Positions 1-64,000 of a DNA stretch of 64,000 bases are shown piece by piece. The notes below the pieces were generated by a model. It searched no databases and had not been told where the DNA came from. It saw nothing but the letters and a program-made list of their open reading frames with translations. Numbering within the stretch: the stretch's first letter is position 1; each line of letters opens with the position of its first letter. Position numbers and translations under genes: made by a program. Origin of the DNA: an uncultured Alphaproteobacteria bacterium (GTDB taxonomy: Bacteria > Pseudomonadota > Alphaproteobacteria > Bin95); assembly GCA_938083135.1 (NCBI GenBank), contig CALLKY010000035.1:1-64000 (forward strand), given 5' to 3'.

Positions 1-119
1 CGCGCAGAGGCGACAGATTGGCTTCACCCTCTGGGGTCCGCATTGAAGTTGCCCTCGAACCATTCCAACAGACTGAATATTATATCTAATTCATGGTGAG
101 GTGGGGTGAAAATTACCGA
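1..119. other. window edge, no assignable gene
   Basis: This short stretch lies downstream of the PhoX-like gene. Plus-strand frames 1 and 3 are open from the edge to stops at 97-99 and 87-89, so it could hold the last residues of a gene starting outside the window, but neither translation is recognisable. I also looked on the minus strand for the missing C-terminal part of the PhoX-like protein and did not find it. Confidence 0.4.
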
Positions 120-1661
120 TCATCTGGGAAATGCGGGCTTAGGGGACCCAGCAAAAGCATCCGAATGAACAGTCGGGTTCCCCGCGGTTACGAATAAGTC
201 CCATGCGAACTTGAGCGCACCATGATCGCCGCCCATAGGACGCCAACGGACGACTTGGCCATATCTATTTTTGGCGCGTGGGTTGGGGCCGCCAACGGGT
301 GTCGCATCTCCGCCCTTATTTGGCTTCTTGCCACGGTTCTTGTTGTTCGTGAGCGTGCAGTAAGCTTCGGCTTTGTGCGGGTTTGCTGCGACCCATTCTG
401 GGCGATTCATCGTGGTAGCACCAACTGCAGATGCGGCTTGGCGGGTGTGAATACAAATCTCTGCTTTGCTGCCCATACCGGTAGAGGCTGGCGTTAGGGG
501 AAGCCACTCGCCTTTGCCGCGATCATGGAACTTCGCGGCGTACAGCTCGCCGTCTTCAAGCAAATTCCTGCTGTCTCCGCCTGAGGTATATTTCTTCGCA
601 GAGACGAAGCGATACAGAAATTCGCCGCGCTCATAATCGCCCATGTAAACCACGACATGACCATTCGCCGATAGCACGACTTCAGCGTTCTCATGCTTGA
701 AGCGGCCTAAGGCTGTGCCCTTCATTGGCGTGGATGTGGGGTCAAATGGATCAATCTCAACCACATAGCCCACGCGATTTGGCTCATTCGGGTGCTTCGC
801 GATATCGAAGCGTTCATCGGTCATGGCCCAATTATAGCCCCAGCCCTTCGCACCAATGCCGTAGCGTTTGAAGCCTTTTGGCAATGCCAAACCATGATTG
901 CTGGAAGAGAAATAGCCGTTGAAATTCTCTTCACAGGCGAGATATGTGCCCCAAGGGGTGCGCCCTGCACCGCAATTGTTCCAGGTGCCAAGCGATTGTT
1001 CGCCCAATGGGTCTGCTTTGGTCCTAAGCAGAGCGTTGCCGCGGGCAGGGCCAGTGAGCTGCATCGGCGTATCGGCAGTGATCAGCCGGTTCTCGGGGGC
1101 GTCCAGCACGATCTGCCAACCATTGCTCCCATCCCGTATCTGAAAAATGGAAACGCCGTGTGCGGCTTTGGCTTTGCGCACATCATCAGAGGTTTCAGGC
1201 TGTTTCGAAGGGTTTGCACCATAGGTAATGTAGCGGTTGGTGTATTCATTATTCGCGACAAGCACGGTTCGACTGTCGCGGGTGAACATTTCCATGCCGT
1301 CATTATTATCGCCGAATTGTAACTCCTGCGCTGCACCTGAGCTACGGGTCAAGGGATCGAATTCAGGACCCTCTGACCAAAGCGGGTCACCCCAGCGCAC
1401 GAGCGGCTTCCAGGAATATCCAGGCGGCAGCGTAACAGTATCCAGCGTATTGGCGGCGACAGGCTTAAAGCCAAGGCGACTGCTGGCATTCGCCTTCAGT
1501 GGCGTTAGCGCAGTGGTGCCTGCGGCAACACCAGCCGCTCCAAGTGCTCCCAGAAATCCGCGACGGGAAAGGGATTTTTCAGCGAGGCCTTCAAAGGCTG
1601 TCGCCGCAGGGCGAGGGCTGTTGATTTCATCGAATTCGTCGAAGGATGGGTGGCTTTCCAT
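120..1661 (-). CDS. PhoX/DUF839 family protein, TAT-exported, C-terminally short
   Basis: Resembles PhoX, a Ca/Fe-dependent periplasmic alkaline phosphatase with a beta-propeller fold (DUF839). From the chosen ATG at 1661 (GGAAGG about 8 bases upstream) it is 513 residues long; the frame is open further upstream, but that extension would put the export signal too far inside. A twin-arginine signal SRRGFLG lies at residues 32-38, followed by a small-residue hydrophobic stretch. Family landmarks are present: CEEN at 243-246, HEN at 323-325, and a GDYERGEF segment near 341. The protein stops soon after the NPTVHSDAF segment, where relatives normally continue with a last propeller part containing SPDGL and a tryptophan-rich strand. 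About 100-150 residues therefore seem to be missing, so phosphatase activity is doubtful. It is divergent from the SUF operon. Confidence 0.75.
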   Translation of the reverse strand: MESHPSFDEFDEINSPRPAATAFEGLAEKSLSRRGFLGALGAAGVAAGTTALTPLKANASSRLGFKPVAANTLDTVTLPPGYSWKPLVRWGDPLWSEGPEFDPLTRSSGAAQELQFGDNNDGMEMFTRDSRTVLVANNEYTNRYITYGANPSKQPETSDDVRKAKAAHGVSIFQIRDGSNGWQIVLDAPENRLITADTPMQLTGPARGNALLRTKADPLGEQSLGTWNNCGAGRTPWGTYLACEENFNGYFSSSNHGLALPKGFKRYGIGAKGWGYNWAMTDERFDIAKHPNEPNRVGYVVEIDPFDPTSTPMKGTALGRFKHENAEVVLSANGHVVVYMGDYERGEFLYRFVSAKKYTSGGDSRNLLEDGELYAAKFHDRGKGEWLPLTPASTGMGSKAEICIHTRQAASAVGATTMNRPEWVAANPHKAEAYCTLTNNKNRGKKPNKGGDATPVGGPNPRAKNRYGQVVRWRPMGGDHGALKFAWDLFVTAGNPTVHSDAFAGSPKPAFPR

Positions 1662-1769
1662 GGTTGAACCTTCCATTGGTTGGCTAATCATATCAAGCGC
1701 ATAGTTTACATTGGCACATTGCGTTGAAGTGACAGATTTGTCGCATTTTTGTTTTGGTGGAAGGTCTTG

Positions 1770-1787
1770 CCAATAGGAGTATATTGG
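1770..1787. promoter_or_regulatory. inverted repeat upstream of SUF operon, candidate operator
   Basis: A perfect 6-base inverted repeat, CCAATA-N6-TATTGG, lies 56 bases before the start of the Rrf2 regulator gene, in the region shared with the divergent PhoX-like gene. Rrf2-type SUF regulators commonly control their own operon, so this is a reasonable binding-site candidate. That is inference from position and symmetry only; it does not obviously match the E. coli IscR type 1 box. Confidence 0.4.
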
Positions 1788-1798
1788 TCCAAATACAT

Positions 1799-1819
1799 AT
1801 CGTATCATTTATCTACGAT
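1799..1819. promoter_or_regulatory. second inverted repeat upstream of SUF operon
   Basis: ATCGTA-N9-TACGAT lies 23 bases before the ATG of the Rrf2 gene and overlaps a possible -10 element (TATCAT at 1803-1808). It could be a second operator or a leader hairpin. Evidence is symmetry and position only. Confidence 0.3.
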
Positions 1820-1842
1820 TTGAAATTTTGGGGAGGACGGGC

Positions 1843-2295
1843 ATGCTCCGTCTCAGCAAAATGACGGACTATGGCGTTGTTGTAATGGGCCGGTTGGCCT
1901 CTCGCCCAGATGAACGTCAATCCGCAGCCGATGTCGCCGCGAATACTGGCTTGCCGCCTGCAACAGTGGGGCAGGTGCTGAAGGCGCTTGCGACTGGCGG
2001 TCTTGTTTCTGGTGCGCGCGGTGCCCAGGGGGGATACCTACTATCGCGCCGCCCAGACGCAATTTCTGTAGCAGAAATTGTGGTAGCGTTGGACGGTCCT
2101 GTCGCGATCACGGCCTGTGTAGAGGGTGCCGATGATCCATGTTCCGTTGAAGCGACATGTCTGCTCAAGGGCAGCTGGGACGCTGTGAATATCGCCATTG
2201 AAGATGCGCTGAAGCAAGTCACGCTTGCTGACATGTTGGCACCGCTTTTCCAATTTAATCCGCCGCCGACAGAACTAAGGGAGGCCACATCATGA
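1843..2295 (+). CDS. Rrf2-family SUF operon regulator (Fe-S cluster sensing)
   Basis: A 150-residue winged-helix regulator of the Rrf2/IscR family, of the type found as first gene of alphaproteobacterial SUF operons. The DNA-binding helix-turn-helix spans about residues 28-50, followed by the glycine-rich wing ([10 protein letters not shown]). Three cysteines at 92, 100 and 106 match the three-cysteine cluster-binding loop of IscR (92/98/104 in E. coli) with slightly wider spacing, so it probably carries an Fe-S cluster and represses the operon when cluster supply is adequate. The ATG at 1843 is chosen because GGGAGGA lies just upstream; a TTG 15 bases earlier is less likely. Its stop overlaps the sufB start (ATGA), indicating translational coupling. 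Confidence 0.93.
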
Positions 2296-3755
2296 GCGCC
2301 ACCGCCGAAACCGTCGCCGATGTCGAACGGCTGAACGAGAAGTATAAATATGGCTTCGTCACGGACATTGAGGCAGAGAACGCGCCAAAAGGTCTGAGCG
2401 AAGACACGGTCCGCTTTATTTCCGCCAAAAAGAATGAGCCTGAATGGCTGCTTGAATGGCGCCTCGAGGCCTATCGTCGTTGGCTTGAGATGAAGGAACC
2501 CGACTGGGGCAAGCTTGGCTATCCGCCGATCGACTACCAAGACGCGTATTATTATTCGGCACCGAAATCGAATGAAAACGCGCCTGAAAGCTTGGACGAT
2601 GTTGATCCTGAGCTGCTGCGCACCTACGAGAAACTCGGCATTCCTTTGCGCGAGCAAGAGATGTTGGCTGGCGTTAAGAACATCGCGGTAGATGTTGTTT
2701 TTGATAGCGTTTCTGTGGCGACAACCTTCAAGAAGAAGCTGGCTGAGGCGGGCGTCATCTTCTCATCAATCTCGGAGGCGATCCAAGAGCACCCGGAATT
2801 GGTTCGGAAATATATGGGCGCAGTTGTGCCACGCGATGACAACTACTTCGCCGCGCTGAACTCTGCCGTCTTTACCGACGGGTCGTTCGTTTACATTCCG
2901 AAGGGCGTCAAATGCCCGATGGAGCTATCCACCTATTTCCGGATCAATGCGGAGAATACGGGACAGTTTGAGCGCACATTGATCATCGCGGAAGAAGGCT
3001 CCTACGTGAGCTATCTGGAAGGCTGTACGGCCCCAATGCGGGACGAAAATCAGCTTCACGCGGCTGTGGTCGAACTGGTTACGCATGCGGATGCTGAGAT
3101 CAAATATTCAACCGTGCAGAACTGGTATCCAGGCGACGAGAACGGCGTTGGCGGTATCTATAACTTCGTCACCAAGCGCGCGCTGTGTGCTGGTGATCGC
3201 TCCAAAGTAAGCTGGACTCAGGTTGAGACGGGGTCTGCGATCACCTGGAAGTATCCAAGCTGCATTTTGCAGGGTGATGACAGCCAGGGCGAGTTCTATT
3301 CCGTTGCCATTGCCAACAACATGCAGCAGGCCGATACGGGCACCAAGATGATCCATTTGGGCAAGCGCACGCGCTCCCGGATCATTTCTAAGGGCATTTC
3401 GGCCGGTAACGCGCAGAATAGCTATCGTGGCCTGGTCAAAATGCTGCCAACGGCAGAAAAGGCGCGGAATTACACGCAGTGTGACTCACTCCTGATCGGC
3501 GATCAGTGCGGTGCCCATACATTTCCGTATATCGAAAGCCAGAACCGCTCAGCCCGTGTTGAGCATGAGGCGACGACATCCAAAATCAGCGAAGATCAGC
3601 TCTTCTACTGCCGCCAGCGCGGCATTGGTGAAGAGGAAGCTGTGGCGCTTGTCGTCAATGGCTTTTGCCGCGAAGTCTTGCAGCAACTCCCCATGGAATT
3701 CGCCGTTGAGGCGCAGAAACTGGTCAGCATCAGCCTTGAAGGCAGTGTTGGGTAA
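2292..3755 (+). CDS. sufB: Fe-S cluster assembly scaffold SufB
   Basis: SufB is the scaffold subunit of the cytosolic SufBC2D complex, on which sulfur from SufS and iron are assembled into Fe-S clusters. The 487-residue product has the family's usual length and architecture: an N-terminal helical region, then a right-handed beta-helix core with typical segments such as [15 protein letters not shown] and a C-terminal region ending in the [10 protein letters not shown] segment. It starts inside the stop of the regulator gene and is followed 11 bases later by sufC. It is paired with SufD, a distant paralogue in the same operon. Confidence 0.98.
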
Positions 3756-3766
3756 GGAACAGAAAT

Positions 3767-4519
3767 ATGCTTGAAATCAATAACCTGCACGTCGACATCG
3801 ACGGTAAACAGATCATCAACGGCCTGACATTGACTGTGCCTGCGGGCGAAGTTCACGCTGTCATGGGGCCAAATGGCTCCGGCAAGAGCACGCTATCCTA
3901 CACGCTGGCTGGCCGCGATGGCTATGAAGCGACGGATGGTACGGCGACGCTTGGTGGCGCTGACCTGCTGGGCCTGGACCCTGAAGAACGGGCAGCGCTT
4001 GGTCTGTTCCTGGCGTTCCAATATCCGGTTGAAATCCCGGGCGTTGCTGGCATGACTTTCGTGAAGACGGCACTCAATGCTGTCCGCACCGCGCGCGGTG
4101 AGGGGGAGCTGTCCGCACTCGACTTCCTCAAGCTTGTCCGCGCACGCCTGAAAGACCTTGGCATTGATGAAGCGATGCTGAAACGGCCTGTGAATGCCGG
4201 ATTCTCAGGCGGCGAAAAGAAACGCAATGAAGTGCTGCAAATGGCGCTGCTCGAACCAAAGTTCTGCATCCTTGATGAGACCGACAGTGGCCTCGATATC
4301 GACGCCCTGAAGATCGTTGCAGATGGTGTTAATAAGATGCGCGGGCCGGAACGCGGCATGCTTGTGATTACCCATTACCAGCGGCTGCTGGACTACATTA
4401 AGCCAGACAAGGTGCATGTGCTGGCCAAGGGCCGGATCGTTAAAACGGGCGGCCCGGAATTGGCGCTTGAACTGGAAGAAAAAGGCTATGGCGATGTCCT
4501 GGCCGGGGTGGCCGCGTAA
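3767..4519 (+). CDS. sufC: Fe-S assembly ATPase SufC
   Basis: SufC is the ABC-type ATPase of the SufBCD scaffold; it binds SufB and SufD and drives their conformational change, and is soluble rather than part of a transporter. In the 250-residue protein the Walker A motif GPNGSGKST is at 34-42, the ABC signature SGGE at 147-150, and Walker B ILDETDSGLD begins at about 168, with the aspartate-rich D-loop characteristic of SufC. The stop codon overlaps the sufD start by one base (TAATG at 4517-4521), so the two are probably co-translated. Confidence 0.98.
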   Translation: MLEINNLHVDIDGKQIINGLTLTVPAGEVHAVMGPNGSGKSTLSYTLAGRDGYEATDGTATLGGADLLGLDPEERAALGLFLAFQYPVEIPGVAGMTFVKTALNAVRTARGEGELSALDFLKLVRARLKDLGIDEAMLKRPVNAGFSGGEKKRNEVLQMALLEPKFCILDETDSGLDIDALKIVADGVNKMRGPERGMLVITHYQRLLDYIKPDKVHVLAKGRIVKTGGPELALELEEKGYGDVLAGVAA

Positions 4520-5814
4520 TGGCTGCCAAAGAACCTCTTGGGGTCGCAGCATTCGCGCCGTCGTTCCGGGAACGCAGCGGTGAGCCTGAATGGCTGAGCG
4601 GCCTGCGCCGGGATGGATTCGCGCGGTTCAGTGAAGGCGGTCTGCCCACCAACCGTGATGAAGCCTGGAAATATACCAGCCTTCGCCCCATCGCCCGCGC
4701 CAAGTATGAGCCAGCACCTGCAAATGACGATGCTGTACTCGGTGACTTGCCAGGGCTCATGCTGGAAGGCTCAGCGCGCGCCGTATTCATCAACGGTCGC
4801 TTGGCACCAGCACTTTCTGATTTAGAAGGCGTGACAGCCTATGTCTTGCCGCTGGCGGATGCATTGGGCGCTGATTGGGTACAGGCATTGCTTGGCCGCC
4901 AGGTCGATGACGCCCAGGTGATGTACGCATTGAACGCGGCGCTGTTCGATGATGGCCTCGCAATCCGTGTGCCTGATGGCGAAACCATGCCGCGCCCATT
5001 GGAAATCCTGTTCGTAGCCGCTCCTGGTGAGCGGGCGCTGATGTGGCATCCGCGGATGGCCATCGATATTGGCGAGAACGCGCGCGCCACAATCATTGAA
5101 CGCCACATTGGCCCGGCCAAAGGCGCATATCTGGCCAATCATGGTGCCGATATCCGTGTGGCTGACGGTGCCGTGCTGACCCATGCCAAAGCCCAGCTTG
5201 AAGGTGGGGAGGGCCGACATCTGGCCATGGCCCGCGTCTCCATCGGCGAAGGCGCGATCTATGATAATTTCGTGCTGACACTGGGCGCTGCCCTGTCTCG
5301 CAACGAAGTCGCGACCAGCCTGAACGGCTCTGACAGCGAGGTGCGCTTGAACGGCGCATACATGCTGAATGATCGCCAACATGCGGACCATTCAAGCCGT
5401 ATTGACCATTTGGCGCCGAGTACCCGGTCGCGCCAGGTCTATTCCGGTGCCATTGGCGGCAATGCGCGCGGCGTGTTCCAAGGCCATATTGTTGTTGACC
5501 AGATTGCGCAGAAAACTGATGGGCACCAGCTCAACCGTGCTTTGCTGCTTTCTGACCATGCAGAGATCGATTCCAAGCCCGTCCTCGAAATCTATGCGGA
5601 CGACGTGAAATGCAGCCACGGTGCCACCGCCGGGGATATTGATGACGACCAGCTTTTTTATCTTCGTGCGCGCGGCATCCCGGCTGAACAAGCGCGGTTG
5701 TTGGTTGTGCGAGGATTCCTGGCTGCTGCTGCCGAAGGACTTGGCGACGAAGCAGTCCGCAGCATCATGCTGGCAGAACTGGATAAAGCCCTTGGTTTGG
5801 AGGGGATAGAATGA
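4519..5814 (+). CDS. sufD: Fe-S cluster assembly protein SufD
   Basis: SufD is the second beta-helix subunit of the SufBC2D scaffold and is needed for iron entry. The protein is 431 residues, typical of the family. The N-terminal half contains the DEAWKYTSL segment, and the C-terminal half the characteristic AEIDSKPVLEIYADDVKCSHG run with the functionally important histidine of the CSHG motif. It ends four bases inside sufS (ATGA), continuing the coupled arrangement of the operon. Confidence 0.97.
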   Translation: MAAKEPLGVAAFAPSFRERSGEPEWLSGLRRDGFARFSEGGLPTNRDEAWKYTSLRPIARAKYEPAPANDDAVLGDLPGLMLEGSARAVFINGRLAPALSDLEGVTAYVLPLADALGADWVQALLGRQVDDAQVMYALNAALFDDGLAIRVPDGETMPRPLEILFVAAPGERALMWHPRMAIDIGENARATIIERHIGPAKGAYLANHGADIRVADGAVLTHAKAQLEGGEGRHLAMARVSIGEGAIYDNFVLTLGAALSRNEVATSLNGSDSEVRLNGAYMLNDRQHADHSSRIDHLAPSTRSRQVYSGAIGGNARGVFQGHIVVDQIAQKTDGHQLNRALLLSDHAEIDSKPVLEIYADDVKCSHGATAGDIDDDQLFYLRARGIPAEQARLLVVRGFLAAAAEGLGDEAVRSIMLAELDKALGLEGIE

Positions 5815-7055
5815 CGGCCCTTGCATCATCTGCGCGCCCTAATTTTGACGTAGAAGCAATCCGCGCGGATTTCCCTATTCTGCATCAACAGATCAACGGT
5901 CACGACTTGGTCTTTCTGGATACAGCCGCAAGCGCGCAGAAGCCGCGCCAGGTGATCCAGGCGATGGTTGAGGTGATGGAGAATGACTATGCCAACGTCC
6001 ATCGCGGCGTCTATGCGCTCTCCCAACGCGCAACGGACAAGTTCGAAGCAGCGCGGGGCAAAGCGGCAAAATTCATCAACGCGCCCCATGAAGATTCAAT
6101 CATCTTCTCCCGTGGTGCGACTGAAGGCATAAATCTTGTTGCAGCATCATATGGCCAGCGGCTTGGCCCGGGTGATGAGATCATTACGACGGAATTGGAG
6201 CATCACTCCAACATCGTGCCATGGCAGATCATCGCCGAAAAGCAGGGTGCCAAAGTTCTATTCGCACCGATGGATGATGATGGCGCGCTCGATATGGATG
6301 CGTTCCGTTCCCTCATCAGCAATCGTACGAAAATCGTTGCAGTGACCCATGTTGCCAATACGATGGGGACGGTGCTGCCAGTGCAGGAAATCGCGCGTCT
6401 CACCCATGCGGTTGGCGCGATTATTCTGGTGGATGGTTGCCAGGCAGCACCGCATATGCCGGTAGATGTGCAGGCCCTGGATGTCGATTTCTATGCATTC
6501 TCAGGCCATAAAATCTATGGCCCAACCGGCATCGGCGCATTGTATGGCCGTCCAGAAATTCTGGCAGATATGCCACCATATCAAGGTGGTGGTGAGATGA
6601 TTGAGACGGTGGAGAAGACCGGCTCGACCTATAAAGAACCGCCACATCGCTTTGAAGCAGGCACGCCCGCTATTGTTGAGGCCGTAGGGTTTGGTGCCGC
6701 TATCGACTACATTCAAAGCATCGGGCTTGAGGGCATCAGCGCCCATGAAACTGATGTTGCTGCCCATGCTGAAGCGTTGCTCCGTGCGATGCCTGAGGTC
6801 GAAATTATGGGCAAGCCGGGTGCGAAGACTTCAGTGCTATCGTTTAATGTGAAGGGCGCACACGCCCATGACGTCGGCACGATCCTGGATCAGATGGGTG
6901 TCGCAGTTCGGGCTGGGCAGCATTGCGCGCAGCCCGTGATGGATCGCTTCGGTGTTCATGCAACGGCGCGGGCAAGCTTCGGCATGTACAACACCAGGGC
7001 AGAAGCGGAGGCGCTTGCCGCCGCCGTCGCCAAGACGATTGAGATATTCGGGTAA
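5811..7055 (+). CDS. sufS: cysteine desulfurase SufS (group II)
   Basis: A PLP-dependent enzyme that takes sulfur from L-cysteine as a protein persulfide and feeds it to SufBCD. In the 414-residue sequence the PLP-binding lysine is K234 in SGHK, the N-terminal histidine motif HHSN is at 131-134, and the active cysteine is C372 in GQHCAQP, as in group II desulfurases. The operon has no sufE or sufU homologue, so the sulfur-transfer partner must be encoded elsewhere. The gene is followed 11 bases later by sufT. Confidence 0.97.
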   Translation: MTALASSARPNFDVEAIRADFPILHQQINGHDLVFLDTAASAQKPRQVIQAMVEVMENDYANVHRGVYALSQRATDKFEAARGKAAKFINAPHEDSIIFSRGATEGINLVAASYGQRLGPGDEIITTELEHHSNIVPWQIIAEKQGAKVLFAPMDDDGALDMDAFRSLISNRTKIVAVTHVANTMGTVLPVQEIARLTHAVGAIILVDGCQAAPHMPVDVQALDVDFYAFSGHKIYGPTGIGALYGRPEILADMPPYQGGGEMIETVEKTGSTYKEPPHRFEAGTPAIVEAVGFGAAIDYIQSIGLEGISAHETDVAAHAEALLRAMPEVEIMGKPGAKTSVLSFNVKGAHAHDVGTILDQMGVAVRAGQHCAQPVMDRFGVHATARASFGMYNTRAEAEALAAAVAKTIEIFG

Positions 7056-7066
7056 GGAGCCAGAAC

Positions 7067-7552
7067 ATGTCAGACATAGAGGACGGCAAATCCAGGCCTT
7101 TCCCAACGTTCCTAGATGAGGACATGCCAGCCGGATTGAACCCTGGCGGCATGGGTATGGGAATGGGCTTCGGCATGAACACGGGTGTGGACGCCAGCGA
7201 GGGCGATTTCCGCGCGCGCCGTGGTGCCAAGTTGCCAGAGGGGCAGGCAGTCGGCACGCAGGAAGATGCGATCGCCGCGCTTAAAACAGTCTACGATCCT
7301 GAAATCCCAGTGGATATTTGGGAGCTTGGCCTTATCTATACGGTTGATATTAACGAGGATGGCTCAGTCTTCGCCGAGATGACCTTGACTGCACCCGGTT
7401 GCCCCGTCGCTGGCGAAATGCCTGGTATGGCCGCTGATGCGCTGGTCGCTGTTCCTGGGTTTGGTGAGATTGAAGTGGTGCTGGTGTTTGATCCGCCCTG
7501 GACGCCGGAACGCATGTCAGACGAAGCGCGAGTCGCACTCGACTGGTTTTAG
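7067..7552 (+). CDS. sufT: SufT, DUF59/MIP18-family Fe-S maturation protein
   Basis: A 161-residue protein with a roughly 60-residue variable N-terminus rich in Gly and Met (GGMGMGMGFGMN) followed by a DUF59 domain. The domain is recognised by DPEIPVDIWELGLIY and the TLTAPGCPVAGEMP segment with its conserved cysteine. SufT proteins assist Fe-S protein maturation and are commonly encoded between sufS and sufA in this class. The stop is followed 7 bases later by sufA, whose ribosome-binding site overlaps this stop. Confidence 0.93.
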   Translation: MSDIEDGKSRPFPTFLDEDMPAGLNPGGMGMGMGFGMNTGVDASEGDFRARRGAKLPEGQAVGTQEDAIAALKTVYDPEIPVDIWELGLIYTVDINEDGSVFAEMTLTAPGCPVAGEMPGMAADALVAVPGFGEIEVVLVFDPPWTPERMSDEARVALDWF

Positions 7553-7559
7553 GAGAGAT

Positions 7560-7940
7560 ATGATGGCTGAACGTCCCCCCATGGTGACTTTGACTGACGG
7601 CGCTATCGCCCGTGTCAAAGAGCTGATTTCCAAAAGCGATGAGCCTGTGATGGGCCTTCGCATCGGTGTCAGTGCGCGCGGCTGTTCTGGGCTGTCGTAT
7701 TCGGTGGAGTACGCCCAGGAGCAGAAGCGCTTCGAGGAGATTATTGATCAGGACGGCGTCAAAGTCCTGATCGATCCAGCGGCCGTAATGTTCCTGATCG
7801 GCTCCGTCGTGGATTACAAAGAAGACCGCTTTTCATCCGGATTCACCTTCACAAACCCCAACGCTGTTGGCGCCTGTGGCTGCGGTGAAAGCTTCTTCGT
7901 AGACCAGGATGCGGCGAGAGCTGAAGGCGCTCCGGCCTAA
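7560..7940 (+). CDS. sufA: A-type Fe-S carrier SufA/IscA
   Basis: A 126-residue A-type carrier that receives clusters from the SUF scaffold and passes them to apoproteins. The three ligand cysteines are visible: C42 in RGCSG, and C106 and C108 in ACGCGESF. The frame is open upstream into sufT, but AGGAGA immediately before the ATG at 7560 fixes the start (a second ATG follows directly). It is the last gene of the SUF operon and converges with the GMC oxidoreductase gene 6 bases away; no clear hairpin terminator is seen between them. Confidence 0.96.
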   Translation: MMAERPPMVTLTDGAIARVKELISKSDEPVMGLRIGVSARGCSGLSYSVEYAQEQKRFEEIIDQDGVKVLIDPAAVMFLIGSVVDYKEDRFSSGFTFTNPNAVGACGCGESFFVDQDAARAEGAPA

Positions 7941-7946
7941 GCGGGA

Positions 7947-9548
7947 TTATCTTCCGGGGTTATCTTCCAGGATCATTGCCGCACCCTTTTCGCCAATCAT
8001 GATGGCCGTTGAGTTTGTGTTCGCAGTTGTTACGGCAGGCATGATCGATGCATCGATAACGCGCAATCCTTCCAGGCCGCGGACTTTCAGCTGTGGGTCG
8101 ACGACGGCCATCGGGTCGCCATCTGGTCCCATCTTGCACACACCAACCGGGTGATAGATCGAAGCGCCTTTCTCCCGTGCAAATTGAGCGAGATCTTCAT
8201 CGCTTTGGATGTCAACGCCGGGCACAGTCTCACCTTCCGAGTGTGCATTGAGGGCGGGTTGTGCGAAGACTGCACGGGCTTGGCGCATGCCCTCCACAAT
8301 CACCCGCACATCATCTTCCGTCGACATATATTTAGGCTTGATCAGCGGTGCCTGCCTTGGATCACTGGACTGCGCCATAATCGTGCCCCGACTTTCCGGG
8401 CGGGCGATGGAGCAGGCGACGGTCATACCTGGTTTCCGCTCAAGCGCGCCGAACTTGGACTCGTCATAGCTTGCAGGCGAGAATAGCAGTTGGATATCAG
8501 GGCTCTCCAAGCCTTCGCGGCTCTTGGTGAAGACCTGGGCGGAAGATACGCCGAACGTTAGTGCCCCGCGGCCTTCCAATACGAAGCGCAAGCCTTCCCA
8601 CATCAACCGAAGCCCACGGGACATTTCGTTGATGGATACGACGTTCTTGGCGCGGTGAGAAATGCGGCAGCAGTAATGGTCTGAAAGGTTCGCACCCACA
8701 CCGGCAAGGTCATGCTGCACTTCAACGCCTATAGATTTCAGGTGCTCTGCCGGGCCGATGCCAGAAATATGCAGCAAATGCGGCGAATTTACCGAACCGC
8801 CAGACAAGATGACCTCCTTTGTCGCGCGCACTTCCTTCATGTCGCCGCCCTGGTCATAGGCAACGCCAACACACCGTTTGCCTTCAAAGATCAACTTCGT
8901 CGCCAGCGCTTCCGTGATGACTTCGATGTTGGCCTTGTTTTCAATATTGGCCAGATATGTCTGCGCAGTAGACCCGCGTCGCCGCCCGATCCTGGACATC
9001 TGGCTATAGCCAACGCCCTCCCGGTCATAATCGTTTAGATCGTCCTTGAATTCATGACCCGCCTGTTGTGCCGCTTCAACGAAATGGTGGGTAAGGGGCA
9101 GGATGGTTCGGTAATCTTCTACCTGCAGCGGTCCCGTGGCTCCGCGCGTATCGCCAGTACCGGATACATAGCTTTCTGATTTCCTGAAATAGGGCAGCAC
9201 CTCATCATAGGACCAGCCGCGACAGCCGGACTGCGCCCAGGAATCGTAGTCCTGCTGGGTGCCGCGAATATATAGCATGCCGTTGATTGAAGATGACCCG
9301 CCAAGGGTTTTTCCGCGCGGCCAATGGATCTTCCGGCCTGCTGTGCCTTCTTCGCCCTCTGAATGGTAGTTCCAATTCAGCTTAGGGTGATCCAGCAATT
9401 TCAGGATACCGGCAGGAATGTGGATATAGGGATGCGTGTCTTTGGGGCCAGCCTCTAGCAGGACAACCTTATGCCCTGCATCCGCCAGTCGACGGGCAAC
9501 CACGCAGCCGGCAGAGCCAGCGCCAACAATCACATAATCCGCATTCAT
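7947..9548 (-). CDS. GMC-family FAD oxidoreductase (choline dehydrogenase-like)
   Basis: A 533-residue flavoprotein of the glucose-methanol-choline family, which oxidises alcohols to aldehydes. The N-terminal FAD motif VGAGSAGC begins at about residue 8. The GMC signature (HWPRGKTLGGSSSINGMLYIRG region) covers about residues 75-97, and the C-terminal active-site part includes YHPVGVCKMG and the catalytic-region TTANTNS. The substrate is not evident: choline, long-chain alcohols and polyethylene glycol are all used by close relatives. It is divergent from a carboxymuconolactone-decarboxylase-like gene across 131 bases. Confidence 0.93.
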   Translation of the reverse strand: MNADYVIVGAGSAGCVVARRLADAGHKVVLLEAGPKDTHPYIHIPAGILKLLDHPKLNWNYHSEGEEGTAGRKIHWPRGKTLGGSSSINGMLYIRGTQQDYDSWAQSGCRGWSYDEVLPYFRKSESYVSGTGDTRGATGPLQVEDYRTILPLTHHFVEAAQQAGHEFKDDLNDYDREGVGYSQMSRIGRRRGSTAQTYLANIENKANIEVITEALATKLIFEGKRCVGVAYDQGGDMKEVRATKEVILSGGSVNSPHLLHISGIGPAEHLKSIGVEVQHDLAGVGANLSDHYCCRISHRAKNVVSINEMSRGLRLMWEGLRFVLEGRGALTFGVSSAQVFTKSREGLESPDIQLLFSPASYDESKFGALERKPGMTVACSIARPESRGTIMAQSSDPRQAPLIKPKYMSTEDDVRVIVEGMRQARAVFAQPALNAHSEGETVPGVDIQSDEDLAQFAREKGASIYHPVGVCKMGPDGDPMAVVDPQLKVRGLEGLRVIDASIMPAVTTANTNSTAIMIGEKGAAMILEDNPGR

Positions 9549-9679
9549 CTATTCAGCCGTCCCAATGGAAGTACATTCAGGCCCTAAGCAAACCATGGCT
9601 GAAATGGTTCCGCAATTCACCTTGCGCGATGATCTACAGCGTTTGATCATGCAGAGCTTGCATGAAGGAGCCAGATAGC

Positions 9680-10450
9680 ATGAACCGGGATGAATTCGCC
9701 GCTAAAGGCGCGGCATTGGCTGACAAGATTGGCGTAACCGCACCATCCAACGCGCCCGGCCTTGCTGAATTCGCGGCTGAGGCGGGCTTTGCCAGTATTT
9801 GGGCGCGCGAGACCCTACCGCCAGAGGACCGGATCATCGTCGTGCTGGCAACCCTGACATCGCTGCAGCGGCTGCCACAGCTTCGTGCGCATATCGGGCC
9901 TGCGCTTGATCTCGGCATCAGCGCGCGCGGTGTGCAGGAGATCATTGTGCAATGCGGTCTCTACGGTGGGCTGCCGGTGGCTGAGGAAGCGCTGAAGGTG
10001 GCGGCCACCATCTTCACGGAGCGCGGGCTTGAGACGCCAGAGCTGACAGCGAAAGAACTGGCTATGCGCGGCCAGTCCATGGAAGACCTCAACAGCGAAG
10101 GCCAGCGGATCATGGCGGAGATCCATGGTGACCGCAGCCAATCAGGCTATGCAGCCCCCGAGGACCCGGCGACTTCGGCGCTGTATAAGGTGGCGATTGA
10201 GTACGGCTATGGCGTGATCTGGACGCGGGCAGGGCTGACATGGCGACAACGGATGTTCGTGGCACTGGCAGCCTTCACAGCGCTCAGGCTTGAAGCAACG
10301 CTGACAAAGTTTGCACAGTCCGCAATTGTGCAGGGTGTGACGCGGGAACAGGTGATTGAAGCGATCATGCAAACCGCACCCTATGGCGGCTTCCCGCCAG
10401 CCCTCATCGGCCTCTCTCAGGTTAAGCCGGTACTGTTCCCGGAAGCCTGA
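9680..10450 (+). CDS. double-domain carboxymuconolactone decarboxylase-like protein
   Basis: Contains two copies of the CMD fold in one 256-residue chain, at about residues 35-115 and 155-245. Each has the helical RLPQLRAHIGPAL or RLEATLTKFAQSAI part followed by an 'E-I-I-Q-...-YGG-P-A' segment. Neither copy has the CxxC of AhpD peroxidases, so a redox role is unlikely; it is closer to the 4-carboxymuconolactone decarboxylase type. The ATG at 9680 is preferred over 9662 because AAGGAG lies 10 bases upstream. Its 3' end overlaps the convergent ribbon-helix-helix gene by 34 bases. The actual reaction is unknown. Confidence 0.85.
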   Translation: MNRDEFAAKGAALADKIGVTAPSNAPGLAEFAAEAGFASIWARETLPPEDRIIVVLATLTSLQRLPQLRAHIGPALDLGISARGVQEIIVQCGLYGGLPVAEEALKVAATIFTERGLETPELTAKELAMRGQSMEDLNSEGQRIMAEIHGDRSQSGYAAPEDPATSALYKVAIEYGYGVIWTRAGLTWRQRMFVALAAFTALRLEATLTKFAQSAIVQGVTREQVIEAIMQTAPYGGFPPALIGLSQVKPVLFPEA

Positions 10451-10659
10451 CGTAAGTCCTCCAGCACCATTAAACGAAGCGCGCTGGAGAGATTGCCGGT
10501 GCGCGCCTTATCAACTTCCGTCACCAACGCGTTCAATGATAGACTGCGCGCGGTAGCGATCCGCTGAAGTTCCGCCCAGAATGCATCCTCCAGGCTGATA
10601 GATGTCCTATGGCCGCTCAGCGTCACGGAATGGCGGCGCATTTGGGCGGGATCACTCAT
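10417..10659 (-). CDS. ribbon-helix-helix domain protein (RHH_4 type)
   Basis: An 80-residue protein matching the alphaproteobacterial RHH_4 family, recognised by RHSVTLSGHRTSISLE followed by two helices and the closing LSSALRLMVLEDLR. The ribbon strand could bind DNA as a dimer, but no target or antitoxin partner is evident. It is the last gene of a run starting at the fumarase gene: its ATG overlaps the stop of the TfoX-domain gene (ATGA), and its own 3' end runs 34 bases into the opposite CMD gene. Confidence 0.85.
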   Translation of the reverse strand: MSDPAQMRRHSVTLSGHRTSISLEDAFWAELQRIATARSLSLNALVTEVDKARTGNLSSALRLMVLEDLRQASGNSTGLT

Positions 10660-11036
10660 GCTTTCTTCCGGCGTGGCTTTTTGGGTTGTTTGGCGGCGTC
10701 CGCACGACGGGCGGCTTCTATGCCAAGGCGCGCCCAGATTTCGAATTCTTCTGGGTCATCCATTGCGGCGTCTGGAGCAGTCCAATAGCTCATTTGGACC
10801 TTCCGGCCTTTGCCTTCATAGATAAATGGTTCTGATCCGGCTTCTGCGAAGCGGGGCTCCGTCTGTTTGTCGACCTTGAAGTAGAGTTGCTCATACGCGA
10901 CCAAGCCAAACATTGCGCCATCGTGGAAGATGCCTAATCCGCCGAACATGCCTTTGAACATGCCTTTGAACATGACGCCGGGAAGGGGCTCAAAAAGGTC
11001 TTCCAAATACGATTTATAGTCGGGGCTGACGGCCAT
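10656..11036 (-). CDS. TfoX N-terminal domain protein
   Basis: A 126-residue single-domain relative of the N-terminal part of TfoX/Sxy. Family landmarks are MFGGLGIFHDGAMFGLV and LYFKVD; the C-terminus is a basic tail (KKPRRKKA). The full competence regulator TfoX also has a helix-hairpin C-terminal domain, absent here, so a role in competence should not be assumed. An in-frame microduplication repeats the MFKG block just before MFGG. The start lies 3 bases after the hydrolase stop. Confidence 0.85.
   Translation of the reverse strand: MAVSPDYKSYLEDLFEPLPGVMFKGMFKGMFGGLGIFHDGAMFGLVAYEQLYFKVDKQTEPRFAEAGSEPFIYEGKGRKVQMSYWTAPDAAMDDPEEFEIWARLGIEAARRADAAKQPKKPRRKKA
10944..10974. repeat. 12-base tandem duplication inside TfoX-domain gene
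   Basis: Two complete copies of GAACATGCCTTT plus a 7-base partial third copy, in frame, adding an MFKG block to the protein. The length is a multiple of three, so copy-number change would alter protein length by four residues without a frameshift. Confidence 0.85.
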
Positions 11037-11039
11037 TGG

Positions 11040-11654
11040 TCATGCAACTCCCATGAAATTAGCAACAGCATCCGCGACGGCACTAAGGTTTTCGGCGTGG
11101 GTAAAACCGCTTGCCTTGCGCGGTTTCTGGTCATGATCGCCATCTGGCGTCCAAACAAGCTTAGTCGAGGGGCTTAACGTGTAGCCATTGACCTCATCTC
11201 GCTTGCCGAAGGGGTCTCGCTCCCCTTGCACAATCAATGCTGGGGCTTGGATGTCGGGCAAGTGTTCTGTCCGCAGTTTCTCAGGCCGCCCTGGTGGATG
11301 AAATGGGTAGCCGAGGCAGATGAGGCCAGCAGCACCCAGGTCATCCACAAGATGCGACGCGACGCGGCCGCCCATGGACTTCCCGCCGATGAACAAGGGC
11401 TGGCGCGCTGCGAGGCTCTGCGCTTCTGCAAATGCCTTGCGAAAGGCTAGTTCCAGCTTTGGCATGCGGTCTGGTGGGCGCTTGGCCCCTTCGGCCCGCC
11501 GCGTCGCCATATAGGCGAACTCAAAGCGGAGCGTGCGCGCGCCGCGTTCTGCCAGCAGGCGCGCAATCTCTTCCATGAAGGCCGAGTCCATGGGGGCACC
11601 GGCACCGTGTGCGAGGAGGAGTGTCGGCGCTGCCGCCAGACCGGTGCTTAGCAT
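11040..11654 (-). CDS. small alpha/beta hydrolase (KANL3/Tex30-like)
   Basis: A 204-residue alpha/beta hydrolase of the family shared with KANL3/Tex30. The oxyanion-side motif LLLAHGAGAPMDS is near the N-terminus. The nucleophile elbow is GKSMG with Ser93, the acid is probably Asp147 (QGERDPFG), and the base is His174 (DGDHD). The triad is complete, so it is probably an active esterase or thioesterase, but the substrate cannot be predicted. The ATG overlaps the fumarase stop by one base (TGATG), indicating coupled translation. Confidence 0.88.
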   Translation of the reverse strand: MLSTGLAAAPTLLLAHGAGAPMDSAFMEEIARLLAERGARTLRFEFAYMATRRAEGAKRPPDRMPKLELAFRKAFAEAQSLAARQPLFIGGKSMGGRVASHLVDDLGAAGLICLGYPFHPPGRPEKLRTEHLPDIQAPALIVQGERDPFGKRDEVNGYTLSPSTKLVWTPDGDHDQKPRKASGFTHAENLSAVADAVANFMGVA

Positions 11655-13264
11655 CAGGGGTTCAGGAAGAAGTCATTGCCCTTATCGTCGGTCACGATGA
11701 AAGCTGGGAAATCAACAACTTCGATCCGCCAGATGGCTTCCATGCCAAGCTCAGGATATTCAACGACCTCGACCTTTTTGATGTGCTCCTGGGCCAAGCG
11801 TGCGGCACTACCGCCAATGGAGCCGAGGTAGAAACCACCATGCTCCTTACAGGCATTGACGACTGCCGCAGAGCGATTGCCCTTTGCCAGCATCACGAAA
11901 CTGCCACCTGCCGCCTGGAATTGGTCAACATAAGAATCCATCCGACCAGCCGTTGTCGGACCAAATGAGCCAGACGCCATGCCTTCTGGCGTTTTCGCGG
12001 GGCCTGCATAGTAGATGGGGTGGTTGCGGAAATATTCAGGCATTTCCTCGCCCGCATCCAGGCGCTGCTTGATCTTCGCATGTGCGATGTCCCGGGCGAC
12101 GATGATCGAACCAGTTAGCTTCAAGCGGGTTTTGATGGGGTGTTGGGATAGCGTTTTGCGGATGTCATCCATGGGTTGATTCAAGTTGATCTGAACAACT
12201 TCGCCGCCAAGTTCTTCCTGGTCCACGTCTGGCAGATATTGGCTTGGATTGGTTTCAAGCTCTTCCAGGAATACGCCATCTTTGGTGATTTTGCCGAGGC
12301 ACTGGCGATCTGCTGAGCAGGATACGCCAAGCCCAATTGGCAGTGACGCACCGTGGCGGGGCAGGCGGATTACGCGGACATCGTGGCAATAATATTTGCC
12401 GCCAAACTGCGCGCCGATGCCCATGTTCTGGGTCAGCTCAAGCACCTGCTTTTCCATGTCGAGGTCACGGATAGCCTGACCATGCACTCCGCCTTCAGTT
12501 GGCAGGTGATCAAGATACTTCGTGGATGCGAGCTTCACTGTTTTTAGATTGACCTCGGCTGAAGTCCCGCCGATCACAATGCTCAAGTGATAGGGCGGGC
12601 AGGCGGCCGTGCCGAGTGTGCGGATCTTCTCATCCAGAAATTTAACGAGACTTTCCGGGTTCAGCGTTGCTGGTGTCGCTTGATAGAGGAAGCTTTTGTT
12701 GGCAGACCCGCCGCCTTTTGCAATGAACAGGAATTCATATGAATCGCCATCCGTTGCATACAGATCCATCTGCACCGGCAGGTTGGAGCCTGTGTTCTTT
12801 TCTTCGAACATGCTGATTGGTGAAAGCTGGCTATAGCGAAGGTTATCTTCCGCATAGGTGCGGAATACGCCTTGCGAAAGCGCTTCTTCGTCACCGCCGC
12901 CGGTCCAAACGTTCTGGCCCTTTTTGCCCATGATAATGGCGGTGCCGGTATCCTGGCACATGGGCAGGACGCCACCTGCGGAAATGTTGGCGTTCTTCAA
13001 AAGATCAACGGCAACAAACCGGTCATTATTGGAAGCCCCTGGGTCATCCAGGATTGCGGCCAACTGCTTCAAATGCCCCGGGCGCAGTAAATGTGAAATG
13101 TCGTGGAAGGCTTCTTTGGCCAGGAGTGAGAGCGCTTCAGGCTCTACCACCAGAACATCTTTGCCGTTGAACTTTTCCACCCGCACATGGTCGCTCGTCA
13201 GCTTACGGAACGGCGTGTCCTCATGCGGCGCATCGAACATCGGACGGTATGAAAATTCAGCCAT
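11654..13264 (-). CDS. fumA: class I fumarate hydratase (4Fe-4S)
   Basis: Interconverts fumarate and L-malate in the TCA cycle using an oxygen-labile [4Fe-4S] cluster. The 536-residue protein carries both class I halves (alpha and beta regions) in one chain. The cluster ligands C103, C222 and C316 match E. coli FumA positions 105, 224 and 318 almost exactly, and the MCQDTGTA motif surrounds the first. The start is 42 bases after the sspB stop and the gene is coupled to the hydrolase gene behind it. Its cluster would depend on the SUF operon nearby. Confidence 0.97.
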
Positions 13265-13306
13265 TGCGGCTCTCCCAGAGTGCGCCGCGCAGCGTGCCGG
13301 CGTTGA

Positions 13307-13828
13307 CTACTTCTTGTTTCGGAATGCATCCAGCGAGACAACTGTGCCCTTTTCGGCTGGCGCGTCGCCATCTTCGCCTGCTGTCTGCCCATCTCTTTCA
13401 GCAGCCGGTGGTGCCAATGCACCTTCAGGCTGGGGCATGCTCTCGCCATCTTCCTCATCCCCATGGGGCTGGAAGTGCAGGGCGAAGTTTACTGCCGGAT
13501 CGACGAAGGCGGTAACGGCATCAAATGGGATAATCAACCGTTCGGGCTTGCGATTGAAACGGAGGGTGATCGCGAATCCGTCCTTATCGACCGTTAGGCC
13601 TTCGAACTGATGCTGCATCACAACCGTCATCTCATCGGCATATTGCGCCTTTAGATGGGTCGCCACTTCAACGCCCGGATGTTCGGTCTTGAAGGTGATG
13701 TAATAATGATGATTGCCGGGAAGGCCCTCGTTCATTGCGATTTCGAGGGCTGACTGCATGACGCCACGAAGGGCCATCTGCATCAACTCGCCATAATCTA
13801 TGCCGCCAGCGGACATGGCGTCTTCCAT
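13307..13828 (-). CDS. sspB: SspB, ClpXP protease adaptor (alphaproteobacterial type)
   Basis: SspB binds the ssrA tag on proteins released from stalled ribosomes and delivers them to the ClpXP protease. The 173-residue product has the alpha-type SspB fold region at about residues 10-120 (HHYYITFKTEHPGVEV, MTVVMQHQFEGL, FNRKPERLIIPFDAVTAF), then an acidic, proline-rich linker. In this family such a linker leads to a C-terminal ClpX-docking peptide; the end here is VVSLDAFRNKK. A second ATG at 13816 is also possible. It lies about 43 bases downstream of the ssrA hairpin on the same strand, so the tag RNA and tag adaptor may share a transcript. Confidence 0.93.
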   Translation of the reverse strand: MEDAMSAGGIDYGELMQMALRGVMQSALEIAMNEGLPGNHHYYITFKTEHPGVEVATHLKAQYADEMTVVMQHQFEGLTVDKDGFAITLRFNRKPERLIIPFDAVTAFVDPAVNFALHFQPHGDEEDGESMPQPEGALAPPAAERDGQTAGEDGDAPAEKGTVVSLDAFRNKK

Positions 13829-13871
13829 TCTCTTCTAAGCGCGGTCCTGGTATCGCCGCGCGGATGATAGC

Positions 13872-14164
13872 GGGGGAGTTTCTGTTGCCCGGTACTCCCC
13901 CAAACCGCGCTTACCATAACCTAGCCTAAGCTAGATTACGCAGCGAGTGCGACTTCATTGTCATTCGCACCTAGGTTTTTGATCCGATAACGGCGGAGTC
14001 ACACCGAGCAAAAACTACGTCTTTACCACGCACGTCGAGCCTGGTTCGCCCCCGGAACGCCCAGGATTCATGCGGTTAACATGCCTGGGCGTGGAATTGG
14101 TGGAGGCGCCGGGTACTGCCCCCGGGTCCGTAACGATTATTCCACGCAGCGTTTATCACCATAG
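13872..14164 (-). ncRNA. ssrA: tmRNA, permuted two-piece form (ssrA)
   Basis: tmRNA rescues stalled ribosomes and adds a degradation tag. Read on the minus strand the order is permuted. The acceptor piece comes first, with a T-arm of CCGGG, 7-base loop GGCAGTA and CCCGG, then CGCCTCC-A-CCA ending at 14098. Next is an intervening segment that folds as CGCCCAGG/CCTGGGCG and is presumably cut out. Then comes the coding piece, starting GGGGGCG at 14053, which pairs with CGCCTCC to rebuild the acceptor stem including the G-U wobble that alanyl-tRNA synthetase recognises. The tag frame follows. A hairpin GGGGGAGT/ACTCCCCC (13901-13872) closes the coding piece. The exact processed ends are estimates. 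Confidence 0.95.
13936..13968 (-). other. tmRNA tag reading frame, peptide ANDNEVALAA
   Basis: The resume codon GCG at 13968 follows CCTAGGT and opens ten codons encoding ANDNEVALAA, ended by TAA. With the alanine carried by the tRNA-like part, the full tag is AANDNEVALAA, 11 residues, the same length as in E. coli and ending in the ClpX-recognised LAA. The AND start is universal, and ANDN is usual in alphaproteobacteria. Confidence 0.95.
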
Positions 14165-14181
14165 TCAGGATATCTCCTGAC
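14164..14181. repeat. 7-base inverted repeat between ssrA and thyX
   Basis: GTCAGGA-TATC-TCCTGAC is a perfect dyad located where the ssrA transcript would start and about 100 bases before the thyX ATG. It could be the 5' hairpin of the precursor tmRNA, later removed, or an operator serving either divergent gene. Only symmetry and position are seen. Confidence 0.6.
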
Positions 14182-14187
14182 ACCGCT

Positions 14188-14216
14188 TATATAGGCGCAA
14201 TGCTCACGGATTTAAA
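14188..14216 (-). promoter_or_regulatory. probable ssrA promoter
   Basis: On the minus strand TTTAAA (14216-14211) and TATATA (14193-14188) are separated by 17 bases, a sigma-70-like layout that would start transcription near 14181, just ahead of the acceptor piece. The -35 match is weak. The whole 13829-14279 stretch without a protein gene is accounted for by ssrA, this promoter and the thyX leader. Confidence 0.45.
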
Positions 14217-14279
14217 GTGTGTCTATACTGCCAGCGAAATCGATTCTTTCCTGCTGGGAGTATCGCCGCCGTGGCGAGA

Positions 14280-15206
14280 ATGACTGATGACGAGGCGAGC
14301 CAAATCGCCGATGAACGCGCTGAGCAAACTCAAACCCGGCGCGCGACTGCGCCTGCGCTTGAGGAGGTTCTGTTTGAGCCAATCCCCGTGCTCGACCACG
14401 GCTTTGTCCGCTGCGTCGATTACATGGGCGACGATGCTGCCATCGTGCAGGCAGCCCGCGTTTCCTATGGCAAAGGCACAAAGAAAATCAGCCAGGATGA
14501 AGGGCTTATTCGCTACTTGATGCGGCACAGACATACCTCACCGTTTGAGATGTGTGAGATTAAGCTGCATGTCAAATTGCCAATGTTCATTGCGCGACAA
14601 TGGATTAGACATAGAACTTCAAGTGTAAACGAATACTCTGCGCGCTATTCCATTCTTGACAAAGAATTCTATGTGCCGGATGCAGCAAACTTGGCCGTGC
14701 AGTCATCCGCGAACCATCAAGGACGTGGCGATGCGCTAGACCCATCGCAGGCATCGGCTGTGCTTGATCTACTGCGGGATGACGCCATCCGTGCGTTCGA
14801 TTCCTATGATCATTTGCTGAACGCCGATGAGACTGGCGCGCCGCGTGATCCAGAACGTCCAGGCCTGGCGCGAGAGTTAGCGCGGATAGGGCTGCCGCTT
14901 TCTTCCTATACGCAGTGGTACTGGAAAACGAACCTTCATAATCTTTTTCACTTCCTATCGTTGCGCGCAGACAGCCACGCTCAGTATGAAATCCGTGTTT
15001 ATGCCGATGCGATTCTTGACCTGGCCCGGCGCTGGACGCCCCTGGCGACGCAGGCGTTCGAAGATTATCGCTTGAATGGTGCTGAACTCTCAGCCCAGGC
15101 GCTGGATGTCGTCCGACGTCGTGTCGCGGGTGAGACCGTTGATCAGAAGGCCAGTGGTCTTTCCGCCCGTGAATGGCGTGAGCTCGAGACGCTGCTCAAT
15201 CCCTAA
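14280..15206 (+). CDS. thyX: FAD-dependent thymidylate synthase ThyX
   Basis: Makes dTMP from dUMP using FADH2 as reductant and methylene-tetrahydrofolate as carbon donor, replacing classical ThyA. From the ATG at 14280 the protein is 308 residues. The ThyX signature RHR...S.NE.S.R is at residues 110-122 ([13 protein letters not shown]), and the C-terminal [25 protein letters not shown] carries the substrate-binding region. An upstream in-frame ATG at 14217 would add 21 unconserved residues and overlap the putative TATACT -10 element at 14224, so it is not used. The ribosome-binding site is weak. Confidence 0.95.
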
Positions 15207-15217
15207 GGAGACGCCAT

Positions 15218-17008
15218 TTGCCGCCTATCAGTGACCCGGTCGCGTTCGAGCTCTTCAAGAACGCGCTGATCGCCATCGCCGACGAAATGGCGTTGACGAT
15301 CACCCGCACGACCTATTCTGGCGTCCTCAAGGACAATATGGATTTCTCGACGGCCTTTTGCGATGGCGAAGGCCGCTTAATCGCCCAGGGGCTGACATTG
15401 CCAGGCCATTTGGGCTCGCTGCCGACAGCGCTTAAATCCGCGCTGGACCGGTTTGGTGACACGATCGTTGATGGCGATGTGCTTTGCCTGAACGATCCAT
15501 ATGCAGGCGGCATGCACCTGCCGGATATCTTCGTATTCAAGCCAATCTTCTATGAAGGCCAGCGCATGGCCTTCGCCGCCACGATTTGCCATCACACAGA
15601 TGTTGGCGGGCGTGTTGCTGGTTCCAATGCTGCTGATTCGACTGAGATTTATCAAGAAGGCCTACGCATCCCACCAACGAAGCTGTACAGCGCTGGTCAG
15701 CCGAATGAGACGATGTTTGACCTGCTACGGACCAATGTTCGCTTACCTGTGCAGGTTGAAGCGGATTTGCGGGCGCAGCTCGCCGCCTGTCATATCGCAG
15801 AACGCCAATTTTTGGAGATCGTGGAAGACCAGGGTGCGGATCAAACCATCACTTTGATGGATGAGTTGATTAATTACTCCGAACGGCTTGCTCGCGCCGC
15901 TATCTCCAAACTGCCTGATGGTGAGTGGTCGTTTGAGGATTGGATCGATGATGATGGTGTCGATCTAGGCACGCCAATCCGCCTGTTTGTGACATTCAAG
16001 AAATCTGGCGACCGAATCCAGGCGGACTGGACAGGCTCCAACCCGCAAGTGCGCGGTGCCATCAACAACACATTCTCGTTCACGCAGGCGGCGTCTTATT
16101 GCGCGATCCGCTGCGTCTTGGATGGCGATATCCCGACTAATGAAGGCTTCTTCCGTGCCATTGATGTCGTCGCCCCACTTGGGACGATCGCTAACATGGA
16201 GCTTCCCGGGGCCTGCGCCGCACGCGGACTGACAGGCTTCCGCATGATTGACTGCGCGCTCGGCGCTTTGGCTATGATGGCTCCGGACAAGGTAATGGCA
16301 GCCTCTGATGGCGGGAATACCGGCATATCGATCGGTGGCTGGGACGCCGACCGTAAACCCTTCGTCTATGTCGATTTCACATGTGGTGCATGGGGGGCAA
16401 GGCCTTGGGCTGATGGGCTGGAAGGCAATGCTAATATTTTCTCCAATATGGCGTCTCAGTCCGTAGAAATCACAGAAGCAGAGCATCCGGTTGAAATTCT
16501 GCGGTATGAGTTTCTGGCGGACCGGGCGGGCGCTGGCCTGTACCGCGGCGGCGCGCCATTCGCGCGGGAATACCGGATCACCGCAGATACTGCGAGCCTG
16601 CAGGTGCGCGCCGACCGGGCAAATTTTCGCCCCTATGGGCTGTATGGCGGCGGGGCAGGGCATCATGCGCGGAATGCGCTGAATCCAGGCACGGCCAACG
16701 AACAAGACCTGGAACCGAAATTCACGATGGATGTTCAAGCAGGCGATGTGTTGCTGCACGAATTGGCAGGCCCTGGCGGATGGGGTGACCCGCTAGAACG
16801 GCCGCCTGTAGATGTGTTGGATGATGTGGTGGATGAACTCGTTTCAGAAGCCGGTGCCAGGCGCGACTACGGTGTCGTGATCAATGGTCATGCAATCGAC
16901 GCGGCCGCAACGAACGCCCTGCGCGCTAAATTGCAGGCCAAGCGCGGACCAGCACCAACGCCCTTCACCCGCGGCGATGCTGTGCCAGCTCTGGAGGACG
17001 GGGCATGA
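15218..17008 (+). CDS. hyuB: hydantoinase/oxoprolinase B subunit
   Basis: The B subunit of the ATP-dependent hydantoinase/5-oxoprolinase/acetone carboxylase superfamily, which hydrolyses cyclic amides or carboxylates ketones together with the A subunit. The start is a TTG at 15218, fixed by AAGGAG 7 bases upstream. At 596 residues it covers the full HyuB domain, with characteristic N-terminal segments (EMALTITRTTYSGVLKDN, CLNDPYAGGMHLPD, CHHTDVGGRVAG) and a C-terminal GGAGHHARNALNPG region. It overlaps hyuA by four bases (ATGA). Substrate unknown. Confidence 0.93.
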   Translation: MPPISDPVAFELFKNALIAIADEMALTITRTTYSGVLKDNMDFSTAFCDGEGRLIAQGLTLPGHLGSLPTALKSALDRFGDTIVDGDVLCLNDPYAGGMHLPDIFVFKPIFYEGQRMAFAATICHHTDVGGRVAGSNAADSTEIYQEGLRIPPTKLYSAGQPNETMFDLLRTNVRLPVQVEADLRAQLAACHIAERQFLEIVEDQGADQTITLMDELINYSERLARAAISKLPDGEWSFEDWIDDDGVDLGTPIRLFVTFKKSGDRIQADWTGSNPQVRGAINNTFSFTQAASYCAIRCVLDGDIPTNEGFFRAIDVVAPLGTIANMELPGACAARGLTGFRMIDCALGALAMMAPDKVMAASDGGNTGISIGGWDADRKPFVYVDFTCGAWGARPWADGLEGNANIFSNMASQSVEITEAEHPVEILRYEFLADRAGAGLYRGGAPFAREYRITADTASLQVRADRANFRPYGLYGGGAGHHARNALNPGTANEQDLEPKFTMDVQAGDVLLHELAGPGGWGDPLERPPVDVLDDVVDELVSEAGARRDYGVVINGHAIDAAATNALRAKLQAKRGPAPTPFTRGDAVPALEDGA

Positions 17009-19080
17009 GCGGCGAATGGCGAATTGGCGTTGATATTGGCGGCACGTTCACAGATATCGTGCTGCTTGGCCCCGAAGGCCGTCTTTCCGTCCGCAAAGTT
17101 TCCAGCAGTGTGGATGATTATGCCCGGGCTATCGTCGAAGGCCTTGCTGTTGCATTGGATGAGGCAGGGCTGACTGCAGCTGATGTCGCAGATATCCGCC
17201 ATGGTGCCACGGTTGCATCGAACGCGATCCTGGAGCGGAAAGGTGCCCGCGTTGGCCTGATTGGCACGGTTGGATTTCGCGATGTGTTGGAAATTCGCAC
17301 GCTTCGGATGCCGCGCCTGTACGATCTGGCTTGGGAAAAACCAAAACCCTTGGTGCCGCGTCGCCTGCGGGTGACGGTGCCTGAGCGGATTGATGCAAAT
17401 GGCGCTATCGTAACACCGCTGGACATGGAGGCTGCAGCAGTGGCGATTGACGCATTGGTCGCCAAGGGCGTTGACGCCATTGCCGTCGCGCTGATCAACG
17501 CCTACGCTAATCCAGCTCATGAGCAAGCGCTGAAAGCGCTGCTGGCCGAGCGTGCCCCAGGGGTAGCATCGTGCATTTCCACCGATGTCTTGCCCGAAAT
17601 TCGGGAGTATGAGCGCACATCTACAACGGTGGTGAACTGCTATGTGCTGCCGGTGGTTGGCGCATATCTGAAGTCTTTGCAGGCTGGATTGAGCGCGGCC
17701 AAGGTAGATGCGCCGCTTTCGCTCATGCAGTCCTCAGGCGGCCTGACGCCTGCAGACGCGGCCGCACGGTTGCCGGTGCATATCATTGAGTCCGGCCCTG
17801 CAGGCGGCGTTGTCGGTGCCCAAGCGCTGGCGGAACCGCTTGGTGAGAGTAGCATCGTTTCCTTCGATATGGGCGGCACGACGGCCAAGGCGGCACTTGT
17901 CATTGATGGCCGCGCGGAGCGGGCTGAGGAATTGCAGGTTGGCGGGGAAGCGATCCAAGCATCGCGCTTGCTGACAGGGCAGGGCTATTCAGTCAAAACC
18001 CGTGCGATTGATCTGGCAGAAGTTGGCGCTGGTGGGGGATCCATCGTGTGGATCGATGCAGGCGGCGCCATGCAGATCGGCCCGGAAAGTGCGGGTGCCT
18101 CACCTGGCCCCGTCGCCTATGGCATGGGCGGAGATCGGCCAACAGTAACGGATGCAAACCTTATCCTTGGATATCTGAATCCTGCTGGACTTGCAGGCGG
18201 CGACCGTCCTTTGGATTTGGAAGCCGCACGGGCCGTATTTCAGGCCAAAGTTGCTGATCCACTTGGCCTCAGCCTTGAAGATGCAGCATTCGGTGCCCGC
18301 AGGATTGCGGTCGCCAATATGATGCGTACGATCCGGGCGGTTACTGTAGAACGCGGGCGAGACCCGCGGTCTGCCGCTCTATTCGCATTCGGTGGCAATG
18401 GGCCGCTGTTTGGGTGGGACATGGCCATGGCGCTCGGCATGAACCGGGTCATCGCCCCGCCGGCACCGGGCCTGTTCTCCGCGTTCGGCCTAATCTATGC
18501 GGAAGTAGAGCATCACTATGGCCGCACGCTCCGCCGCGTATTGGCGAATGCGGACGCCAGTGAGATTGAAGCGGCATGGGCGGCCCTTGAGACAGAAGCC
18601 ATCGACCAATTGGTGGCAGAGGGCTTCAGCGGCCCAACGCAGTCCGTAAAGCGCACTGCCAGCCTTCGCTACAAGGGCCAAACCCATGAGCTTGAAGTGG
18701 ATTGGACCGGCCCAATATCGGCTGGCAAGCTGGATGCGCTCGCAGAAGCGTTCGGCGAAGAACATGCCCGCGTCTATGGGCACCGGGCAGGTGCTGCTGA
18801 ACCTGTGGAACTCATCACGCTGCGTGTTTCAGGGCGCGGCCTTGGTGATCGCCCGCCGCTCGCGCGCGCGTCAGATCGGAGCACGGGCACCCATGGCGCG
18901 CGGCAGGCTTATTTCGGGCCAAAACTAGGATGGCTGGAGACACCAGTCCTTAGCCGCAAAGACCTCGTAAGCAGCCGCAAAGGGCCGTTCATCGTAGAGG
19001 AATATGACGCCACCTGCCTGGCCCCGCCGGGCGTGTCGGGTGAAATCAACGACGCAACGGGCGCTATTGTTCTGCGTTAA
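17005..19080 (+). CDS. hyuA: hydantoinase/oxoprolinase A subunit
   Basis: The ATP-binding A subunit that partners HyuB. The 691-residue protein starts with the actin-like phosphate-binding loop IGVDIGGTFTDIVL at residues 7-20. It continues through the second phosphate motif FDMGGTTAK and the SGPAGGVVGAQ segment of the hydantoinase A domain, and ends with a C-terminal beta-rich domain. It could be an N-methylhydantoinase, a 5-oxoprolinase or a related cyclase-type hydrolase; no neighbouring transporter or amidase narrows this. The last 17 bases overlap the convergent DUF1801 gene. Confidence 0.93.
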   Translation: MSGEWRIGVDIGGTFTDIVLLGPEGRLSVRKVSSSVDDYARAIVEGLAVALDEAGLTAADVADIRHGATVASNAILERKGARVGLIGTVGFRDVLEIRTLRMPRLYDLAWEKPKPLVPRRLRVTVPERIDANGAIVTPLDMEAAAVAIDALVAKGVDAIAVALINAYANPAHEQALKALLAERAPGVASCISTDVLPEIREYERTSTTVVNCYVLPVVGAYLKSLQAGLSAAKVDAPLSLMQSSGGLTPADAAARLPVHIIESGPAGGVVGAQALAEPLGESSIVSFDMGGTTAKAALVIDGRAERAEELQVGGEAIQASRLLTGQGYSVKTRAIDLAEVGAGGGSIVWIDAGGAMQIGPESAGASPGPVAYGMGGDRPTVTDANLILGYLNPAGLAGGDRPLDLEAARAVFQAKVADPLGLSLEDAAFGARRIAVANMMRTIRAVTVERGRDPRSAALFAFGGNGPLFGWDMAMALGMNRVIAPPAPGLFSAFGLIYAEVEHHYGRTLRRVLANADASEIEAAWAALETEAIDQLVAEGFSGPTQSVKRTASLRYKGQTHELEVDWTGPISAGKLDALAEAFGEEHARVYGHRAGAAEPVELITLRVSGRGLGDRPPLARASDRSTGTHGARQAYFGPKLGWLETPVLSRKDLVSSRKGPFIVEEYDATCLAPPGVSGEINDATGAIVLR

Positions 19081-19504
19081 GTATGGGCCTAGGTTTCTGG
19101 CGCTTGTCCCGATGGTAGGTCAGTGCAGCGCCGAAACACAGGCTTAGAATGGTGTCCGGCGGTGGGTTTTCTAGCGGTACTAAGATTGCGCGATTGCCTT
19201 GGAATGTCAGTTCATCGCTGAACGTTGCGCGGAAATCGCCGATCAGCGTCGTCTGACAATTTAGGAAGATTGCTGCATGGTCCGGTTGCTTGCGCTTCCA
19301 CCCAAGCCGGATCGTGCTGCCGATGCGTGGCGCTGTTAAGTAGGCTGGCTCACCCCATTTCAGCGTTTCTGTGAGTTTGCCAACATTCAACGATTCCGCC
19401 ACGACAAAAACCAGTCCACGCAGATGCATCAGGCGCTCGCGGGCTGGCGCTGGGAATGCGTCGTAAGCGTTCGCAACGTCTGGTGGGATCGATGCCAGCG
19501 TCAT
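19064..19504 (-). CDS. DUF1801 domain protein
   Basis: A 146-residue single-domain protein of the DUF1801 family (YdhG-like fold), recognised by the LKWGEPAYLT motif, a beta-strand IRLGWK, and the HAAIFLNCQTTLI part. The function of the family is not established. The ATG overlaps the stop of the pncC-like gene by four bases, so the two are co-translated, and its own end overlaps hyuA on the opposite strand by 17 bases. Confidence 0.85.
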   Translation of the reverse strand: MTLASIPPDVANAYDAFPAPARERLMHLRGLVFVVAESLNVGKLTETLKWGEPAYLTAPRIGSTIRLGWKRKQPDHAAIFLNCQTTLIGDFRATFSDELTFQGNRAILVPLENPPPDTILSLCFGAALTYHRDKRQKPRPILNAEQ

Positions 19505-20007
19505 GCAACCATGGGGTTTGCGTCCAGAGTGCTGATGAACTCAGCCATCGCAGCAGCAGCGAAGCGGACCATGTTGTCCGCACGATCGTCATCACCGGTT
19601 TCTAAAGTCGTAACGGAGAGGGCAGGGCCATCGACCGCGATGCAGGTATGGCCAGCGGCGTCGCCATAGCGATTGCCGGTTGGTCCCGCAGCCCCCGTTT
19701 CAGCTAGGCCCCAGTCTGCACCATGCTGATCGCGGATGCGTTCTGCGAGCAAGGCGGCATAGGGTTCGGAGGATGAGCGGATGCCCGCTGCGTCCATCTG
19801 TTCCTGCGTGATGCCGACGAGCGATTGGCGGGCTTGCAACGTGTACACAATGGCCCCGCCCAGGAAGTAGCGCGACGCCCCTGGGACAGCCAGCAACGCA
19901 GAAGAAATCAGCCCACCTGCAGAGGATTCCGCAATGGCGACGCGTTCGCCGCGGCTGCGTAAACGCTCAGCAATTTCTTCGGCAAGGCGCATAAGTTCTG
20001 GGTTCAT
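19501..20007 (-). CDS. pncC: CinA C-terminal family nicotinamide-nucleotide amidase
   Basis: PncC deamidates nicotinamide mononucleotide to the acid form, salvaging NAD breakdown products. This 168-residue protein is the stand-alone amidase domain, with the motifs AESSAGGLIS, PGASRYFLGGAIVYT and GLAETGAAGPTG, and lacks the N-terminal molybdopterin-binding-like domain of full CinA. The ATG at 20007 is chosen because AGGAG lies just upstream; the open frame beyond it is non-coding-like and overlaps the divergent gene. The usual CTGG of the first motif is SAGG here. Confidence 0.9.
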   Translation of the reverse strand: MNPELMRLAEEIAERLRSRGERVAIAESSAGGLISSALLAVPGASRYFLGGAIVYTLQARQSLVGITQEQMDAAGIRSSSEPYAALLAERIRDQHGADWGLAETGAAGPTGNRYGDAAGHTCIAVDGPALSVTTLETGDDDRADNMVRFAAAAMAEFISTLDANPMVA

Positions 20008-20110
20008 GGGATTGGCTCCTGGTGCGGCGTGATGACATTGCAGACAGCATGGCGGGCGGAAGCGGTTGCTGTCAAAGTACCCTGAATTCAGACCGCATGA
20101 AAGAATCCAG

Positions 20111-20800
20111 ATGATTGATGATCCACCCATTTTGACTGTACGCCGCGCCGTTCCAAAGGTTCCAGCTGGCGTCATCGAAGCATTTTCTAAGGCGCAAACG
20201 GGGCATCTGGTTGATTGTATGGCTGGCCGGGGCGCGTTGGATTGGCGCGTCAAACCGCTTGACCCCAAAGGACCGCCGGTGATTGGGCGTGTGATCACGG
20301 CGCAATGTTATCCAGCAGATAACCTGGCCGTATTCGCGGCTTTGGATATCGCGGAACCGGGCGACGTAATTGTTGTGCAGGCGGATGCCTATACGGGAAC
20401 CGCCGTCGTCGGCGACCTTGTGATCGGAATGATGAAGAACAAGGGCGTCGCTGCATTTGTCACTGATGGCCTGGTTCGGGACCTTATCGGTATTGAGGAA
20501 ATGGACCTGCCGACTTATGCGATGGGTGCGACGCCAAACTCCCCTGCTAAAACGGGTCCGGGTACGGCTGGCCTGCCGATTATTTGTGGTGGTATCCCGG
20601 TACAATCTGGCGATATCGCATCTTTGGACCGGGACGGCGTGGTCATTGTCCCGCGGGCTGAGGCGGAGCGGGTCGCCAAGGCGCTGGAAGGCGTGCTTGA
20701 AGCTGAAGCTGGGGCGCTTGCAGCTGTGAAAGGCGGTCGTACGATGATGCCAGCGGCTGCAGGAATCCTAAGCGGCCCTCAAACGAAGTATGTTGATTAG
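20111..20800 (+). CDS. RraA/HMG-aldolase family protein
   Basis: A 229-residue member of the family that includes RraA, an RNase E inhibitor, and 4-hydroxy-4-methyl-2-oxoglutarate/4-carboxy-4-hydroxy-2-oxoadipate aldolases. The metal and substrate site DGLVRD, with the conserved Asp and Arg, is intact, as is the GDLVIGMMKNKGV segment, which favours an aldolase or decarboxylase over a pure RNase regulator. The ATG at 20111 is preferred to a TTG 45 bases upstream. It is followed 12 bases later by the MAPEG gene. Confidence 0.88.
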   Translation: MIDDPPILTVRRAVPKVPAGVIEAFSKAQTGHLVDCMAGRGALDWRVKPLDPKGPPVIGRVITAQCYPADNLAVFAALDIAEPGDVIVVQADAYTGTAVVGDLVIGMMKNKGVAAFVTDGLVRDLIGIEEMDLPTYAMGATPNSPAKTGPGTAGLPIICGGIPVQSGDIASLDRDGVVIVPRAEAERVAKALEGVLEAEAGALAAVKGGRTMMPAAAGILSGPQTKYVD

Positions 20801-20812
20801 AAAGGAAATCCC

Positions 20813-21199
20813 ATGACACCTGAACTCGTCTATCTCGTATCCGCATCTGTACTCAGTCTCGTGATGTGGGTTCCATATATCCTTGGCCGTATTTCCGCTT
20901 GGGGCTTGATTGATGCTGTGGGCTATCCACAGCGGGAACTGCCGCAGCCTGCTTGGGCTATTCGCATGCGGAAAGCGCACAATAACCTAACGGAAAACTT
21001 GGTCCCATTCGCCGCTTTGGTGCTGGTGGTGCATGTTGCCGGTCTGTCGAACGAAATGACCGCCATGGGTGCCATGATCTTTTTCTGGGCTCGGGTCGCC
21101 CATGCGATTGTGTACACAATGGGAATACCGGTCGCGCGCACGCTGACATTCGCCGCCGGGCTGGTCGGCTGCCTCATGATCGCGAGCGTCTTCCTTTAA
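20813..21199 (+). CDS. MAPEG-family membrane protein
   Basis: A 128-residue integral membrane protein with about four hydrophobic helices, of the MAPEG family (membrane-associated proteins in eicosanoid and glutathione metabolism). The conserved RMRKAHNNLTENLVPFAALVL segment contains the family's basic-Asn motif. Bacterial members are often glutathione-dependent, but the substrate is unknown. AAAGGAAA precedes the ATG. The next gene starts one base after its stop. Confidence 0.9.
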   Translation: MTPELVYLVSASVLSLVMWVPYILGRISAWGLIDAVGYPQRELPQPAWAIRMRKAHNNLTENLVPFAALVLVVHVAGLSNEMTAMGAMIFFWARVAHAIVYTMGIPVARTLTFAAGLVGCLMIASVFL

Positions 21200-21200
21200 A

Positions 21201-23594
21201 ATGGCAATAACAGACCTACCCAGCAGCGCTTCCGCCGTCGTTATTGGTGGGGGCGTGATGGGATGCTCCACGCTTTATCACTTGGCCAAGCTGGGGATGA
21301 CAGATGCGGTTTTGTTGGAGCGAAACCAATTAACCTCCGGCTCCACATGGCATTCGGCAGCACAGGTCCGTGCTCTGCGATCAACACGAAATCTCACAGA
21401 CCTAATCCGCTACTCAATCTCACTTTATAGTGCGCTGGAGGAGGAGACCGGGCAGGCGACCGGTTGGATCAACAAAGGCTCCCTGTCCATCGCAACCACA
21501 CCGGACCGGATGATCCATGTTCGACGCCAAGAGGCGCTCGCCCATAGCTTCGGGCTAACGGCGACCGCCATTTCCGCAGGCGAAGCCAAAGAACGTTGGC
21601 CGCTTATGAACGCCGACGATGTACTGGGGGCCGTGTGGTCGCCAGATGACGGGCGGGTTGGGCCGACGGACCTCTGCGCTGCGCTCGCCAAAGGTGCGAG
21701 GGCGCGGGGCGCGCGCATTTTTGAGAACACTTCGGTCCTTGGGGTGACCACAGAGGGCGGCAAGGTAAAGGGCGTCGAGACGGCGGGTGGTTTCATCCAG
21801 ACGGATACCGTCGTCGTTTGCGCGGGTCTGTGGAGCCGTGAAGTCGCTGCGATGGGCGGGGCGCAGGCACCACTATTTCCATGCGAGCATTTCTACCTGC
21901 TGACCAAGCCCGTTCCCGGCATTGAAGGCAATCTACCGACGCTCTCAGACCATGATGCAGGCCTGTATATCCGTGATGATTCAGGTGGTCTGCTGGTCGG
22001 GTGTTTTGAGCCTTTGGGTAAACCGATTGCACCAGAAACACTAGGCGAAGACTTTGCGTTTCAGTTGTTGCCAGAAGATTGGGACCACTTCGAGCCAATG
22101 ATGGCGGGTGCCCTAAACCGGCTGCCAGCATTAGAGACGGCAGAGGTCAAAATGCTGTTGAACGGCCCGGAAAGCTTCACGCCAGACGGTGCATTCATGC
22201 TAGGCGAAACGGCAGAAACCCACGGTCTGTATCTTGGGTGCGGGATGAATTCTGTCGGTGTGGCATCTGGCGGCGGGGCCGGTATGGCGCTGGCCACGAT
22301 GATCGTAGAGGGCGCGCCCCCGGCAGATCTGAGCGGTGTTGATCCCAAGCGCTTTTCGAACGCCTTCAATTCGGCTGAGGCCCTTGCGGCACGGGCGCCA
22401 GAAGTGCTCGGCAAGCACTATGAGATCACATATCCTGGCCGTCAGTGGACAAGCCAACGCAATCTGCAACCAACGCCGTGCCACGGGGTATGGACGCAGC
22501 ATGATGCGCATTTCGGCCAGGTGGATGGCTGGGAGCGCCCGCTTTATTTCAACAAGCAATCTGATCCAGCGCTTACTTTTGGCCGCCCCGATTGGCAGGG
22601 TGCAATCAATGCAGAAGTTATGGCGGCGCACACGAGTGCCGCAGTGTTTGAGCAATCCACGTTCGGCAAGATTCTGGTGTCAGGGGCTGATGCTGAAAGC
22701 TTCCTGAACCGTGTGTGCACCAATGATATGGCCTGGGCACCCGGTCGGATGATCTACACGTTGATGCTGAATGACCGCGGCGGCATTGAAAGTGACCTGA
22801 CCGCGATGCGGCTCAAGGCTGATCAGTACCGGCTCTTCGTTGGCACAACGGCGCTGAAGCGGGATATGGCCTGGCTCAAGCGTAGCCTTAATCCGGGCGA
22901 GCGCGTGGCGTTTCAAGATGAAACCCAGGATCTGGCAGTTCTGGGGCTGATGGGGCCAAGTGCACCTGACATTGCCCGCGCGGTAGGTGTCGAAGCTTTA
23001 CTGGATCTCAAATATTTCGGGCATGGAGAAGCTGTGATCGCGGGCCGTGCCATCCGTGGCGCACGGTTGTCCTATGTTGGCGAAACGGGGTGGGAAATCA
23101 CCTGTGCGTCTTCTGATGCCGCATTTGTTTTGAAGGCATTAGTGGACGCAGGTGCCAAACCCGCAGGCGGCTTTGCACAAACATCCATGCGGATCGAAAA
23201 AGGCTTTCTAGCCTACGGCCACGACATGGATACGGACCTTGATCCGTTGCAGCTTGGTCTCTCGTTCGCTGTCGCGTGGGATACAGCGTTCATTGGGCGA
23301 GAGGCACTGGAAGCCCGTCGCCAGAAGCCGGGCCAGCGTAAAATGGCGACGATTGTTCTGTCCGGCCATGATGTTTGGCCTCACGGCAATGAGCCGGTCT
23401 ATTGTGGCGACAAAATTGTCGGCATGACGACTTCTGCTGCCTACGGTGTCCGTGTCGGCGCGCCAGTTGCTTTAGCGTTGCTGGATAAAGATGCCTGCGT
23501 CGGACCTGTTGAGATTGATATTGCGGGCGCGCGCGCTTTAGGAACCGCACAGTTCGGCCCAGCCTTTGACCCTAAAGGTGCGCGTATGCGCTAG
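21201..23594 (+). CDS. dimethylglycine/sarcosine dehydrogenase-like FAD and folate enzyme
   Basis: A 797-residue, two-part enzyme. The N-terminal 370 residues form a DAO-type FAD domain (VVIGGGVMGCS at 13-23) with His51 in STWHSA, the position that binds FAD covalently in dimethylglycine dehydrogenase. After a linker domain, residues of about 430-790 form a glycine-cleavage T-type folate domain with its C-terminal barrel. Such enzymes remove N-methyl groups from sarcosine or dimethylglycine-like amines and pass formaldehyde to tetrahydrofolate. Electrons probably go to an electron-transfer flavoprotein encoded elsewhere. The precise amine is not known. Confidence 0.9.
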   Translation: MAITDLPSSASAVVIGGGVMGCSTLYHLAKLGMTDAVLLERNQLTSGSTWHSAAQVRALRSTRNLTDLIRYSISLYSALEEETGQATGWINKGSLSIATTPDRMIHVRRQEALAHSFGLTATAISAGEAKERWPLMNADDVLGAVWSPDDGRVGPTDLCAALAKGARARGARIFENTSVLGVTTEGGKVKGVETAGGFIQTDTVVVCAGLWSREVAAMGGAQAPLFPCEHFYLLTKPVPGIEGNLPTLSDHDAGLYIRDDSGGLLVGCFEPLGKPIAPETLGEDFAFQLLPEDWDHFEPMMAGALNRLPALETAEVKMLLNGPESFTPDGAFMLGETAETHGLYLGCGMNSVGVASGGGAGMALATMIVEGAPPADLSGVDPKRFSNAFNSAEALAARAPEVLGKHYEITYPGRQWTSQRNLQPTPCHGVWTQHDAHFGQVDGWERPLYFNKQSDPALTFGRPDWQGAINAEVMAAHTSAAVFEQSTFGKILVSGADAESFLNRVCTNDMAWAPGRMIYTLMLNDRGGIESDLTAMRLKADQYRLFVGTTALKRDMAWLKRSLNPGERVAFQDETQDLAVLGLMGPSAPDIARAVGVEALLDLKYFGHGEAVIAGRAIRGARLSYVGETGWEITCASSDAAFVLKALVDAGAKPAGGFAQTSMRIEKGFLAYGHDMDTDLDPLQLGLSFAVAWDTAFIGREALEARRQKPGQRKMATIVLSGHDVWPHGNEPVYCGDKIVGMTTSAAYGVRVGAPVALALLDKDACVGPVEIDIAGARALGTAQFGPAFDPKGARMR

Positions 23595-23603
23595 CTGGAT
23601 AGG

Positions 23604-23948
23604 TTAGTCGCCCGCCGCCAGTGCGATAGCCGCAGTTACGCTGTCTGTCGTTGGCAGCATCTCCGCGACGCCGACAGTATCCAGCACTGAACGCACTTCC
23701 GTTGACGGGGCGGCAAGAATCATTCTGCCGCCACGGCTATGAAGTGCTTTGGCGCTCATGATGAACGTGCGGATGCCGATAGATGCCAGATAGGTCACGC
23801 CGCCTAAATCTACGACGACGGGCGTATCCTTGTTGGCAAGTGCTGCTGTAAACGGCAGGTCAATTGACCCAGCTCCAGCCATGTCCATCCGCCCGGTGAG
23901 GCGGATGAGCAAGGCACCGTTTGCCAGCGTTTCGGTCGCGATATCCAT
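23604..23948 (-). CDS. STAS-domain anti-sigma factor antagonist
   Basis: A 114-residue stand-alone STAS protein. The central motif VDLGGVTYLASIGIR contains Ser56 at the position phosphorylated in SpoIIAA-type antagonists, so switching by a serine kinase is likely. No cognate RsbW-like kinase, PP2C phosphatase or sigma factor is encoded within the window, making it an orphan here. It converges with the dehydrogenase gene upstream and is followed, in the opposite direction of reading, by the OB-fold/thiolase pair. Confidence 0.9.
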   Translation of the reverse strand: MDIATETLANGALLIRLTGRMDMAGAGSIDLPFTAALANKDTPVVVDLGGVTYLASIGIRTFIMSAKALHSRGGRMILAAPSTEVRSVLDTVGVAEMLPTTDSVTAAIALAAGD

Positions 23949-23958
23949 AGCCGTACCT

Positions 23959-24363
23959 TTAGGCTGGTTTGAACTTCGGAATTGTCAGGTCATCCGTCAC
24001 GGCGTCAAAGAAAATCTGGACTGGCATGCCGATTTTTACAGCGTCCACATCATCTGTCACCAAGTTGGACATGATGCGGGCACCCTCTGCAAGGGTTACA
24101 GAGACGATGACATAGGGACAGTCCCCCTGGAATGCCGCACCAGCCGGACGGCGCGCCACGGTGAAGCTGTAGACCTCGCCCAGGCCGCTCGCTTCAATCC
24201 ATTCGACCTGACTGTCATCAACGTCGGGGACGAGTTGTCGGCTGTAGAGGAAGGTCTGGCCGGTCTTGCCGCAGCGCTGGATCATCAGCTTGCCGTCTTT
24301 GGCACCCTCCCAATAGGGGGCGGAGTCCGGGTCAATCGCGGGGACGGGTTTTTCGTAAGTCAT
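23959..24363 (-). CDS. Zn-ribbon/OB-fold protein (DUF35), thiolase partner
   Basis: A 134-residue DUF35 protein, normally forming a complex with a thiolase-like subunit and helping bind acyl-CoA. The rubredoxin-like N-terminal ribbon (MIQRCGKTGQTFLYSR) keeps only one obvious cysteine, so zinc binding is probably lost, as in a subset of the family. The OB-fold C-terminal half carries the RRPAGAAFQGDCPYVI segment. It begins 11 bases after the thiolase stop, fitting a two-subunit enzyme. Confidence 0.88.
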   Translation of the reverse strand: MTYEKPVPAIDPDSAPYWEGAKDGKLMIQRCGKTGQTFLYSRQLVPDVDDSQVEWIEASGLGEVYSFTVARRPAGAAFQGDCPYVIVSVTLAEGARIMSNLVTDDVDAVKIGMPVQIFFDAVTDDLTIPKFKPA

Positions 24364-24374
24364 AGGATATCCCC

Positions 24375-25556
24375 TTAGTCTGGTTTCTGGTTGGAAAGCA
24401 CGACAGTCGCACCTGACGACAGAACGCCGCCAGTGCCATGGCAGACGGCCGTGTTCACATTGGGTGCCTGCCTGTCACCAAGCCCACCGCGTAATTGACG
24501 TGTGGCTTCAATCAGCAGGAAAATGCCGTACATGCCGGGATGGCAATATGAGAGACCGCCGCCATTGGTGTTCATGGGGAATTCACCGCCGGGCGCGGTG
24601 CGTTGGTTCTTCACAAAGTCCTTGCCTTCACCGCGACCGCATAGGCCAAGCGCCTCCATGGTGAGCAGCACGGTAATGGTGAAGCTGTCATAGATCATCG
24701 CAATGTCCATGTCGGACGCCTTTAGCCCGGCCATTTCATAGGCGCTGCGGCTGGATGTCTCGGCGACTTCCAGGCGGGACATATCTGGCATGTAGTTGAT
24801 GTTGACGTGGCTGGCGCTCTCGCCGTGGCCCAGCACATAGATCGGCTTGGCGCTCAAGTCCTTGGCGCGTTCTTCCGTCGTCATCACGACCGCACCACCG
24901 CCGTCTGTTACGAGGCAGCAATCCTGGCGGCCAAGTGGGTCAACGATGGGGGTGGCGTTCAGCACTTCATCCATCGTTAGCGGGTCCCGGAATGCGGCGG
25001 CTGGGTTTAGCCCGGCCCATGCGCGCGTGGCGACGGCAATTTCGGCCAGTGTCTCACGGGAGGAGCCATAGTCGTGGAAATGGCGGTTCGCGGCCATGGC
25101 ATATGCGCCAGCCGGGGAGGGCAGGCCTGCTGTCATGTCGAACTGATTGGAGAACAGAGCAGGGCGCCCGCCAAGACTACGTGCCGCCTGGCTTTTCTGC
25201 ATGGAGCCATAGAGGATCAACACTGTGTCACACACACCAGACTTGATCATCTCGTATGCATGGCCAGCATGAAGTACGAAAGCAGAGCCGCCGACATTGG
25301 TGCCATCCAGATATTTCGGCATCCGAATGCCTAGGTATTCCGCCAGCAAATTCGGCTGCATAGCCCCGGGCCCTGGCATGCCCCACATGCCGGCGACGGC
25401 AAGGCCATCTACATCGGTCATCTTGAGGCCAGCTTCATTCAGCGCTTCATTCGCGCAATCGCGCTGCATATTCAGAACATGGGTCCCGGGCAATGCCCGC
25501 CCACGATTCTCCGTCGGCGCATCAGACACGCCCACAATAACCGGTTGCCTAGACAT
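24375..25556 (-). CDS. thiolase-like protein (SCP-x/lipid-transfer type)
   Basis: A 393-residue thiolase-fold protein of the kind paired with DUF35 proteins. The ATG at 25556 (AAAGGAAA upstream) is preferred; the open frame runs 30 residues further. Thiolase fold segments are clear, including the C-terminal NTNGGGLSYCHPG with a histidine and cysteine. However, the position of the usual N-terminal nucleophilic cysteine reads GGSAFVLHAGHA, with serine. Family members like this may act as acyl-CoA lyases or retro-aldol enzymes rather than ordinary thiolases; the substrate, possibly a steroid or branched acyl-CoA, is not determined. Confidence 0.88.
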   Translation of the reverse strand: MSRQPVIVGVSDAPTENRGRALPGTHVLNMQRDCANEALNEAGLKMTDVDGLAVAGMWGMPGPGAMQPNLLAEYLGIRMPKYLDGTNVGGSAFVLHAGHAYEMIKSGVCDTVLILYGSMQKSQAARSLGGRPALFSNQFDMTAGLPSPAGAYAMAANRHFHDYGSSRETLAEIAVATRAWAGLNPAAAFRDPLTMDEVLNATPIVDPLGRQDCCLVTDGGGAVVMTTEERAKDLSAKPIYVLGHGESASHVNINYMPDMSRLEVAETSSRSAYEMAGLKASDMDIAMIYDSFTITVLLTMEALGLCGRGEGKDFVKNQRTAPGGEFPMNTNGGGLSYCHPGMYGIFLLIEATRQLRGGLGDRQAPNVNTAVCHGTGGVLSSGATVVLSNQKPD

Positions 25557-25730
25557 AGTTTTCCTTTTGGCTTGCGCCTGTTTCTGGCTCCGTTCAGCCA
25601 ACGCCTTCGATATCTTGCCGACGTGGATGACCATGGGGTTATTCAAATTCCTGGCAAATCAACAATTGGATCATAACGAAGAAAATTGGTTTCTATAAGC
25701 ACCAACTAGTTCATATCTAGCCAATCAATC

Positions 25731-25750
25731 AAAAAACGGCAGCTTCCGTT
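25731..25750 (-). terminator. probable Rho-independent terminator
   Basis: Read on the minus strand, AACGG-(6-base loop)-CCGTT is followed directly by a T-run, 31 bases past the stop of the orphan secreted-protein gene. The stem is only 5 bp, so the terminator may be weak. The remaining bases up to the thiolase start (25557-25730) are AT-rich leader with no further feature that I recognise. Confidence 0.5.
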
Positions 25751-25780
25751 GCATGCAGCGCGAGATTTGATAAAAATTGC

Positions 25781-26446
25781 TCAGTGTCTCTGGAAGTGAA
25801 GCGTTCTGAGAACACTCCATATGCCGTCTTCTACATATCTAACAGTTGCTTGTGCCTCTTCCTCTGGCAGCTGCTCCTCCGCAGAAACTGGAACGGTTGA
25901 GCCGCATTCAAGGGCTACCTCGTGGCCTTTCCAGAAGGTGAGAATAGTATATGTTCGTAAGTTGTAAATTTGATCAAAATTTTCAATAGTTGAATCTACT
26001 TTCAGAAATAGTGACTGCAGCCCGTCGCTTTTTATGGGCCTTGCCTCAATCACCTTTACGGATGTAGCGCGGAGATTCGTCTTCTTGACAAATGCGGCAA
26101 CTATCAGTGCCCGGTTACTGACCAGAGCAGTCCTGCCTTCATGTGCCTCAGACTTGATGAGAGTAGCACGAAGGTAACAACTTGCAATAAGGCCTTGGGA
26201 TTTCTTCGATCTCCAATTGACGACGTGCCGCGTCGTCAGTTCAGCGGGCTCCGCCGGAATGAACTTGCTGGGATAATGAAAACTTATGCTAAGTTCTTTG
26301 TCGCGGTACCAATGGCCTCGCGGTCCTGCTTCGACACTACTTGTCGATACGAGGAAGCTGGCGAGAGATAGAAATGCGATAAATAGCTTATTGTGTCTAC
26401 TTGGTTGATTATTCCATTGGGGAGAATTGTATTTTTGAGATTTCAC
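25781..26446 (-). CDS. orphan secreted protein of unknown function
   Basis: A protein of about 221 residues with no family that I recognise. A hydrophobic signal peptide (KLFIAFLSLASFLVSTSSVEA) follows a polar N-terminus and suggests export, with cleavage after SVEA. The mature part contains two separated cysteines that could form a disulfide and a SISFHYPSKF segment reminiscent of small periplasmic proteins that begin with a 'hydrolase-like' strand. GTG at 26446 with AAAGG upstream is chosen; TTG at 26470 is possible. The DNA is clearly AT-richer than its neighbours and the codon use differs, pointing to recent acquisition. It sits alone with its own terminator. Confidence 0.6.
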   Translation of the reverse strand: MKSQKYNSPQWNNQPSRHNKLFIAFLSLASFLVSTSSVEAGPRGHWYRDKELSISFHYPSKFIPAEPAELTTRHVVNWRSKKSQGLIASCYLRATLIKSEAHEGRTALVSNRALIVAAFVKKTNLRATSVKVIEARPIKSDGLQSLFLKVDSTIENFDQIYNLRTYTILTFWKGHEVALECGSTVPVSAEEQLPEEEAQATVRYVEDGIWSVLRTLHFQRH

Positions 26447-26558
26447 AATTCGACCTTTACAATTGGGCAATACGAATTCCGCGCGCAGGAATCAAGCCAC
26501 GTGCAAAGATTCAACTCTAGCAAGCAGATGTTTAATGCAAACAACTTGACTTGTATAG

Positions 26559-27443
26559 TTACTCCGCCGCCTCAACCTGCCGTCCAAGCCCGATGTCATC
26601 CGTCTCAATGGTCAGGCGGTGCATGATGCGGGTGTCGGGCCAGTAGTCGGCTACGGCGTAGTGGAGGCTGGAGCGGTTGTCCCAGAGGGCGATGGTGCCG
26701 GGGCGCCAGTTCAAGCGGTACTGGAATTCAGGCTTGGCGCAATGGCGCGTCAGCATGGCGTGAAGGCCCTCGCTCTCATACTTCGTGACACCCAGAATGG
26801 CGGCAGTGAAGCTTTCGGAGAAGTAGAGCGCTTGTTCGCCCGTGACCGGATGTACCGGGACCAGCGGGTGCTGCACCGGCGGGTTTTCGTCCCGTGTTTT
26901 GATCATGCCGGCGCGGGCTGCACCTTCCCAGTTGCGGGCTTTTTCTGGGGATGAGTGCAGGCGCATGAAATCATACAGGCCGATTTTGTCTGCCAGCAGG
27001 CCGCGCATTGCGTCCGACAATCCGCGCCATGCTGCTGTCAGGGAGACAAAGATGGTGTCGCCGCCAAGCGCTGGCGGGCTTTCGGCCTTTAACAGTGAGG
27101 CGAATTCAGGTTCGGCGCGGAACATGCCATCTGCATGGAAATGGTCGATATAGGGCGGGTTCTCGCGATCATTGATAATGACGGAGACTTCGGGCGCGTC
27201 GTCCGTTGTGTCGAATGCAGCCCGGCGCGCTTTCCGCAGGCGGCCAAAGCGTGCGCCAAATGCGGCTTGCTCCTGGGGGCTCACGTCCTGGTCCCGGAAG
27301 AAGACCACCTGATGCAGCATCAACGCCTGATGAATTTCGGCGACTTCAGTGTCACTGACGGGCTGTTTCAAATCCACGCCTGTAATGAATGCGCCGCAAT
27401 TGCGGGACGCGGGGGTGACAGCGATATGGGCATAATCAGCCAT
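26559..27443 (-). CDS. TauD/TfdA-family Fe(II)/2-oxoglutarate dioxygenase
   Basis: A 294-residue dioxygenase that would hydroxylate a small acid using 2-oxoglutarate and O2. The facial triad is H103 and D105 (HAD in HFHADGMF) plus H261 (NRSSLHYA), and Arg272 or Arg276 would bind 2-oxoglutarate. It resembles the taurine/2,4-D branch, but the substrate is unknown and no sulfonate or phenoxy-acid genes are adjacent. It is divergent from an FAH-family gene across 122 bases. Confidence 0.93.
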   Translation of the reverse strand: MADYAHIAVTPASRNCGAFITGVDLKQPVSDTEVAEIHQALMLHQVVFFRDQDVSPQEQAAFGARFGRLRKARRAAFDTTDDAPEVSVIINDRENPPYIDHFHADGMFRAEPEFASLLKAESPPALGGDTIFVSLTAAWRGLSDAMRGLLADKIGLYDFMRLHSSPEKARNWEGAARAGMIKTRDENPPVQHPLVPVHPVTGEQALYFSESFTAAILGVTKYESEGLHAMLTRHCAKPEFQYRLNWRPGTIALWDNRSSLHYAVADYWPDTRIMHRLTIETDDIGLGRQVEAAE

Positions 27444-27565
27444 GGTGGTCGCTCCAGTTCAGAGATGGCCTTGATCCTGTGAATCAAGCGCGCCTCGGCC
27501 CTCTGGTCAATGGTATTTAATTCAGACCATGATTTCGGCAACACGAATCAACAGGAGATAAGGCG

Positions 27566-28351
27566 ATGCGTTGGGTGCGGTATGAAGTGGGCGGCAATGA
27601 AACCTTTGGCATCGTTGAAGGCGAGCAGATCATCGACGTCACGGGCAATCCGTTTGACGGCTTTGAGCGGACAGCCACATCACGCGCGATGGCAGATACC
27701 AAGCTGCTAGCCCCCGTGATGCCGCGGACATTCTATGCAGCGGGCCTGAATTACGCGGATCATGTGATCGCCGCTGCCAACAAGCGTGGGGAGCTGCCTA
27801 ACCTACCGGAAGCGGCGGATGTGGGTTACCGCGCCGTCAATTCCATCACTGGCCATGATGATCCGATCATCGTGCCTGCGGATGCGACGGAGCTGCTGCA
27901 ATATGAGGGCGAAATCGTTGTCGTGATCGGGAAGGAGGTGAAGAACCTGACGGAAGAAACCGTATGGGATTGCATCCTGGGATACACCATCGGCAATGAC
28001 GTATCAGAGCGCACCTGGCAACGCGGCGACCGCACCATGTGGCGCGGTAAGAATACGGATACGTTCGCACCCATGGGTCCATGGATCGAGACGGATCTAG
28101 ACCTTGAGGCAGCCATGACCACGGTCCGCGTTAATGGCGAAGAGAAGATCACGTTCAAGACGACATCCATGATCTTCGGCATTGCAGAATTCCTTATCCG
28201 CATGTCGCAGTACTGCACCCTCTATCCGCGGGACGTGGTGTGGATGGGCACGGAAGGGGTCACCGACAACATGGTTGACGGCGACGTGTGCGAGATCGAA
28301 ATCACGGGAATCGGTATATTGCGCAATCAAGTGAAATGGTTGGGAAAATAG
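27566..28351 (+). CDS. fumarylacetoacetate hydrolase family protein
   Basis: A 261-residue FAH-fold enzyme. The metal ligands are E114, E116 (QYEGE) and D145 (TIGNDVSER), followed by the conserved KNTDTFAPMGPWI segment. Members hydrolyse or decarboxylate beta-diketo acids such as fumarylpyruvate, acylpyruvates or 2-hydroxyhepta-2,4-dienedioate. AGGAG lies upstream of the ATG. The divergent TauD-type dioxygenase may belong to the same route, which is inference. Confidence 0.92.
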   Translation: MRWVRYEVGGNETFGIVEGEQIIDVTGNPFDGFERTATSRAMADTKLLAPVMPRTFYAAGLNYADHVIAAANKRGELPNLPEAADVGYRAVNSITGHDDPIIVPADATELLQYEGEIVVVIGKEVKNLTEETVWDCILGYTIGNDVSERTWQRGDRTMWRGKNTDTFAPMGPWIETDLDLEAAMTTVRVNGEEKITFKTTSMIFGIAEFLIRMSQYCTLYPRDVVWMGTEGVTDNMVDGDVCEIEITGIGILRNQVKWLGK

Positions 28352-28488
28352 ATGGATAATCCCAAATTGGGGCATTGCTTGGATTGCTGAAATTTAGTTA
28401 ATCCGTTAATAATATCGCCGGGCGGCTGATGAGGTTTTTTTCAGTGGCTTGGCTGTCGCCAAGCTTCACCATTTATGGGGAGCGGGCG

Positions 28489-31400
28489 ATGACCGCGACA
28501 ATTTCAACGACCTTTGCGCACCAGCTTATGGGTTTCCGTATTACGGCGGGATTTGGCGAAAATCTGGGTACAGGCATCCGATTTGCCGATGATTTTAACG
28601 GCGACGGCCTGGCGGACATTGTGATGTCCGGGCCGAAGCAGTAAACGACCGACACGGTCGTCCTGTTCGGCAAAAGTACGTTTGGCGCTGGCTCAAATGT
28701 AAGCCTGAATAATCTTGCCGCCGCAGACGGTTTCCGCATTGACCTTAATGGCAACGGCAACGGCAACGGCAACGGCAACAGCAGCAGCGGGCTTGGCGCA
28801 GGCGACGTCAATGGCGATGGCCTGACGGACATTATCCTGACGAATGATGCCAATGGCGATGCGTTCGTGCTGTTTGGTACGTCAGACTTGGCATATAGCG
28901 CCATTGACATGACGTCACTCGACGCCAGCGATGGGTTTGAGGTCCGAGACACGGTGAATATGCCGACCTTTTACGAAGGCAACGCCAATGGGGACTTCAA
29001 TGGCGATGGCTTCAATGATGTCGTCTTCAACGCCAATGACATGTTGTCAAACGCGACGACAGTCGTGTTTGGCGGGGCTGATTTGGGAACCGTCGTTGAA
29101 GCAACGACGTTAGATGGCGCCACCGGCTTTCAGGTGACCGGCGTTGATGGCGGCCAAGCGCAAAGCGACTTCGTTGGTGACTTTAACGGTGACGGGTTCG
29201 ACGACCTGCTGATCTGGGAAGGTGCCACGGATAACGGAGATGGCACTACGGGCGCGGGTGTCGTTGTTTTTGGCGGGCAGACGCTTAATGGCTTCCAGGC
29301 GATCACGGCCTTGGATGAGCCTGGCGTTGGGCTGCGTTTGAAGGCGGCGAACGTGGTGGACTACACGGCTGTCGGCATTGGCGACATCAATGGCGATGGG
29401 CTGGGCGATATATATGTCGGCGCTGCGCCTGACCAGGACGATGGCGGCGGCGTTGTCATCTTTGGCGTGGATGACAGCGGCATTGAGATTGATTTCGCGA
29501 ATTTGGATGGCGCTGATGGCTTCCGCGTCGTGGCACCGGTGGGCGAAAGTCTCAACCTTGGTTCGACGAACAATGTGGCTGCTGCTGGCGACTTCAATGG
29601 CGATGGCTTGGATGACTTCGTCATCGGTGCGCGGGCAGGCGGTAATCCTGATAACGCTGGCCAAGTCTACATTATCTTTGGCTCAACATCGGCATTCGAC
29701 GCGACAATGGATCTGGATGATCTGTCCTTCAATCAAGGGTTCCAGGTCCTCAACGACGGTGGTGGTTTCTTTGGCCAGACCGTGACAGGCGGCGCCGACA
29801 TCAACGGTGATGGCTTCGACGATATAGCCATCGGCGGCGGCGAGAACGCCAATGGCAACGAAGAGCAGACCGTGCTGCTGGGCCAGGATTTCAGCGGGAA
29901 TGCGGTCGTTGGCGGCGATGGGGCGGATACGTTCACGGGTGATGCCTACACCGGCGATCGGTTCTTTGGCGGTCTGGGCGATGACATTTTAATTGGCGCC
30001 GGTGACGCTGATGTTCTCTCTGGCGGTGCCGGCGATGATATTCTGGTTATCAGTGACACTAATTTCGTGCGTGTTGATGGCGGCACAGGTGATGACATCC
30101 TGCGTATTCCGGGGGATTCCGGCGTCACGCTGGACTTCACGCAACCAGGCCACGAGGGCATCCACTCGATCGAAACGATTGATTTGTGTGGCGTCAGCGG
30201 GAACTTCCTGCGCATCCGCCCGGTCGATGTGGCGGGCCTCTCTGAAACGACGAATAAGCTGTTCGTCACCGGTGGTGCTGCTGATGGTGTGACGCTCGTC
30301 GGCGATTCCTTGTTTGGCGATGCCGGGGACGCCCAGACCTTTGCGTTTGACGGCGTTGAAACTGTTGGCGGCGTGACCTTTAACCGGTTCATTTCCGGCG
30401 CGCGGGAGATATCAATCCAGCAGGGCATCGTCATCAGCCGCGAAGTCTCTATTGGCGACTTAGGAGATGAATCCATCCGCTTCCTGGAAGTTGATGGCGA
30501 CTTTGGCGGCAGCCCGGCGACATTAGGCATCGGCACGGCTGGGACGCTTGGCGCGGACTTGAACGGCGACGGTCTGAGTGATGTGTTAGTCGGTGGACCG
30601 GGCCCGGTGAATGGTAGCGGCGTCATATTTGATATTCGGGCCGAAGAATTGCCAGGCTCAGGCGATTTTGATTTGGAAGGCCAAGACAACTTTAGTTTTG
30701 GAAATGGCTCAGGCGACGTAGTGGCATCTGTCGGGGACATCAACGGCGATGGGTTCGATGATTATGTCCAGACCCAACCTAATAATGATTCTAATGCAGG
30801 ATATGCGTCGATCGAGTTCGGGAATGCTGGAACGGGTCGAACGGCCTCCTATGATCCAATCAACGCACAATTGGAGTCCACTGCTCAGCTTGGAAGAGAT
30901 GTAAGCGGCGGCGATTTCAATGGTGATGGGATTGCGGACATGATCATTGGCGCGCCCCGCTTCGATGGCGCGCCAGGCGCGGAGAGCGGCCGCGCCTATG
31001 TACTCTTCGGCCAAGATGTTGCTGCGGGCGATCTTATTATTGACCTTAATGCGTTAGATGGAACGGACGGCCTTTTGCTTGATGGCATTACCGCAGGCAC
31101 GCGCTTCGGCCAAGGCGTGGAAAGCCTGGGTGACATTAATGGCGATGGCCTGGACGATATGGCGATCGCTGCACCGTTTTGAACATTAATGGCTCACAAA
31201 CAGGGTCTGTATTCGTTATCTTCGGGCAAATTGGCGGGATTGGAGCTACGTTTAACGTTAACAGCCTAAACGGCTTTAACGGGTTCAGGATTGATGGGGA
31301 TTCCCAGGTCCTTACGCATCGCCTTTCCAGCGTGCGTGATGCTGGCGATGTCAACAATGACGGCTTCGATGACATCCTGCTTTCCGGTTTTCAGGGCGGA

Positions 31401-32686
31401 AGTCGGCATGTTGTTTTTGGCGATGATAGCTTTGGCGCGTCGCTCACCCTGAATAGCCCCAATGGCTCAAACGGTTTTGAAGTTTCTGGATTTGGAAGCG
31501 GCACAGATCGCGATTCAACCGGCCTCGGTGATTTTAATGGTGACGGGATTGATGACCTACTACTGGGTGACTCCGCAAGGTCCACGAATGGCCTCACCAG
31601 CAATGGGCGTGCGGTTGTTTTCCATGGCAGCAAAGACGCATTTGACGCGAATATCGATTCTAGCGCGCTGAGTGAAGACCAGGGCATCATCATCCATGGT
31701 GATCGCGATAATCTGAACTTTGGCATCGGCGGCCGCCAGGGCGGCGACGTGAATAATGATGGTTTCGCCGATCTGCTCATTGGCGCACCTGGCGGCGGAA
31801 ATGTTGCAGGCGGCGGCGAATCCCACCTGATCTTCGGTGATGGCGATGCACTTTTCCGCGACGGCGCTGCAGGTGAGGCACTGAACGGCGATGGCCAGAA
31901 CAATATCATCCTTGGCGCAGGCGGCGCTGACACGTTGAGAGGCGGCAATGGTGAGGATTCACTGAAGGGCGGTACGGGCGATGATATTCTGATTGGTCAA
32001 GGCGACAATGATATCCTGATCGGTGACGCGGGCGATGACCGATTAAATGGCGGCACCGGCGCAGATATGATGCGTGGCGGTGCGGGTGACGATATCTATA
32101 CTGTTGATAATGTCGGTGACATCGTGCGGGAACGCTTTGGCGAAGGGTTGGACCGGATCAATACAACGGTCGACTTCACCAACCCGGGCAACGTCGAATT
32201 CCTGGTCGTCGCTTCGACCAGTCAAGGCTTGAACCTAACTGGTAGTGTGTTCCGAGATCAAATCTCTGGGGCCAACAAAATCAGCTGATTGATGGCAGGG
32301 GCGGTAATGATTTGATCGTTGGCAAAGTTGGGGATGACACCCTCAACGGTGGTGATGGCAATGACCGGCTTTTTGGCAATTCAGGCAGTGACAGGTTGAA
32401 TGGCGGCCATGGCAACGATGTCATGACCGGCCAGCAGGGCATCGATATCTATGAATTTGATATGGCACCGGGTCGCGATTCCATTACGGACTTCACGACG
32501 GGTGAGGACATTTTGGACGTCAGCGGCTTCTTTGGAGACTTCGGCGATGTTCAGGCGGCAACAGTGGATGTAAACGGCAATGCCCAAATTACATTCGGTC
32601 CAGGCGGCAATTTCCTTACACTGATCGGCGTTACTGAAGCGCAGCTTTCCAGCAGCGACTTCGATTTCGGTCCGCCATCAATGTAG
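28489..32686 (+). pseudogene. decayed FG-GAP/RTX secreted protein gene (about 1,400 codons)
   Basis: One large gene is split by three small lesions. (1) An in-frame TAA at 28642 follows MSGPKQ, and the same frame then continues with matching FG-GAP sequence. (2) Near 31177 the run TTTT ends the frame in TGA, and the protein resumes at 31179 in the -1 frame. (3) Near 32275 the run AAAA does the same, and the protein resumes from 32282. Adding one T or one A to each run restores a continuous protein. The N-terminal two thirds hold many FG-GAP units with calcium-binding D.NGDG.DD loops; the C-terminal part has RTX nonapeptides (GGxGxDxLx) near 29,950-30,090, 31,920-32,110 and 32,330-32,440, typical of type I-secreted proteins. 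The start ATG follows GGGGAG. No secretion genes are adjacent. Confidence 0.8.
28750..28779 (+). repeat. five tandem GGCAAC hexamers
   Basis: Five perfect copies of the hexamer encode a Gly-Asn run within the FG-GAP pseudogene, followed by AGC repeats encoding Ser. The unit is a multiple of three, so slippage would change length but not frame. Confidence 0.9.
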
Positions 32687-32707
32687 CCCAAGGCGGTCAA
32701 ATAGCGC

Positions 32708-33868
32708 CTAATCCAGTGTCTCCAACAACCGCATAATCAATTGCGTGCGCGGCTTGATGGAGGCGATGAGGAGGCGTTCTTCCTCGGTGTGGGCACCGTC
32801 TCCGTCCACGCCGAGGCCGTCAAGCGTTGGGATGCCGAGGGCGGCGGTAAAGTTGCCGTCGCTGAACCCGCCGGTTGCGGTATCGTCCAGGCTCTCCATG
32901 CCGATTTCCAGTGCTAAGGCTTCTGCCTGTTCGTGCAGAGCTGCGATGGCATCTGTCTTCGGGTAAGGCGGGCGATTGAGGCCGCCTTCGATCTCCAGCC
33001 GCACCTCGGGATCAACGGGGGACAGGCTGTCCATGAAGGCGCAGGTTGCTTCGGCAGAGGCATCATCTGGAAGTCGAATATCGACCTCAACCTCTGCCAG
33101 GGCAGGGCGGACATTGGCACCGCTGCCGCCCGTCCATAGGCCGACATTGGCGGTGACGCCGGTCTCATAATCCGTCAACACTTCGATCTTTGCGATCTGG
33201 CGGGCGGATTCAAGGATGGCGCTCACACCATCCTGGTGGCGCATGCCTGCATGGCTCGGGCGGCCGTGGGCGCGGATAACATAGCGGGCGCAGCCTTTCC
33301 TTGCCGTCACAACCTTATTGCCGTCCCGCCCTGGCTCCAGCACCAGCACGTATTTGTTGGCTTGGCCCAATTCCTCAATCAAGTCGCGGCTGGTGGGGCT
33401 ACCAACTTCTTCATCTGGCGTGAACAGGAACGTGACGGGCAACGGCGTTTCCCGCCCCGCCCGCACGAACTGGCGCAAAGCGGCCACGCCAAGGCAGGCG
33501 CCGCCCTTCATGTCATAGACACCGGGGCCGTAGAGGTAGCCATCGCGCTCTTCCAGCTTCAATGCCTCATCAATCGTGCCATGGGGATGCACCGTATCCA
33601 GATGCGCCATGATCAAGATGCCAGGGCCATCGCCGCCCCAAGGGGAGCGGGCAATCACGCAATCACCAAACCCGTCACGCCCTGGACGGCGCGTGATCTC
33701 CATGCCCAGCGTCTCCATGGCGCTCTCCGCCACATCGACAACCCTGTTGACGGCAATGCCATCCTTTGACGGTGATTCAATGCCGGCCCATTCCTTGATG
33801 TCAGCCAGAATTTCAGCTTCATCGACCTCTGGGATATTCGCTTGTGGGGTGGTGTTGGGCGCGCTCAT
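32708..33868 (-). CDS. M20-family metallopeptidase, second of a tandem pair
   Basis: A 386-residue zinc peptidase of the M20/ArgE/CPG2 family, which removes a C-terminal residue or acyl group from small amide substrates in the cytoplasm. Metal-site residues are visible: H89 and D91 (AHLDTVHP), the bridging D119 (GVYDMKGG), and the catalytic pair E153-E154 (PDEEVGS). The gene overlaps the stop of the preceding paralogue by four bases (ATGA). It is nearer to glutamate carboxypeptidase than to acetylornithine deacetylase. Substrate unknown. Confidence 0.93.
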   Translation of the reverse strand: MSAPNTTPQANIPEVDEAEILADIKEWAGIESPSKDGIAVNRVVDVAESAMETLGMEITRRPGRDGFGDCVIARSPWGGDGPGILIMAHLDTVHPHGTIDEALKLEERDGYLYGPGVYDMKGGACLGVAALRQFVRAGRETPLPVTFLFTPDEEVGSPTSRDLIEELGQANKYVLVLEPGRDGNKVVTARKGCARYVIRAHGRPSHAGMRHQDGVSAILESARQIAKIEVLTDYETGVTANVGLWTGGSGANVRPALAEVEVDIRLPDDASAEATCAFMDSLSPVDPEVRLEIEGGLNRPPYPKTDAIAALHEQAEALALEIGMESLDDTATGGFSDGNFTAALGIPTLDGLGVDGDGAHTEEERLLIASIKPRTQLIMRLLETLD

Positions 33869-35058
33869 GGGGCGTCCTCCGAATTGGCACCATCCAGGGT
33901 CTGAACGGTCTCCGGTGTTATCGTCTCAATCAAGCTGGCAAGAAGGGCGCACCGCGGGGCGATTGATGACACAAGTAAATGCTCATCCAGCGTGTGGGCA
34001 CCAGCGCCATCGACACCAAGACCGTCGAGTGTGGGAACGCCTAAAGCTGCGGTGAAATTGCCGTCACTGCCGCCGCCGGTTTGCGGCACGGTTTCAAGGT
34101 CAATGCCAATCTGTCCAGCAAGCCCATGCGCATGATCGAATAGGGCGGAGACGCCAGCAGTGCGCTCCATTGGCGGGCGGTTGAGACCACCCTTGATCTC
34201 CAGTGTGACGCCAGGGATTTCAGCCTTCAGGGCCTGCATTCGCGCATCAATCTCAGCCGCAAGCTCAAGGGTAGGGATGCGAATATCAATTTCAGCCGTC
34301 GCCCGTGATGGTATAACGTTAACCGCAGTGCCAGCTTCAATGACACCAACGTTTACCGTGACGCCCTTGCCATAGTCTGTCATCGCTTCCAGGCCGACAG
34401 TCTTGGCAGCGATCTCTCGGATAGCGCTGGCACCATCCTGATGGCGGGAGCCTGAATGGGCTGGTTTGCCTGTCGCTGTAAGGTAGTAGCGGGCTGCGCC
34501 CTTGCGTGCGGTAACAATCTTGCCGCCTTCGCGGGCAGGCTCGACGACGAGGGTTACAGCGGCGCGGCGGGCCTCTGCCTCAATGGCGTCTTTGCTGGTA
34601 GGGCTTCCGGCTTCTTCATCGGGCATGACCATAATCGTGACGGGCATGGCAGGGCCACTACCGAGCGCCTTGAGCGTCTTAATCGCCTGCAGTGCTAAAT
34701 ATGCCCCGCCTTTCATGTCATAGATGCCGGGGCCGTAAAGTTTGTCCCCATCCCGCTTGAACGGCAGTGTCTCCAACGTGCCAATCGCATGGACCGTATC
34801 GGCATGGGTGAGCATGAGGAGACGAGGGCCATTGGCGGCGGGCTGCGTTTCCAGCTTCACAATATCGCCATAGCCATCGCGGCCAGGTGTGCGGCTGACT
34901 GTGAGGCCAACGGATTCCGCTTCCTGAATAACCAAGTCCATCATGGCGTTGACGGCGTCTGCGTCTGGGCTAGGGCTTTCTTGCTCTACCCAAACCTTCA
35001 GGGTTTCAATGATCGCGTCCGTATCCATAGCAGCTAGCAGGCGGGCAGGGTCCGTCAC
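33865..35058 (-). CDS. M20-family metallopeptidase, first of a tandem pair
   Basis: A 397-residue paralogue of the next gene, with the same metal motifs (LTHADTVHAIG, GIYDMKGG, PDEEAGSPTS). The chosen start is a GTG at 35058 with GGAG 8 bases upstream; an ATG 30 bases later is possible, while the upstream open frame looks non-coding. The pair probably arose by duplication and is translationally coupled, suggesting either two related specificities or a heterodimer. There is no adjacent peptide transporter. Confidence 0.92.
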   Translation of the reverse strand: MTDPARLLAAMDTDAIIETLKVWVEQESPSPDADAVNAMMDLVIQEAESVGLTVSRTPGRDGYGDIVKLETQPAANGPRLLMLTHADTVHAIGTLETLPFKRDGDKLYGPGIYDMKGGAYLALQAIKTLKALGSGPAMPVTIMVMPDEEAGSPTSKDAIEAEARRAAVTLVVEPAREGGKIVTARKGAARYYLTATGKPAHSGSRHQDGASAIREIAAKTVGLEAMTDYGKGVTVNVGVIEAGTAVNVIPSRATAEIDIRIPTLELAAEIDARMQALKAEIPGVTLEIKGGLNRPPMERTAGVSALFDHAHGLAGQIGIDLETVPQTGGGSDGNFTAALGVPTLDGLGVDGAGAHTLDEHLLVSSIAPRCALLASLIETITPETVQTLDGANSEDAP

Positions 35059-35151
35059 GTTGGTGCTCCAAGGCGAATGGTCATGGTGATTCCTACAACG
35101 GCTGCCGCGTGGCTGACCATCCCTTGATATGTGGACCACTTGTGTTCAGCC

Positions 35152-35182
35152 CTTGAAGTCTAAGTGCGGGATCACCACATCT
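35152..35182 (+). promoter_or_regulatory. sigma-32 (RpoH) heat-shock promoter
   Basis: CTTGAA (35152-35157) and CCACATCT (35175-35182) are separated by 17 bases; they match the RpoH consensus CTTGAA / CCCCATNT at all but one position. It lies upstream of a small heat-shock gene and would start a leader of about 90 bases, consistent with heat induction. Confidence 0.75.
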
Positions 35183-35253
35183 TGTAGGCTGGGCCTGAGG
35201 GCCAGTGAGGGCGTGATCGCCAAGTGTTGGGATCGGTGCTCTGTCGTTTGAAA

Positions 35254-35278
35254 CGCGTTCGCTTGAAGGAGGTGCGCG
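35254..35278 (+). promoter_or_regulatory. ROSE-like RNA thermometer hairpin at hsp20 start
   Basis: The bases just before the ATG can fold as a hairpin with outer pairs CGCG/CGCG, a U-U mismatch, and the anti-Shine-Dalgarno segment UCGCU (35259-35263) facing AAGGAGG (35266-35272). UCGCU fits the ROSE signature U-Y-G-C-U, in which the G is bulged or forms a G-G pair so that the helix melts on warming. Position and motif agree with ROSE elements known upstream of alphaproteobacterial hsp20 genes. The fold was drawn by hand, without energy calculation. Confidence 0.6.
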
Positions 35279-35692
35279 ATGCCAAGAATGGCAGCTTTTA
35301 ATAGCCCGCTCATGCTGGGTTTTGATCATCTGGAACACCTTGTCGAGAGCGTCGCGAAAGCCTCATCCGAAGGCTATCCACCTTATAACATTGAACAAAC
35401 TGGTCCTGAGGGCTTGCGTATTACGTTGGCTGTCGCAGGCTTTCGTCGTGAAGACATGGATATCCAGGTTGAGGATAATCAATTGATTGTCCGTGGTGTC
35501 CAGCCGGAAGATGATGGCGACAAGGTATTCCTGCATCGGGGCATTGCTGGTCGACAATTCCAGCGCCGGTTCGTGCTGGCAGAAGGGATCGAGGTTGGGT
35601 CTGCCACCATCGAAAATGGCCTACTGCACATTGATCTGCGCCGTCCGAAACCCGAAAGCCGGGTTCGCACAATCGATATCCAGGGCGGTTGA
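35279..35692 (+). CDS. small heat-shock protein Hsp20
   Basis: A 137-residue alpha-crystallin-type chaperone that holds unfolding proteins under heat stress. The alpha-crystallin domain covers about residues 35-130, with the strands LRITLAVAGFRREDMDIQVEDNQL shortened here to its recognisable core AGFRREDMD, and the closing ENGLLHIDL motif. The C-terminal tail is short and lacks an obvious I-x-I motif apart from TIDI. AAGGAGG precedes the ATG. The promoter and leader suggest dual heat control. DUF1150 follows 30 bases later, the usual alphaproteobacterial arrangement. Confidence 0.95.
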   Translation: MPRMAAFNSPLMLGFDHLEHLVESVAKASSEGYPPYNIEQTGPEGLRITLAVAGFRREDMDIQVEDNQLIVRGVQPEDDGDKVFLHRGIAGRQFQRRFVLAEGIEVGSATIENGLLHIDLRRPKPESRVRTIDIQGG

Positions 35693-35722
35693 ACGCCCAT
35701 CCGTGGCTCGTGGAGCGAGACT

Positions 35723-35953
35723 ATGACGAAGCATCAGACTGAAGTTGAAATGACCGAAATGGCCGCAAACCAAGTTGACCTTGAGTCGCTTGGACTGTCA
35801 GAGGTCGCGTATTTAAAGGCTGCTATTGTGGATGAAATGCCAGGGTTCGCAATCTTTGCAGCAAATGGTGTCGCAATCGGGTTTGCGCCTGAGCGGAATC
35901 AGGCCATTGCTGCAATTATGTCCAATGAAATGGCGCTTGCAGCGGTTCACTAA
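35723..35953 (+). CDS. DUF1150 family protein
   Basis: A 76-residue protein of a family found almost only in alphaproteobacteria and typically next to hsp20. It is recognised by the segment PGFAIFAANGVAIGFAPER. The function is unknown; the fixed neighbourhood suggests a role with the small heat-shock protein. It probably shares its transcript. The N-terminus is uncertain: a second ATG lies 27 bases downstream. Confidence 0.9.
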   Translation: MTKHQTEVEMTEMAANQVDLESLGLSEVAYLKAAIVDEMPGFAIFAANGVAIGFAPERNQAIAAIMSNEMALAAVH

Positions 35954-36020
35954 CCACTTGTCTTGAAAGTGTCATGGAATTGGCGCTGACGGGGGGCGCT
36001 GCTTCCGTTAGCATCAGCGG

Positions 36021-37307
36021 ATGCAGAAATCCGCCGATTCTTTCCTGAGAGCATTATTTCAAGCTTCTGTAGACCGGGCTGACCCGCGGGGCGTGTTGGC
36101 TGGCGCTTTACCGCAGCAACCGGCCACGGGACGGGTTATCGTTCTAGGGGCCGGTAAAGCTGCTGCGTCCATGGCAGCCGCGCTTGAGGCCGCATGGAGC
36201 CGCCCGTTAGAAGGCCTCGTAGTGACGCGTTATGGCCATGGCCTGCCGCTAAAGCAGATTGAGCTTGTTGAAGCGAGCCATCCTGTTCCTGATACAGCAG
36301 GTGCCGAAACCTCAGCTAGGATATTGGCGCTAGCGGAGAGTGCGGGTGCTGATGATACGGTCATATTCCTAGCATCCGGCGGTGCCTCAGCGCTGCTAAG
36401 TGCGCCAACCGATGGTATATCGCTGGACGAAAAGCGGGCACTGACAAATGCCTTGCTGAAGTCTGGTGCTACAATCCATGAAATGAACGCCGTTCGAAAG
36501 CACCTGTCTGCGGTGAAAGGTGGACGGTTAGCTGTCGCAGCTGCCCCTGCGAGGCTTCTAACACTAGCGATTTCTGACGTCCCTGGTGATGATCCCGACG
36601 TCATTGGGTCTGGCCCAACCGTGCCTGATGCGTCCACATTGGCAGATGCCAAGACGGTGCTGGCCCATTATGGCATCGAGCCAGCACCAAGCATTCAGGC
36701 GCGGTTGAATGCGCCCGAGGCAGAAACGCCGAAACCAGGTGATCCCACGTTTGAACGTGCAACGTTCCATATGATTGCTACACCGCAGGCATCGCTTGAG
36801 GCGGCACGGGAAACTGCGGTTGCAGCAGGGTTGGCCGCGCCTATTCTGTCTGACCGGATTGAGGGTGAAGCGCGTGACGTTGCTAAAGTGCTTGGTGCCG
36901 TAGCACTGGCATCATCAGCAACAGGCGATCCGTTTGCGTCCCCAGCGGTTATCCTCTCTGGTGGCGAGACGACGGTGACCGTGCGGGGCAGTGGGCGCGG
37001 CGGTCGCAATGTTGAGTTTCTGCTGGCGCTCGCGATTACGCTGGATGGGGCAGAAGGCATTTCTGCCATCGCCTGCGATACAGACGGTATAGATGGCAGT
37101 GAAGATAATGCCGGTGCCGTCATTACGCCGACGACCCTGGCGCGCGCTCAATCTTTGGGCATAGATGTGCAGGCGCGCCTTGCGGACAATGATGCCTATA
37201 GCGTATTCGCGGCATTGGGTGATCTTGTCATGACAGGCCCGACGCTAACGAATGTAAATGATTTCCGCGCCATTTTGGTTGGCGGAGAGTTTGGGGGACA
37301 GGATTGA
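36021..37307 (+). CDS. glycerate 2-kinase (MOFRL family)
   Basis: Phosphorylates D-glycerate to 2-phosphoglycerate, feeding serine-cycle or tartronate-derived carbon into lower glycolysis. The 428-residue protein has the DUF4147 N-terminal domain (VIVLGAGKAAASMAAALE, FLASGGASALLSAP, VRKHLSAVKGGRLA) and the C-terminal MOFRL domain (LSGGETTVTVRGSGRGGRN). It lies just upstream of pyruvate kinase, which uses the PEP derived from its product, so the two genes probably form a functional unit. No strong ribosome-binding site is seen. Confidence 0.93.
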   Translation: MQKSADSFLRALFQASVDRADPRGVLAGALPQQPATGRVIVLGAGKAAASMAAALEAAWSRPLEGLVVTRYGHGLPLKQIELVEASHPVPDTAGAETSARILALAESAGADDTVIFLASGGASALLSAPTDGISLDEKRALTNALLKSGATIHEMNAVRKHLSAVKGGRLAVAAAPARLLTLAISDVPGDDPDVIGSGPTVPDASTLADAKTVLAHYGIEPAPSIQARLNAPEAETPKPGDPTFERATFHMIATPQASLEAARETAVAAGLAAPILSDRIEGEARDVAKVLGAVALASSATGDPFASPAVILSGGETTVTVRGSGRGGRNVEFLLALAITLDGAEGISAIACDTDGIDGSEDNAGAVITPTTLARAQSLGIDVQARLADNDAYSVFAALGDLVMTGPTLTNVNDFRAILVGGEFGGQD

Positions 37308-37308
37308 T

Positions 37309-38754
37309 ATGAGCTTGATGCACATACGTCGGCGCCGGAACGTCAAGATCGTCGCCACGCTCGGCCCCTCCACAACGAGCTATGAGGAAATTCGCGCCAT
37401 TTTTGAGGCAGGTGCCGATGTCTTCCGCCTGAACTTCAGCCATGGCGAGCACGCAGACCACGCGGCCCGCATGAAAATCATCCGGCAGATTGAAAAAGAG
37501 GCGCATCGGCCGATCGGTGTTATGGCTGATATGCAAGGCCCAAAGCTACGGATGGGGCGCTTTAAGGGCGGCAAAGCCACTCTGAAAGCTGGGCAGGCGT
37601 TCCGTCTGGACCTGGACGAGAATAATGAGGGCGATGAAACGCGGGCACCGCTTCCGCACAAAGAAATCTTCCAGGCACTGGAGCCTGGCGCTGAAGTGCT
37701 GATGGACGATGGCCGTATCCGAATGGAAGTGGTTTCACTTGAGCCTGACAGCGCTGAAATGAAGGTAACTGCGGGCGGTGTTCTTTCTGACCGCAAGGGC
37801 GTGAACCTGCCCGGCGTTTTGCTGCCTGTGTCGCCATTGACCAAGAAGGATCGCGTTGACCTCGAATATGCGATCAGCATCGGTGCGGATTGGATCGCGC
37901 TTTCATTCGTGCAGCGTCCAGATGACTTGGCTGAGGCGCGGGCGCTGATTAAGGGCCGGGCGGGACTTCTAACAAAGTTTGAAAAACCAGCCGCAATCAG
38001 ACAGATGGACCAACTTGTTGAGCTTTCAGATGCCGTTATGGTCGCCCGTGGAGACCTTGGCGTTGAGACGCCGCCGGAAGACGTGCCCCTGGCGCAGAAG
38101 CAATTAATCCGGGCCTGCCGCCTTCAAGGTAAGCCCGTAATTGTTGCGACTCAGATGTTGGAAAGCATGGTGACCGCACCCGCGCCAACCCGGGCTGAAG
38201 CGTCCGATGTGGCAACGGCTGTGTTCGATGGCGCTGATGCCGTCATGCTTTCTGCTGAGACGGCTGCAGGCCAATACCCGGTGGAAGCCGTATCTATGAT
38301 GGATAGGATTGCGGTGCGGACGGAAAGCGATCCCGGCTACCGGGATGCGTTGAACGCGACGCGACACGATCCTGATCCAACGGCGGCCGACGCTATTTCA
38401 CGCGCCGCGCGCCAGGTGGCTGAAACGATTTCAGCTGCCGCTATCGTGACCTACACGACCTCCGGCTCCACCACGCTCCGTGCCAGCCGTGAGCGGGCGG
38501 AAGCGCCGGTGCTGGGGCTGACATCCAGGGTCGAGACAGCACGGCAACTGGCGCTCGCATGGGGTGTGCGGCCTGAACACACAGCGGACGTAACCGATTT
38601 CTCCGAAATGGTGCGAAAGGCATGTGCCATTGCCTATGATCGTGACCTAGCCAAGCTGGGTGACCGGATTGTTGTTACAGCGGGCGTGCCATTCGGGACG
38701 CCAGGCTCGACCAATGTTTTGCGCATCGCCTGGATTACAGGGGATGAGGCGTGA
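37309..38754 (+). CDS. pyk: pyruvate kinase
   Basis: Converts PEP and ADP to pyruvate and ATP. The 481-residue protein starts at the ATG at 37309, two bases after the glycerate kinase stop, with GGGGGACAGG upstream; an in-frame ATG at 37258 lies inside the previous gene. Family motifs are present: KIVATLGPSTTS, RLNFSHG, ADMQGPKLR, the catalytic lysine in TKFEKP, MVARGDLGVE and MLSAETAAG. The C-terminal allosteric domain is complete. Confidence 0.97.
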   Translation: MSLMHIRRRRNVKIVATLGPSTTSYEEIRAIFEAGADVFRLNFSHGEHADHAARMKIIRQIEKEAHRPIGVMADMQGPKLRMGRFKGGKATLKAGQAFRLDLDENNEGDETRAPLPHKEIFQALEPGAEVLMDDGRIRMEVVSLEPDSAEMKVTAGGVLSDRKGVNLPGVLLPVSPLTKKDRVDLEYAISIGADWIALSFVQRPDDLAEARALIKGRAGLLTKFEKPAAIRQMDQLVELSDAVMVARGDLGVETPPEDVPLAQKQLIRACRLQGKPVIVATQMLESMVTAPAPTRAEASDVATAVFDGADAVMLSAETAAGQYPVEAVSMMDRIAVRTESDPGYRDALNATRHDPDPTAADAISRAARQVAETISAAAIVTYTTSGSTTLRASRERAEAPVLGLTSRVETARQLALAWGVRPEHTADVTDFSEMVRKACAIAYDRDLAKLGDRIVVTAGVPFGTPGSTNVLRIAWITGDEA

Positions 38755-38771
38755 GTTTGAAGGAATTCTGA

Positions 38772-39644
38772 ATGTCTAAAGCTGTTGAGGCGCGGCTGGC
38801 CGCCACTGTAATTCTGGCGCGTGACGCTGGTGATTCCATGGAGTTATTCATGGTTGTCCGCCACCACCAGATCGATTTTGCATCCGGCGCCTTGGTGTTT
38901 CCGGGCGGGTCTGCCACTGCGAGCGACCGAGATCCACGGGTGCGGGCCATGTCCGATGGCGCTGATGGCCTCAACGATGACACGCTGGCTGCCAATGTCG
39001 CTGCGATCCGGGAGTCTTTTGAGGAATGTGGCGTGTTGTATGCGCGCCCAAATGGCTCAGAAGACCTGGTTGATGGTGTTCGGGCAGCGGAACTTGGCGA
39101 TAAGTACCGGGTGGATCTTGAGGCCGACAAAATCGGGATGGCTGATATTGCGGAAGCGGAAGGCCTACGTATCGCTGTTGATCGTATGGTGCATTTCGCC
39201 CACTGGATCACGCCGCCACATATGCCAAAGCGCTTCGATACGCATTTTTTCATCGCTGAAGCGCCTATGGACCATGTCCTGGCCCATGATGGCCATGAGA
39301 ATGTTGATTCTGTTTGGATTACGCCGCTTCAAGCATGTGATGATGCTGACGCTGGCACCCGCACGGTGATTTTCCCAACACGGTTGAACATTGAAAAAGT
39401 AGGCCAAAGCCCAAGCGTGTCCGCTGCAATTGCCCGCGCGCGGAAAGAACCGGTCGTGACAGTGCTGCCGGAATCCGAAAAGGTCGAAGGTGGTCGGATC
39501 ATGCGCATTCCAGAGGCTGCGGGCTATGGTGCAGCGGAACTGTTCGTTGAAGGCGGGTCTGGGAAGGCTGCACGTATCCGCTACCCCGACGGAACGGAGC
39601 GCACGACGTCAATCGCTATGAAGCCAATCCACGACGTGGATTAG
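38772..39644 (+). CDS. Nudix hydrolase
   Basis: A 290-residue Nudix-family pyrophosphatase. The catalytic box core is RESFEECGVL (R80, E81, E84, E85), but about 35 residues lie between the GG of the first half (VFPGGS at 43-48) and the RE..EE half, an enlarged loop seen in the NUDT19/coenzyme A-type subfamily of larger Nudix proteins. The substrate may be an acyl-CoA or dinucleotide; not determined. It follows pyk by 17 bases and may be cotranscribed. Its end overlaps the DUF898 gene by four bases on the other strand. Confidence 0.88.
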   Translation: MSKAVEARLAATVILARDAGDSMELFMVVRHHQIDFASGALVFPGGSATASDRDPRVRAMSDGADGLNDDTLAANVAAIRESFEECGVLYARPNGSEDLVDGVRAAELGDKYRVDLEADKIGMADIAEAEGLRIAVDRMVHFAHWITPPHMPKRFDTHFFIAEAPMDHVLAHDGHENVDSVWITPLQACDDADAGTRTVIFPTRLNIEKVGQSPSVSAAIARARKEPVVTVLPESEKVEGGRIMRIPEAAGYGAAELFVEGGSGKAARIRYPDGTERTTSIAMKPIHDVD

Positions 39645-40777
39645 CCGACATCGAAGTCCAATAGAGCTGCCAAGCCTTCACCGCCGCCGCCGGGCTGTGT
39701 GATCGGTGATGCGCCAATGGTTTCGGGGCGGAGCACGCCTGTTACTGTCAACGTTGTCATGAACTTGCGCAGCAGTGGGACAGTAAACGTGGCCAGTCGA
39801 ATTGGCGGAGCCAGCAGCACGATGCTGAAGACGCCAAGAATGGTCGCGATGTTCTCTAATATATCAGCGCCAATCGCGCCAAATGCTGTCGCGGCTGCAT
39901 AAATCGCAGCGGAGAATACGGCCCAGGCGAGGCCCATTGAGATTGCGAAGAGCGCTATATAGGCGACGACCATTGTCGTTGGTAGTTCTGACTTAAAGCC
40001 AAGGTCTGCGATGCGGACATGGGCAACCGTGCGCCTGGCCTCAATCGTCCGATAGGCGATATAGGATATGCCCAGGGTGAAGGGCAGCAGTAGATAACAG
40101 CCGATCCAAAGCCATGTGAGCCGCCCTGTGAGGAGGTCGCACTGCATCCGCTGGTCGCCCATCCAGACATTATTGTTCAGATATCTGATTTGGCGCGCGC
40201 GCAGATTGCCGAAGCTGAACCCCGCCGTTAGCACGAGCAAGATATAGCCCGAGAATGTGATCCAAAGGTAACGCATCGCTGACCCACCTTGCGCGCCGCG
40301 CACACCACGCCAAAGCGTTCTGGAAAGACGGTATCGTCGGGCCTGAAAAGCGCCAAGGGGCATCAGCACCGCCCATACCAGACCAAACAAGCCAACTTCC
40401 CAGAGCGAGCCATCCCCATCAGAAAAAATGAACGGCGCGATGCTGGCGATTAAAAAAAGCGGTGCCAGCAGAGTTACAACGATGAGAAAGCTGCGGAAAA
40501 GCTCTAACCCGTTTCCGGTGTATTCCAGCGGTTCTTTATCGATTTCCAGGTGGCCCCAAAGGAATTGGCGAACGGCTGCCTTTGCCCAGAACCGATAAAC
40601 ACCGGCTGTCACCATGATGATCAGCGTTAGTTTGCTGAACAGGCGGAGCGCATCGCCTTCTGTGCCTGTGAATGCAAGGCCAACGCCAGGTGCTGCGGCC
40701 ACAGCGTCTCCTGCGCTGTCATGGGGCTTTGGGTCCCAGGGACGGCGGCGGGGTTTGGAAATTTCGAGATCCGGCAT
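39641..40777 (-). CDS. DUF898 (YjgN-like) integral membrane protein
   Basis: A 378-residue polytopic membrane protein of the DUF898/YjgN family. It has a soluble N-terminus, then about seven or eight hydrophobic helices, with conserved signatures YRFWAKAAVRQFLWGH and TLGISYIAYRTIEARRT. The function of the family is unknown. It is transcribed alone and divergent from the epimerase-like gene over 43 bases. Confidence 0.9.
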   Translation of the reverse strand: MPDLEISKPRRRPWDPKPHDSAGDAVAAAPGVGLAFTGTEGDALRLFSKLTLIIMVTAGVYRFWAKAAVRQFLWGHLEIDKEPLEYTGNGLELFRSFLIVVTLLAPLFLIASIAPFIFSDGDGSLWEVGLFGLVWAVLMPLGAFQARRYRLSRTLWRGVRGAQGGSAMRYLWITFSGYILLVLTAGFSFGNLRARQIRYLNNNVWMGDQRMQCDLLTGRLTWLWIGCYLLLPFTLGISYIAYRTIEARRTVAHVRIADLGFKSELPTTMVVAYIALFAISMGLAWAVFSAAIYAAATAFGAIGADILENIATILGVFSIVLLAPPIRLATFTVPLLRKFMTTLTVTGVLRPETIGASPITQPGGGGEGLAALLDFDVG

Positions 40778-40820
40778 AAAACGCTCATTAGACTAGGGAC
40801 TTTTAGCAGGATAGCCGCAA

Positions 40821-41684
40821 ATGCCTCGACGCGCTTTCATTTTCGGCCTTGGATTTACCGGTAAGCGATTTGCCAACGCCCTCCAGGCCAAGGGCTTCCA
40901 AGTCAGCGGGACAACCCGAAGCGGCGAGGCGATGGCGGATATTGAAACATTCGCCTATGGACCGGACGCTGCTTCGCTAGATGACTTAACGGCGCTCGAT
41001 TCCGCGACGCATGTGCTTTTGTCAGTGCCGCCCGGTGCGGATGGCGACCCGGTGCTGAGTGACTTCGGCGCAAGGCTGGCGGCAAATAGGAACTTGGAAT
41101 GGGTCGGCTACCTCGGCACGACGGGCGTTTACGGGGACCGTGATGGGGGCGAGGTGGACGAGACATCTCTGCTAAACCCAAGCGGGGAGCGCGGCGCTCG
41201 GCGTGTGTCGGCTGAGGCTGGGTGGTTGACGCTATATCAAGACCACGGCTTGCCGCTGCATATTTTCCGTCTGGCGGGTATTTATGGGCCAGGGCGTAAT
41301 GCGCTTGCTCAGGCGAAGGCCGGAACGGCGCGCCGTTTGATCAAGCCAGGCCATAAATTCAGTCGCATTCATGTGGACGACATTGTGCAGGTGCTGCTGG
41401 CCTCCATGGAAAAGCCGAACCCGGGCACCGCCTATAATGTGTGCGACGATTGCCCGTCTGAATCAGCTGAGGTGGCATTGTTTGCGGCAGAGCTTTTGGC
41501 GCTTGCGCCGCCACCCGCAATCCAGTTCGCAGATGCCGAGCTTTCCCCAATGGCACGGAGCTTCTATCGGGATAACAAGACCGTCAGCAACGCGCGGATT
41601 AAGCAGGAGCTTGGCGTCAAGCTCCGCTACCCTTCATACCGCGAAGGGCTCCGCGCATTGCTGGCAGATTATTCAGCTGGTTGA
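40821..41684 (+). CDS. NAD(P)-binding epimerase/SDR-like protein (YeeZ type)
   Basis: A 287-residue Rossmann-fold protein of the extended SDR group, nearest to YeeZ-like proteins. The nucleotide motif is FGLGFTGKRFA at 9-19. The usual catalytic YxxxK is not evident: the GTTGVYG segment supplies a Thr/Ser-like and Tyr position, but the lysine region reads ARRVSAEAGWL. It may therefore be a non-canonical reductase or a binding protein. It overlaps the convergent MFS gene by 16 bases. Confidence 0.85.
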   Translation: MPRRAFIFGLGFTGKRFANALQAKGFQVSGTTRSGEAMADIETFAYGPDAASLDDLTALDSATHVLLSVPPGADGDPVLSDFGARLAANRNLEWVGYLGTTGVYGDRDGGEVDETSLLNPSGERGARRVSAEAGWLTLYQDHGLPLHIFRLAGIYGPGRNALAQAKAGTARRLIKPGHKFSRIHVDDIVQVLLASMEKPNPGTAYNVCDDCPSESAEVALFAAELLALAPPPAIQFADAELSPMARSFYRDNKTVSNARIKQELGVKLRYPSYREGLRALLADYSAG

Positions 41685-42886
41685 GGTGCTGGGACCATAT
41701 TCTGCTCACCGGCCGCTTGCCTTGGCAGGATCAGCGCCGCTGAAACAATGAGGCAAGCCGCCGCCGCTAAGATGAGCAGGATTGTCTGGAAGCCATCAGA
41801 ATCCGTCGGCGAGCGATCCAATACATAGGATGCAAACGGCAGGACCGATGCGCCAATGGTCAGGTTCAGCATGAACTTGATCGAGAGTACTTTCGCGCGC
41901 CATTTATCCGGTACATAGCGGGATAAAACCGCGTCCGTGATCGGAATTTGGCCGAAAACAGCCGCCATCGCTAGGAACGCGACGAGGAACAGCGTCCAGT
42001 CAGCCTGGTAGGCCATGATGAAAATGATAACGGGCTGCATGGCCGCAATCGTCACCAAGACCGGCTTGATTGGCCGGTTGTCGATGATTCTGCCGACAGC
42101 GATCTGCGCAAATGCGGCTGTTGCATATACGGCACCAGCCAGCAGGCCGGTCATTGCAACGTCCGTTGAAATTCCATTCAGCTTGACCTCGAACAGGCGC
42201 GGGATCAGGAAAATCAGCGCACCAAATACGAAGCCGCCACCCATGGTTACGAGGCCGAGGCTGATAAGCGCGCGTTTCCATCCAGGTGCCATCCCAACCA
42301 TGGCTTTCTCACGCGCACTTGCGGGCGGTGGGACAGCTTTGCCAGAGCGTACGAAATACCAGAACGCCAAGCCAATCCCGATCGAGACAAGACCTGGAAT
42401 GATAAACGCAAGCCGCCAATCGTAAGATGCCAGAATAAAGCCGGTGATGAGAGGTGCGGCTGCAACGCCCATATTACCCCATACGCCGTTGACGCCCAGC
42501 CGCCAGCCAACCCTGCCGCCACCTTGAATAACCATAGTGATGCCAACGGGATGGTAGATTGATGCAAAAATTCCAATCAGCGCCAAGCCAAAGCCCAATT
42601 GCAACGGTGTCTCAGCAAAGCTTGCAAGGATTGAGGCGATACCAATTCCGATAAAGAACACGACAATCAATGGATTGCGGCCCCATTTATCCGCCGCTTG
42701 GGCCGACAATGGTGCAGCCGCACCGAACAGCACAGCCGCGGGAGTGCCGTAGATGATCATATCATCATACCCAAGTCCCCAAGCCTTGCCCGCGTCGAAG
42801 GCAGCTTTGGCAAAGATCAACATGAACAAGTGATCGATAAAATGACCAAGGTTCAGGAATAGAAAGCGGAGGCGTTGCGCACTCAT
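41669..42886 (-). CDS. MFS transporter
   Basis: A 405-residue major facilitator with about 12 transmembrane helices. The cytoplasmic loop between helices 2 and 3 reads QAADKWGRNPL, the family's G-x-x-x-D-x-x-GR-type motif. It resembles the drug and organic-acid exporter branch, but substrate and direction cannot be told. It is divergent from the PLP-lyase gene over 82 bases. Confidence 0.9.
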   Translation of the reverse strand: MSAQRLRFLFLNLGHFIDHLFMLIFAKAAFDAGKAWGLGYDDMIIYGTPAAVLFGAAAPLSAQAADKWGRNPLIVVFFIGIGIASILASFAETPLQLGFGLALIGIFASIYHPVGITMVIQGGGRVGWRLGVNGVWGNMGVAAAPLITGFILASYDWRLAFIIPGLVSIGIGLAFWYFVRSGKAVPPPASAREKAMVGMAPGWKRALISLGLVTMGGGFVFGALIFLIPRLFEVKLNGISTDVAMTGLLAGAVYATAAFAQIAVGRIIDNRPIKPVLVTIAAMQPVIIFIMAYQADWTLFLVAFLAMAAVFGQIPITDAVLSRYVPDKWRAKVLSIKFMLNLTIGASVLPFASYVLDRSPTDSDGFQTILLILAAAACLIVSAALILPRQAAGEQNMVPAPQPAE

Positions 42887-42968
42887 GAAATGTGGCTCCG
42901 TGAATCCGCTTGCGGAGAATGCGGCAAGCGGTCAATTTCAAGCTGAAACCTAAGCCAGGAACATCATC

Positions 42969-44105
42969 ATGTCGAACGCGTGGTCGCCGGATACGCTTAT
43001 TGCCCAAGCCATGGGTGAGATTGAGCCCGTATACAAAGGCGTTGTCCCGCCAATTCACCCGGCGACGACCTATATCCGTGATCCGGATAACTCCTATCCG
43101 ACTGGTGTAGCGTATAGCCGGGACGATAACCCGACGACACGAGCGCCGGAACGGCTGCTGGCCGCACTCGAGCAGGGCGAAGAGGCGCTGTTATTCGCCT
43201 CTGGCATGGCATCTGCCGTTGCAGTGTTTGAGACTTTGCCGATTGGTGCTCATGTGGTTGCCCAGAACGTGATGTATTGGGGGCTTAGAGAATGGCTTCG
43301 GTCTAAGGATGAGGCAGGCAGGCTTTCTGTAACATTTGCTGCACTGGAAGAGCCTGGGGCAGCCGCTGCGGCTGTGCGCCCTGGTGCAACGAAGCTCGTA
43401 TGGGCCGAGTCGCCCTCAAACCCGTTATGGCGCGTGGTTGATATTCAGGCCGTCGCAGATGTGGCGCATGGGGCAGGGGCCGTGTTAGCTGTTGATTCGA
43501 CGGCTGCGACGCCAATTCTGACGCGACCGCTGACATTGGGTGCTGATATCGTCATGCATTCTGCGACCAAGTATTTGAATGGACATTCGGATGTCATTGC
43601 AGGTGCCTTGGCGTTCAAGGATAAAGGCCCGCTTTGGCAGCTACTCAAAACCTATCGGCATGATACGGGCGCTGTGCTGGCACCGTTTGAGGCATGGCTG
43701 CTATTGCGGGGCATGCGGACATTGCACATCCGGGTGCGGACCGCGTCGTCCGGCGCCTTGACCCTTGCCCGTCAGTTGCAAAGCCATCCGATGATTGAGC
43801 AGGTCCGGTATCCGGGCCTTCAGGATGCGCCGGATCATAGCCTTGCCAAGCGCCAAATGGATGGCGGGTTTGGCGGCATGCTCTCGATCCAGGTCAAAGG
43901 CGGCGAGCAAGCGGCGATCGGGGCTGCCGCCAAAGTCAAAATCTGGAAGCGGGCAACGTCACTGGGTGGTGTTGAGAGCCTGATTGAGCATCGGTCGTCT
44001 ATCGAAGGTCCAGGAACGCCGGTTCCAACGAATCTACTGCGTCTGTCTGTCGGAATTGAAGACCCGGCAGACCTCTACGCGGACCTTGATCAGGCGCTTA
44101 GCTAG
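42969..44105 (+). CDS. PLP-dependent Cys/Met-metabolism lyase (cystathionine beta-lyase type)
   Basis: A 378-residue enzyme of the Cys/Met metabolism PLP family. The Schiff-base lysine is K201 in SATKYLNGHSD. Other landmarks are the SRDDNPTTRAPERLLAALE and FASGMASA segments and the C-terminal LGGVESLIEHRSS. It most likely cleaves cystathionine or a related thioether (MetC); a gamma-synthase or a methionine gamma-lyase-like activity is possible. A flavoprotein and ABC-importer genes follow on the same strand, 70 bases downstream. Confidence 0.92.
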   Translation: MSNAWSPDTLIAQAMGEIEPVYKGVVPPIHPATTYIRDPDNSYPTGVAYSRDDNPTTRAPERLLAALEQGEEALLFASGMASAVAVFETLPIGAHVVAQNVMYWGLREWLRSKDEAGRLSVTFAALEEPGAAAAAVRPGATKLVWAESPSNPLWRVVDIQAVADVAHGAGAVLAVDSTAATPILTRPLTLGADIVMHSATKYLNGHSDVIAGALAFKDKGPLWQLLKTYRHDTGAVLAPFEAWLLLRGMRTLHIRVRTASSGALTLARQLQSHPMIEQVRYPGLQDAPDHSLAKRQMDGGFGGMLSIQVKGGEQAAIGAAAKVKIWKRATSLGGVESLIEHRSSIEGPGTPVPTNLLRLSVGIEDPADLYADLDQALS

Positions 44106-44175
44106 GCACTGCTTGCGGGGGCACAGGGAATCGCTCAAGCTTTCGGTTCATTCTATGAGCCAAGGAAGCTGATTG

Positions 44176-45663
44176 ATGCCGGATTTTGACGTTATTGTTG
44201 TTGGCGCAGGCAATGCCGCCCACGCCGCTGCCTTCTCCGCCCATGAAAATGGTGCCAAGCGCGTTCTGATTTTAGAAAAAGCGCCTGAAGAAGACCGGGG
44301 CGGAAATACGCACTATTCCGGAGGCCTGCTGCGGATCGCGTTTGAGGAGACGGAGGACCTGCGCCCGCTTGTACCAGATGCTGAGGAAGAGATTTCAGGC
44401 TTCTTTGAGGACGTTGAGCCCTACAAAAAGACAGATTTCATGGCCGACCTCATGCGGGTCACAGATGGCAAGACGGACCAGACCTTAGCCAACATTCTGA
44501 TCGATAACTCCTATGAGACGATCAAATGGATGAAAGAAAAAGCTGGCATTCCAATGGAGCCAGCGACATCGCTGGCCGCAATCAAAGTCGGCAACCGGAT
44601 TAAGTGGCAAAAGGGTGCCATCATTCGGGCTGAGCACGAAGGTGTCGGCCTATCTGCCCACTGGTTTAAGAATGCGCAGAAGTGCGGCATTGAAGTTCGC
44701 TATGGCGCTGCTGTTGTTGGGTTTGTTGAGGACAGCCGTGGCGGTGTTGGTGGCGTTAAAGTGCGCGGGCCGGAAGGCTTGTACGAAGTTTCTGCGGGGG
44801 CCGTGGTATTGGGCTGCGGTGGTTTTGAAGCCAATCCAATGATGCGCGGCCAGTATCTCGGCGCACCCTGGGACCACGCCAAGGTCCGCGGCACTGCCTA
44901 TAATCAGGGAGACGGCTTACGGCTGGCGCTTGAATTCGGCGCGCAGCCCTGGGGGCAATGGACGGGCCGCCACTCAACGCCGATCTCCAATGAATGGCCA
45001 GACTTCGCAGACCGAGAGCGGACGGACAAATCAAACCGTTTATCATACCCTTACGGCGTTATGCTAAATCGCAAAGGTAAGCGCTTCCTGGATGAAGGCG
45101 AGGATCTTGGGCTGTATACCTATGCCAAGACAGGTGCGGCTATCCTGGAAGAACCAGGCGCTATGGCATGGCAGATATTTGATCAGCAGACTGTGGAACA
45201 CCTGGAAGGCCGCTATGTCACCAGTGATCCCATCCAGGCTGATACGCTAGATGAGCTCATCGATATTCTGGACTTTGATGACCGGGATACAGCAAAGCAA
45301 TCGCTCCGGGATTACAACGCAGCCGCAGCAGACCCCGCCGGGTTCGATCCATCCCGGAAGGACGGCCTCAAGACATCCGGATTGAATCCTGAGAAGACAA
45401 ACTGGGCGCTTCCACTTAACAAGCCGCCATTTGTTGCCTATTCTGCAACTGGCGGCATCACTTTCACATTTGGCGGCGTTAAAGTTTCCGAATCAGCAGC
45501 GGTGATGGGCGTTGATTGGCGGCCCATCCCGGGCCTGTTTGCCTGTGGAGAAATGGTTGGTGGGTTGTTCCACGGGAATTATCCGGGGGGCTCTGGCCTC
45601 GTCTCCGGCGCAGTATTTGGGAAAATCGCTGGCAAGAGCGCAGCCGCAGCAGCACAAGCTTGA
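44176..45663 (+). CDS. FAD-dependent dehydrogenase, tricarballylate dehydrogenase (TcuA)-like
   Basis: A 495-residue flavoprotein of the fumarate reductase/succinate dehydrogenase flavoprotein family without quinone-linked partners. The FAD motif VVGAGNAAHAAAF begins at residue 8, the second FAD-binding segment GGNTHYSGG follows, and the C-terminal part has the GEMVGGLFHGNYPGGSGL motif typical of TcuA. TcuA oxidises tricarballylate to cis-aconitate. Here no TcuB or TcuC is present and an ABC importer follows instead, so another di- or tricarboxylate is likely. The ATG at 44176 has AAGGAAG 7 bases upstream. Confidence 0.88.
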   Translation: MPDFDVIVVGAGNAAHAAAFSAHENGAKRVLILEKAPEEDRGGNTHYSGGLLRIAFEETEDLRPLVPDAEEEISGFFEDVEPYKKTDFMADLMRVTDGKTDQTLANILIDNSYETIKWMKEKAGIPMEPATSLAAIKVGNRIKWQKGAIIRAEHEGVGLSAHWFKNAQKCGIEVRYGAAVVGFVEDSRGGVGGVKVRGPEGLYEVSAGAVVLGCGGFEANPMMRGQYLGAPWDHAKVRGTAYNQGDGLRLALEFGAQPWGQWTGRHSTPISNEWPDFADRERTDKSNRLSYPYGVMLNRKGKRFLDEGEDLGLYTYAKTGAAILEEPGAMAWQIFDQQTVEHLEGRYVTSDPIQADTLDELIDILDFDDRDTAKQSLRDYNAAAADPAGFDPSRKDGLKTSGLNPEKTNWALPLNKPPFVAYSATGGITFTFGGVKVSESAAVMGVDWRPIPGLFACGEMVGGLFHGNYPGGSGLVSGAVFGKIAGKSAAAAAQA

Positions 45664-45751
45664 CAGATGCCGCGTGATGTCGCGCAATAAGACTCTAAGA
45701 ACAAGAATGTCCGGAGCAAGTCTGCATCCGGAAAACTGGAGGGAATGTTCC

Positions 45752-47059
45752 ATGGCAGTATCACGCCTGCTTAAAGGGCTTGCGATCGGCGCAGCCGCCA
45801 TCGGCTTGATGGCGTCGCCAGCTTCGGCGCAAGACAAGACGATCAAAATCGGCGTTATCTATGACTATTCCGGCCCGCTCGCTGGTGGTGGCTCAGAGCT
45901 ACAGGCTCTCGGTGCCAAAACCATCATTGATTACTACAATGAGCAGGGCGGTGTTGAAGGCTACAAGATCGAAGCGATCTACGCCGATGCGCAGTCCAAG
46001 CCTGACATTGCGATCAATGAGGCCGTCCGCCTGATTGAGCAAGAAAAGGTGGATATGCTGCTGGGCTTCTATTCTTCGGCACAGTGCGTTCCGGTTTCGG
46101 CCAAGGTCGATAGCCTGAAAAAGTTCATGTGGATCACCACCTGTATTTCTCCCGCAGTGCTGAAAGACCGCGGCCTGAAATACGTGTTCCGCCCGCAAGT
46201 TCATGGCGGCATGTTTGGTGAACTCTCTGTTGAGTTCCTGCATGCGAACGCTAAGGAAAAATTTGGCGTTGACCCTGCGGACCTGCGCATCGCCATCATC
46301 CACGAAGACGGCCCTTATGGTTCCGGCGTTGCTAGCGGTAACGAAGGCAAGGCTGAAGCGCTTGGGATGAAGGTGGTGTTGAATGAAGGCTATGCGGCAA
46401 CCGCATCTGACCTTTCTGCACTGGTCACCAAGCTGAAGCGCGCCCGCCCGGATGTCATCCTGCACACTGGCTATAATCCAGACATCACCTTGTTCTTCCG
46501 CCAAGCGAAAGAGCGTGGATTGAAGTTCAAAGCTTTGATCGGCCATGGTGCCGGTTATGGCGTGGTGGATCAGCTATATGATGCGCTCGGCGACGATGTT
46601 GACTACATCTTCAACGTTGATCCGGTGTCCATCTGGCTGCTTGATCCTAAAACTTTGAAGCCAGGCCTTGCCGCTATGACGGATATGGTTGGCCAAAAGT
46701 ACCTGGTCGCTAAGCCTGATACCAAAACCAAGTCTGCCCATGTCGGCATGGCTGCATCCAATGCAAACGTATTCTTCGCTGACGTGCTGCCGCGCGCAAT
46801 CAAGAAATACGGCGGTATTGATTCTGAAGCCCTGCGTAAAGCGGCTCTGGAAACGGATATCCCTGTTGGCGGTACGCTGCTCGGCTACGGGGTCAAGTTC
46901 CCGGCACCCGGCACGACCAACATGGACGGTCAGAATGCGATCGCTTCACCCGTCGTGATGCAATACGTGCAACGCGAAGTGAAGATTGCTTGGCCGAAGG
47001 CGCTGCAGACCATTGATCCGGTCATGCCGCTGCCGAAATCTTCGCCGTACACCAAATAG
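45752..47059 (+). CDS. branched-chain-type ABC importer, substrate-binding protein
   Basis: The periplasmic binding protein of a hydrophobic amino-acid transport (HAAT) family importer. The 435-residue precursor has a signal peptide ending in MASPASA before QDKTIKIGV. The mature part shows the Leu/Ile/Val-binding fold (IYDYSGPLAGGG, EQGGVEGYKIE, LLGFYSSAQC). At about 410 mature residues it is longer than classical LivJ, like binding proteins for amides, aromatic acids or urea. GGAGGG fixes the ATG at 45752; the long open frame upstream covers the end of the flavoprotein gene. Ligand unknown, possibly the substrate of the adjacent flavoprotein. Confidence 0.93.
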   Translation: MAVSRLLKGLAIGAAAIGLMASPASAQDKTIKIGVIYDYSGPLAGGGSELQALGAKTIIDYYNEQGGVEGYKIEAIYADAQSKPDIAINEAVRLIEQEKVDMLLGFYSSAQCVPVSAKVDSLKKFMWITTCISPAVLKDRGLKYVFRPQVHGGMFGELSVEFLHANAKEKFGVDPADLRIAIIHEDGPYGSGVASGNEGKAEALGMKVVLNEGYAATASDLSALVTKLKRARPDVILHTGYNPDITLFFRQAKERGLKFKALIGHGAGYGVVDQLYDALGDDVDYIFNVDPVSIWLLDPKTLKPGLAAMTDMVGQKYLVAKPDTKTKSAHVGMAASNANVFFADVLPRAIKKYGGIDSEALRKAALETDIPVGGTLLGYGVKFPAPGTTNMDGQNAIASPVVMQYVQREVKIAWPKALQTIDPVMPLPKSSPYTK

Positions 47060-47110
47060 TCCGGCTGAGAGAATAAACGTGATTGATCTGGCAAGAGGGG
47101 TTTTGACGCT

Positions 47111-47866
47111 GTGTTGACCGTCAAAGGGCTCACCAAGCGCTTCGGCGGCTTCACAGCCGTCAACAACGTCGATTTCGAAGTCGAACGGGGGGAAATTCTG
47201 GGCCTGATTGGCCCGAATGGTTCCGGTAAGAGCACGATTTTTAATATGCTCTCCGGAAACCTCCCGCCCAACGCCGGGTCGGTTAATCTGAACGGGCTGG
47301 AGATTGCGGGCGTACCGTCCCACCGCATTTGCGGTATGGGCGTTGGCCGTACTTTCCAAATACCCCGCCCAATCAGACGCCTTACGATATTTGAGAACGC
47401 CATGCTCGCAGCCTATTACGGCAGTGCAGGTGAGGTGACGCGGGCAGAGGCGGAAAAGAACGCCGAACGCTCGCTCGAAATGGTTGGCTTGCCAACCGCC
47501 AGGGATGCTGATGTCGCGACCCTGGGTGCTGCCGGCTTGAAAAAGCTTGAGTTGGCCAAAGCGCTTGCAACAGGTCCGTCGCTACTGCTGTGTGACGAAA
47601 GCCTGGGTGGGCTCGACGAGACTGAAATGGATCAGGCAGCGGATATGTTGAAAGACATCCGTACCGAACTAAACATCACAATCATCTGGGTCGAGCATAT
47701 TATGGGCGTGCTCATGCGCGTTGTGGACCGCGTGATGGTGCTGGATCATGGTGAAAAGATTGCAGAAGGCCTGCCTGCAGATGTCGCGCGCGATCCAAAA
47801 GTAATTGAGGTCTACTTAGGCACGGATGAATCCGCCGCCGAGGCCACTGCTGAGCGCGTCGGGTAG
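47111..47866 (+). CDS. branched-chain-type ABC importer ATPase (LivG type)
   Basis: One of two cytoplasmic ATPases energising the HAAT importer. It has 251 residues with a GTG start. Walker A is GPNGSGKST at about 36-44, and Walker B is LLLCDESLGGLDE. The ABC signature is unusual, reading LGAAGLKKLELAKAL instead of LS-G-GxxQ-type sequence. That deviation may reflect a degenerate site, as the other ATPase supplies a canonical signature. It ends 10 bases before the second ATPase gene. Confidence 0.92.
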   Translation: MLTVKGLTKRFGGFTAVNNVDFEVERGEILGLIGPNGSGKSTIFNMLSGNLPPNAGSVNLNGLEIAGVPSHRICGMGVGRTFQIPRPIRRLTIFENAMLAAYYGSAGEVTRAEAEKNAERSLEMVGLPTARDADVATLGAAGLKKLELAKALATGPSLLLCDESLGGLDETEMDQAADMLKDIRTELNITIIWVEHIMGVLMRVVDRVMVLDHGEKIAEGLPADVARDPKVIEVYLGTDESAAEATAERVG

Positions 47867-47876
47867 GGACAGAAAC

Positions 47877-48581
47877 ATGCTCGTTATTGACGACGTTACT
47901 GCCGGGTACGGCGATTTCACCGCTCTCCGCAACGCTTCGATTGAAGTAAAAGCCGGCGAGGCTGTGGCCGTGATTGGCCCTAATGGTGCTGGGAAATCGA
48001 CGCTGATGCGTGCGATTTCCGGCATGATCCCGCTTAAGGGCGGCACGATCACGATGGAAGGCCAATCGATCAGCTCTATCCCAGCGCACAAGATTGTTGA
48101 GACTGGTATTGCGCACGTACCGGAGAACCGGCGCCTGTTCGCGCGGATGAGCGTAGAAGAGAATCTGCGTGTTGGTTGCTATGCCAAGCCATTCCGCGCT
48201 GCTTTCGATAAACGGCTGGAATTCGTTTATGAGCTTTTCCCGCGCATGAAAGAGCGCCGCAATCAGCTTGCGGGCACCATGTCCGGCGGTGAACAACAGA
48301 TGTGCGCCATTGGCCGCGCGTTGATGTCTGACCCCAAAATCCTGCTGATGGATGAGCCCTCCGCGGGGCTGGCACCGGTTATTGTGCAGCAGGTGTTTGA
48401 ACTCATCCGCCGCATTCGTGCAGAAGGCCTAACGGTCTTGATCGTGGAACAGAATGTGCAGCAGGTGCTGAAAGTCGTGGACCGGGCATATTTGCTGGAG
48501 GCTGGAACGATCCGGCACAGCGGGTCGTCGGCCGAACTGCTTGGCAGTGAAGATATCCGCAAAGCCTATATTGGCGTTTAG
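47877..48581 (+). CDS. branched-chain-type ABC importer ATPase (LivF type)
   Basis: The second ATPase of the importer, 234 residues from the ATG at 47877; the open frame extends upstream only into the previous gene. Walker A GPNGAGKST, signature MSGGEQQM and Walker B LLMDEPSAGLAP are all canonical, as is the VEENLRVG segment of LivF proteins. It is followed by the permease genes. With the LivG-type partner it forms the nucleotide-binding pair. Confidence 0.95.
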   Translation: MLVIDDVTAGYGDFTALRNASIEVKAGEAVAVIGPNGAGKSTLMRAISGMIPLKGGTITMEGQSISSIPAHKIVETGIAHVPENRRLFARMSVEENLRVGCYAKPFRAAFDKRLEFVYELFPRMKERRNQLAGTMSGGEQQMCAIGRALMSDPKILLMDEPSAGLAPVIVQQVFELIRRIRAEGLTVLIVEQNVQQVLKVVDRAYLLEAGTIRHSGSSAELLGSEDIRKAYIGV

Positions 48582-48593
48582 GAAGCAAGCGGC

Positions 48594-49484
48594 ATGATGG
48601 AAATTATCAATGAGTATGTCTTCAGCGTTTTCTTTGTGGAGACGTTGTTGAATGGCCTGCTATATGGCGGCGTTCTGGCGCTGTTGTCACTTGGGCTTAA
48701 TCTCATCTTCGGCGTGATCGATGTTGTGTGGATCTGCTATGCGGAGCTTGTGATGCTCGGCATGTATACGATCTACTTCATGCATGTCCGCTATGGCATT
48801 CCGCTGATCCCATCCAGCGTCATATGTGTGCTGATGGTGGCTTTGCTGGGATACGTGTTGCACCGAATAATCATCGCCCATGTGCTTGGGAAAGCGCCAA
48901 TTAACCAGTTGCTTGCAACGGGTGGGGTGCTGTTCTTCCTGCAGAGCATCGCGACATTGATGTTCGGCGTAGAGTTCTTAAGCCTTGGTGTCAGCCTTGG
49001 CAGCTTCCAGCTGACCGAAGATATCTATCTGTCCAAATCCCAATTCGTTGCGTTCATCGTAGCGGCAGCGGCAGTGGCTGGAATGTATTTCTTCCTCTCC
49101 CGCTCCTACATGGGGGCCGCGATCCGGGCGATTAGCCAAGACCGCGAGATCATGATTCTGATGGGGGTTGATGCGAACCGGCTTTATGGCATCACGTCTG
49201 CGATTGGCGGCGGGCTGGCGGGTCTTGCGGCTTGCCTGCTGGCGCTGCAGTTCGATGTGCATCCCTTTGTCGGCATCAGCTTTGGCCCGATCGTGTTCAT
49301 GGTGTGTGTGATGGGCGGGCTCGGCAATCTGGTTGGTGGGTTCATTGCAGCCTTTGTGTTTGCTGAATTGATTGCCATTGGCGGCTATTTCGCAGACCTG
49401 GAATGGGGCACCGTGCTGGCGTTCTGCGTATTTGTGATCACGATGTTTATTAGGCCCGAAGGCCTGTTTGCGAGGAAGTCATGA
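48594..49484 (+). CDS. branched-chain-type ABC importer permease (LivH type)
   Basis: The first inner-membrane channel subunit, 296 residues with about eight transmembrane helices. Landmarks are the N-terminal LLNGLLYGGVLALLSLGLNL and, nearer the C-terminus, AIRAISQDREIMILMGVDANRLY, the cytoplasmic coupling loop that contacts the ATPases. AGGAAG precedes the ATG. The stop overlaps the LivM-type gene (ATGA). Confidence 0.95.
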   Translation: MMEIINEYVFSVFFVETLLNGLLYGGVLALLSLGLNLIFGVIDVVWICYAELVMLGMYTIYFMHVRYGIPLIPSSVICVLMVALLGYVLHRIIIAHVLGKAPINQLLATGGVLFFLQSIATLMFGVEFLSLGVSLGSFQLTEDIYLSKSQFVAFIVAAAAVAGMYFFLSRSYMGAAIRAISQDREIMILMGVDANRLYGITSAIGGGLAGLAACLLALQFDVHPFVGISFGPIVFMVCVMGGLGNLVGGFIAAFVFAELIAIGGYFADLEWGTVLAFCVFVITMFIRPEGLFARKS

Positions 49485-50470
49485 GCCGTCTTCCGCTAAT
49501 GCTGATCGGCCTTGCCGGGCTGATCGCAGTGCCTTTCATCGGTGTTCCGCCATACTGGCTGCACATCATGATCATCATCCTGATTTGGTCATTCGCTTAT
49601 ACGGGTTGGTCAGTTATGGGCCGGTTTGGCTTGGTCTCTCTGGGCCATGGCGCGTTTATGGGGATTGGCGCTTACGGCACTGCGCTGCTTTGGAACCATG
49701 CAGGTCTGACGCCTTGGGTTGGCATACCCGTTTCCATGCTGCTCGCAGGCGCGTTTGCGCTGCTGATCGGATATCCCTGCTTTAAATACAAAATTGTCGG
49801 CCACTATTTTGCGCTGGTCACGTTGGCGCTTTCGGTCATCGTTGGCCAAGTTATTATTGCGACGCGTAAGCATACCGGTGGTTCACTCGGCTATACGCCT
49901 GAGCCCCATGGTGGGGATGGTTTCTCAATCTATGCCTTGCAATTCCCAGAGAAAGCGCATTTCTATCTAATTGCGCTTGCGGCTTGGGTTGTCGGCCTCG
50001 TGATATGGCGCATGGTGGATAAATCCATGTCGCGCTATGCACTGGAAGCGATTTCTGAGGATGAAGATGCATCAGCAGCCGTCGGTGTTCAGGTAACCCG
50101 CGAGAAGCTCAAGATCACGATGTTGAGTGCGGTGATGACCGCGTTCGCGGGAGCAATGTATTGCCAATATCAGCTCTTCGTGTCGCCAGATACGGTCGCG
50201 GGCGTTGGTATTTCACTGCAAATCGTATTCGCCGTTGTCGCTGGTGGGATCTATACGCAGTTCGGTCCAACGGTTGGTGCGATCATCACGATCATCCTGG
50301 CAGAAGTTTTGCGGATCAACATTGGTGAGCTTGAAGGCCTGCTGGGTTTCCGTCCATTCGGTCTCGACAACACAATCTACGGTATCATGTTGGTGCTGTT
50401 CATCATCTTCCTGCCGCGTGGGGTTCTGGGCTCTATCCAGGCGCGTATGAAGGGCGGCGCGAAAGCGTAA
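49481..50470 (+). CDS. branched-chain-type ABC importer permease (LivM type)
   Basis: The second channel subunit, 329 residues with eight to nine transmembrane helices. It has the SLGHGAFMGIGAYG segment and the coupling loop YALEAISEDEDASAAVGV. It completes the set of binding protein, two ATPases and two permeases, transcribed as one operon from the binding-protein gene onward. It is followed by uvrC after 45 bases, likely a separate unit. Confidence 0.95.
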   Translation: MSRLPLMLIGLAGLIAVPFIGVPPYWLHIMIIILIWSFAYTGWSVMGRFGLVSLGHGAFMGIGAYGTALLWNHAGLTPWVGIPVSMLLAGAFALLIGYPCFKYKIVGHYFALVTLALSVIVGQVIIATRKHTGGSLGYTPEPHGGDGFSIYALQFPEKAHFYLIALAAWVVGLVIWRMVDKSMSRYALEAISEDEDASAAVGVQVTREKLKITMLSAVMTAFAGAMYCQYQLFVSPDTVAGVGISLQIVFAVVAGGIYTQFGPTVGAIITIILAEVLRINIGELEGLLGFRPFGLDNTIYGIMLVLFIIFLPRGVLGSIQARMKGGAKA

Positions 50471-50515
50471 CCGCAATAGACTTGACGCGTTCGTCTGGCG
50501 CCGCACATTGGGGCT

Positions 50516-52450
50516 ATGGATGATTCGAGCGGCAAAACTAACGTAAAGAAGTCTGCGCCAGCCTTGGGCTCAGCGGATGCTGCCGCGTCTGACGACAGCA
50601 GAGATGCGTCCAGTCGAATTGAGGACGGGGTGCAGGTTCTCCGCACGGCTATCAAGACATTGCCGAATGGTCCGGGCGTTTACCGTATGCTCGATGCGCG
50701 CGGGACGGCGCTTTATGTGGGTAAGGCGCGCTCGCTGAAAAAGCGCGTGCCGTCATACACTCGCATTAACCAGTTGCCGAACCGCCTCAAGCGGATGGTG
50801 TCTGAAACATCGTCTCTAGAGATCGTGACGACCCATACAGAGGTCGAGGCGCTGCTGCTTGAGATCAATTTGATCAAGCAGTTGCGCCCCCGCTATAACG
50901 TGCTGCTTCGTGACGACAAAAGCTTCCCCCACATCCTGATCGCACGGGATCATGCATACCCGCAGATCGTTAAACATCGCGGCGCGCAGAAGCGGGAGGG
51001 GGATTATTTCGGCCCATTTGCCTCTGCCGGGGCGGTAAACCGCACGCTGACAGCTTTGCAAAAAGCCTTCCTGCTGCGCTCATGCAATGACGCCGTATTC
51101 CGTGCGCGCACCCGGCCATGCCTGCTGTATCAAATCAAACGGTGCGCGGCACCCTGTGTGGAATATGTGTCGGCTGATGAATATGAACTGCTGGTGGCCG
51201 AAGCAAAGCGCTTCCTCACGGGCGATAGCCGCAATGTGCAGGATACGTTTGCCACCCGTATGAATGAGGCAGCGGAGGCCTTGGACTTCGAGACTGCCGC
51301 CACATACCGGGACCGGATTCGCGCGCTGGCTCATGTTTCCAGCCGCCAAGACATCAATGTCGAAGGTGTTGGCGATGCGGATGTATTCGCGCTGGCCGAG
51401 CAGGGTGGGCAGACCTGCGTCCAGGCGATCTTCTTCCGGGGTGGCCAGAATTTTGGTGGCCGCGCCTATTTTCCGAGCCAGACCAGGGACCTTACGCCTA
51501 GAGCGGCCCTGGCAGCGTTCCTTGGTCAGTTCTATGGGGATCGTCCTCCAACGGCGCTCGTCCTCGTATCCGAATTGCCGGATGAATTGGCGCTGCTAGA
51601 GGAAGCTCTGGCGTTGAAAGCTGATAGGCGGGTTTATGTGCGTGCGCCACAGCGGGGCGGGAAGCGGCGCTTGCTAGATCATGCGCTGACCAATGCGAAA
51701 GATGCGCTCGGCCGGAGAATGGCTGAAAGTGCGACCCACATTAAGCTATTGGCGGGTGTGGCCGAAGCCTTCGGTTTGGAAGCACCACCGCAACGTATTG
51801 AGGTTTATGATAACTCTCATCTTGGTGGCACAAAGCCGGTCGGGGCTATGGTCGTCGCGGGGCCAGAAGGGTTTGAGAAGAATCAGTATCGGAAATTCAA
51901 CATCCGCAGCGTTCAAGACGGGGACGACTACGCGATGATGCGCGAGGTCATGACCCGCCGCTTCAAGCGCGCCCAGGAGGCGGAGGCGAATGGTGAGGAG
52001 GTTGTTTGGCCGGACCTTCTGCTCATCGATGGCGGTAAAGGCCAACTTTCAGCCGTCTCTGAAGCCTTGCAGGACCTCGGCATTGAAGATTTGGCAGTGG
52101 TAGGCGTCGCCAAAGGGCCAGACCGCGATGCCGGGCGGGAACGGTTTTTTAAGCCAGGTGAGGAAGGCTTTCTGCTGCCTGAGAACCATCCGGTGCTGCA
52201 TTACCTGCAACGCCTTCGGGATGAGTCCCACCGGTATGTAATCGGCGCCCAACGCCAGCGGCGGACGAAAGCAATTAGTGAGAATCCGCTGGATGATGTC
52301 GCAGGCGTCGGTGCAGCCAGAAAGCGGGCATTGCTAGCCCGTTTCGGGTCCGCCAAGGCAGTAGGCCGTGCAGGGCTTGAAGACCTTGAGACCACGCCGG
52401 GCATCAGCAAAGCTGTCGCCCAACGGGTCTATGATCACTTCAACGGTTAG
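50516..52450 (+). CDS. uvrC: excinuclease ABC subunit C
   Basis: The dual-incision nuclease of nucleotide excision repair, acting with UvrA and UvrB. The 644-residue protein has the GIY-YIG nuclease domain at about residues 48-125 (GPGVYRML...ALYVGKA), a UVR helix pair near 240 that binds UvrB, the RNase H-like second nuclease (EVYDNSHLGGTKPVGAMVV, LLIDGGKGQL), and C-terminal helix-hairpin-helix repeats. About 40 extra polar residues precede the first domain, so a later start is possible. The last four bases overlap the convergent E1-beta gene. Confidence 0.97.
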   Translation: MDDSSGKTNVKKSAPALGSADAAASDDSRDASSRIEDGVQVLRTAIKTLPNGPGVYRMLDARGTALYVGKARSLKKRVPSYTRINQLPNRLKRMVSETSSLEIVTTHTEVEALLLEINLIKQLRPRYNVLLRDDKSFPHILIARDHAYPQIVKHRGAQKREGDYFGPFASAGAVNRTLTALQKAFLLRSCNDAVFRARTRPCLLYQIKRCAAPCVEYVSADEYELLVAEAKRFLTGDSRNVQDTFATRMNEAAEALDFETAATYRDRIRALAHVSSRQDINVEGVGDADVFALAEQGGQTCVQAIFFRGGQNFGGRAYFPSQTRDLTPRAALAAFLGQFYGDRPPTALVLVSELPDELALLEEALALKADRRVYVRAPQRGGKRRLLDHALTNAKDALGRRMAESATHIKLLAGVAEAFGLEAPPQRIEVYDNSHLGGTKPVGAMVVAGPEGFEKNQYRKFNIRSVQDGDDYAMMREVMTRRFKRAQEAEANGEEVVWPDLLLIDGGKGQLSAVSEALQDLGIEDLAVVGVAKGPDRDAGRERFFKPGEEGFLLPENHPVLHYLQRLRDESHRYVIGAQRQRRTKAISENPLDDVAGVGAARKRALLARFGSAKAVGRAGLEDLETTPGISKAVAQRVYDHFNG

Positions 52451-53430
52451 CGGAGCTGCATAACGCCTGCAACGAGCTGGTCCGCCGTTACCCGCACCTG
52501 ATTTTCAAGGCCCGGCGCGTAGGAGATAGGGATGCGGGGTGCCGTTAGCCGTAAAGGCGGGCGTTGCAGCTTATCGAAATGCTTCTCCGCCATCGTTGCC
52601 ACAATTTCACCGCCAAACCCGCCAACGCCAACGGCTTCGTGCGTGACAATCAACCGGCCCGTCTTAGCGATAGACCGTGCGACTGCAGCTTCATCCCATG
52701 GCCAAAGCGTGCGGAGGTTGATGACTTCTACATGCACGCCGTCCGCAGCAAGCGTCTTTGCGGCCTCCATGGCGACATGCACTTGTGCGGACCAAGCGAC
52801 AATGGTGCAAGCATCGCCTTCCTGCATGACATGGGCTTTGCCAAATTGTTCAGGGCCGTATTCAAAATCTGCAGCACCTTCATCCACTTCGCCTTCGAAG
52901 TCCCAAAGATGCTTGTGTTCCATATAGACAACAGGGTCATCGATGCGGATAGAGGAGCGCAGAAGGGTGTAGTTATCCTGTGCCGTTGCGGGTGCAGCAA
53001 CCACGAGCCCTGGAATATGCGCATACCAGGCTTCCAGTGATTGGGAATGTTGCGCGGCAGAGGATCGCCACATGCCCATGGGTTCTCTGACAGTCAGCGG
53101 CACTTTGCTTTGCCCGCCAAACATATAGCGGGCCTTCGCGGCCTGATTCACCAGCTCGTCCACAGCGCAGAGTGCGAAGTCAGCGAAGCGCATCTCGACA
53201 ATAGGGCGGGCACCGGCCATAGCAGCCCCAACGGCTGCGCCCATAATTGCGGCCTCGGAGATCGGCGCAGAGCAGATGCGGTCCGTGCCAAATTCTGCTT
53301 CCAGGCCCGCATACTGCCCAAAGACCCCACCACGGCCCAGGTCCTCACCTAGGCACCAGACGCTTTGATCCAGGCGCATTTCGGCGATGACGGCCTGGCG
53401 GCCTGCTTCACGATAGGTAAGTGCGGGCAT
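52447..53430 (-). CDS. TPP-dependent 2-oxoacid/acetoin dehydrogenase E1 beta subunit
   Basis: The beta subunit of a thiamine-diphosphate E1 enzyme, which decarboxylates a 2-oxoacid or cleaves acetoin. The 327-residue protein has the transketolase-like pyrimidine-binding domain (EDLGRGGVFGQYAGL, ISEAAIMGAAVGAAM) and the C-terminal domain (TIVAWSAQVHVAM, EVINLRTLWPWD, VTHEAVGVGGFGGEI). It directly follows the alpha gene (2-base gap). No lipoyl E2 or E3 gene is in the window, so it either works with a distant complex or uses another acceptor. Last gene of a five-gene operon. Confidence 0.92.
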   Translation of the reverse strand: MPALTYREAGRQAVIAEMRLDQSVWCLGEDLGRGGVFGQYAGLEAEFGTDRICSAPISEAAIMGAAVGAAMAGARPIVEMRFADFALCAVDELVNQAAKARYMFGGQSKVPLTVREPMGMWRSSAAQHSQSLEAWYAHIPGLVVAAPATAQDNYTLLRSSIRIDDPVVYMEHKHLWDFEGEVDEGAADFEYGPEQFGKAHVMQEGDACTIVAWSAQVHVAMEAAKTLAADGVHVEVINLRTLWPWDEAAVARSIAKTGRLIVTHEAVGVGGFGGEIVATMAEKHFDKLQRPPLRLTAPRIPISYAPGLENQVRVTADQLVAGVMQLR

Positions 53431-53432
53431 GA

Positions 53433-54428
53433 TTAAAGTCCCTGCGGAGCGGGAACCGCGCCGACATCTTGTACATCATCATAAGCAGAGCGAACGGACG
53501 GCCAAGGTGCGCCTGCCGCGTCGTCATAGGCTGCCTGCATTTCAGTTTCGGCCGCATTGGCGTCTGCGGTGAGTTCAGCTTCTGAAACGCCAGCACTTGT
53601 CAGCAGGTCCGCGGCGCGCTGGATTGGATCATCGGCCCATTTGCCATCAGCTTCGCCATCGGGGCGATACTTGGCGGGATCAACGCTCGTGTGCCCAAGC
53701 AGGCGGTATGTCCTGGCATGGAAGAACCGTGGGCCAGTTCCTGCGCGAATTGCCGCGCCAAGGCGCAGCGCCGTTTCCTCAACAGCCATCACATCATTGC
53801 CGTCAACGCTTTCCGTTGGCACGCCAAGGGCTTCGGCCCGGGCGCATAGGTCCCCACCGCCTGTGACAGCAGATGATTTCGTGGTGGAGGCATAGCCATT
53901 GTCTTCGCAAACAAAAAGTACCGGCAATTTGAACGCCGCAGCCCAGTTCAGGCCTTCAAGGAACGGTCCGCGGTTCACAGCGCCGTCGCCAAAGATGCAG
54001 ACGGTGATTTGATCGCCGCCGCGCAGCTTAATCGCATGTGCAGCACCCGCAGCGATATTTATATTCGCGCCGACAACGCCGTTGGCACCCAGCATGCCGA
54101 CATCAAAATCGGCGATGTGCATAGACCCACCTTTACCGCCGCAATTTCCGCCCTCACGGCCAAACAGTTCGCGCATCATGGCGCGGGCGTCGGCACCTTT
54201 TGCGAGGGTGTGACCATGCCCACGATGGGTGGACAGCAGCAAATCATCCTTACGAAGCGGTGCACAAACGCCTGCCGCCACAGCCTCTTGGCCGACGGAT
54301 GGATGGATGGCACCCAAGACGAGCTTGTTGTCAGCAGCACGAATTGCAGCTTCTTCAAACGCCCGAATACGCAGCATGAGGCGACGACGCTCGCGAAGGC
54401 GGGCCGTGTCGAGATTGGCTTGATTCAT
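53433..54428 (-). CDS. TPP-dependent 2-oxoacid/acetoin dehydrogenase E1 alpha subunit
   Basis: The alpha subunit, 331 residues, binds thiamine diphosphate. The TPP motif runs from GDG at 147-149 to N177 (CEDN), and THRGHGHTLAKG and GGKGGSMH are typical of E1 alpha chains. The phosphorylation-loop region (THRGH...HTSVDPAKYR) is intact. Among E1 types it resembles the acetoin dehydrogenase and pyruvate dehydrogenase branches; the precise substrate is open. Its start lies 4 bases after the TauD-like gene's stop. Confidence 0.92.
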   Translation of the reverse strand: MNQANLDTARLRERRRLMLRIRAFEEAAIRAADNKLVLGAIHPSVGQEAVAAGVCAPLRKDDLLLSTHRGHGHTLAKGADARAMMRELFGREGGNCGGKGGSMHIADFDVGMLGANGVVGANINIAAGAAHAIKLRGGDQITVCIFGDGAVNRGPFLEGLNWAAAFKLPVLFVCEDNGYASTTKSSAVTGGGDLCARAEALGVPTESVDGNDVMAVEETALRLGAAIRAGTGPRFFHARTYRLLGHTSVDPAKYRPDGEADGKWADDPIQRAADLLTSAGVSEAELTADANAAETEMQAAYDDAAGAPWPSVRSAYDDVQDVGAVPAPQGL

Positions 54429-54432
54429 GAGA

Positions 54433-55533
54433 TTAGATTGCTTCCAAGGGCGCGTTCAGGGCGACAGTAGAAGCCGTGATAACACCACCACGATCCCCAA
54501 TCTCTACGGAGCCAAAGCGTTGAGCAAACGCGTCTGGCAGCGGACGGGAGTTTGGCGTGCAGAGCCAGAGGCGCAGCAGGTGACGCCGCTTATCCAGTTC
54601 AGGCCAATCTTCGAAGTCGAGCCGGTCGTGCATCAGTGTGTGGTTGTGCGCAAGCTGAATGTCACCGGGCCGGAATTCCATATCCAGCTTCAACTTTCGA
54701 TCATTTGCCAGCTTGTCAAACATATCGAGTGCGGCGATCCGTTTTTCGGTGAGCCTATTCGCATCCGCAAAGCGCATGGCGCTGTCGATATATTGGCGCT
54801 GATAATGCACAGTCAGCCGTCCCTCGTGCCAGGTCAGCGGAGGAAGCTCATAGTATTCTTTCATGCCGACAGGCACTTCACCGCGCCGATCCACAGCGTT
54901 TGGTTGGAACAGTTCCAGCGCAAGCTCAGGCGCTTCTGCCCGCATCACATTGTAGACTGACATCGCGCTGACGAGCATGGACTCGCCGCCAGATTTGGCA
55001 GTCTTCAAGCAAACTAGGCCAACGATATCGGTCGAGTCGGTATGGAATGTCTGGCGCGCCGTTGTTTGGTAAATGCGGGCGGTTGGGTCTTTCGGGTCGC
55101 GGCCCAGATCGCGGACATGGCCGAGGATATGGCCTTTGGCGTTCTGGGAGCGGGCTTTGCCGATATGCGCGCCGACGCCATAAAACGCAGCTGCTGATAG
55201 CTCTGTGCCCCATTCTTCAACCGGAATGCCACGTAGCACCGCGAACCCGCGACCATTCTGGATTTCATCACTAACCGCAGCTATCCGTCCGCTCAGCGAC
55301 GGTAGCGGAAAGGCGTCCTTCGTGATCTTAGCGATGTCGCCACCGGCACTATTGAGCGCGGCTTCTGCGGCGGATTTGATCTCGGCATTGTCCGCGTCGG
55401 AAAGCTGCTCAATCCAGCTATCATCAGCGAAATCTGCGCTATGCCAAGCAGAACGGCCTTCGATGGCGGGGGGAAGGTCAGCTACAGTTTTGATATCTGT
55501 GTTGATCGATAGATTGATTTGCGCGCCGTCCAT
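54433..55533 (-). CDS. TauD/TfdA-like Fe(II)/2-oxoglutarate dioxygenase
   Basis: A 366-residue dioxygenase distinct from the one at 26.6-27.4 kb. The iron ligands are H164 and D166 (FHTDSTD) and H302 (TLMHDRLDF), with Arg317 or Arg321 (RHLLRLW) for 2-oxoglutarate. A roughly 85-residue N-terminal extension precedes the GRGFAVLRGIPV segment, as in gamma-butyrobetaine hydroxylase-like and clavaminate-synthase-like proteins. The ATG at 55533 has GAAGGAG upstream; the open frame beyond runs into the VOC gene. It is the third gene of the minus-strand operon. Confidence 0.9.
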   Translation of the reverse strand: MDGAQINLSINTDIKTVADLPPAIEGRSAWHSADFADDSWIEQLSDADNAEIKSAAEAALNSAGGDIAKITKDAFPLPSLSGRIAAVSDEIQNGRGFAVLRGIPVEEWGTELSAAAFYGVGAHIGKARSQNAKGHILGHVRDLGRDPKDPTARIYQTTARQTFHTDSTDIVGLVCLKTAKSGGESMLVSAMSVYNVMRAEAPELALELFQPNAVDRRGEVPVGMKEYYELPPLTWHEGRLTVHYQRQYIDSAMRFADANRLTEKRIAALDMFDKLANDRKLKLDMEFRPGDIQLAHNHTLMHDRLDFEDWPELDKRRHLLRLWLCTPNSRPLPDAFAQRFGSVEIGDRGGVITASTVALNAPLEAI

Positions 55534-55558
55534 GACGTTCGCTCCTTCGCTTAAGAAA

Positions 55559-56434
55559 TTAGTCCCGAGCCCAGCCTTGGCCCCAAAGATTGACGGCTTT
55601 GCCATCCGCAGGCCACCAGCGGGGGGCCATATCGCGGGGCATATGTTCGATTTCGGCAGAGATTTCGACCTTATCGCCCAGCGGATCTTCAATCATGAAG
55701 AACAGATTGTTCCCGGCACCGTGCCTGCCAGGCCCCCACCAGATTGGCACTTCCATATTGCCCATGTGGTCGGCCCAATCACGAATATCCATCCAGCCTG
55801 ACGTTTCGTAGCAGTGATGGTCGCCACGAATGGATGAAGCGCCGAAGCACGCAAAACTGTGATGCTCCGGGTCCGTTCTGTAGAAAGCGACATGCTTGCT
55901 GTCACGGTTGGCACCGTCCTTCAGAACATAATCTGATGCAGCCATGCCAAGCGTATTTTCATAGAAGTCCATCATCGTCGCAAGGTTTGGCGTTGCAACG
56001 ACCACATGCTGGAGGCGGCCTTTCAACGACATTGGCACCCGATTATTAGCAGCGCGAATTGACGGCAGGTCAGGACGGCTGAGGCCGAATACGCTAACCC
56101 ACCCATCAGGGTCACGGACTGCTACGGCGTCGTCGCTAAATACCGGAGACGGGTTTGGGAGGCATTCCACGCCCTGAGCCGTCAGGAACGCCTTTACGCC
56201 TGCCAGTTGACCAGCGCTTTGCAGTCGGTAGCTGTGATAGGGCCGTCCACTGGCTTCGCCCGGCCCGATAAGAATGCGACGACCGTGGCCCTGAAGCAGC
56301 ATCACGCCATCAGCCAGATCAATGGCTTCGTAGCCGATAACATCACAGTAGAAATCTGCCAATGCGACCGGGTCCGGCGCATCCAGGCGAATATGGTCCA
56401 GTTGTGCCGGCCAGATAGGGGAATCGAGCGCCAT
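55559..56434 (-). CDS. VOC-family extradiol dioxygenase-like protein
   Basis: A 291-residue protein with two vicinal-oxygen-chelate halves (about residues 10-120 and 140-265), as in type I extradiol ring-cleavage dioxygenases such as BphC. The Fe(II) ligands appear complete: H143 (LQHVVV), H207 (DHHCYE) and E257 (KVEISAE). An active oxygenase is therefore likely, but residues lining the catechol pocket cannot be judged here, and the substrate may not be aromatic. The start lies 70 bases after the dehydrogenase gene's stop. Confidence 0.88.
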   Translation of the reverse strand: MALDSPIWPAQLDHIRLDAPDPVALADFYCDVIGYEAIDLADGVMLLQGHGRRILIGPGEASGRPYHSYRLQSAGQLAGVKAFLTAQGVECLPNPSPVFSDDAVAVRDPDGWVSVFGLSRPDLPSIRAANNRVPMSLKGRLQHVVVATPNLATMMDFYENTLGMAASDYVLKDGANRDSKHVAFYRTDPEHHSFACFGASSIRGDHHCYETSGWMDIRDWADHMGNMEVPIWWGPGRHGAGNNLFFMIEDPLGDKVEISAEIEHMPRDMAPRWWPADGKAVNLWGQGWARD

Positions 56435-56504
56435 TGGGCTATCCGTAAGTCAAAGAGAACTGCCCGTGAAGATTACCCCAATCGGCTGACATGACGCCAG
56501 GGCA

Positions 56505-57440
56505 CTACTTCTTGTCGGAATTCAGCACATCTTCGACGGCGCTCTCGTCCTCATCAATCAGAATATCTGCGCGTTCCTGCTGGAGGAGCATGAACGACCG
56601 GCTGTCCCGATGCCCCCAGCCACGGTTAAGTGCTTCCGTCATCTCGGCCCGGGTCAGGTCAATCATGCGCGCTGGAACGCCAACATCCCGCGCCATTTCT
56701 GCAGCAAGGCTGACATCCTTATGGGCGAGCTTGAGCGCGAAATCTGCAGGATCATAGCTGTTGATCATGTAGTGATCCGCCAGACTGTCGAATGTGCGCG
56801 TCCGGCCACGTGCGCCCATGCGGATGGCTTCAAACAGCGCCAATGGATCAACGCCCGCTTTAACGCCGACAGCAAAAATTTCACCAATCGCAGACTGGAT
56901 CGCATAGCCCGCGCTGTTGTGGACCAGCTTAGCCACCGACCCTGCACCGATGGCACCAATATAGCGCACGGCGTCACCCATAGCGTCTAGCGGGGCGCGG
57001 TTTGCATTGAATACTTCCTCATCGCCGCCAACCCAGATTGCCAATTTGCCGGACGCCGCACCCTTTGGGCCGCCAGATACCGGCGCATCGAGCATGTGCA
57101 CACCTTGCGCCGCAAATTCTGCGTGGATTTCGCGCACGACTGCTGGAGAATTGGTGGAGAGATCATAGAAGACTGAACCGGGTTTCATTCCGGCCAGCAT
57201 GCCCGTGTCAGCATCGGTCGCAACCGCGCGAACTTCTGGCGGGCCGGGTAGGGACGTTAGCACGACATCACATTGTTCCGCCAATGCCCGGGGGCTATCG
57301 GCCCATTTAGCACCGGCATCTATGTGACGTTGTGCAGCCTGACGTGCGATATCGTGGACGATCAGATCATAGCCTGCCTTCTGGATATTCGTGGCGAAAC
57401 TGGCACCCATGGTACCGAGGCCGATGAATCCGACTTGCAT
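56505..57440 (-). CDS. beta-hydroxyacid dehydrogenase (3-hydroxyisobutyrate dehydrogenase family)
   Basis: A 311-residue NAD(P)-dependent dehydrogenase. The nucleotide loop GLGTMG is at 7-12, the substrate-binding VSGG at 121-124, and the catalytic lysine K171 (GSVAKLVHNS) is in place. The family includes 3-hydroxyisobutyrate, tartronate-semialdehyde and 4-hydroxybutyrate (succinic semialdehyde) reductases; motifs do not separate them. It is the first gene of the five-gene minus-strand operon and is divergent from the trimeric dehydrogenase genes over 91 bases, which show no clear dyad. Confidence 0.92.
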   Translation of the reverse strand: MQVGFIGLGTMGASFATNIQKAGYDLIVHDIARQAAQRHIDAGAKWADSPRALAEQCDVVLTSLPGPPEVRAVATDADTGMLAGMKPGSVFYDLSTNSPAVVREIHAEFAAQGVHMLDAPVSGGPKGAASGKLAIWVGGDEEVFNANRAPLDAMGDAVRYIGAIGAGSVAKLVHNSAGYAIQSAIGEIFAVGVKAGVDPLALFEAIRMGARGRTRTFDSLADHYMINSYDPADFALKLAHKDVSLAAEMARDVGVPARMIDLTRAEMTEALNRGWGHRDSRSFMLLQQERADILIDEDESAVEDVLNSDKK

Positions 57441-57531
57441 GATGTTTTTCCTGTGCGGTGATGGTCTAAGAATGGAGAAATCTTATGGGCCAGACAGGCG
57501 CTTCCGCAAGCAAGGTTGATCCGCTAGAATC

Positions 57532-58674
57532 ATGATTATGGATACAACAGATGTCATTGTAATTGGTGGCGGCATGGTCGGCGGTGCCATAGCCTATGGC
57601 CTAGCGCGCGCCGGTGCCGACACGCTCATGCTGGATGAGGGCGATGACGCAATTCGAACAGCGCGCGGGAATTTTGGCTTAGTTTGGGTGCAAACCAAAG
57701 GGCGCGGCCTACAACGCTACCAAGACTGGTCGCGCGAATCCTCCGAGATATGGACGGAGTTTTCGGATGATTTGCAGGAAAGCACAGGCGTTAACACCGG
57801 GTATGAGAAGCCGGGCGGGTTGACGCTGTGTACGTCTGAGGAAGACGTCCGCGCATCAGAAGAAATCATCACCGCCATGAAGGCCCAGGCGGGCAACGGC
57901 CAATATGATGCCTGGATGATTGACCGTCAGGAAATAGAAGCGCTTGTGCCGGGCGTTCGGTTTGGACCGGATGTTCTAGCTGCCTCATTCTGCCCCCATG
58001 ATGGCCACGCCAATCCACTGAAACTACTGCGCGCAATGCATGCTGGATTTCAGAAAGCGGGTGGGCGCTATCAACCGAACGCCAGCGTCGTGGATATCGT
58101 GCGCGATGGTGAAGGTTATGCTGTCTTGACGGCAGAAGGTGCACGCTACGGCGCTGCGAAAATTGTTATCGCCTGCGGTCATGGCATCCCGGAGCTTGCG
58201 GCAAAGGTTGGCTTGCATTGCCCGACGCGCCCGCAACGGGGCCAGATATTGGTAACGGAACGACTACAGCCAATGCTGCCTTTGCCCATGGGCAGTATCC
58301 GGCAGACGGACGAAGGCTCCATCATGCTGGGCGTTTCCCACGAAGAAGTCGGGTTTGATGACCGGAACACTGGTGATGTTTCTGGCGCTATTGCTGCACG
58401 GGCGGCGCGTATTCTGCCGGATTTGGCGAACGTCAATATCGTGCGTTCCTGGGGCGCGCTCCGCATCATGCCGCTTGATGGCTGCCCGATCTACGATGAA
58501 TCGGAAACGTGGCCGGGTGTATTCATGACGACCAATCATTCCGGCGTGACGCTCGCGAGTGTCCATGCCAAGCATATTCCCGACTGGATACTACGGGGCG
58601 AGACGCCCGTGGGGTTCCAGGATTTCTCCGTGAAGCGCTTTGAGGGAACGCCCCATGCTGCGCCGACCGGTTGA
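57532..58674 (+). CDS. FAD-dependent amine/amino-acid oxidoreductase (HcnC/OoxB/LhpB type)
   Basis: A 380-residue DAO-fold flavoprotein. The FAD motif VIVIGGGMVGGAIAYG lies at residues 8-23, and the C-terminal segment reads HSGVTLASVHAKHI. Together with the two following, overlapping genes it matches heterotrimeric dehydrogenases such as hydrogen cyanide synthase (HcnABC), opine oxidase (OoxAB) and D-hydroxyproline dehydrogenase. It would be the catalytic subunit that oxidises a secondary amine or amino acid. A second ATG lies 6 bases downstream, and neither start has a strong ribosome-binding site. The end overlaps the ferredoxin-like gene by 20 bases. Confidence 0.88.
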   Translation: MIMDTTDVIVIGGGMVGGAIAYGLARAGADTLMLDEGDDAIRTARGNFGLVWVQTKGRGLQRYQDWSRESSEIWTEFSDDLQESTGVNTGYEKPGGLTLCTSEEDVRASEEIITAMKAQAGNGQYDAWMIDRQEIEALVPGVRFGPDVLAASFCPHDGHANPLKLLRAMHAGFQKAGGRYQPNASVVDIVRDGEGYAVLTAEGARYGAAKIVIACGHGIPELAAKVGLHCPTRPQRGQILVTERLQPMLPLPMGSIRQTDEGSIMLGVSHEEVGFDDRNTGDVSGAIAARAARILPDLANVNIVRSWGALRIMPLDGCPIYDESETWPGVFMTTNHSGVTLASVHAKHIPDWILRGETPVGFQDFSVKRFEGTPHAAPTG

Positions 58675-58966
58675 ACCAGAGGGCAATGCAGCTGTGCGGC
58701 TGACGATCGCCGGGCAGTCAGTTACAGCACGGCGCGGTGAAAGTGTTGCGACAGCGGCATTGGCGGCGGGCTTGCAAGCCACGCGAAATGCGCCGGTATC
58801 TGGTGAGCCCCGGGCACCCTATTGCTTGATGGGGGTGTGCTTCGAATGCTTGATGACGATTGACGGTCAGCCAAACCGCCAAGCCTGTCTCGTCCCGGTG
58901 CAAGAGGGCATGACCGTAGAACCGCAAATGCAGCGCCCGTCGCTTGGAGTGAGCGGTGATGGCTGA
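58655..58966 (+). CDS. [2Fe-2S]-binding small subunit of trimeric dehydrogenase (HcnA-like)
   Basis: A 103-residue plant-ferredoxin-type domain. The cluster ligands are C57, C62, C65 and C78, in the C-x4-C-x2-C spacing of this group (YCLMGVCFEC). It would carry electrons between the FAD of the catalytic subunit and the next subunit. The ATG at 58655, with GAGGGA upstream, lies inside the previous gene, and the gene overlaps the next by 8 bases, so all three are translationally coupled. Confidence 0.9.
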   Translation: MLRRPVEPEGNAAVRLTIAGQSVTARRGESVATAALAAGLQATRNAPVSGEPRAPYCLMGVCFECLMTIDGQPNRQACLVPVQEGMTVEPQMQRPSLGVSGDG

Positions 58967-60365
58967 TTCGGTTGATATCGCTGTGCTGGGCGCTGGTCCG
59001 GCTGGCATGGCTGCGGCTGTCATTTCTGCCAATGCCGGGCTGAAAGTTGCGGTTCTGGATGATCAGGCTGTCCCCGGTGGCCAGATATGGCGGAACGTCG
59101 AGGCTGTTGCTGCACGCGGCGACCTTGGCCTGTTTGGCGATGATTATGCTGCCGGTGTTGATGCGGTCGCGGATTTTCGGGCTACTGATGTGGATTACCG
59201 TCCGCTTTCCCGGGTCATTGGGGTTGAGGGTGCCGATATCGGCGGTGATGTCCTTTATGTGCGGGACGGGAAGGCCGGGCGACTGCATGCCAAGCGGCTG
59301 ATCATCGCGCTTGGTGCTTATGAACGCCCGATGCCATTTCTGGGATGGACATTACCTGGCGTGATGACCGCTGGTGCCGCGCAGATCGCGTTGAAGACAG
59401 GTGGGCTATTGCCCAAGCGGCCCTTCGTCTTGGCGGGGCAAGGACCTCTTCTGCTATTATTGGCGGCGCAATTTCGCGCTGCTGGTGCGGCACCTGACGT
59501 TCTCCTACGCCTGGATGATCCTGGAAGGAAATGGTCTGCAGGCAAGCATGGATTGCGCGCGCTTGCGGGTTTTTCAGACCTATTGAAGGGCCTGAAATGG
59601 CAACGGGCATTATCCGATGATGTCGGTAAAACGATTGCAGGCGTCACGCAGCTTGAGGCGTCCGGGGGCGATCGACTAGCGGCTGTGCATTGGCAAACGG
59701 CTGACGGTATGGCCGGGGAAGCGAAAGCTGCCACTTTGCTTGTGCATGACGGCGTAATCCCGAATGCACAGTTGACGCGGGCGATGCGCATTCCACACAG
59801 ATATGACGCTGCGGCTGCAGCTTGGAGCCCGGAAGCCTCCACCGATGGACAACTCGCTGACACAGATTGGGCGTATGTCGCCGGGGATAATGCGGGCATT
59901 CTCGGCTGGGCAGCGGCAACTGCCACTGGCGCCAAGGCGGGGGCGGCTGCTGCAGCTGCACTTAGTGCCAAAGCCGCAGTCTCGAATGACGTCGATAGAC
60001 GCCTTGGCCGCGCACGTGCAGTCCGGCCTTTGCTCGACGCACTTTATCCACCAGCACAGGCTTTCACCGCCATTTCAGACGACACAGTCATTTGCCGGTG
60101 TGAGGCAATCAAGGCAGGCGCGGTCCGTGAAGCCTTGGCCATGGGGGCGCAAGGCCCAAACCAGATCAAAGCCTTCCTCCGCACGGGTATGGGGCCATGC
60201 CAAGGCCGGATGTGCGCCTATACAGTCGCTGCGTTGGCGGCTGAGGCACAGGGGACTGCGCTGGCAGACACGGACCTTATGCGTCTTAGAATGCCCATAA
60301 GTCCTGTAACGGTGGCAGAGATGGCGCACTTGAATGAGACAGATATGGATTTACCAACTGCCTGA
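58959..60365 (+). CDS. NAD(P)/FAD oxidoreductase with BFD-like [2Fe-2S] domain (HcnB/OoxA type)
   Basis: A 468-residue second flavoprotein of the trimeric enzyme. The N-terminal FAD motif AVLGAGPAGMAAA begins at about residue 8, a second Rossmann-like segment near 156 reads VLAGQGPLLLLLA, and the C-terminal 100 residues form a bacterioferredoxin-associated ferredoxin-like cluster domain with C379, C381, C414 and C419 all present. Electrons probably leave to the respiratory chain. GGAG precedes the ATG at 58959. The substrate remains open; no racemase, transporter or regulator is adjacent. Confidence 0.88.
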   Translation: MADSVDIAVLGAGPAGMAAAVISANAGLKVAVLDDQAVPGGQIWRNVEAVAARGDLGLFGDDYAAGVDAVADFRATDVDYRPLSRVIGVEGADIGGDVLYVRDGKAGRLHAKRLIIALGAYERPMPFLGWTLPGVMTAGAAQIALKTGGLLPKRPFVLAGQGPLLLLLAAQFRAAGAAPDVLLRLDDPGRKWSAGKHGLRALAGFSDLLKGLKWQRALSDDVGKTIAGVTQLEASGGDRLAAVHWQTADGMAGEAKAATLLVHDGVIPNAQLTRAMRIPHRYDAAAAAWSPEASTDGQLADTDWAYVAGDNAGILGWAAATATGAKAGAAAAAALSAKAAVSNDVDRRLGRARAVRPLLDALYPPAQAFTAISDDTVICRCEAIKAGAVREALAMGAQGPNQIKAFLRTGMGPCQGRMCAYTVAALAAEAQGTALADTDLMRLRMPISPVTVAEMAHLNETDMDLPTA

Positions 60366-60471
60366 TCTGTATACGCGATCACAGTGTTTTCATGTCTCTA
60401 ATGAGACGACACCCGACAAAGGTGCTAATACTCGCAATCAAATGCACAGTCCGCGGAATGGAGTCTTCACG

Positions 60472-61059
60472 ATGTCGCTGATTGCTCGCCGATTATTACT
60501 GCCTTTGCTGGCGCTCTGCGTTGCCCTTGCCGCACCGCTCGCTGCTGGAGCCGTGCCTTACAAGGTGGACCGGTCGCATGCGTTCGTGCACTTCGAAGTG
60601 ACCCACCTGGGAATTTTCCCGTATCCTGGTCGCTTCAAGCAGTTTCGCATGAAGCTGGATTACGATCCGGCAAATGTTGAGAACTCTAAGGTCGAGGTTG
60701 ATATTCCACTTAAGAGCCTAGAGACCGATGACGGCTTGATGAACGAAACGCTGCTCGGCGAACAGTTTTTCGATGTACGGAACTTTCCAAAGATGACGTT
60801 TGAAAGCACCAGCATCAAGCGCACGGGCGAGGATACCGGCATCATTGAAGGTGAACTAACGCTCCATGGATATACAAAGACCGTGAGATTCGACGCCAAA
60901 TTTCGTGGAACGGCAAAGAGCCCATTTAGTGGCAAGTCCATCATGGCAATAACAGCCGTTGCAGAGGTGGACCGGACAAAATGGGGCCTCACGGCTTGGC
61001 GTCCCTTCGTTGGAAATACGGTCACGATCCGTATCGGCTTCGAAGCTTCGCCTGAATAA
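60472..61059 (+). CDS. YceI-family periplasmic lipid-binding protein
   Basis: A 195-residue secreted protein. A signal peptide of about 26 residues (ending AAGA) precedes the YceI domain, which forms a lipocalin-like barrel that binds polyisoprenoid or quinone-like lipids. Domain landmarks are VDRSHAFVHFEVTHLGI, FFDVRNFPKMTFEST and LTLHGYTKTVRFD. The ATG at 60472 (GGAG upstream) is preferred because the 46 extra codons upstream are not signal-like. The cytochrome b561 gene follows 15 bases later, a common pairing. Confidence 0.93.
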   Translation: MSLIARRLLLPLLALCVALAAPLAAGAVPYKVDRSHAFVHFEVTHLGIFPYPGRFKQFRMKLDYDPANVENSKVEVDIPLKSLETDDGLMNETLLGEQFFDVRNFPKMTFESTSIKRTGEDTGIIEGELTLHGYTKTVRFDAKFRGTAKSPFSGKSIMAITAVAEVDRTKWGLTAWRPFVGNTVTIRIGFEASPE

Positions 61060-61074
61060 CTGGCGAGCGATCTG

Positions 61075-61629
61075 ATGGCGCTGAAGAGCACGCCCGCGAA
61101 GTTTGGGGGCATTGCAAAGCTATTCCATTGGGTGATGGCGATCCTGATTATCGCGATGCTGGCGCTTGGACTGTATATGCATGAACTGCCGTTCAGCCCG
61201 GACAAGTTCAAACTTTATGCGTGGCATAAATCCTTCGGCATGCTGATTTTGATGCTTGCGCTGCTACGTCTTGGCTGGCGAGCGATTGATATCCGCCCGG
61301 ACCACGTCCCAGGCATGCCACCAAAGCATGTGAAACTCGCAGCAGCCGCCCATTGGGCGCTTTACGGCTTGATGCTGTCATTGCCTTTGTCTGGGTGGTT
61401 GATGACATCCGCAACTGGCACGCCGATTGATCTGTTCAATACCGGCATTCTGGTGCCGAACCTGATTGGTGCCAGTGAAGATGCATTGAACCTGCTCAAG
61501 ACCATCCACGAGATCCTCGGCAAAGCACTCATGGCCGTGGCCGCAATCCATATCGGTGCAGCGCTGAAGCACCAGTTCGTGGATAAGGACGCGACGCTAC
61601 GTCGGATGCTGCCGGGCGGGCGGGTCTAG
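61075..61629 (+). CDS. cytochrome b561
   Basis: A 184-residue, four-helix membrane cytochrome that binds two hemes b and exchanges electrons with quinones. Likely heme ligands are H18 (KLFHWVM), H51 (YAWHKSFG), H145 and H159. The fourth helix carries the ILGKALMAVAAIHIG segment. It pairs with the YceI gene, so the two may handle a lipid-soluble electron carrier; this is inference from frequent co-occurrence. Confidence 0.93.
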   Translation: MALKSTPAKFGGIAKLFHWVMAILIIAMLALGLYMHELPFSPDKFKLYAWHKSFGMLILMLALLRLGWRAIDIRPDHVPGMPPKHVKLAAAAHWALYGLMLSLPLSGWLMTSATGTPIDLFNTGILVPNLIGASEDALNLLKTIHEILGKALMAVAAIHIGAALKHQFVDKDATLRRMLPGGRV

Positions 61630-61692
61630 CGGACTTTCCAGCTGCACCTTCAAATGCCTATGCTTTGCGCGGACAGAACAGGAGGCAGTGCC

Positions 61693-63132
61693 ATGGTGAC
61701 GGTTGTTCGGAATACGGATTGGGCGGTTGTATGGAACAGTGCCCAGGGTCGCCATGAATACGCACGCAGCGTTGATATCGCGTTCGATGCGAGCGGTATC
61801 CTATTTGTTGGCAAGTCGTATGAGGGGCCGTTCGCGCAGGAGCTTGATGGCTCGGAGCGTTTAGCCCTCCCAGGCATGGTCAATATCCACACACACCCGA
61901 CCAGCGAGCCACTGCGCAAGGGCATGACTGATGAGACGCTCAGTCCCGGATTTTGGCATTCCTCACTGTATGAATTCCTGACGACCATAGGCAATGATCC
62001 AGAAGGCATGCGCGCCGCCGTGCAAGTGGCGATGGCGGAATTGATGCTGTCTGGTGTTACGACTGTCGTTGACCTTTCCGTACCGTTCGAAGGCTGGCTG
62101 GATATTCTGGCTGACAGCGGGCTGCGCGCCTGCATCGCACCCATGTTTCGCGATGCGCGCTGGCTGACGAGAGACGGTCATAGCCTTGAATATGAATGGG
62201 ACCATCAAGCAGGCCGCCAGGCCTTTGACGCCGCAATGCGCTTGGTCGAGAGCGCAAGGCAGCACCCATCTGGGCGGCTATCCGGCATGGTGACGCCTTC
62301 CCAGATCGATACATGCAGTGCAGACCTTCTGCGTGACGCTCATGACCATGCAAATGAGCGCAATCTGCCGTTTCAAATCCACTGCGCCCAGAGCATGACT
62401 GAATTCCAGGAAATGCAACGTCGCCATGGCATGACGCCGGTTCAATGGCTGGATGAGGTTGGCGCATTGGATGAGCGCTCAATCATCGGCCATGGGATAT
62501 TCCTGGACCATCATCCTTGGGTGCATTGGCCGACACGCAAGGACTTGGGGCTGCTTGCGGATAAGGGTGCCACCGTCGCCCATTGCCCCACAGTTTTCGG
62601 CAAGCGTGGCATCAACCTTCGTAGCTTTGGCGAGTACAAGCGAAACGGCATCAATCTTGGTATCGGGACGGACACGTATCCCCATAATTTTATTGAGGAA
62701 ATGCGGAATGCCGTTTATCTGGCCCGGGCTGCTGCTGGCCGTTTGGATGATACATTCGCCAGTGACGTATTCGAAGCGGCAACCATTGGCGGGTCCAAGG
62801 CGCTCCGCCGTGATGACATTGGCCGCCTGAGCGTCGGTGCCAAGGCGGATGTTGTGTTGGTGGATGTCAGCGACCGGTCCATGAAGCCGCTTTATGATCC
62901 CCTACGAAGCCTGATTTTCGTGGCGGGAGAACGGCCCATCCAAGATGTTTTCGTCAATGGGGAAGCGATTGTGCGCAATGGCGACTGCCTGACCATTGAT
63001 CTTGAAGCCGCAACGCAGGCTCTGCAAGAAGCACAGAAGCGGGCTGCGGCCCTAACGTCAGAGCGCGATTGGGCTGGGCGGACGATTAGTGAACTGGCAC
63101 CGCTAAGCTTTCCGATGTCAGGCTCTTCATAA
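61693..63132 (+). CDS. amidohydrolase family protein (TRZ/ATZ chlorohydrolase-like)
   Basis: A 479-residue metal-dependent hydrolase of the cytosine deaminase/TRZ-ATZ branch. Metal ligands are H66 and H68 (NIHTHP), H230 (IHCAQS), H267 (IGHGIF) and D327 (IGTDTYP), the full mononuclear set. The family deaminates or dechlorinates heterocycles, with S-adenosylhomocysteine, guanine and N-ethylammeline among known substrates. GGAGG just before the ATG at 61693 sets the start. The neighbours give no clear substrate hint. Confidence 0.9.
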   Translation: MVTVVRNTDWAVVWNSAQGRHEYARSVDIAFDASGILFVGKSYEGPFAQELDGSERLALPGMVNIHTHPTSEPLRKGMTDETLSPGFWHSSLYEFLTTIGNDPEGMRAAVQVAMAELMLSGVTTVVDLSVPFEGWLDILADSGLRACIAPMFRDARWLTRDGHSLEYEWDHQAGRQAFDAAMRLVESARQHPSGRLSGMVTPSQIDTCSADLLRDAHDHANERNLPFQIHCAQSMTEFQEMQRRHGMTPVQWLDEVGALDERSIIGHGIFLDHHPWVHWPTRKDLGLLADKGATVAHCPTVFGKRGINLRSFGEYKRNGINLGIGTDTYPHNFIEEMRNAVYLARAAAGRLDDTFASDVFEAATIGGSKALRRDDIGRLSVGAKADVVLVDVSDRSMKPLYDPLRSLIFVAGERPIQDVFVNGEAIVRNGDCLTIDLEAATQALQEAQKRAAALTSERDWAGRTISELAPLSFPMSGSS

Positions 63133-63205
63133 GTCCGTTACGAAGGCTAGGCCTTGGAGGCATATCCGGGCTACCAATCGGCATTCCGCCACGATAGAGC
63201 CCAGT

Positions 63206-64000
63206 ATGCAGCCAAGCGCCCCCATTGAACGCGATATCGTCCTGATCGGCGGCGGCCATGCCCATGTTGCCGTCCTGAAGATGTTTGGCATGAAGCCAGA
63301 ACCCGGTGTGCGCATCACGTTGATCGCGCGGGATATTATGACGCCATACTCCGGCATGTTGCCGGGCCTTCTGCGCGACGTTTATAGCCATGATGAATGT
63401 CACATTGATCTTGGAAAACTTACCCGTTGGTCCGGCGCTCAGTTGATCCGAGCGGCTGCATCCGGGCTTGATCCCATTGCGCAGGAAGTGTTGTTTGAAG
63501 ATCGTCCGCCGCTTGCCTATGACTTCGTGTCATTCGATATCGGCTCGACGCCGCCTAAAGCCAACATAGCGGGGGCTGCGGAATTTGGTTTACCGATCAA
63601 GCCACTAGATTCATTTCTTTCGCGGTTAGCTGAACTGGAAGTAACGTTAGAGTCTGGTGCTTCCCTTGCCGTTATTGGTGGCGGGGCGGGCGGCGTTGAA
63701 ACAGCTCTTGCCATGCGAAGGCGGTTTCAAAAGCAGGGTGTTGATCTACGGGTGACACTGGTTTGCAAGGGTAACCGCGTGCTTCCGGGCCATAGTGCGG
63801 CTGTTGCCAAACGCATGGAACGAGCGCTCAGCGATGCTGACGTTGCGGTGACGCTTGGCTCGGACGCGATTGCGGTGACGGGCGAGGCTGTTCAATTGCA
63901 GGATGGCAGACAGGTCCCGGCCGACGTCACGATCCTAGCGACAGGGGCTGCTGCACCGGATTGGCCAGCCCAATCAGGCCTCCGTACTGATGATGGTGGG
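63206..64000 (+). CDS. SelD-associated FAD/NAD(P)-dependent oxidoreductase, cut by window end
   Basis: An open frame of 265 codons runs without stop from an ATG at 63206 to the edge. It encodes a pyridine-nucleotide-disulfide-type flavoprotein: VLIGGGHAHVAVL at the N-terminus, MTPYSGMLPGLL at about 48-59, and a second nucleotide motif VIGGGAGGVETALAM near 158. The MTPYSGMLPG signature is typical of the NDH2-like domain found fused N-terminally to selenide, water dikinase (SelD). Whether SelD follows cannot be seen. The ribosome-binding site is weak. Confidence 0.82.
   Translation, partial: MQPSAPIERDIVLIGGGHAHVAVLKMFGMKPEPGVRITLIARDIMTPYSGMLPGLLRDVYSHDECHIDLGKLTRWSGAQLIRAAASGLDPIAQEVLFEDRPPLAYDFVSFDIGSTPPKANIAGAAEFGLPIKPLDSFLSRLAELEVTLESGASLAVIGGGAGGVETALAMRRRFQKQGVDLRVTLVCKGNRVLPGHSAAVAKRMERALSDADVAVTLGSDAIAVTGEAVQLQDGRQVPADVTILATGAAAPDWPAQSGLRTDDGG

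What the first reader, a model, noticed from the sequence alone, without database searches (positions are those of the whole stretch)
35152..35278. Dual heat control of hsp20: RpoH promoter plus ROSE-like thermometer
CTTGAA-N17-CCACATCT nearly matches the sigma-32 consensus, and the predicted leader of about 90 bases ends in a hairpin where UCGCU faces the AAGGAGG ribosome-binding site with an extra G and a U-U mismatch, the hallmark of ROSE elements. ROSE is best known from Rhizobiales; this lineage looks different. The hairpin was drawn by hand.
Basis: partly seen in the sequence, partly recalled or inferred. Interest (0 to 1): 0.6.

Follow-up and report, generated by a model that had tools for sequence, protein, structure and literature searches.

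The report
ROSE-type heat-sensing leader of hsp20
A small heat-shock gene in an uncultured alphaproteobacterium carries both a heat-shock promoter and a conserved RNA hairpin that should hide its ribosome-binding site until it gets hot; this is a well-known control, found here in a lineage where the standard RNA database search misses it.

Summary
UYGCU lies upstream of the SD in 90 of 108 orthologous hsp20 leaders, against 12 of 364 SD-ATG sites elsewhere. In the genus the 3' hairpin is nearly the only conserved part of the leader. The genome's second hsp20 gene has the same kind of hairpin with a different lower stem, and all 23 second-paralogue leaders read have UYGCU. Compensatory changes in relatives support the fold. 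A covariance model built only from second-paralogue leaders outside this family places the window hairpin in register with the bulged G, but weakly (11.2 bits, E 0.8 in 64 kb). Rfam ROSE models do not reach the window, although orthologues match ROSE_3 below threshold. Folding alone shows little temperature response and does not set this gene apart. Verdict: a real ROSE-type, probably RpoH-transcribed hsp20 leader; a new, divergent member of a known kind.

The parts
35152..35157 (+). -35 element CTTGAA of a sigma-32 (RpoH) type promoter
   Evidence: Sequence. Full pattern occurs 5 times in 4.15 Mb, 0 in control. A promoter-like match lies at the same distance in L002 and L003, and 15 nt closer in L004; in L005 the best match is weak.
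35175..35182 (+). -10 element CCACATCT, 17-nt spacing
   Evidence: Sequence. Matches of at least 10 of 13 positions in 21% of orthologous upstream regions against 2% of random stretches.
35189..35278 (+). 5' untranslated leader, about 90 nt (start site inferred from promoter spacing)
   Evidence: Inference from promoter position; no transcription-start data.
35189..35205 (+). leader hairpin I, CUGGGCC-UGA-GGGCCAG
   Evidence: Predicted in the folds ending at 35278 and 35290; counterpart GUUGGGCUGAUAGGGCCAAC in L003 folds likewise.
35207..35241 (+). leader hairpin II with bulged G35219 (UGAUC(G)CCAA...UUGGGAUCG), resembling the Y(G)CC...GGR hairpin of alphaproteobacterial hsp20 leaders
   Evidence: Fold of 35190-35278. 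Family hairpin has strong covariation, but the model matches the window copy only weakly (3.3 bits).
35254..35278 (+). SD-sequestering ROSE-type hairpin CGCGUUCGCUUGAAGGAGGUGCGCG
   Evidence: fold; genus conservation; model R2.
35259..35263 (+). ROSE motif UCGCU; G35261 is the bulged G
   Evidence: Motif in 91 of 107 distinct orthologous leaders and in all 23 second-paralogue leaders read.
35266..35272 (+). Shine-Dalgarno sequence AAGGAGG, of which GAGG (35269-35272) is paired
35279..35692 (+). hsp20 / small heat-shock protein gene, 137 aa
   Evidence: Pfam HSP20; IbpA-like in NCBIfam below its cut-off.
35723..35953 (+). DUF1150 gene directly downstream (possible co-transcription)
   Evidence: Pfam DUF1150, 30 bits.

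Best explanation
The hsp20 gene is under two layers of heat control. RpoH (sigma-32) starts transcription near 35189 after heat shock [inferred from sequence]. At growth temperature the leader folds so that UCGCU pairs with GAGG of the SD around a bulged G35261 and a U-U mismatch, closed below by a CGCG/CGCG stem [fold predicted; hairpin supported by comparison]. Heating loosens this imperfect helix, the 30S subunit binds and Hsp20 is made [inferred from tested ROSE elements]. By sequence and architecture it is a ROSE-type thermometer of the alphaproteobacterial hsp20 group that comes closest to Rfam ROSE_3, with a diverged loop and register. The second hsp20 of the genome is built the same way.
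For: Exact elements. Hairpin is the MFE fold of its 25-mer; removing G35261 stabilises it by about 4 kcal/mol. UYGCU in 90/108 hsp20 leaders versus 12/364 other SD-ATG sites. In the genus alignment the 3' hairpin is nearly the only conserved part of the leader. Second hsp20 of the same genome has a CTTGAA-type promoter plus ACAUC(G)CUUCCAAGGAGGAUGU; all 23 second-paralogue leaders read have UYGCU, and the motif pairs are kept in all 19 left after removing near-duplicates. Compensatory changes in two hairpin alignments that exclude the family. Model R2, built from second-paralogue leaders outside the family, returns 35252-35280 with the bulged G in register: one of two matches at E<=10 in 64 kb, E 0.0018 in the leader alone. 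RF00435 matches whose downstream gene could be read sit on second-paralogue hsp20 leaders; orthologues match RF02523 ROSE_3 below threshold exactly in the leader. Promoter pattern rare in genome and enriched ahead of orthologues. ROSE mechanism and bulged-G effect shown elsewhere (PMC3669281, PMC11342760).
Against: No Rfam ROSE match in the window even at E<=10, nor in the genome. Model R1 from first-paralogue hairpins with a 6-nt loop misses the window leader. The R2 hit is weak (11.2 bits, E 0.8 in the window, second to an unrelated site). Computed SD accessibility at 25 C is no lower than that of many window genes and rises little to 42 C. Fold depends on the 3' end chosen. Some orthologues, including G006 of the same family, lack UYGCU. 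Few genomes of the genus are available, so covariation within the genus itself is minimal.
Confidence: 0.83

Rival explanations
1. Only the RpoH promoter regulates the gene; UCGCU ahead of the SD is a leftover or chance and the leader is not a thermometer.
For: Weak predicted temperature response and ordinary SD accessibility; a minority of orthologues lost UYGCU; no Rfam match.
Against: 90/108 versus 12/364, near-exclusive conservation of the hairpin in the genus, second paralogue with the same design, compensatory changes in relatives.
Confidence: 0.1
2. The leader is thermosensing but through a different fold: 35230-35243 pairs with the SD and start codon, and the UCGCU hairpin is secondary.
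For: This fold is the minimum for fragments ending at 35290.
Against: When the fragment ends at 35278 or 35310 the UCGCU hairpin wins. The upstream strand of the alternative is largely not conserved in L004 and L005, whereas the UCGCU hairpin is.
Confidence: 0.07
3. The conserved motif is a binding site for a protein or small RNA rather than a thermometer.
For: Conserved UYGCU and bulged Gs in the upstream hairpins would also fit a binding site.
Against: Conserved letters are those that pair with the SD; flanks vary but keep pairing; the same motif is a thermometer in tested ROSE elements, with temperature-dependent ribosome binding in vitro (PMC3669281).
Confidence: 0.04

Closest known systems
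Rfam RF02523 ROSE_3
   Same: Closest described family: leaders of orthologous hsp20 genes (L071 31.0 bits, L092 28.6, L097 25.9) match it across the whole leader, ending close to the start codon.
   Different: Window leader gives no match even at E<=10; its loop, stem and upstream hairpins have diverged.
Rfam RF00435 ROSE (Bradyrhizobium hspA type)
   Same: UYGCU, bulged G, SD pairing and hsp20 context; the RF00435 matches in the class whose gene could be read lie on second-paralogue leaders, and the genome's second hsp20 is of that paralogue.
   Different: Window gene is the other paralogue; it has CGCG/CGCG instead of the CAU/AUG-type lower stem and U-U where that group has U-A.
Short ROSE-like thermometer of Pseudomonas ibpA (PMC3669281)
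   Same: Sigma-32 promoter plus U(U/C)GCU hairpin flanked by G-C pairs, with a GC-rich 5' hairpin; leader of 61-62 nt.
   Different: Window leader is longer and by prediction has two upstream hairpins.
ROSE-like oppF thermometer of Providencia (PMC11342760)
   Same: U-G wobble next to the motif and bulged G; deletion of the G reduced heat induction there.
   Different: Different gene and taxon; experimentally tested, unlike this one.

Membership tests
ROSE-type RNA thermometer | 5' leader of a small heat-shock gene, covering its SD | tested here: met
   HSP20 ORF at 35279, element ends at 35278.
ROSE-type RNA thermometer | U(U/C)GCU opposite the SD | tested here: met
   UCGCU 35259-35263 pairs with 35269-35272 in the fold.
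ROSE-type RNA thermometer | Bulged G in the anti-SD strand plus non-canonical pairs | tested here: met
   G35261 unpaired, U35259-U35273 mismatch, U-G pairs. By prediction only.
ROSE-type RNA thermometer | Hairpin conserved with compensatory changes | tested here: met
   In related leaders; within the window's own genus there is too little variation.
ROSE-type RNA thermometer | Two to four hairpins in the leader | tested here: inconclusive
   Three predicted at 35189-35205, 35207-35241, 35254-35278, but the fold varies with the fragment, and hairpin II only weakly matches the family hairpin.
ROSE-type RNA thermometer | Match to an Rfam ROSE covariance model (a detection test, not a defining property) | tested here: inconclusive
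   No match; but the models are insensitive here: RF00435 passes its cut-off in 1 of 289 class genomes, RF02523 in 0, although most orthologous leaders have the motif.
ROSE-type RNA thermometer | Temperature-dependent melting and translation | not testable with these tools
   Folding shows only modest change; needs reporter and probing experiments.
RpoH (sigma-32) promoter | CTTGAA and CCNCATNT-like elements 16-18 nt apart | tested here: met
   RpoH dependence itself is not testable here.

The most novel reading that the evidence does not exclude
Alphaproteobacterial hsp20 leaders share a modular upstream hairpin, stem-Y(G)CC-loop-GGR-stem with its own bulged G, present once or twice ahead of the ROSE hairpin, and the same module is used ahead of clpB, so that it is a common heat-shock leader element beyond ROSE.
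Probability: 0.12. Interest if true: 0.5.

Novelty: new member of a known kind. Interest (0 to 1): 0.3.

Why it matters
It shows that Rfam's ROSE models miss most ROSE-type leaders of alphaproteobacterial hsp20 genes, that both hsp20 paralogues of this lineage carry the element, and that the anti-SD motif can use either of two registers on a repeated AGGAGGA. This gives a better rule for finding such thermometers (UYGCU plus gene context), not a new principle.

Tried and rejected
Rfam search of window, genome and class: insensitive. Model R1 with a fixed 6-nt loop: does not reach the window, whose hairpin folds best in the other register. Thermodynamic contrast with other genes: uninformative. 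MAFFT alignment of whole leaders did not line up the SD, so length-matched subsets and an anchored count were used instead. Model R3 of the upstream hairpin: beyond hsp20 the genome-wide hits looked at had no convincing gene context and look like chance in GC-rich DNA. Of the other four promoter-pattern sites in the genome, two were checked for genes: one lies ahead of a small ORF that I read by eye as DUF2852-like, one inside a gene start that looks like aspartate carbamoyltransferase and is probably chance.

Full report
Observation. CTTGAA is at 35152-35157 and CCACATCT at 35175-35182, spaced by 17 nt. UCGCU is at 35259-35263, AAGGAGG at 35266-35272 and ATG at 35279. The ORF 35279-35692 is an Hsp20 protein, followed by a DUF1150 gene. 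The genome is an alphaproteobacterium (alpha tmRNA in the window). The closest titled record is an uncultured alphaproteobacterial MAG with 96% identical Hsp20; the other near matches are mostly labelled Rhodospirillales, Rhodospirillaceae or Acetobacteraceae.

Promoter. CTTGAA-N16-18-CCNCATNT occurs five times in the 4.15-Mb genome and not at all in the reversed control. A promoter-like match lies at the same distance in L002 and L003 and 15 nt closer in L004; L005 has only a weak best match. Across 107 orthologous upstream regions a score of at least 10 of 13 is reached by 21%, against 2% of random stretches. The genome's second hsp20 has CTTGAAA followed at suitable distance by CCTATTTC. 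RpoH use is therefore likely but inferred.

Hairpin. In longer fragments the result depends on the 3' end: with 35290 a competing fold using 35230-35243 covers SD and AUG, with 35278 or 35310 the UCGCU hairpin returns. SD accessibility is not lower than at many other genes of the window and changes little with temperature, so folding alone would not have proved the case.

Comparative evidence. UYGCU is present in 91 of 107 distinct leaders of the same hsp20 paralogue; counted strictly upstream of the SD it is 90 of 108, against 12 of 364 SD-ATG sites elsewhere in the same loci. In the genus (L001 to L005, where L002 is a near-duplicate of L001) the hairpin and start codon are conserved while the rest of the leader is largely not. 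The second hsp20 of this genome, whose leader also came up in a blind pattern search, has ACAUC(G)CUUCCAAGGAGGAUGU. All 23 second-paralogue leaders read (20 genomes plus three) carry UYGCU. In the 19 left after dropping near-duplicates every motif pair is kept, Y2 pairs as C-G 10, U-G 6, U-A 3, and the stem pairs at -3 and -4 exceed shuffles.

Covariation. Fifteen first-paralogue hairpins with a 6-nt loop, none from this family: 98.9% of cells paired, against 58 to 71% when slid, with changes on both sides at the two flanking pairs. Nine second-paralogue hairpins with the same 5-nt spacing as the window, none from this family: 97.5% paired, four pairs changed on both sides, 0 of 500 shuffles as high. 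These alignments were chosen by motif, so the motif pairs themselves are partly selected; the flanking pairs are not. Related sequences can exceed shuffles without structure, so the slid control is the better guide.

Transfer test. Model R2 from those nine sequences, which contain neither this paralogue nor this family, gives two matches at E<=10 in the 64-kb window; the second is 35252-35280, 11.2 bits, E 0.8, aligned with the bulged G in place, and it is the best match in the leader at E 0.0018. This is a weak hit and is offered as consistency of register, not as proof. In the whole genome R2 also finds the second hsp20 leader, at 15.6 bits and rank 4. Model R1, from first-paralogue hairpins in the other register, does not find the window leader.

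Known families. No Rfam ROSE family reaches the window leader. RF00435 rings in 7 of 289 class genomes, once above its cut-off; the five loci whose downstream gene could be read are second-paralogue hsp20 leaders. RF02523 ROSE_3 matches leaders of first-paralogue orthologues below threshold: L071 31.0 bits, L092 28.6, L097 25.9, all over the leader. The literature gives U(U/C)GCU opposite the SD with a bulged G as the hallmark, and sigma-32 plus ROSE control was shown for Pseudomonas putida ibpA (PMC3669281); bulged-G deletion lowered induction in a ROSE-like oppF element (PMC11342760). Rfam ROSE was annotated ahead of Gluconobacter oxydans hsp20 (PMC5756330), and over 40 alpha- and gamma-proteobacterial candidates were reported earlier (cited in PMC4166951). 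So the kind is known and its presence outside Rhizobiales is expected.

Upstream hairpins. First-paralogue leaders often contain a hairpin of the form stem-Y(G)CC-loop-GGR-stem; 19 examples with a 5-nt loop are fully paired with many compensatory changes (four of the stem pairs were used in selection, the outermost pair was not and is kept in 19 of 19 with six pair types). The window has a similar but diverged hairpin at 35207-35241 with bulged G35219, which the model scores at only 3.3 bits. Two ROSE_3 matches lie ahead of genes that read as ClpB by eye, a lead not followed.

Mechanism and status. Shown: the sequences, their rarity, their conservation, and covariation in relatives. Inferred: transcription start, RpoH dependence, melting on heating, and rise of translation. 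I rate dual control by RpoH and a ROSE-type thermometer at 0.83. It is a new, divergent member of a known kind.

Noticed in passing
L150 and L151, about position 1495-1590 (L150 read as reverse complement): The two best ROSE_3 (RF02523) matches in the class lie ahead of genes that read as ClpB by eye, with a GGAYGCCG...CGGGUCC hairpin but no clear UYGCU opposite the SD.
   Followed up: partly
L173 (G000 contig C5, about 164064-164094): A glyoxalase-family gene of the same genome (Pfam Glyoxalase) has a UUGCUUCAAGGAGAAUGCGC hairpin over its SD and is hit by model R2 (18.9 bits); no good sigma-32 promoter ahead of it. Could be chance.
   Followed up: partly
L118 166-275, minus strand (also in L119 and L120): TPP riboswitch divergent from the second hsp20, on the opposite strand.
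   Followed up: no
window 13871-14220, minus strand: Alphaproteobacterial tmRNA, permuted type.
   Followed up: no
window 28867-32686, plus strand: Three consecutive ORFs (771, 369, 124 aa) rich in FG-GAP-like and calcium-binding-like repeats in successive frames (by eye); possibly one gene split by frame changes.
   Followed up: no
window 32708-35139, minus strand: Two adjacent peptidase-like genes divergent from hsp20; the nearer one is Peptidase_M20, the other looks alike by eye.
   Followed up: no
L035, L036, L037, L041, L053, L063, L070, L109 upstream of hsp20: These leaders appear to hold two Y(G)CC...GGR hairpins in tandem ahead of the ROSE hairpin.
   Followed up: partly
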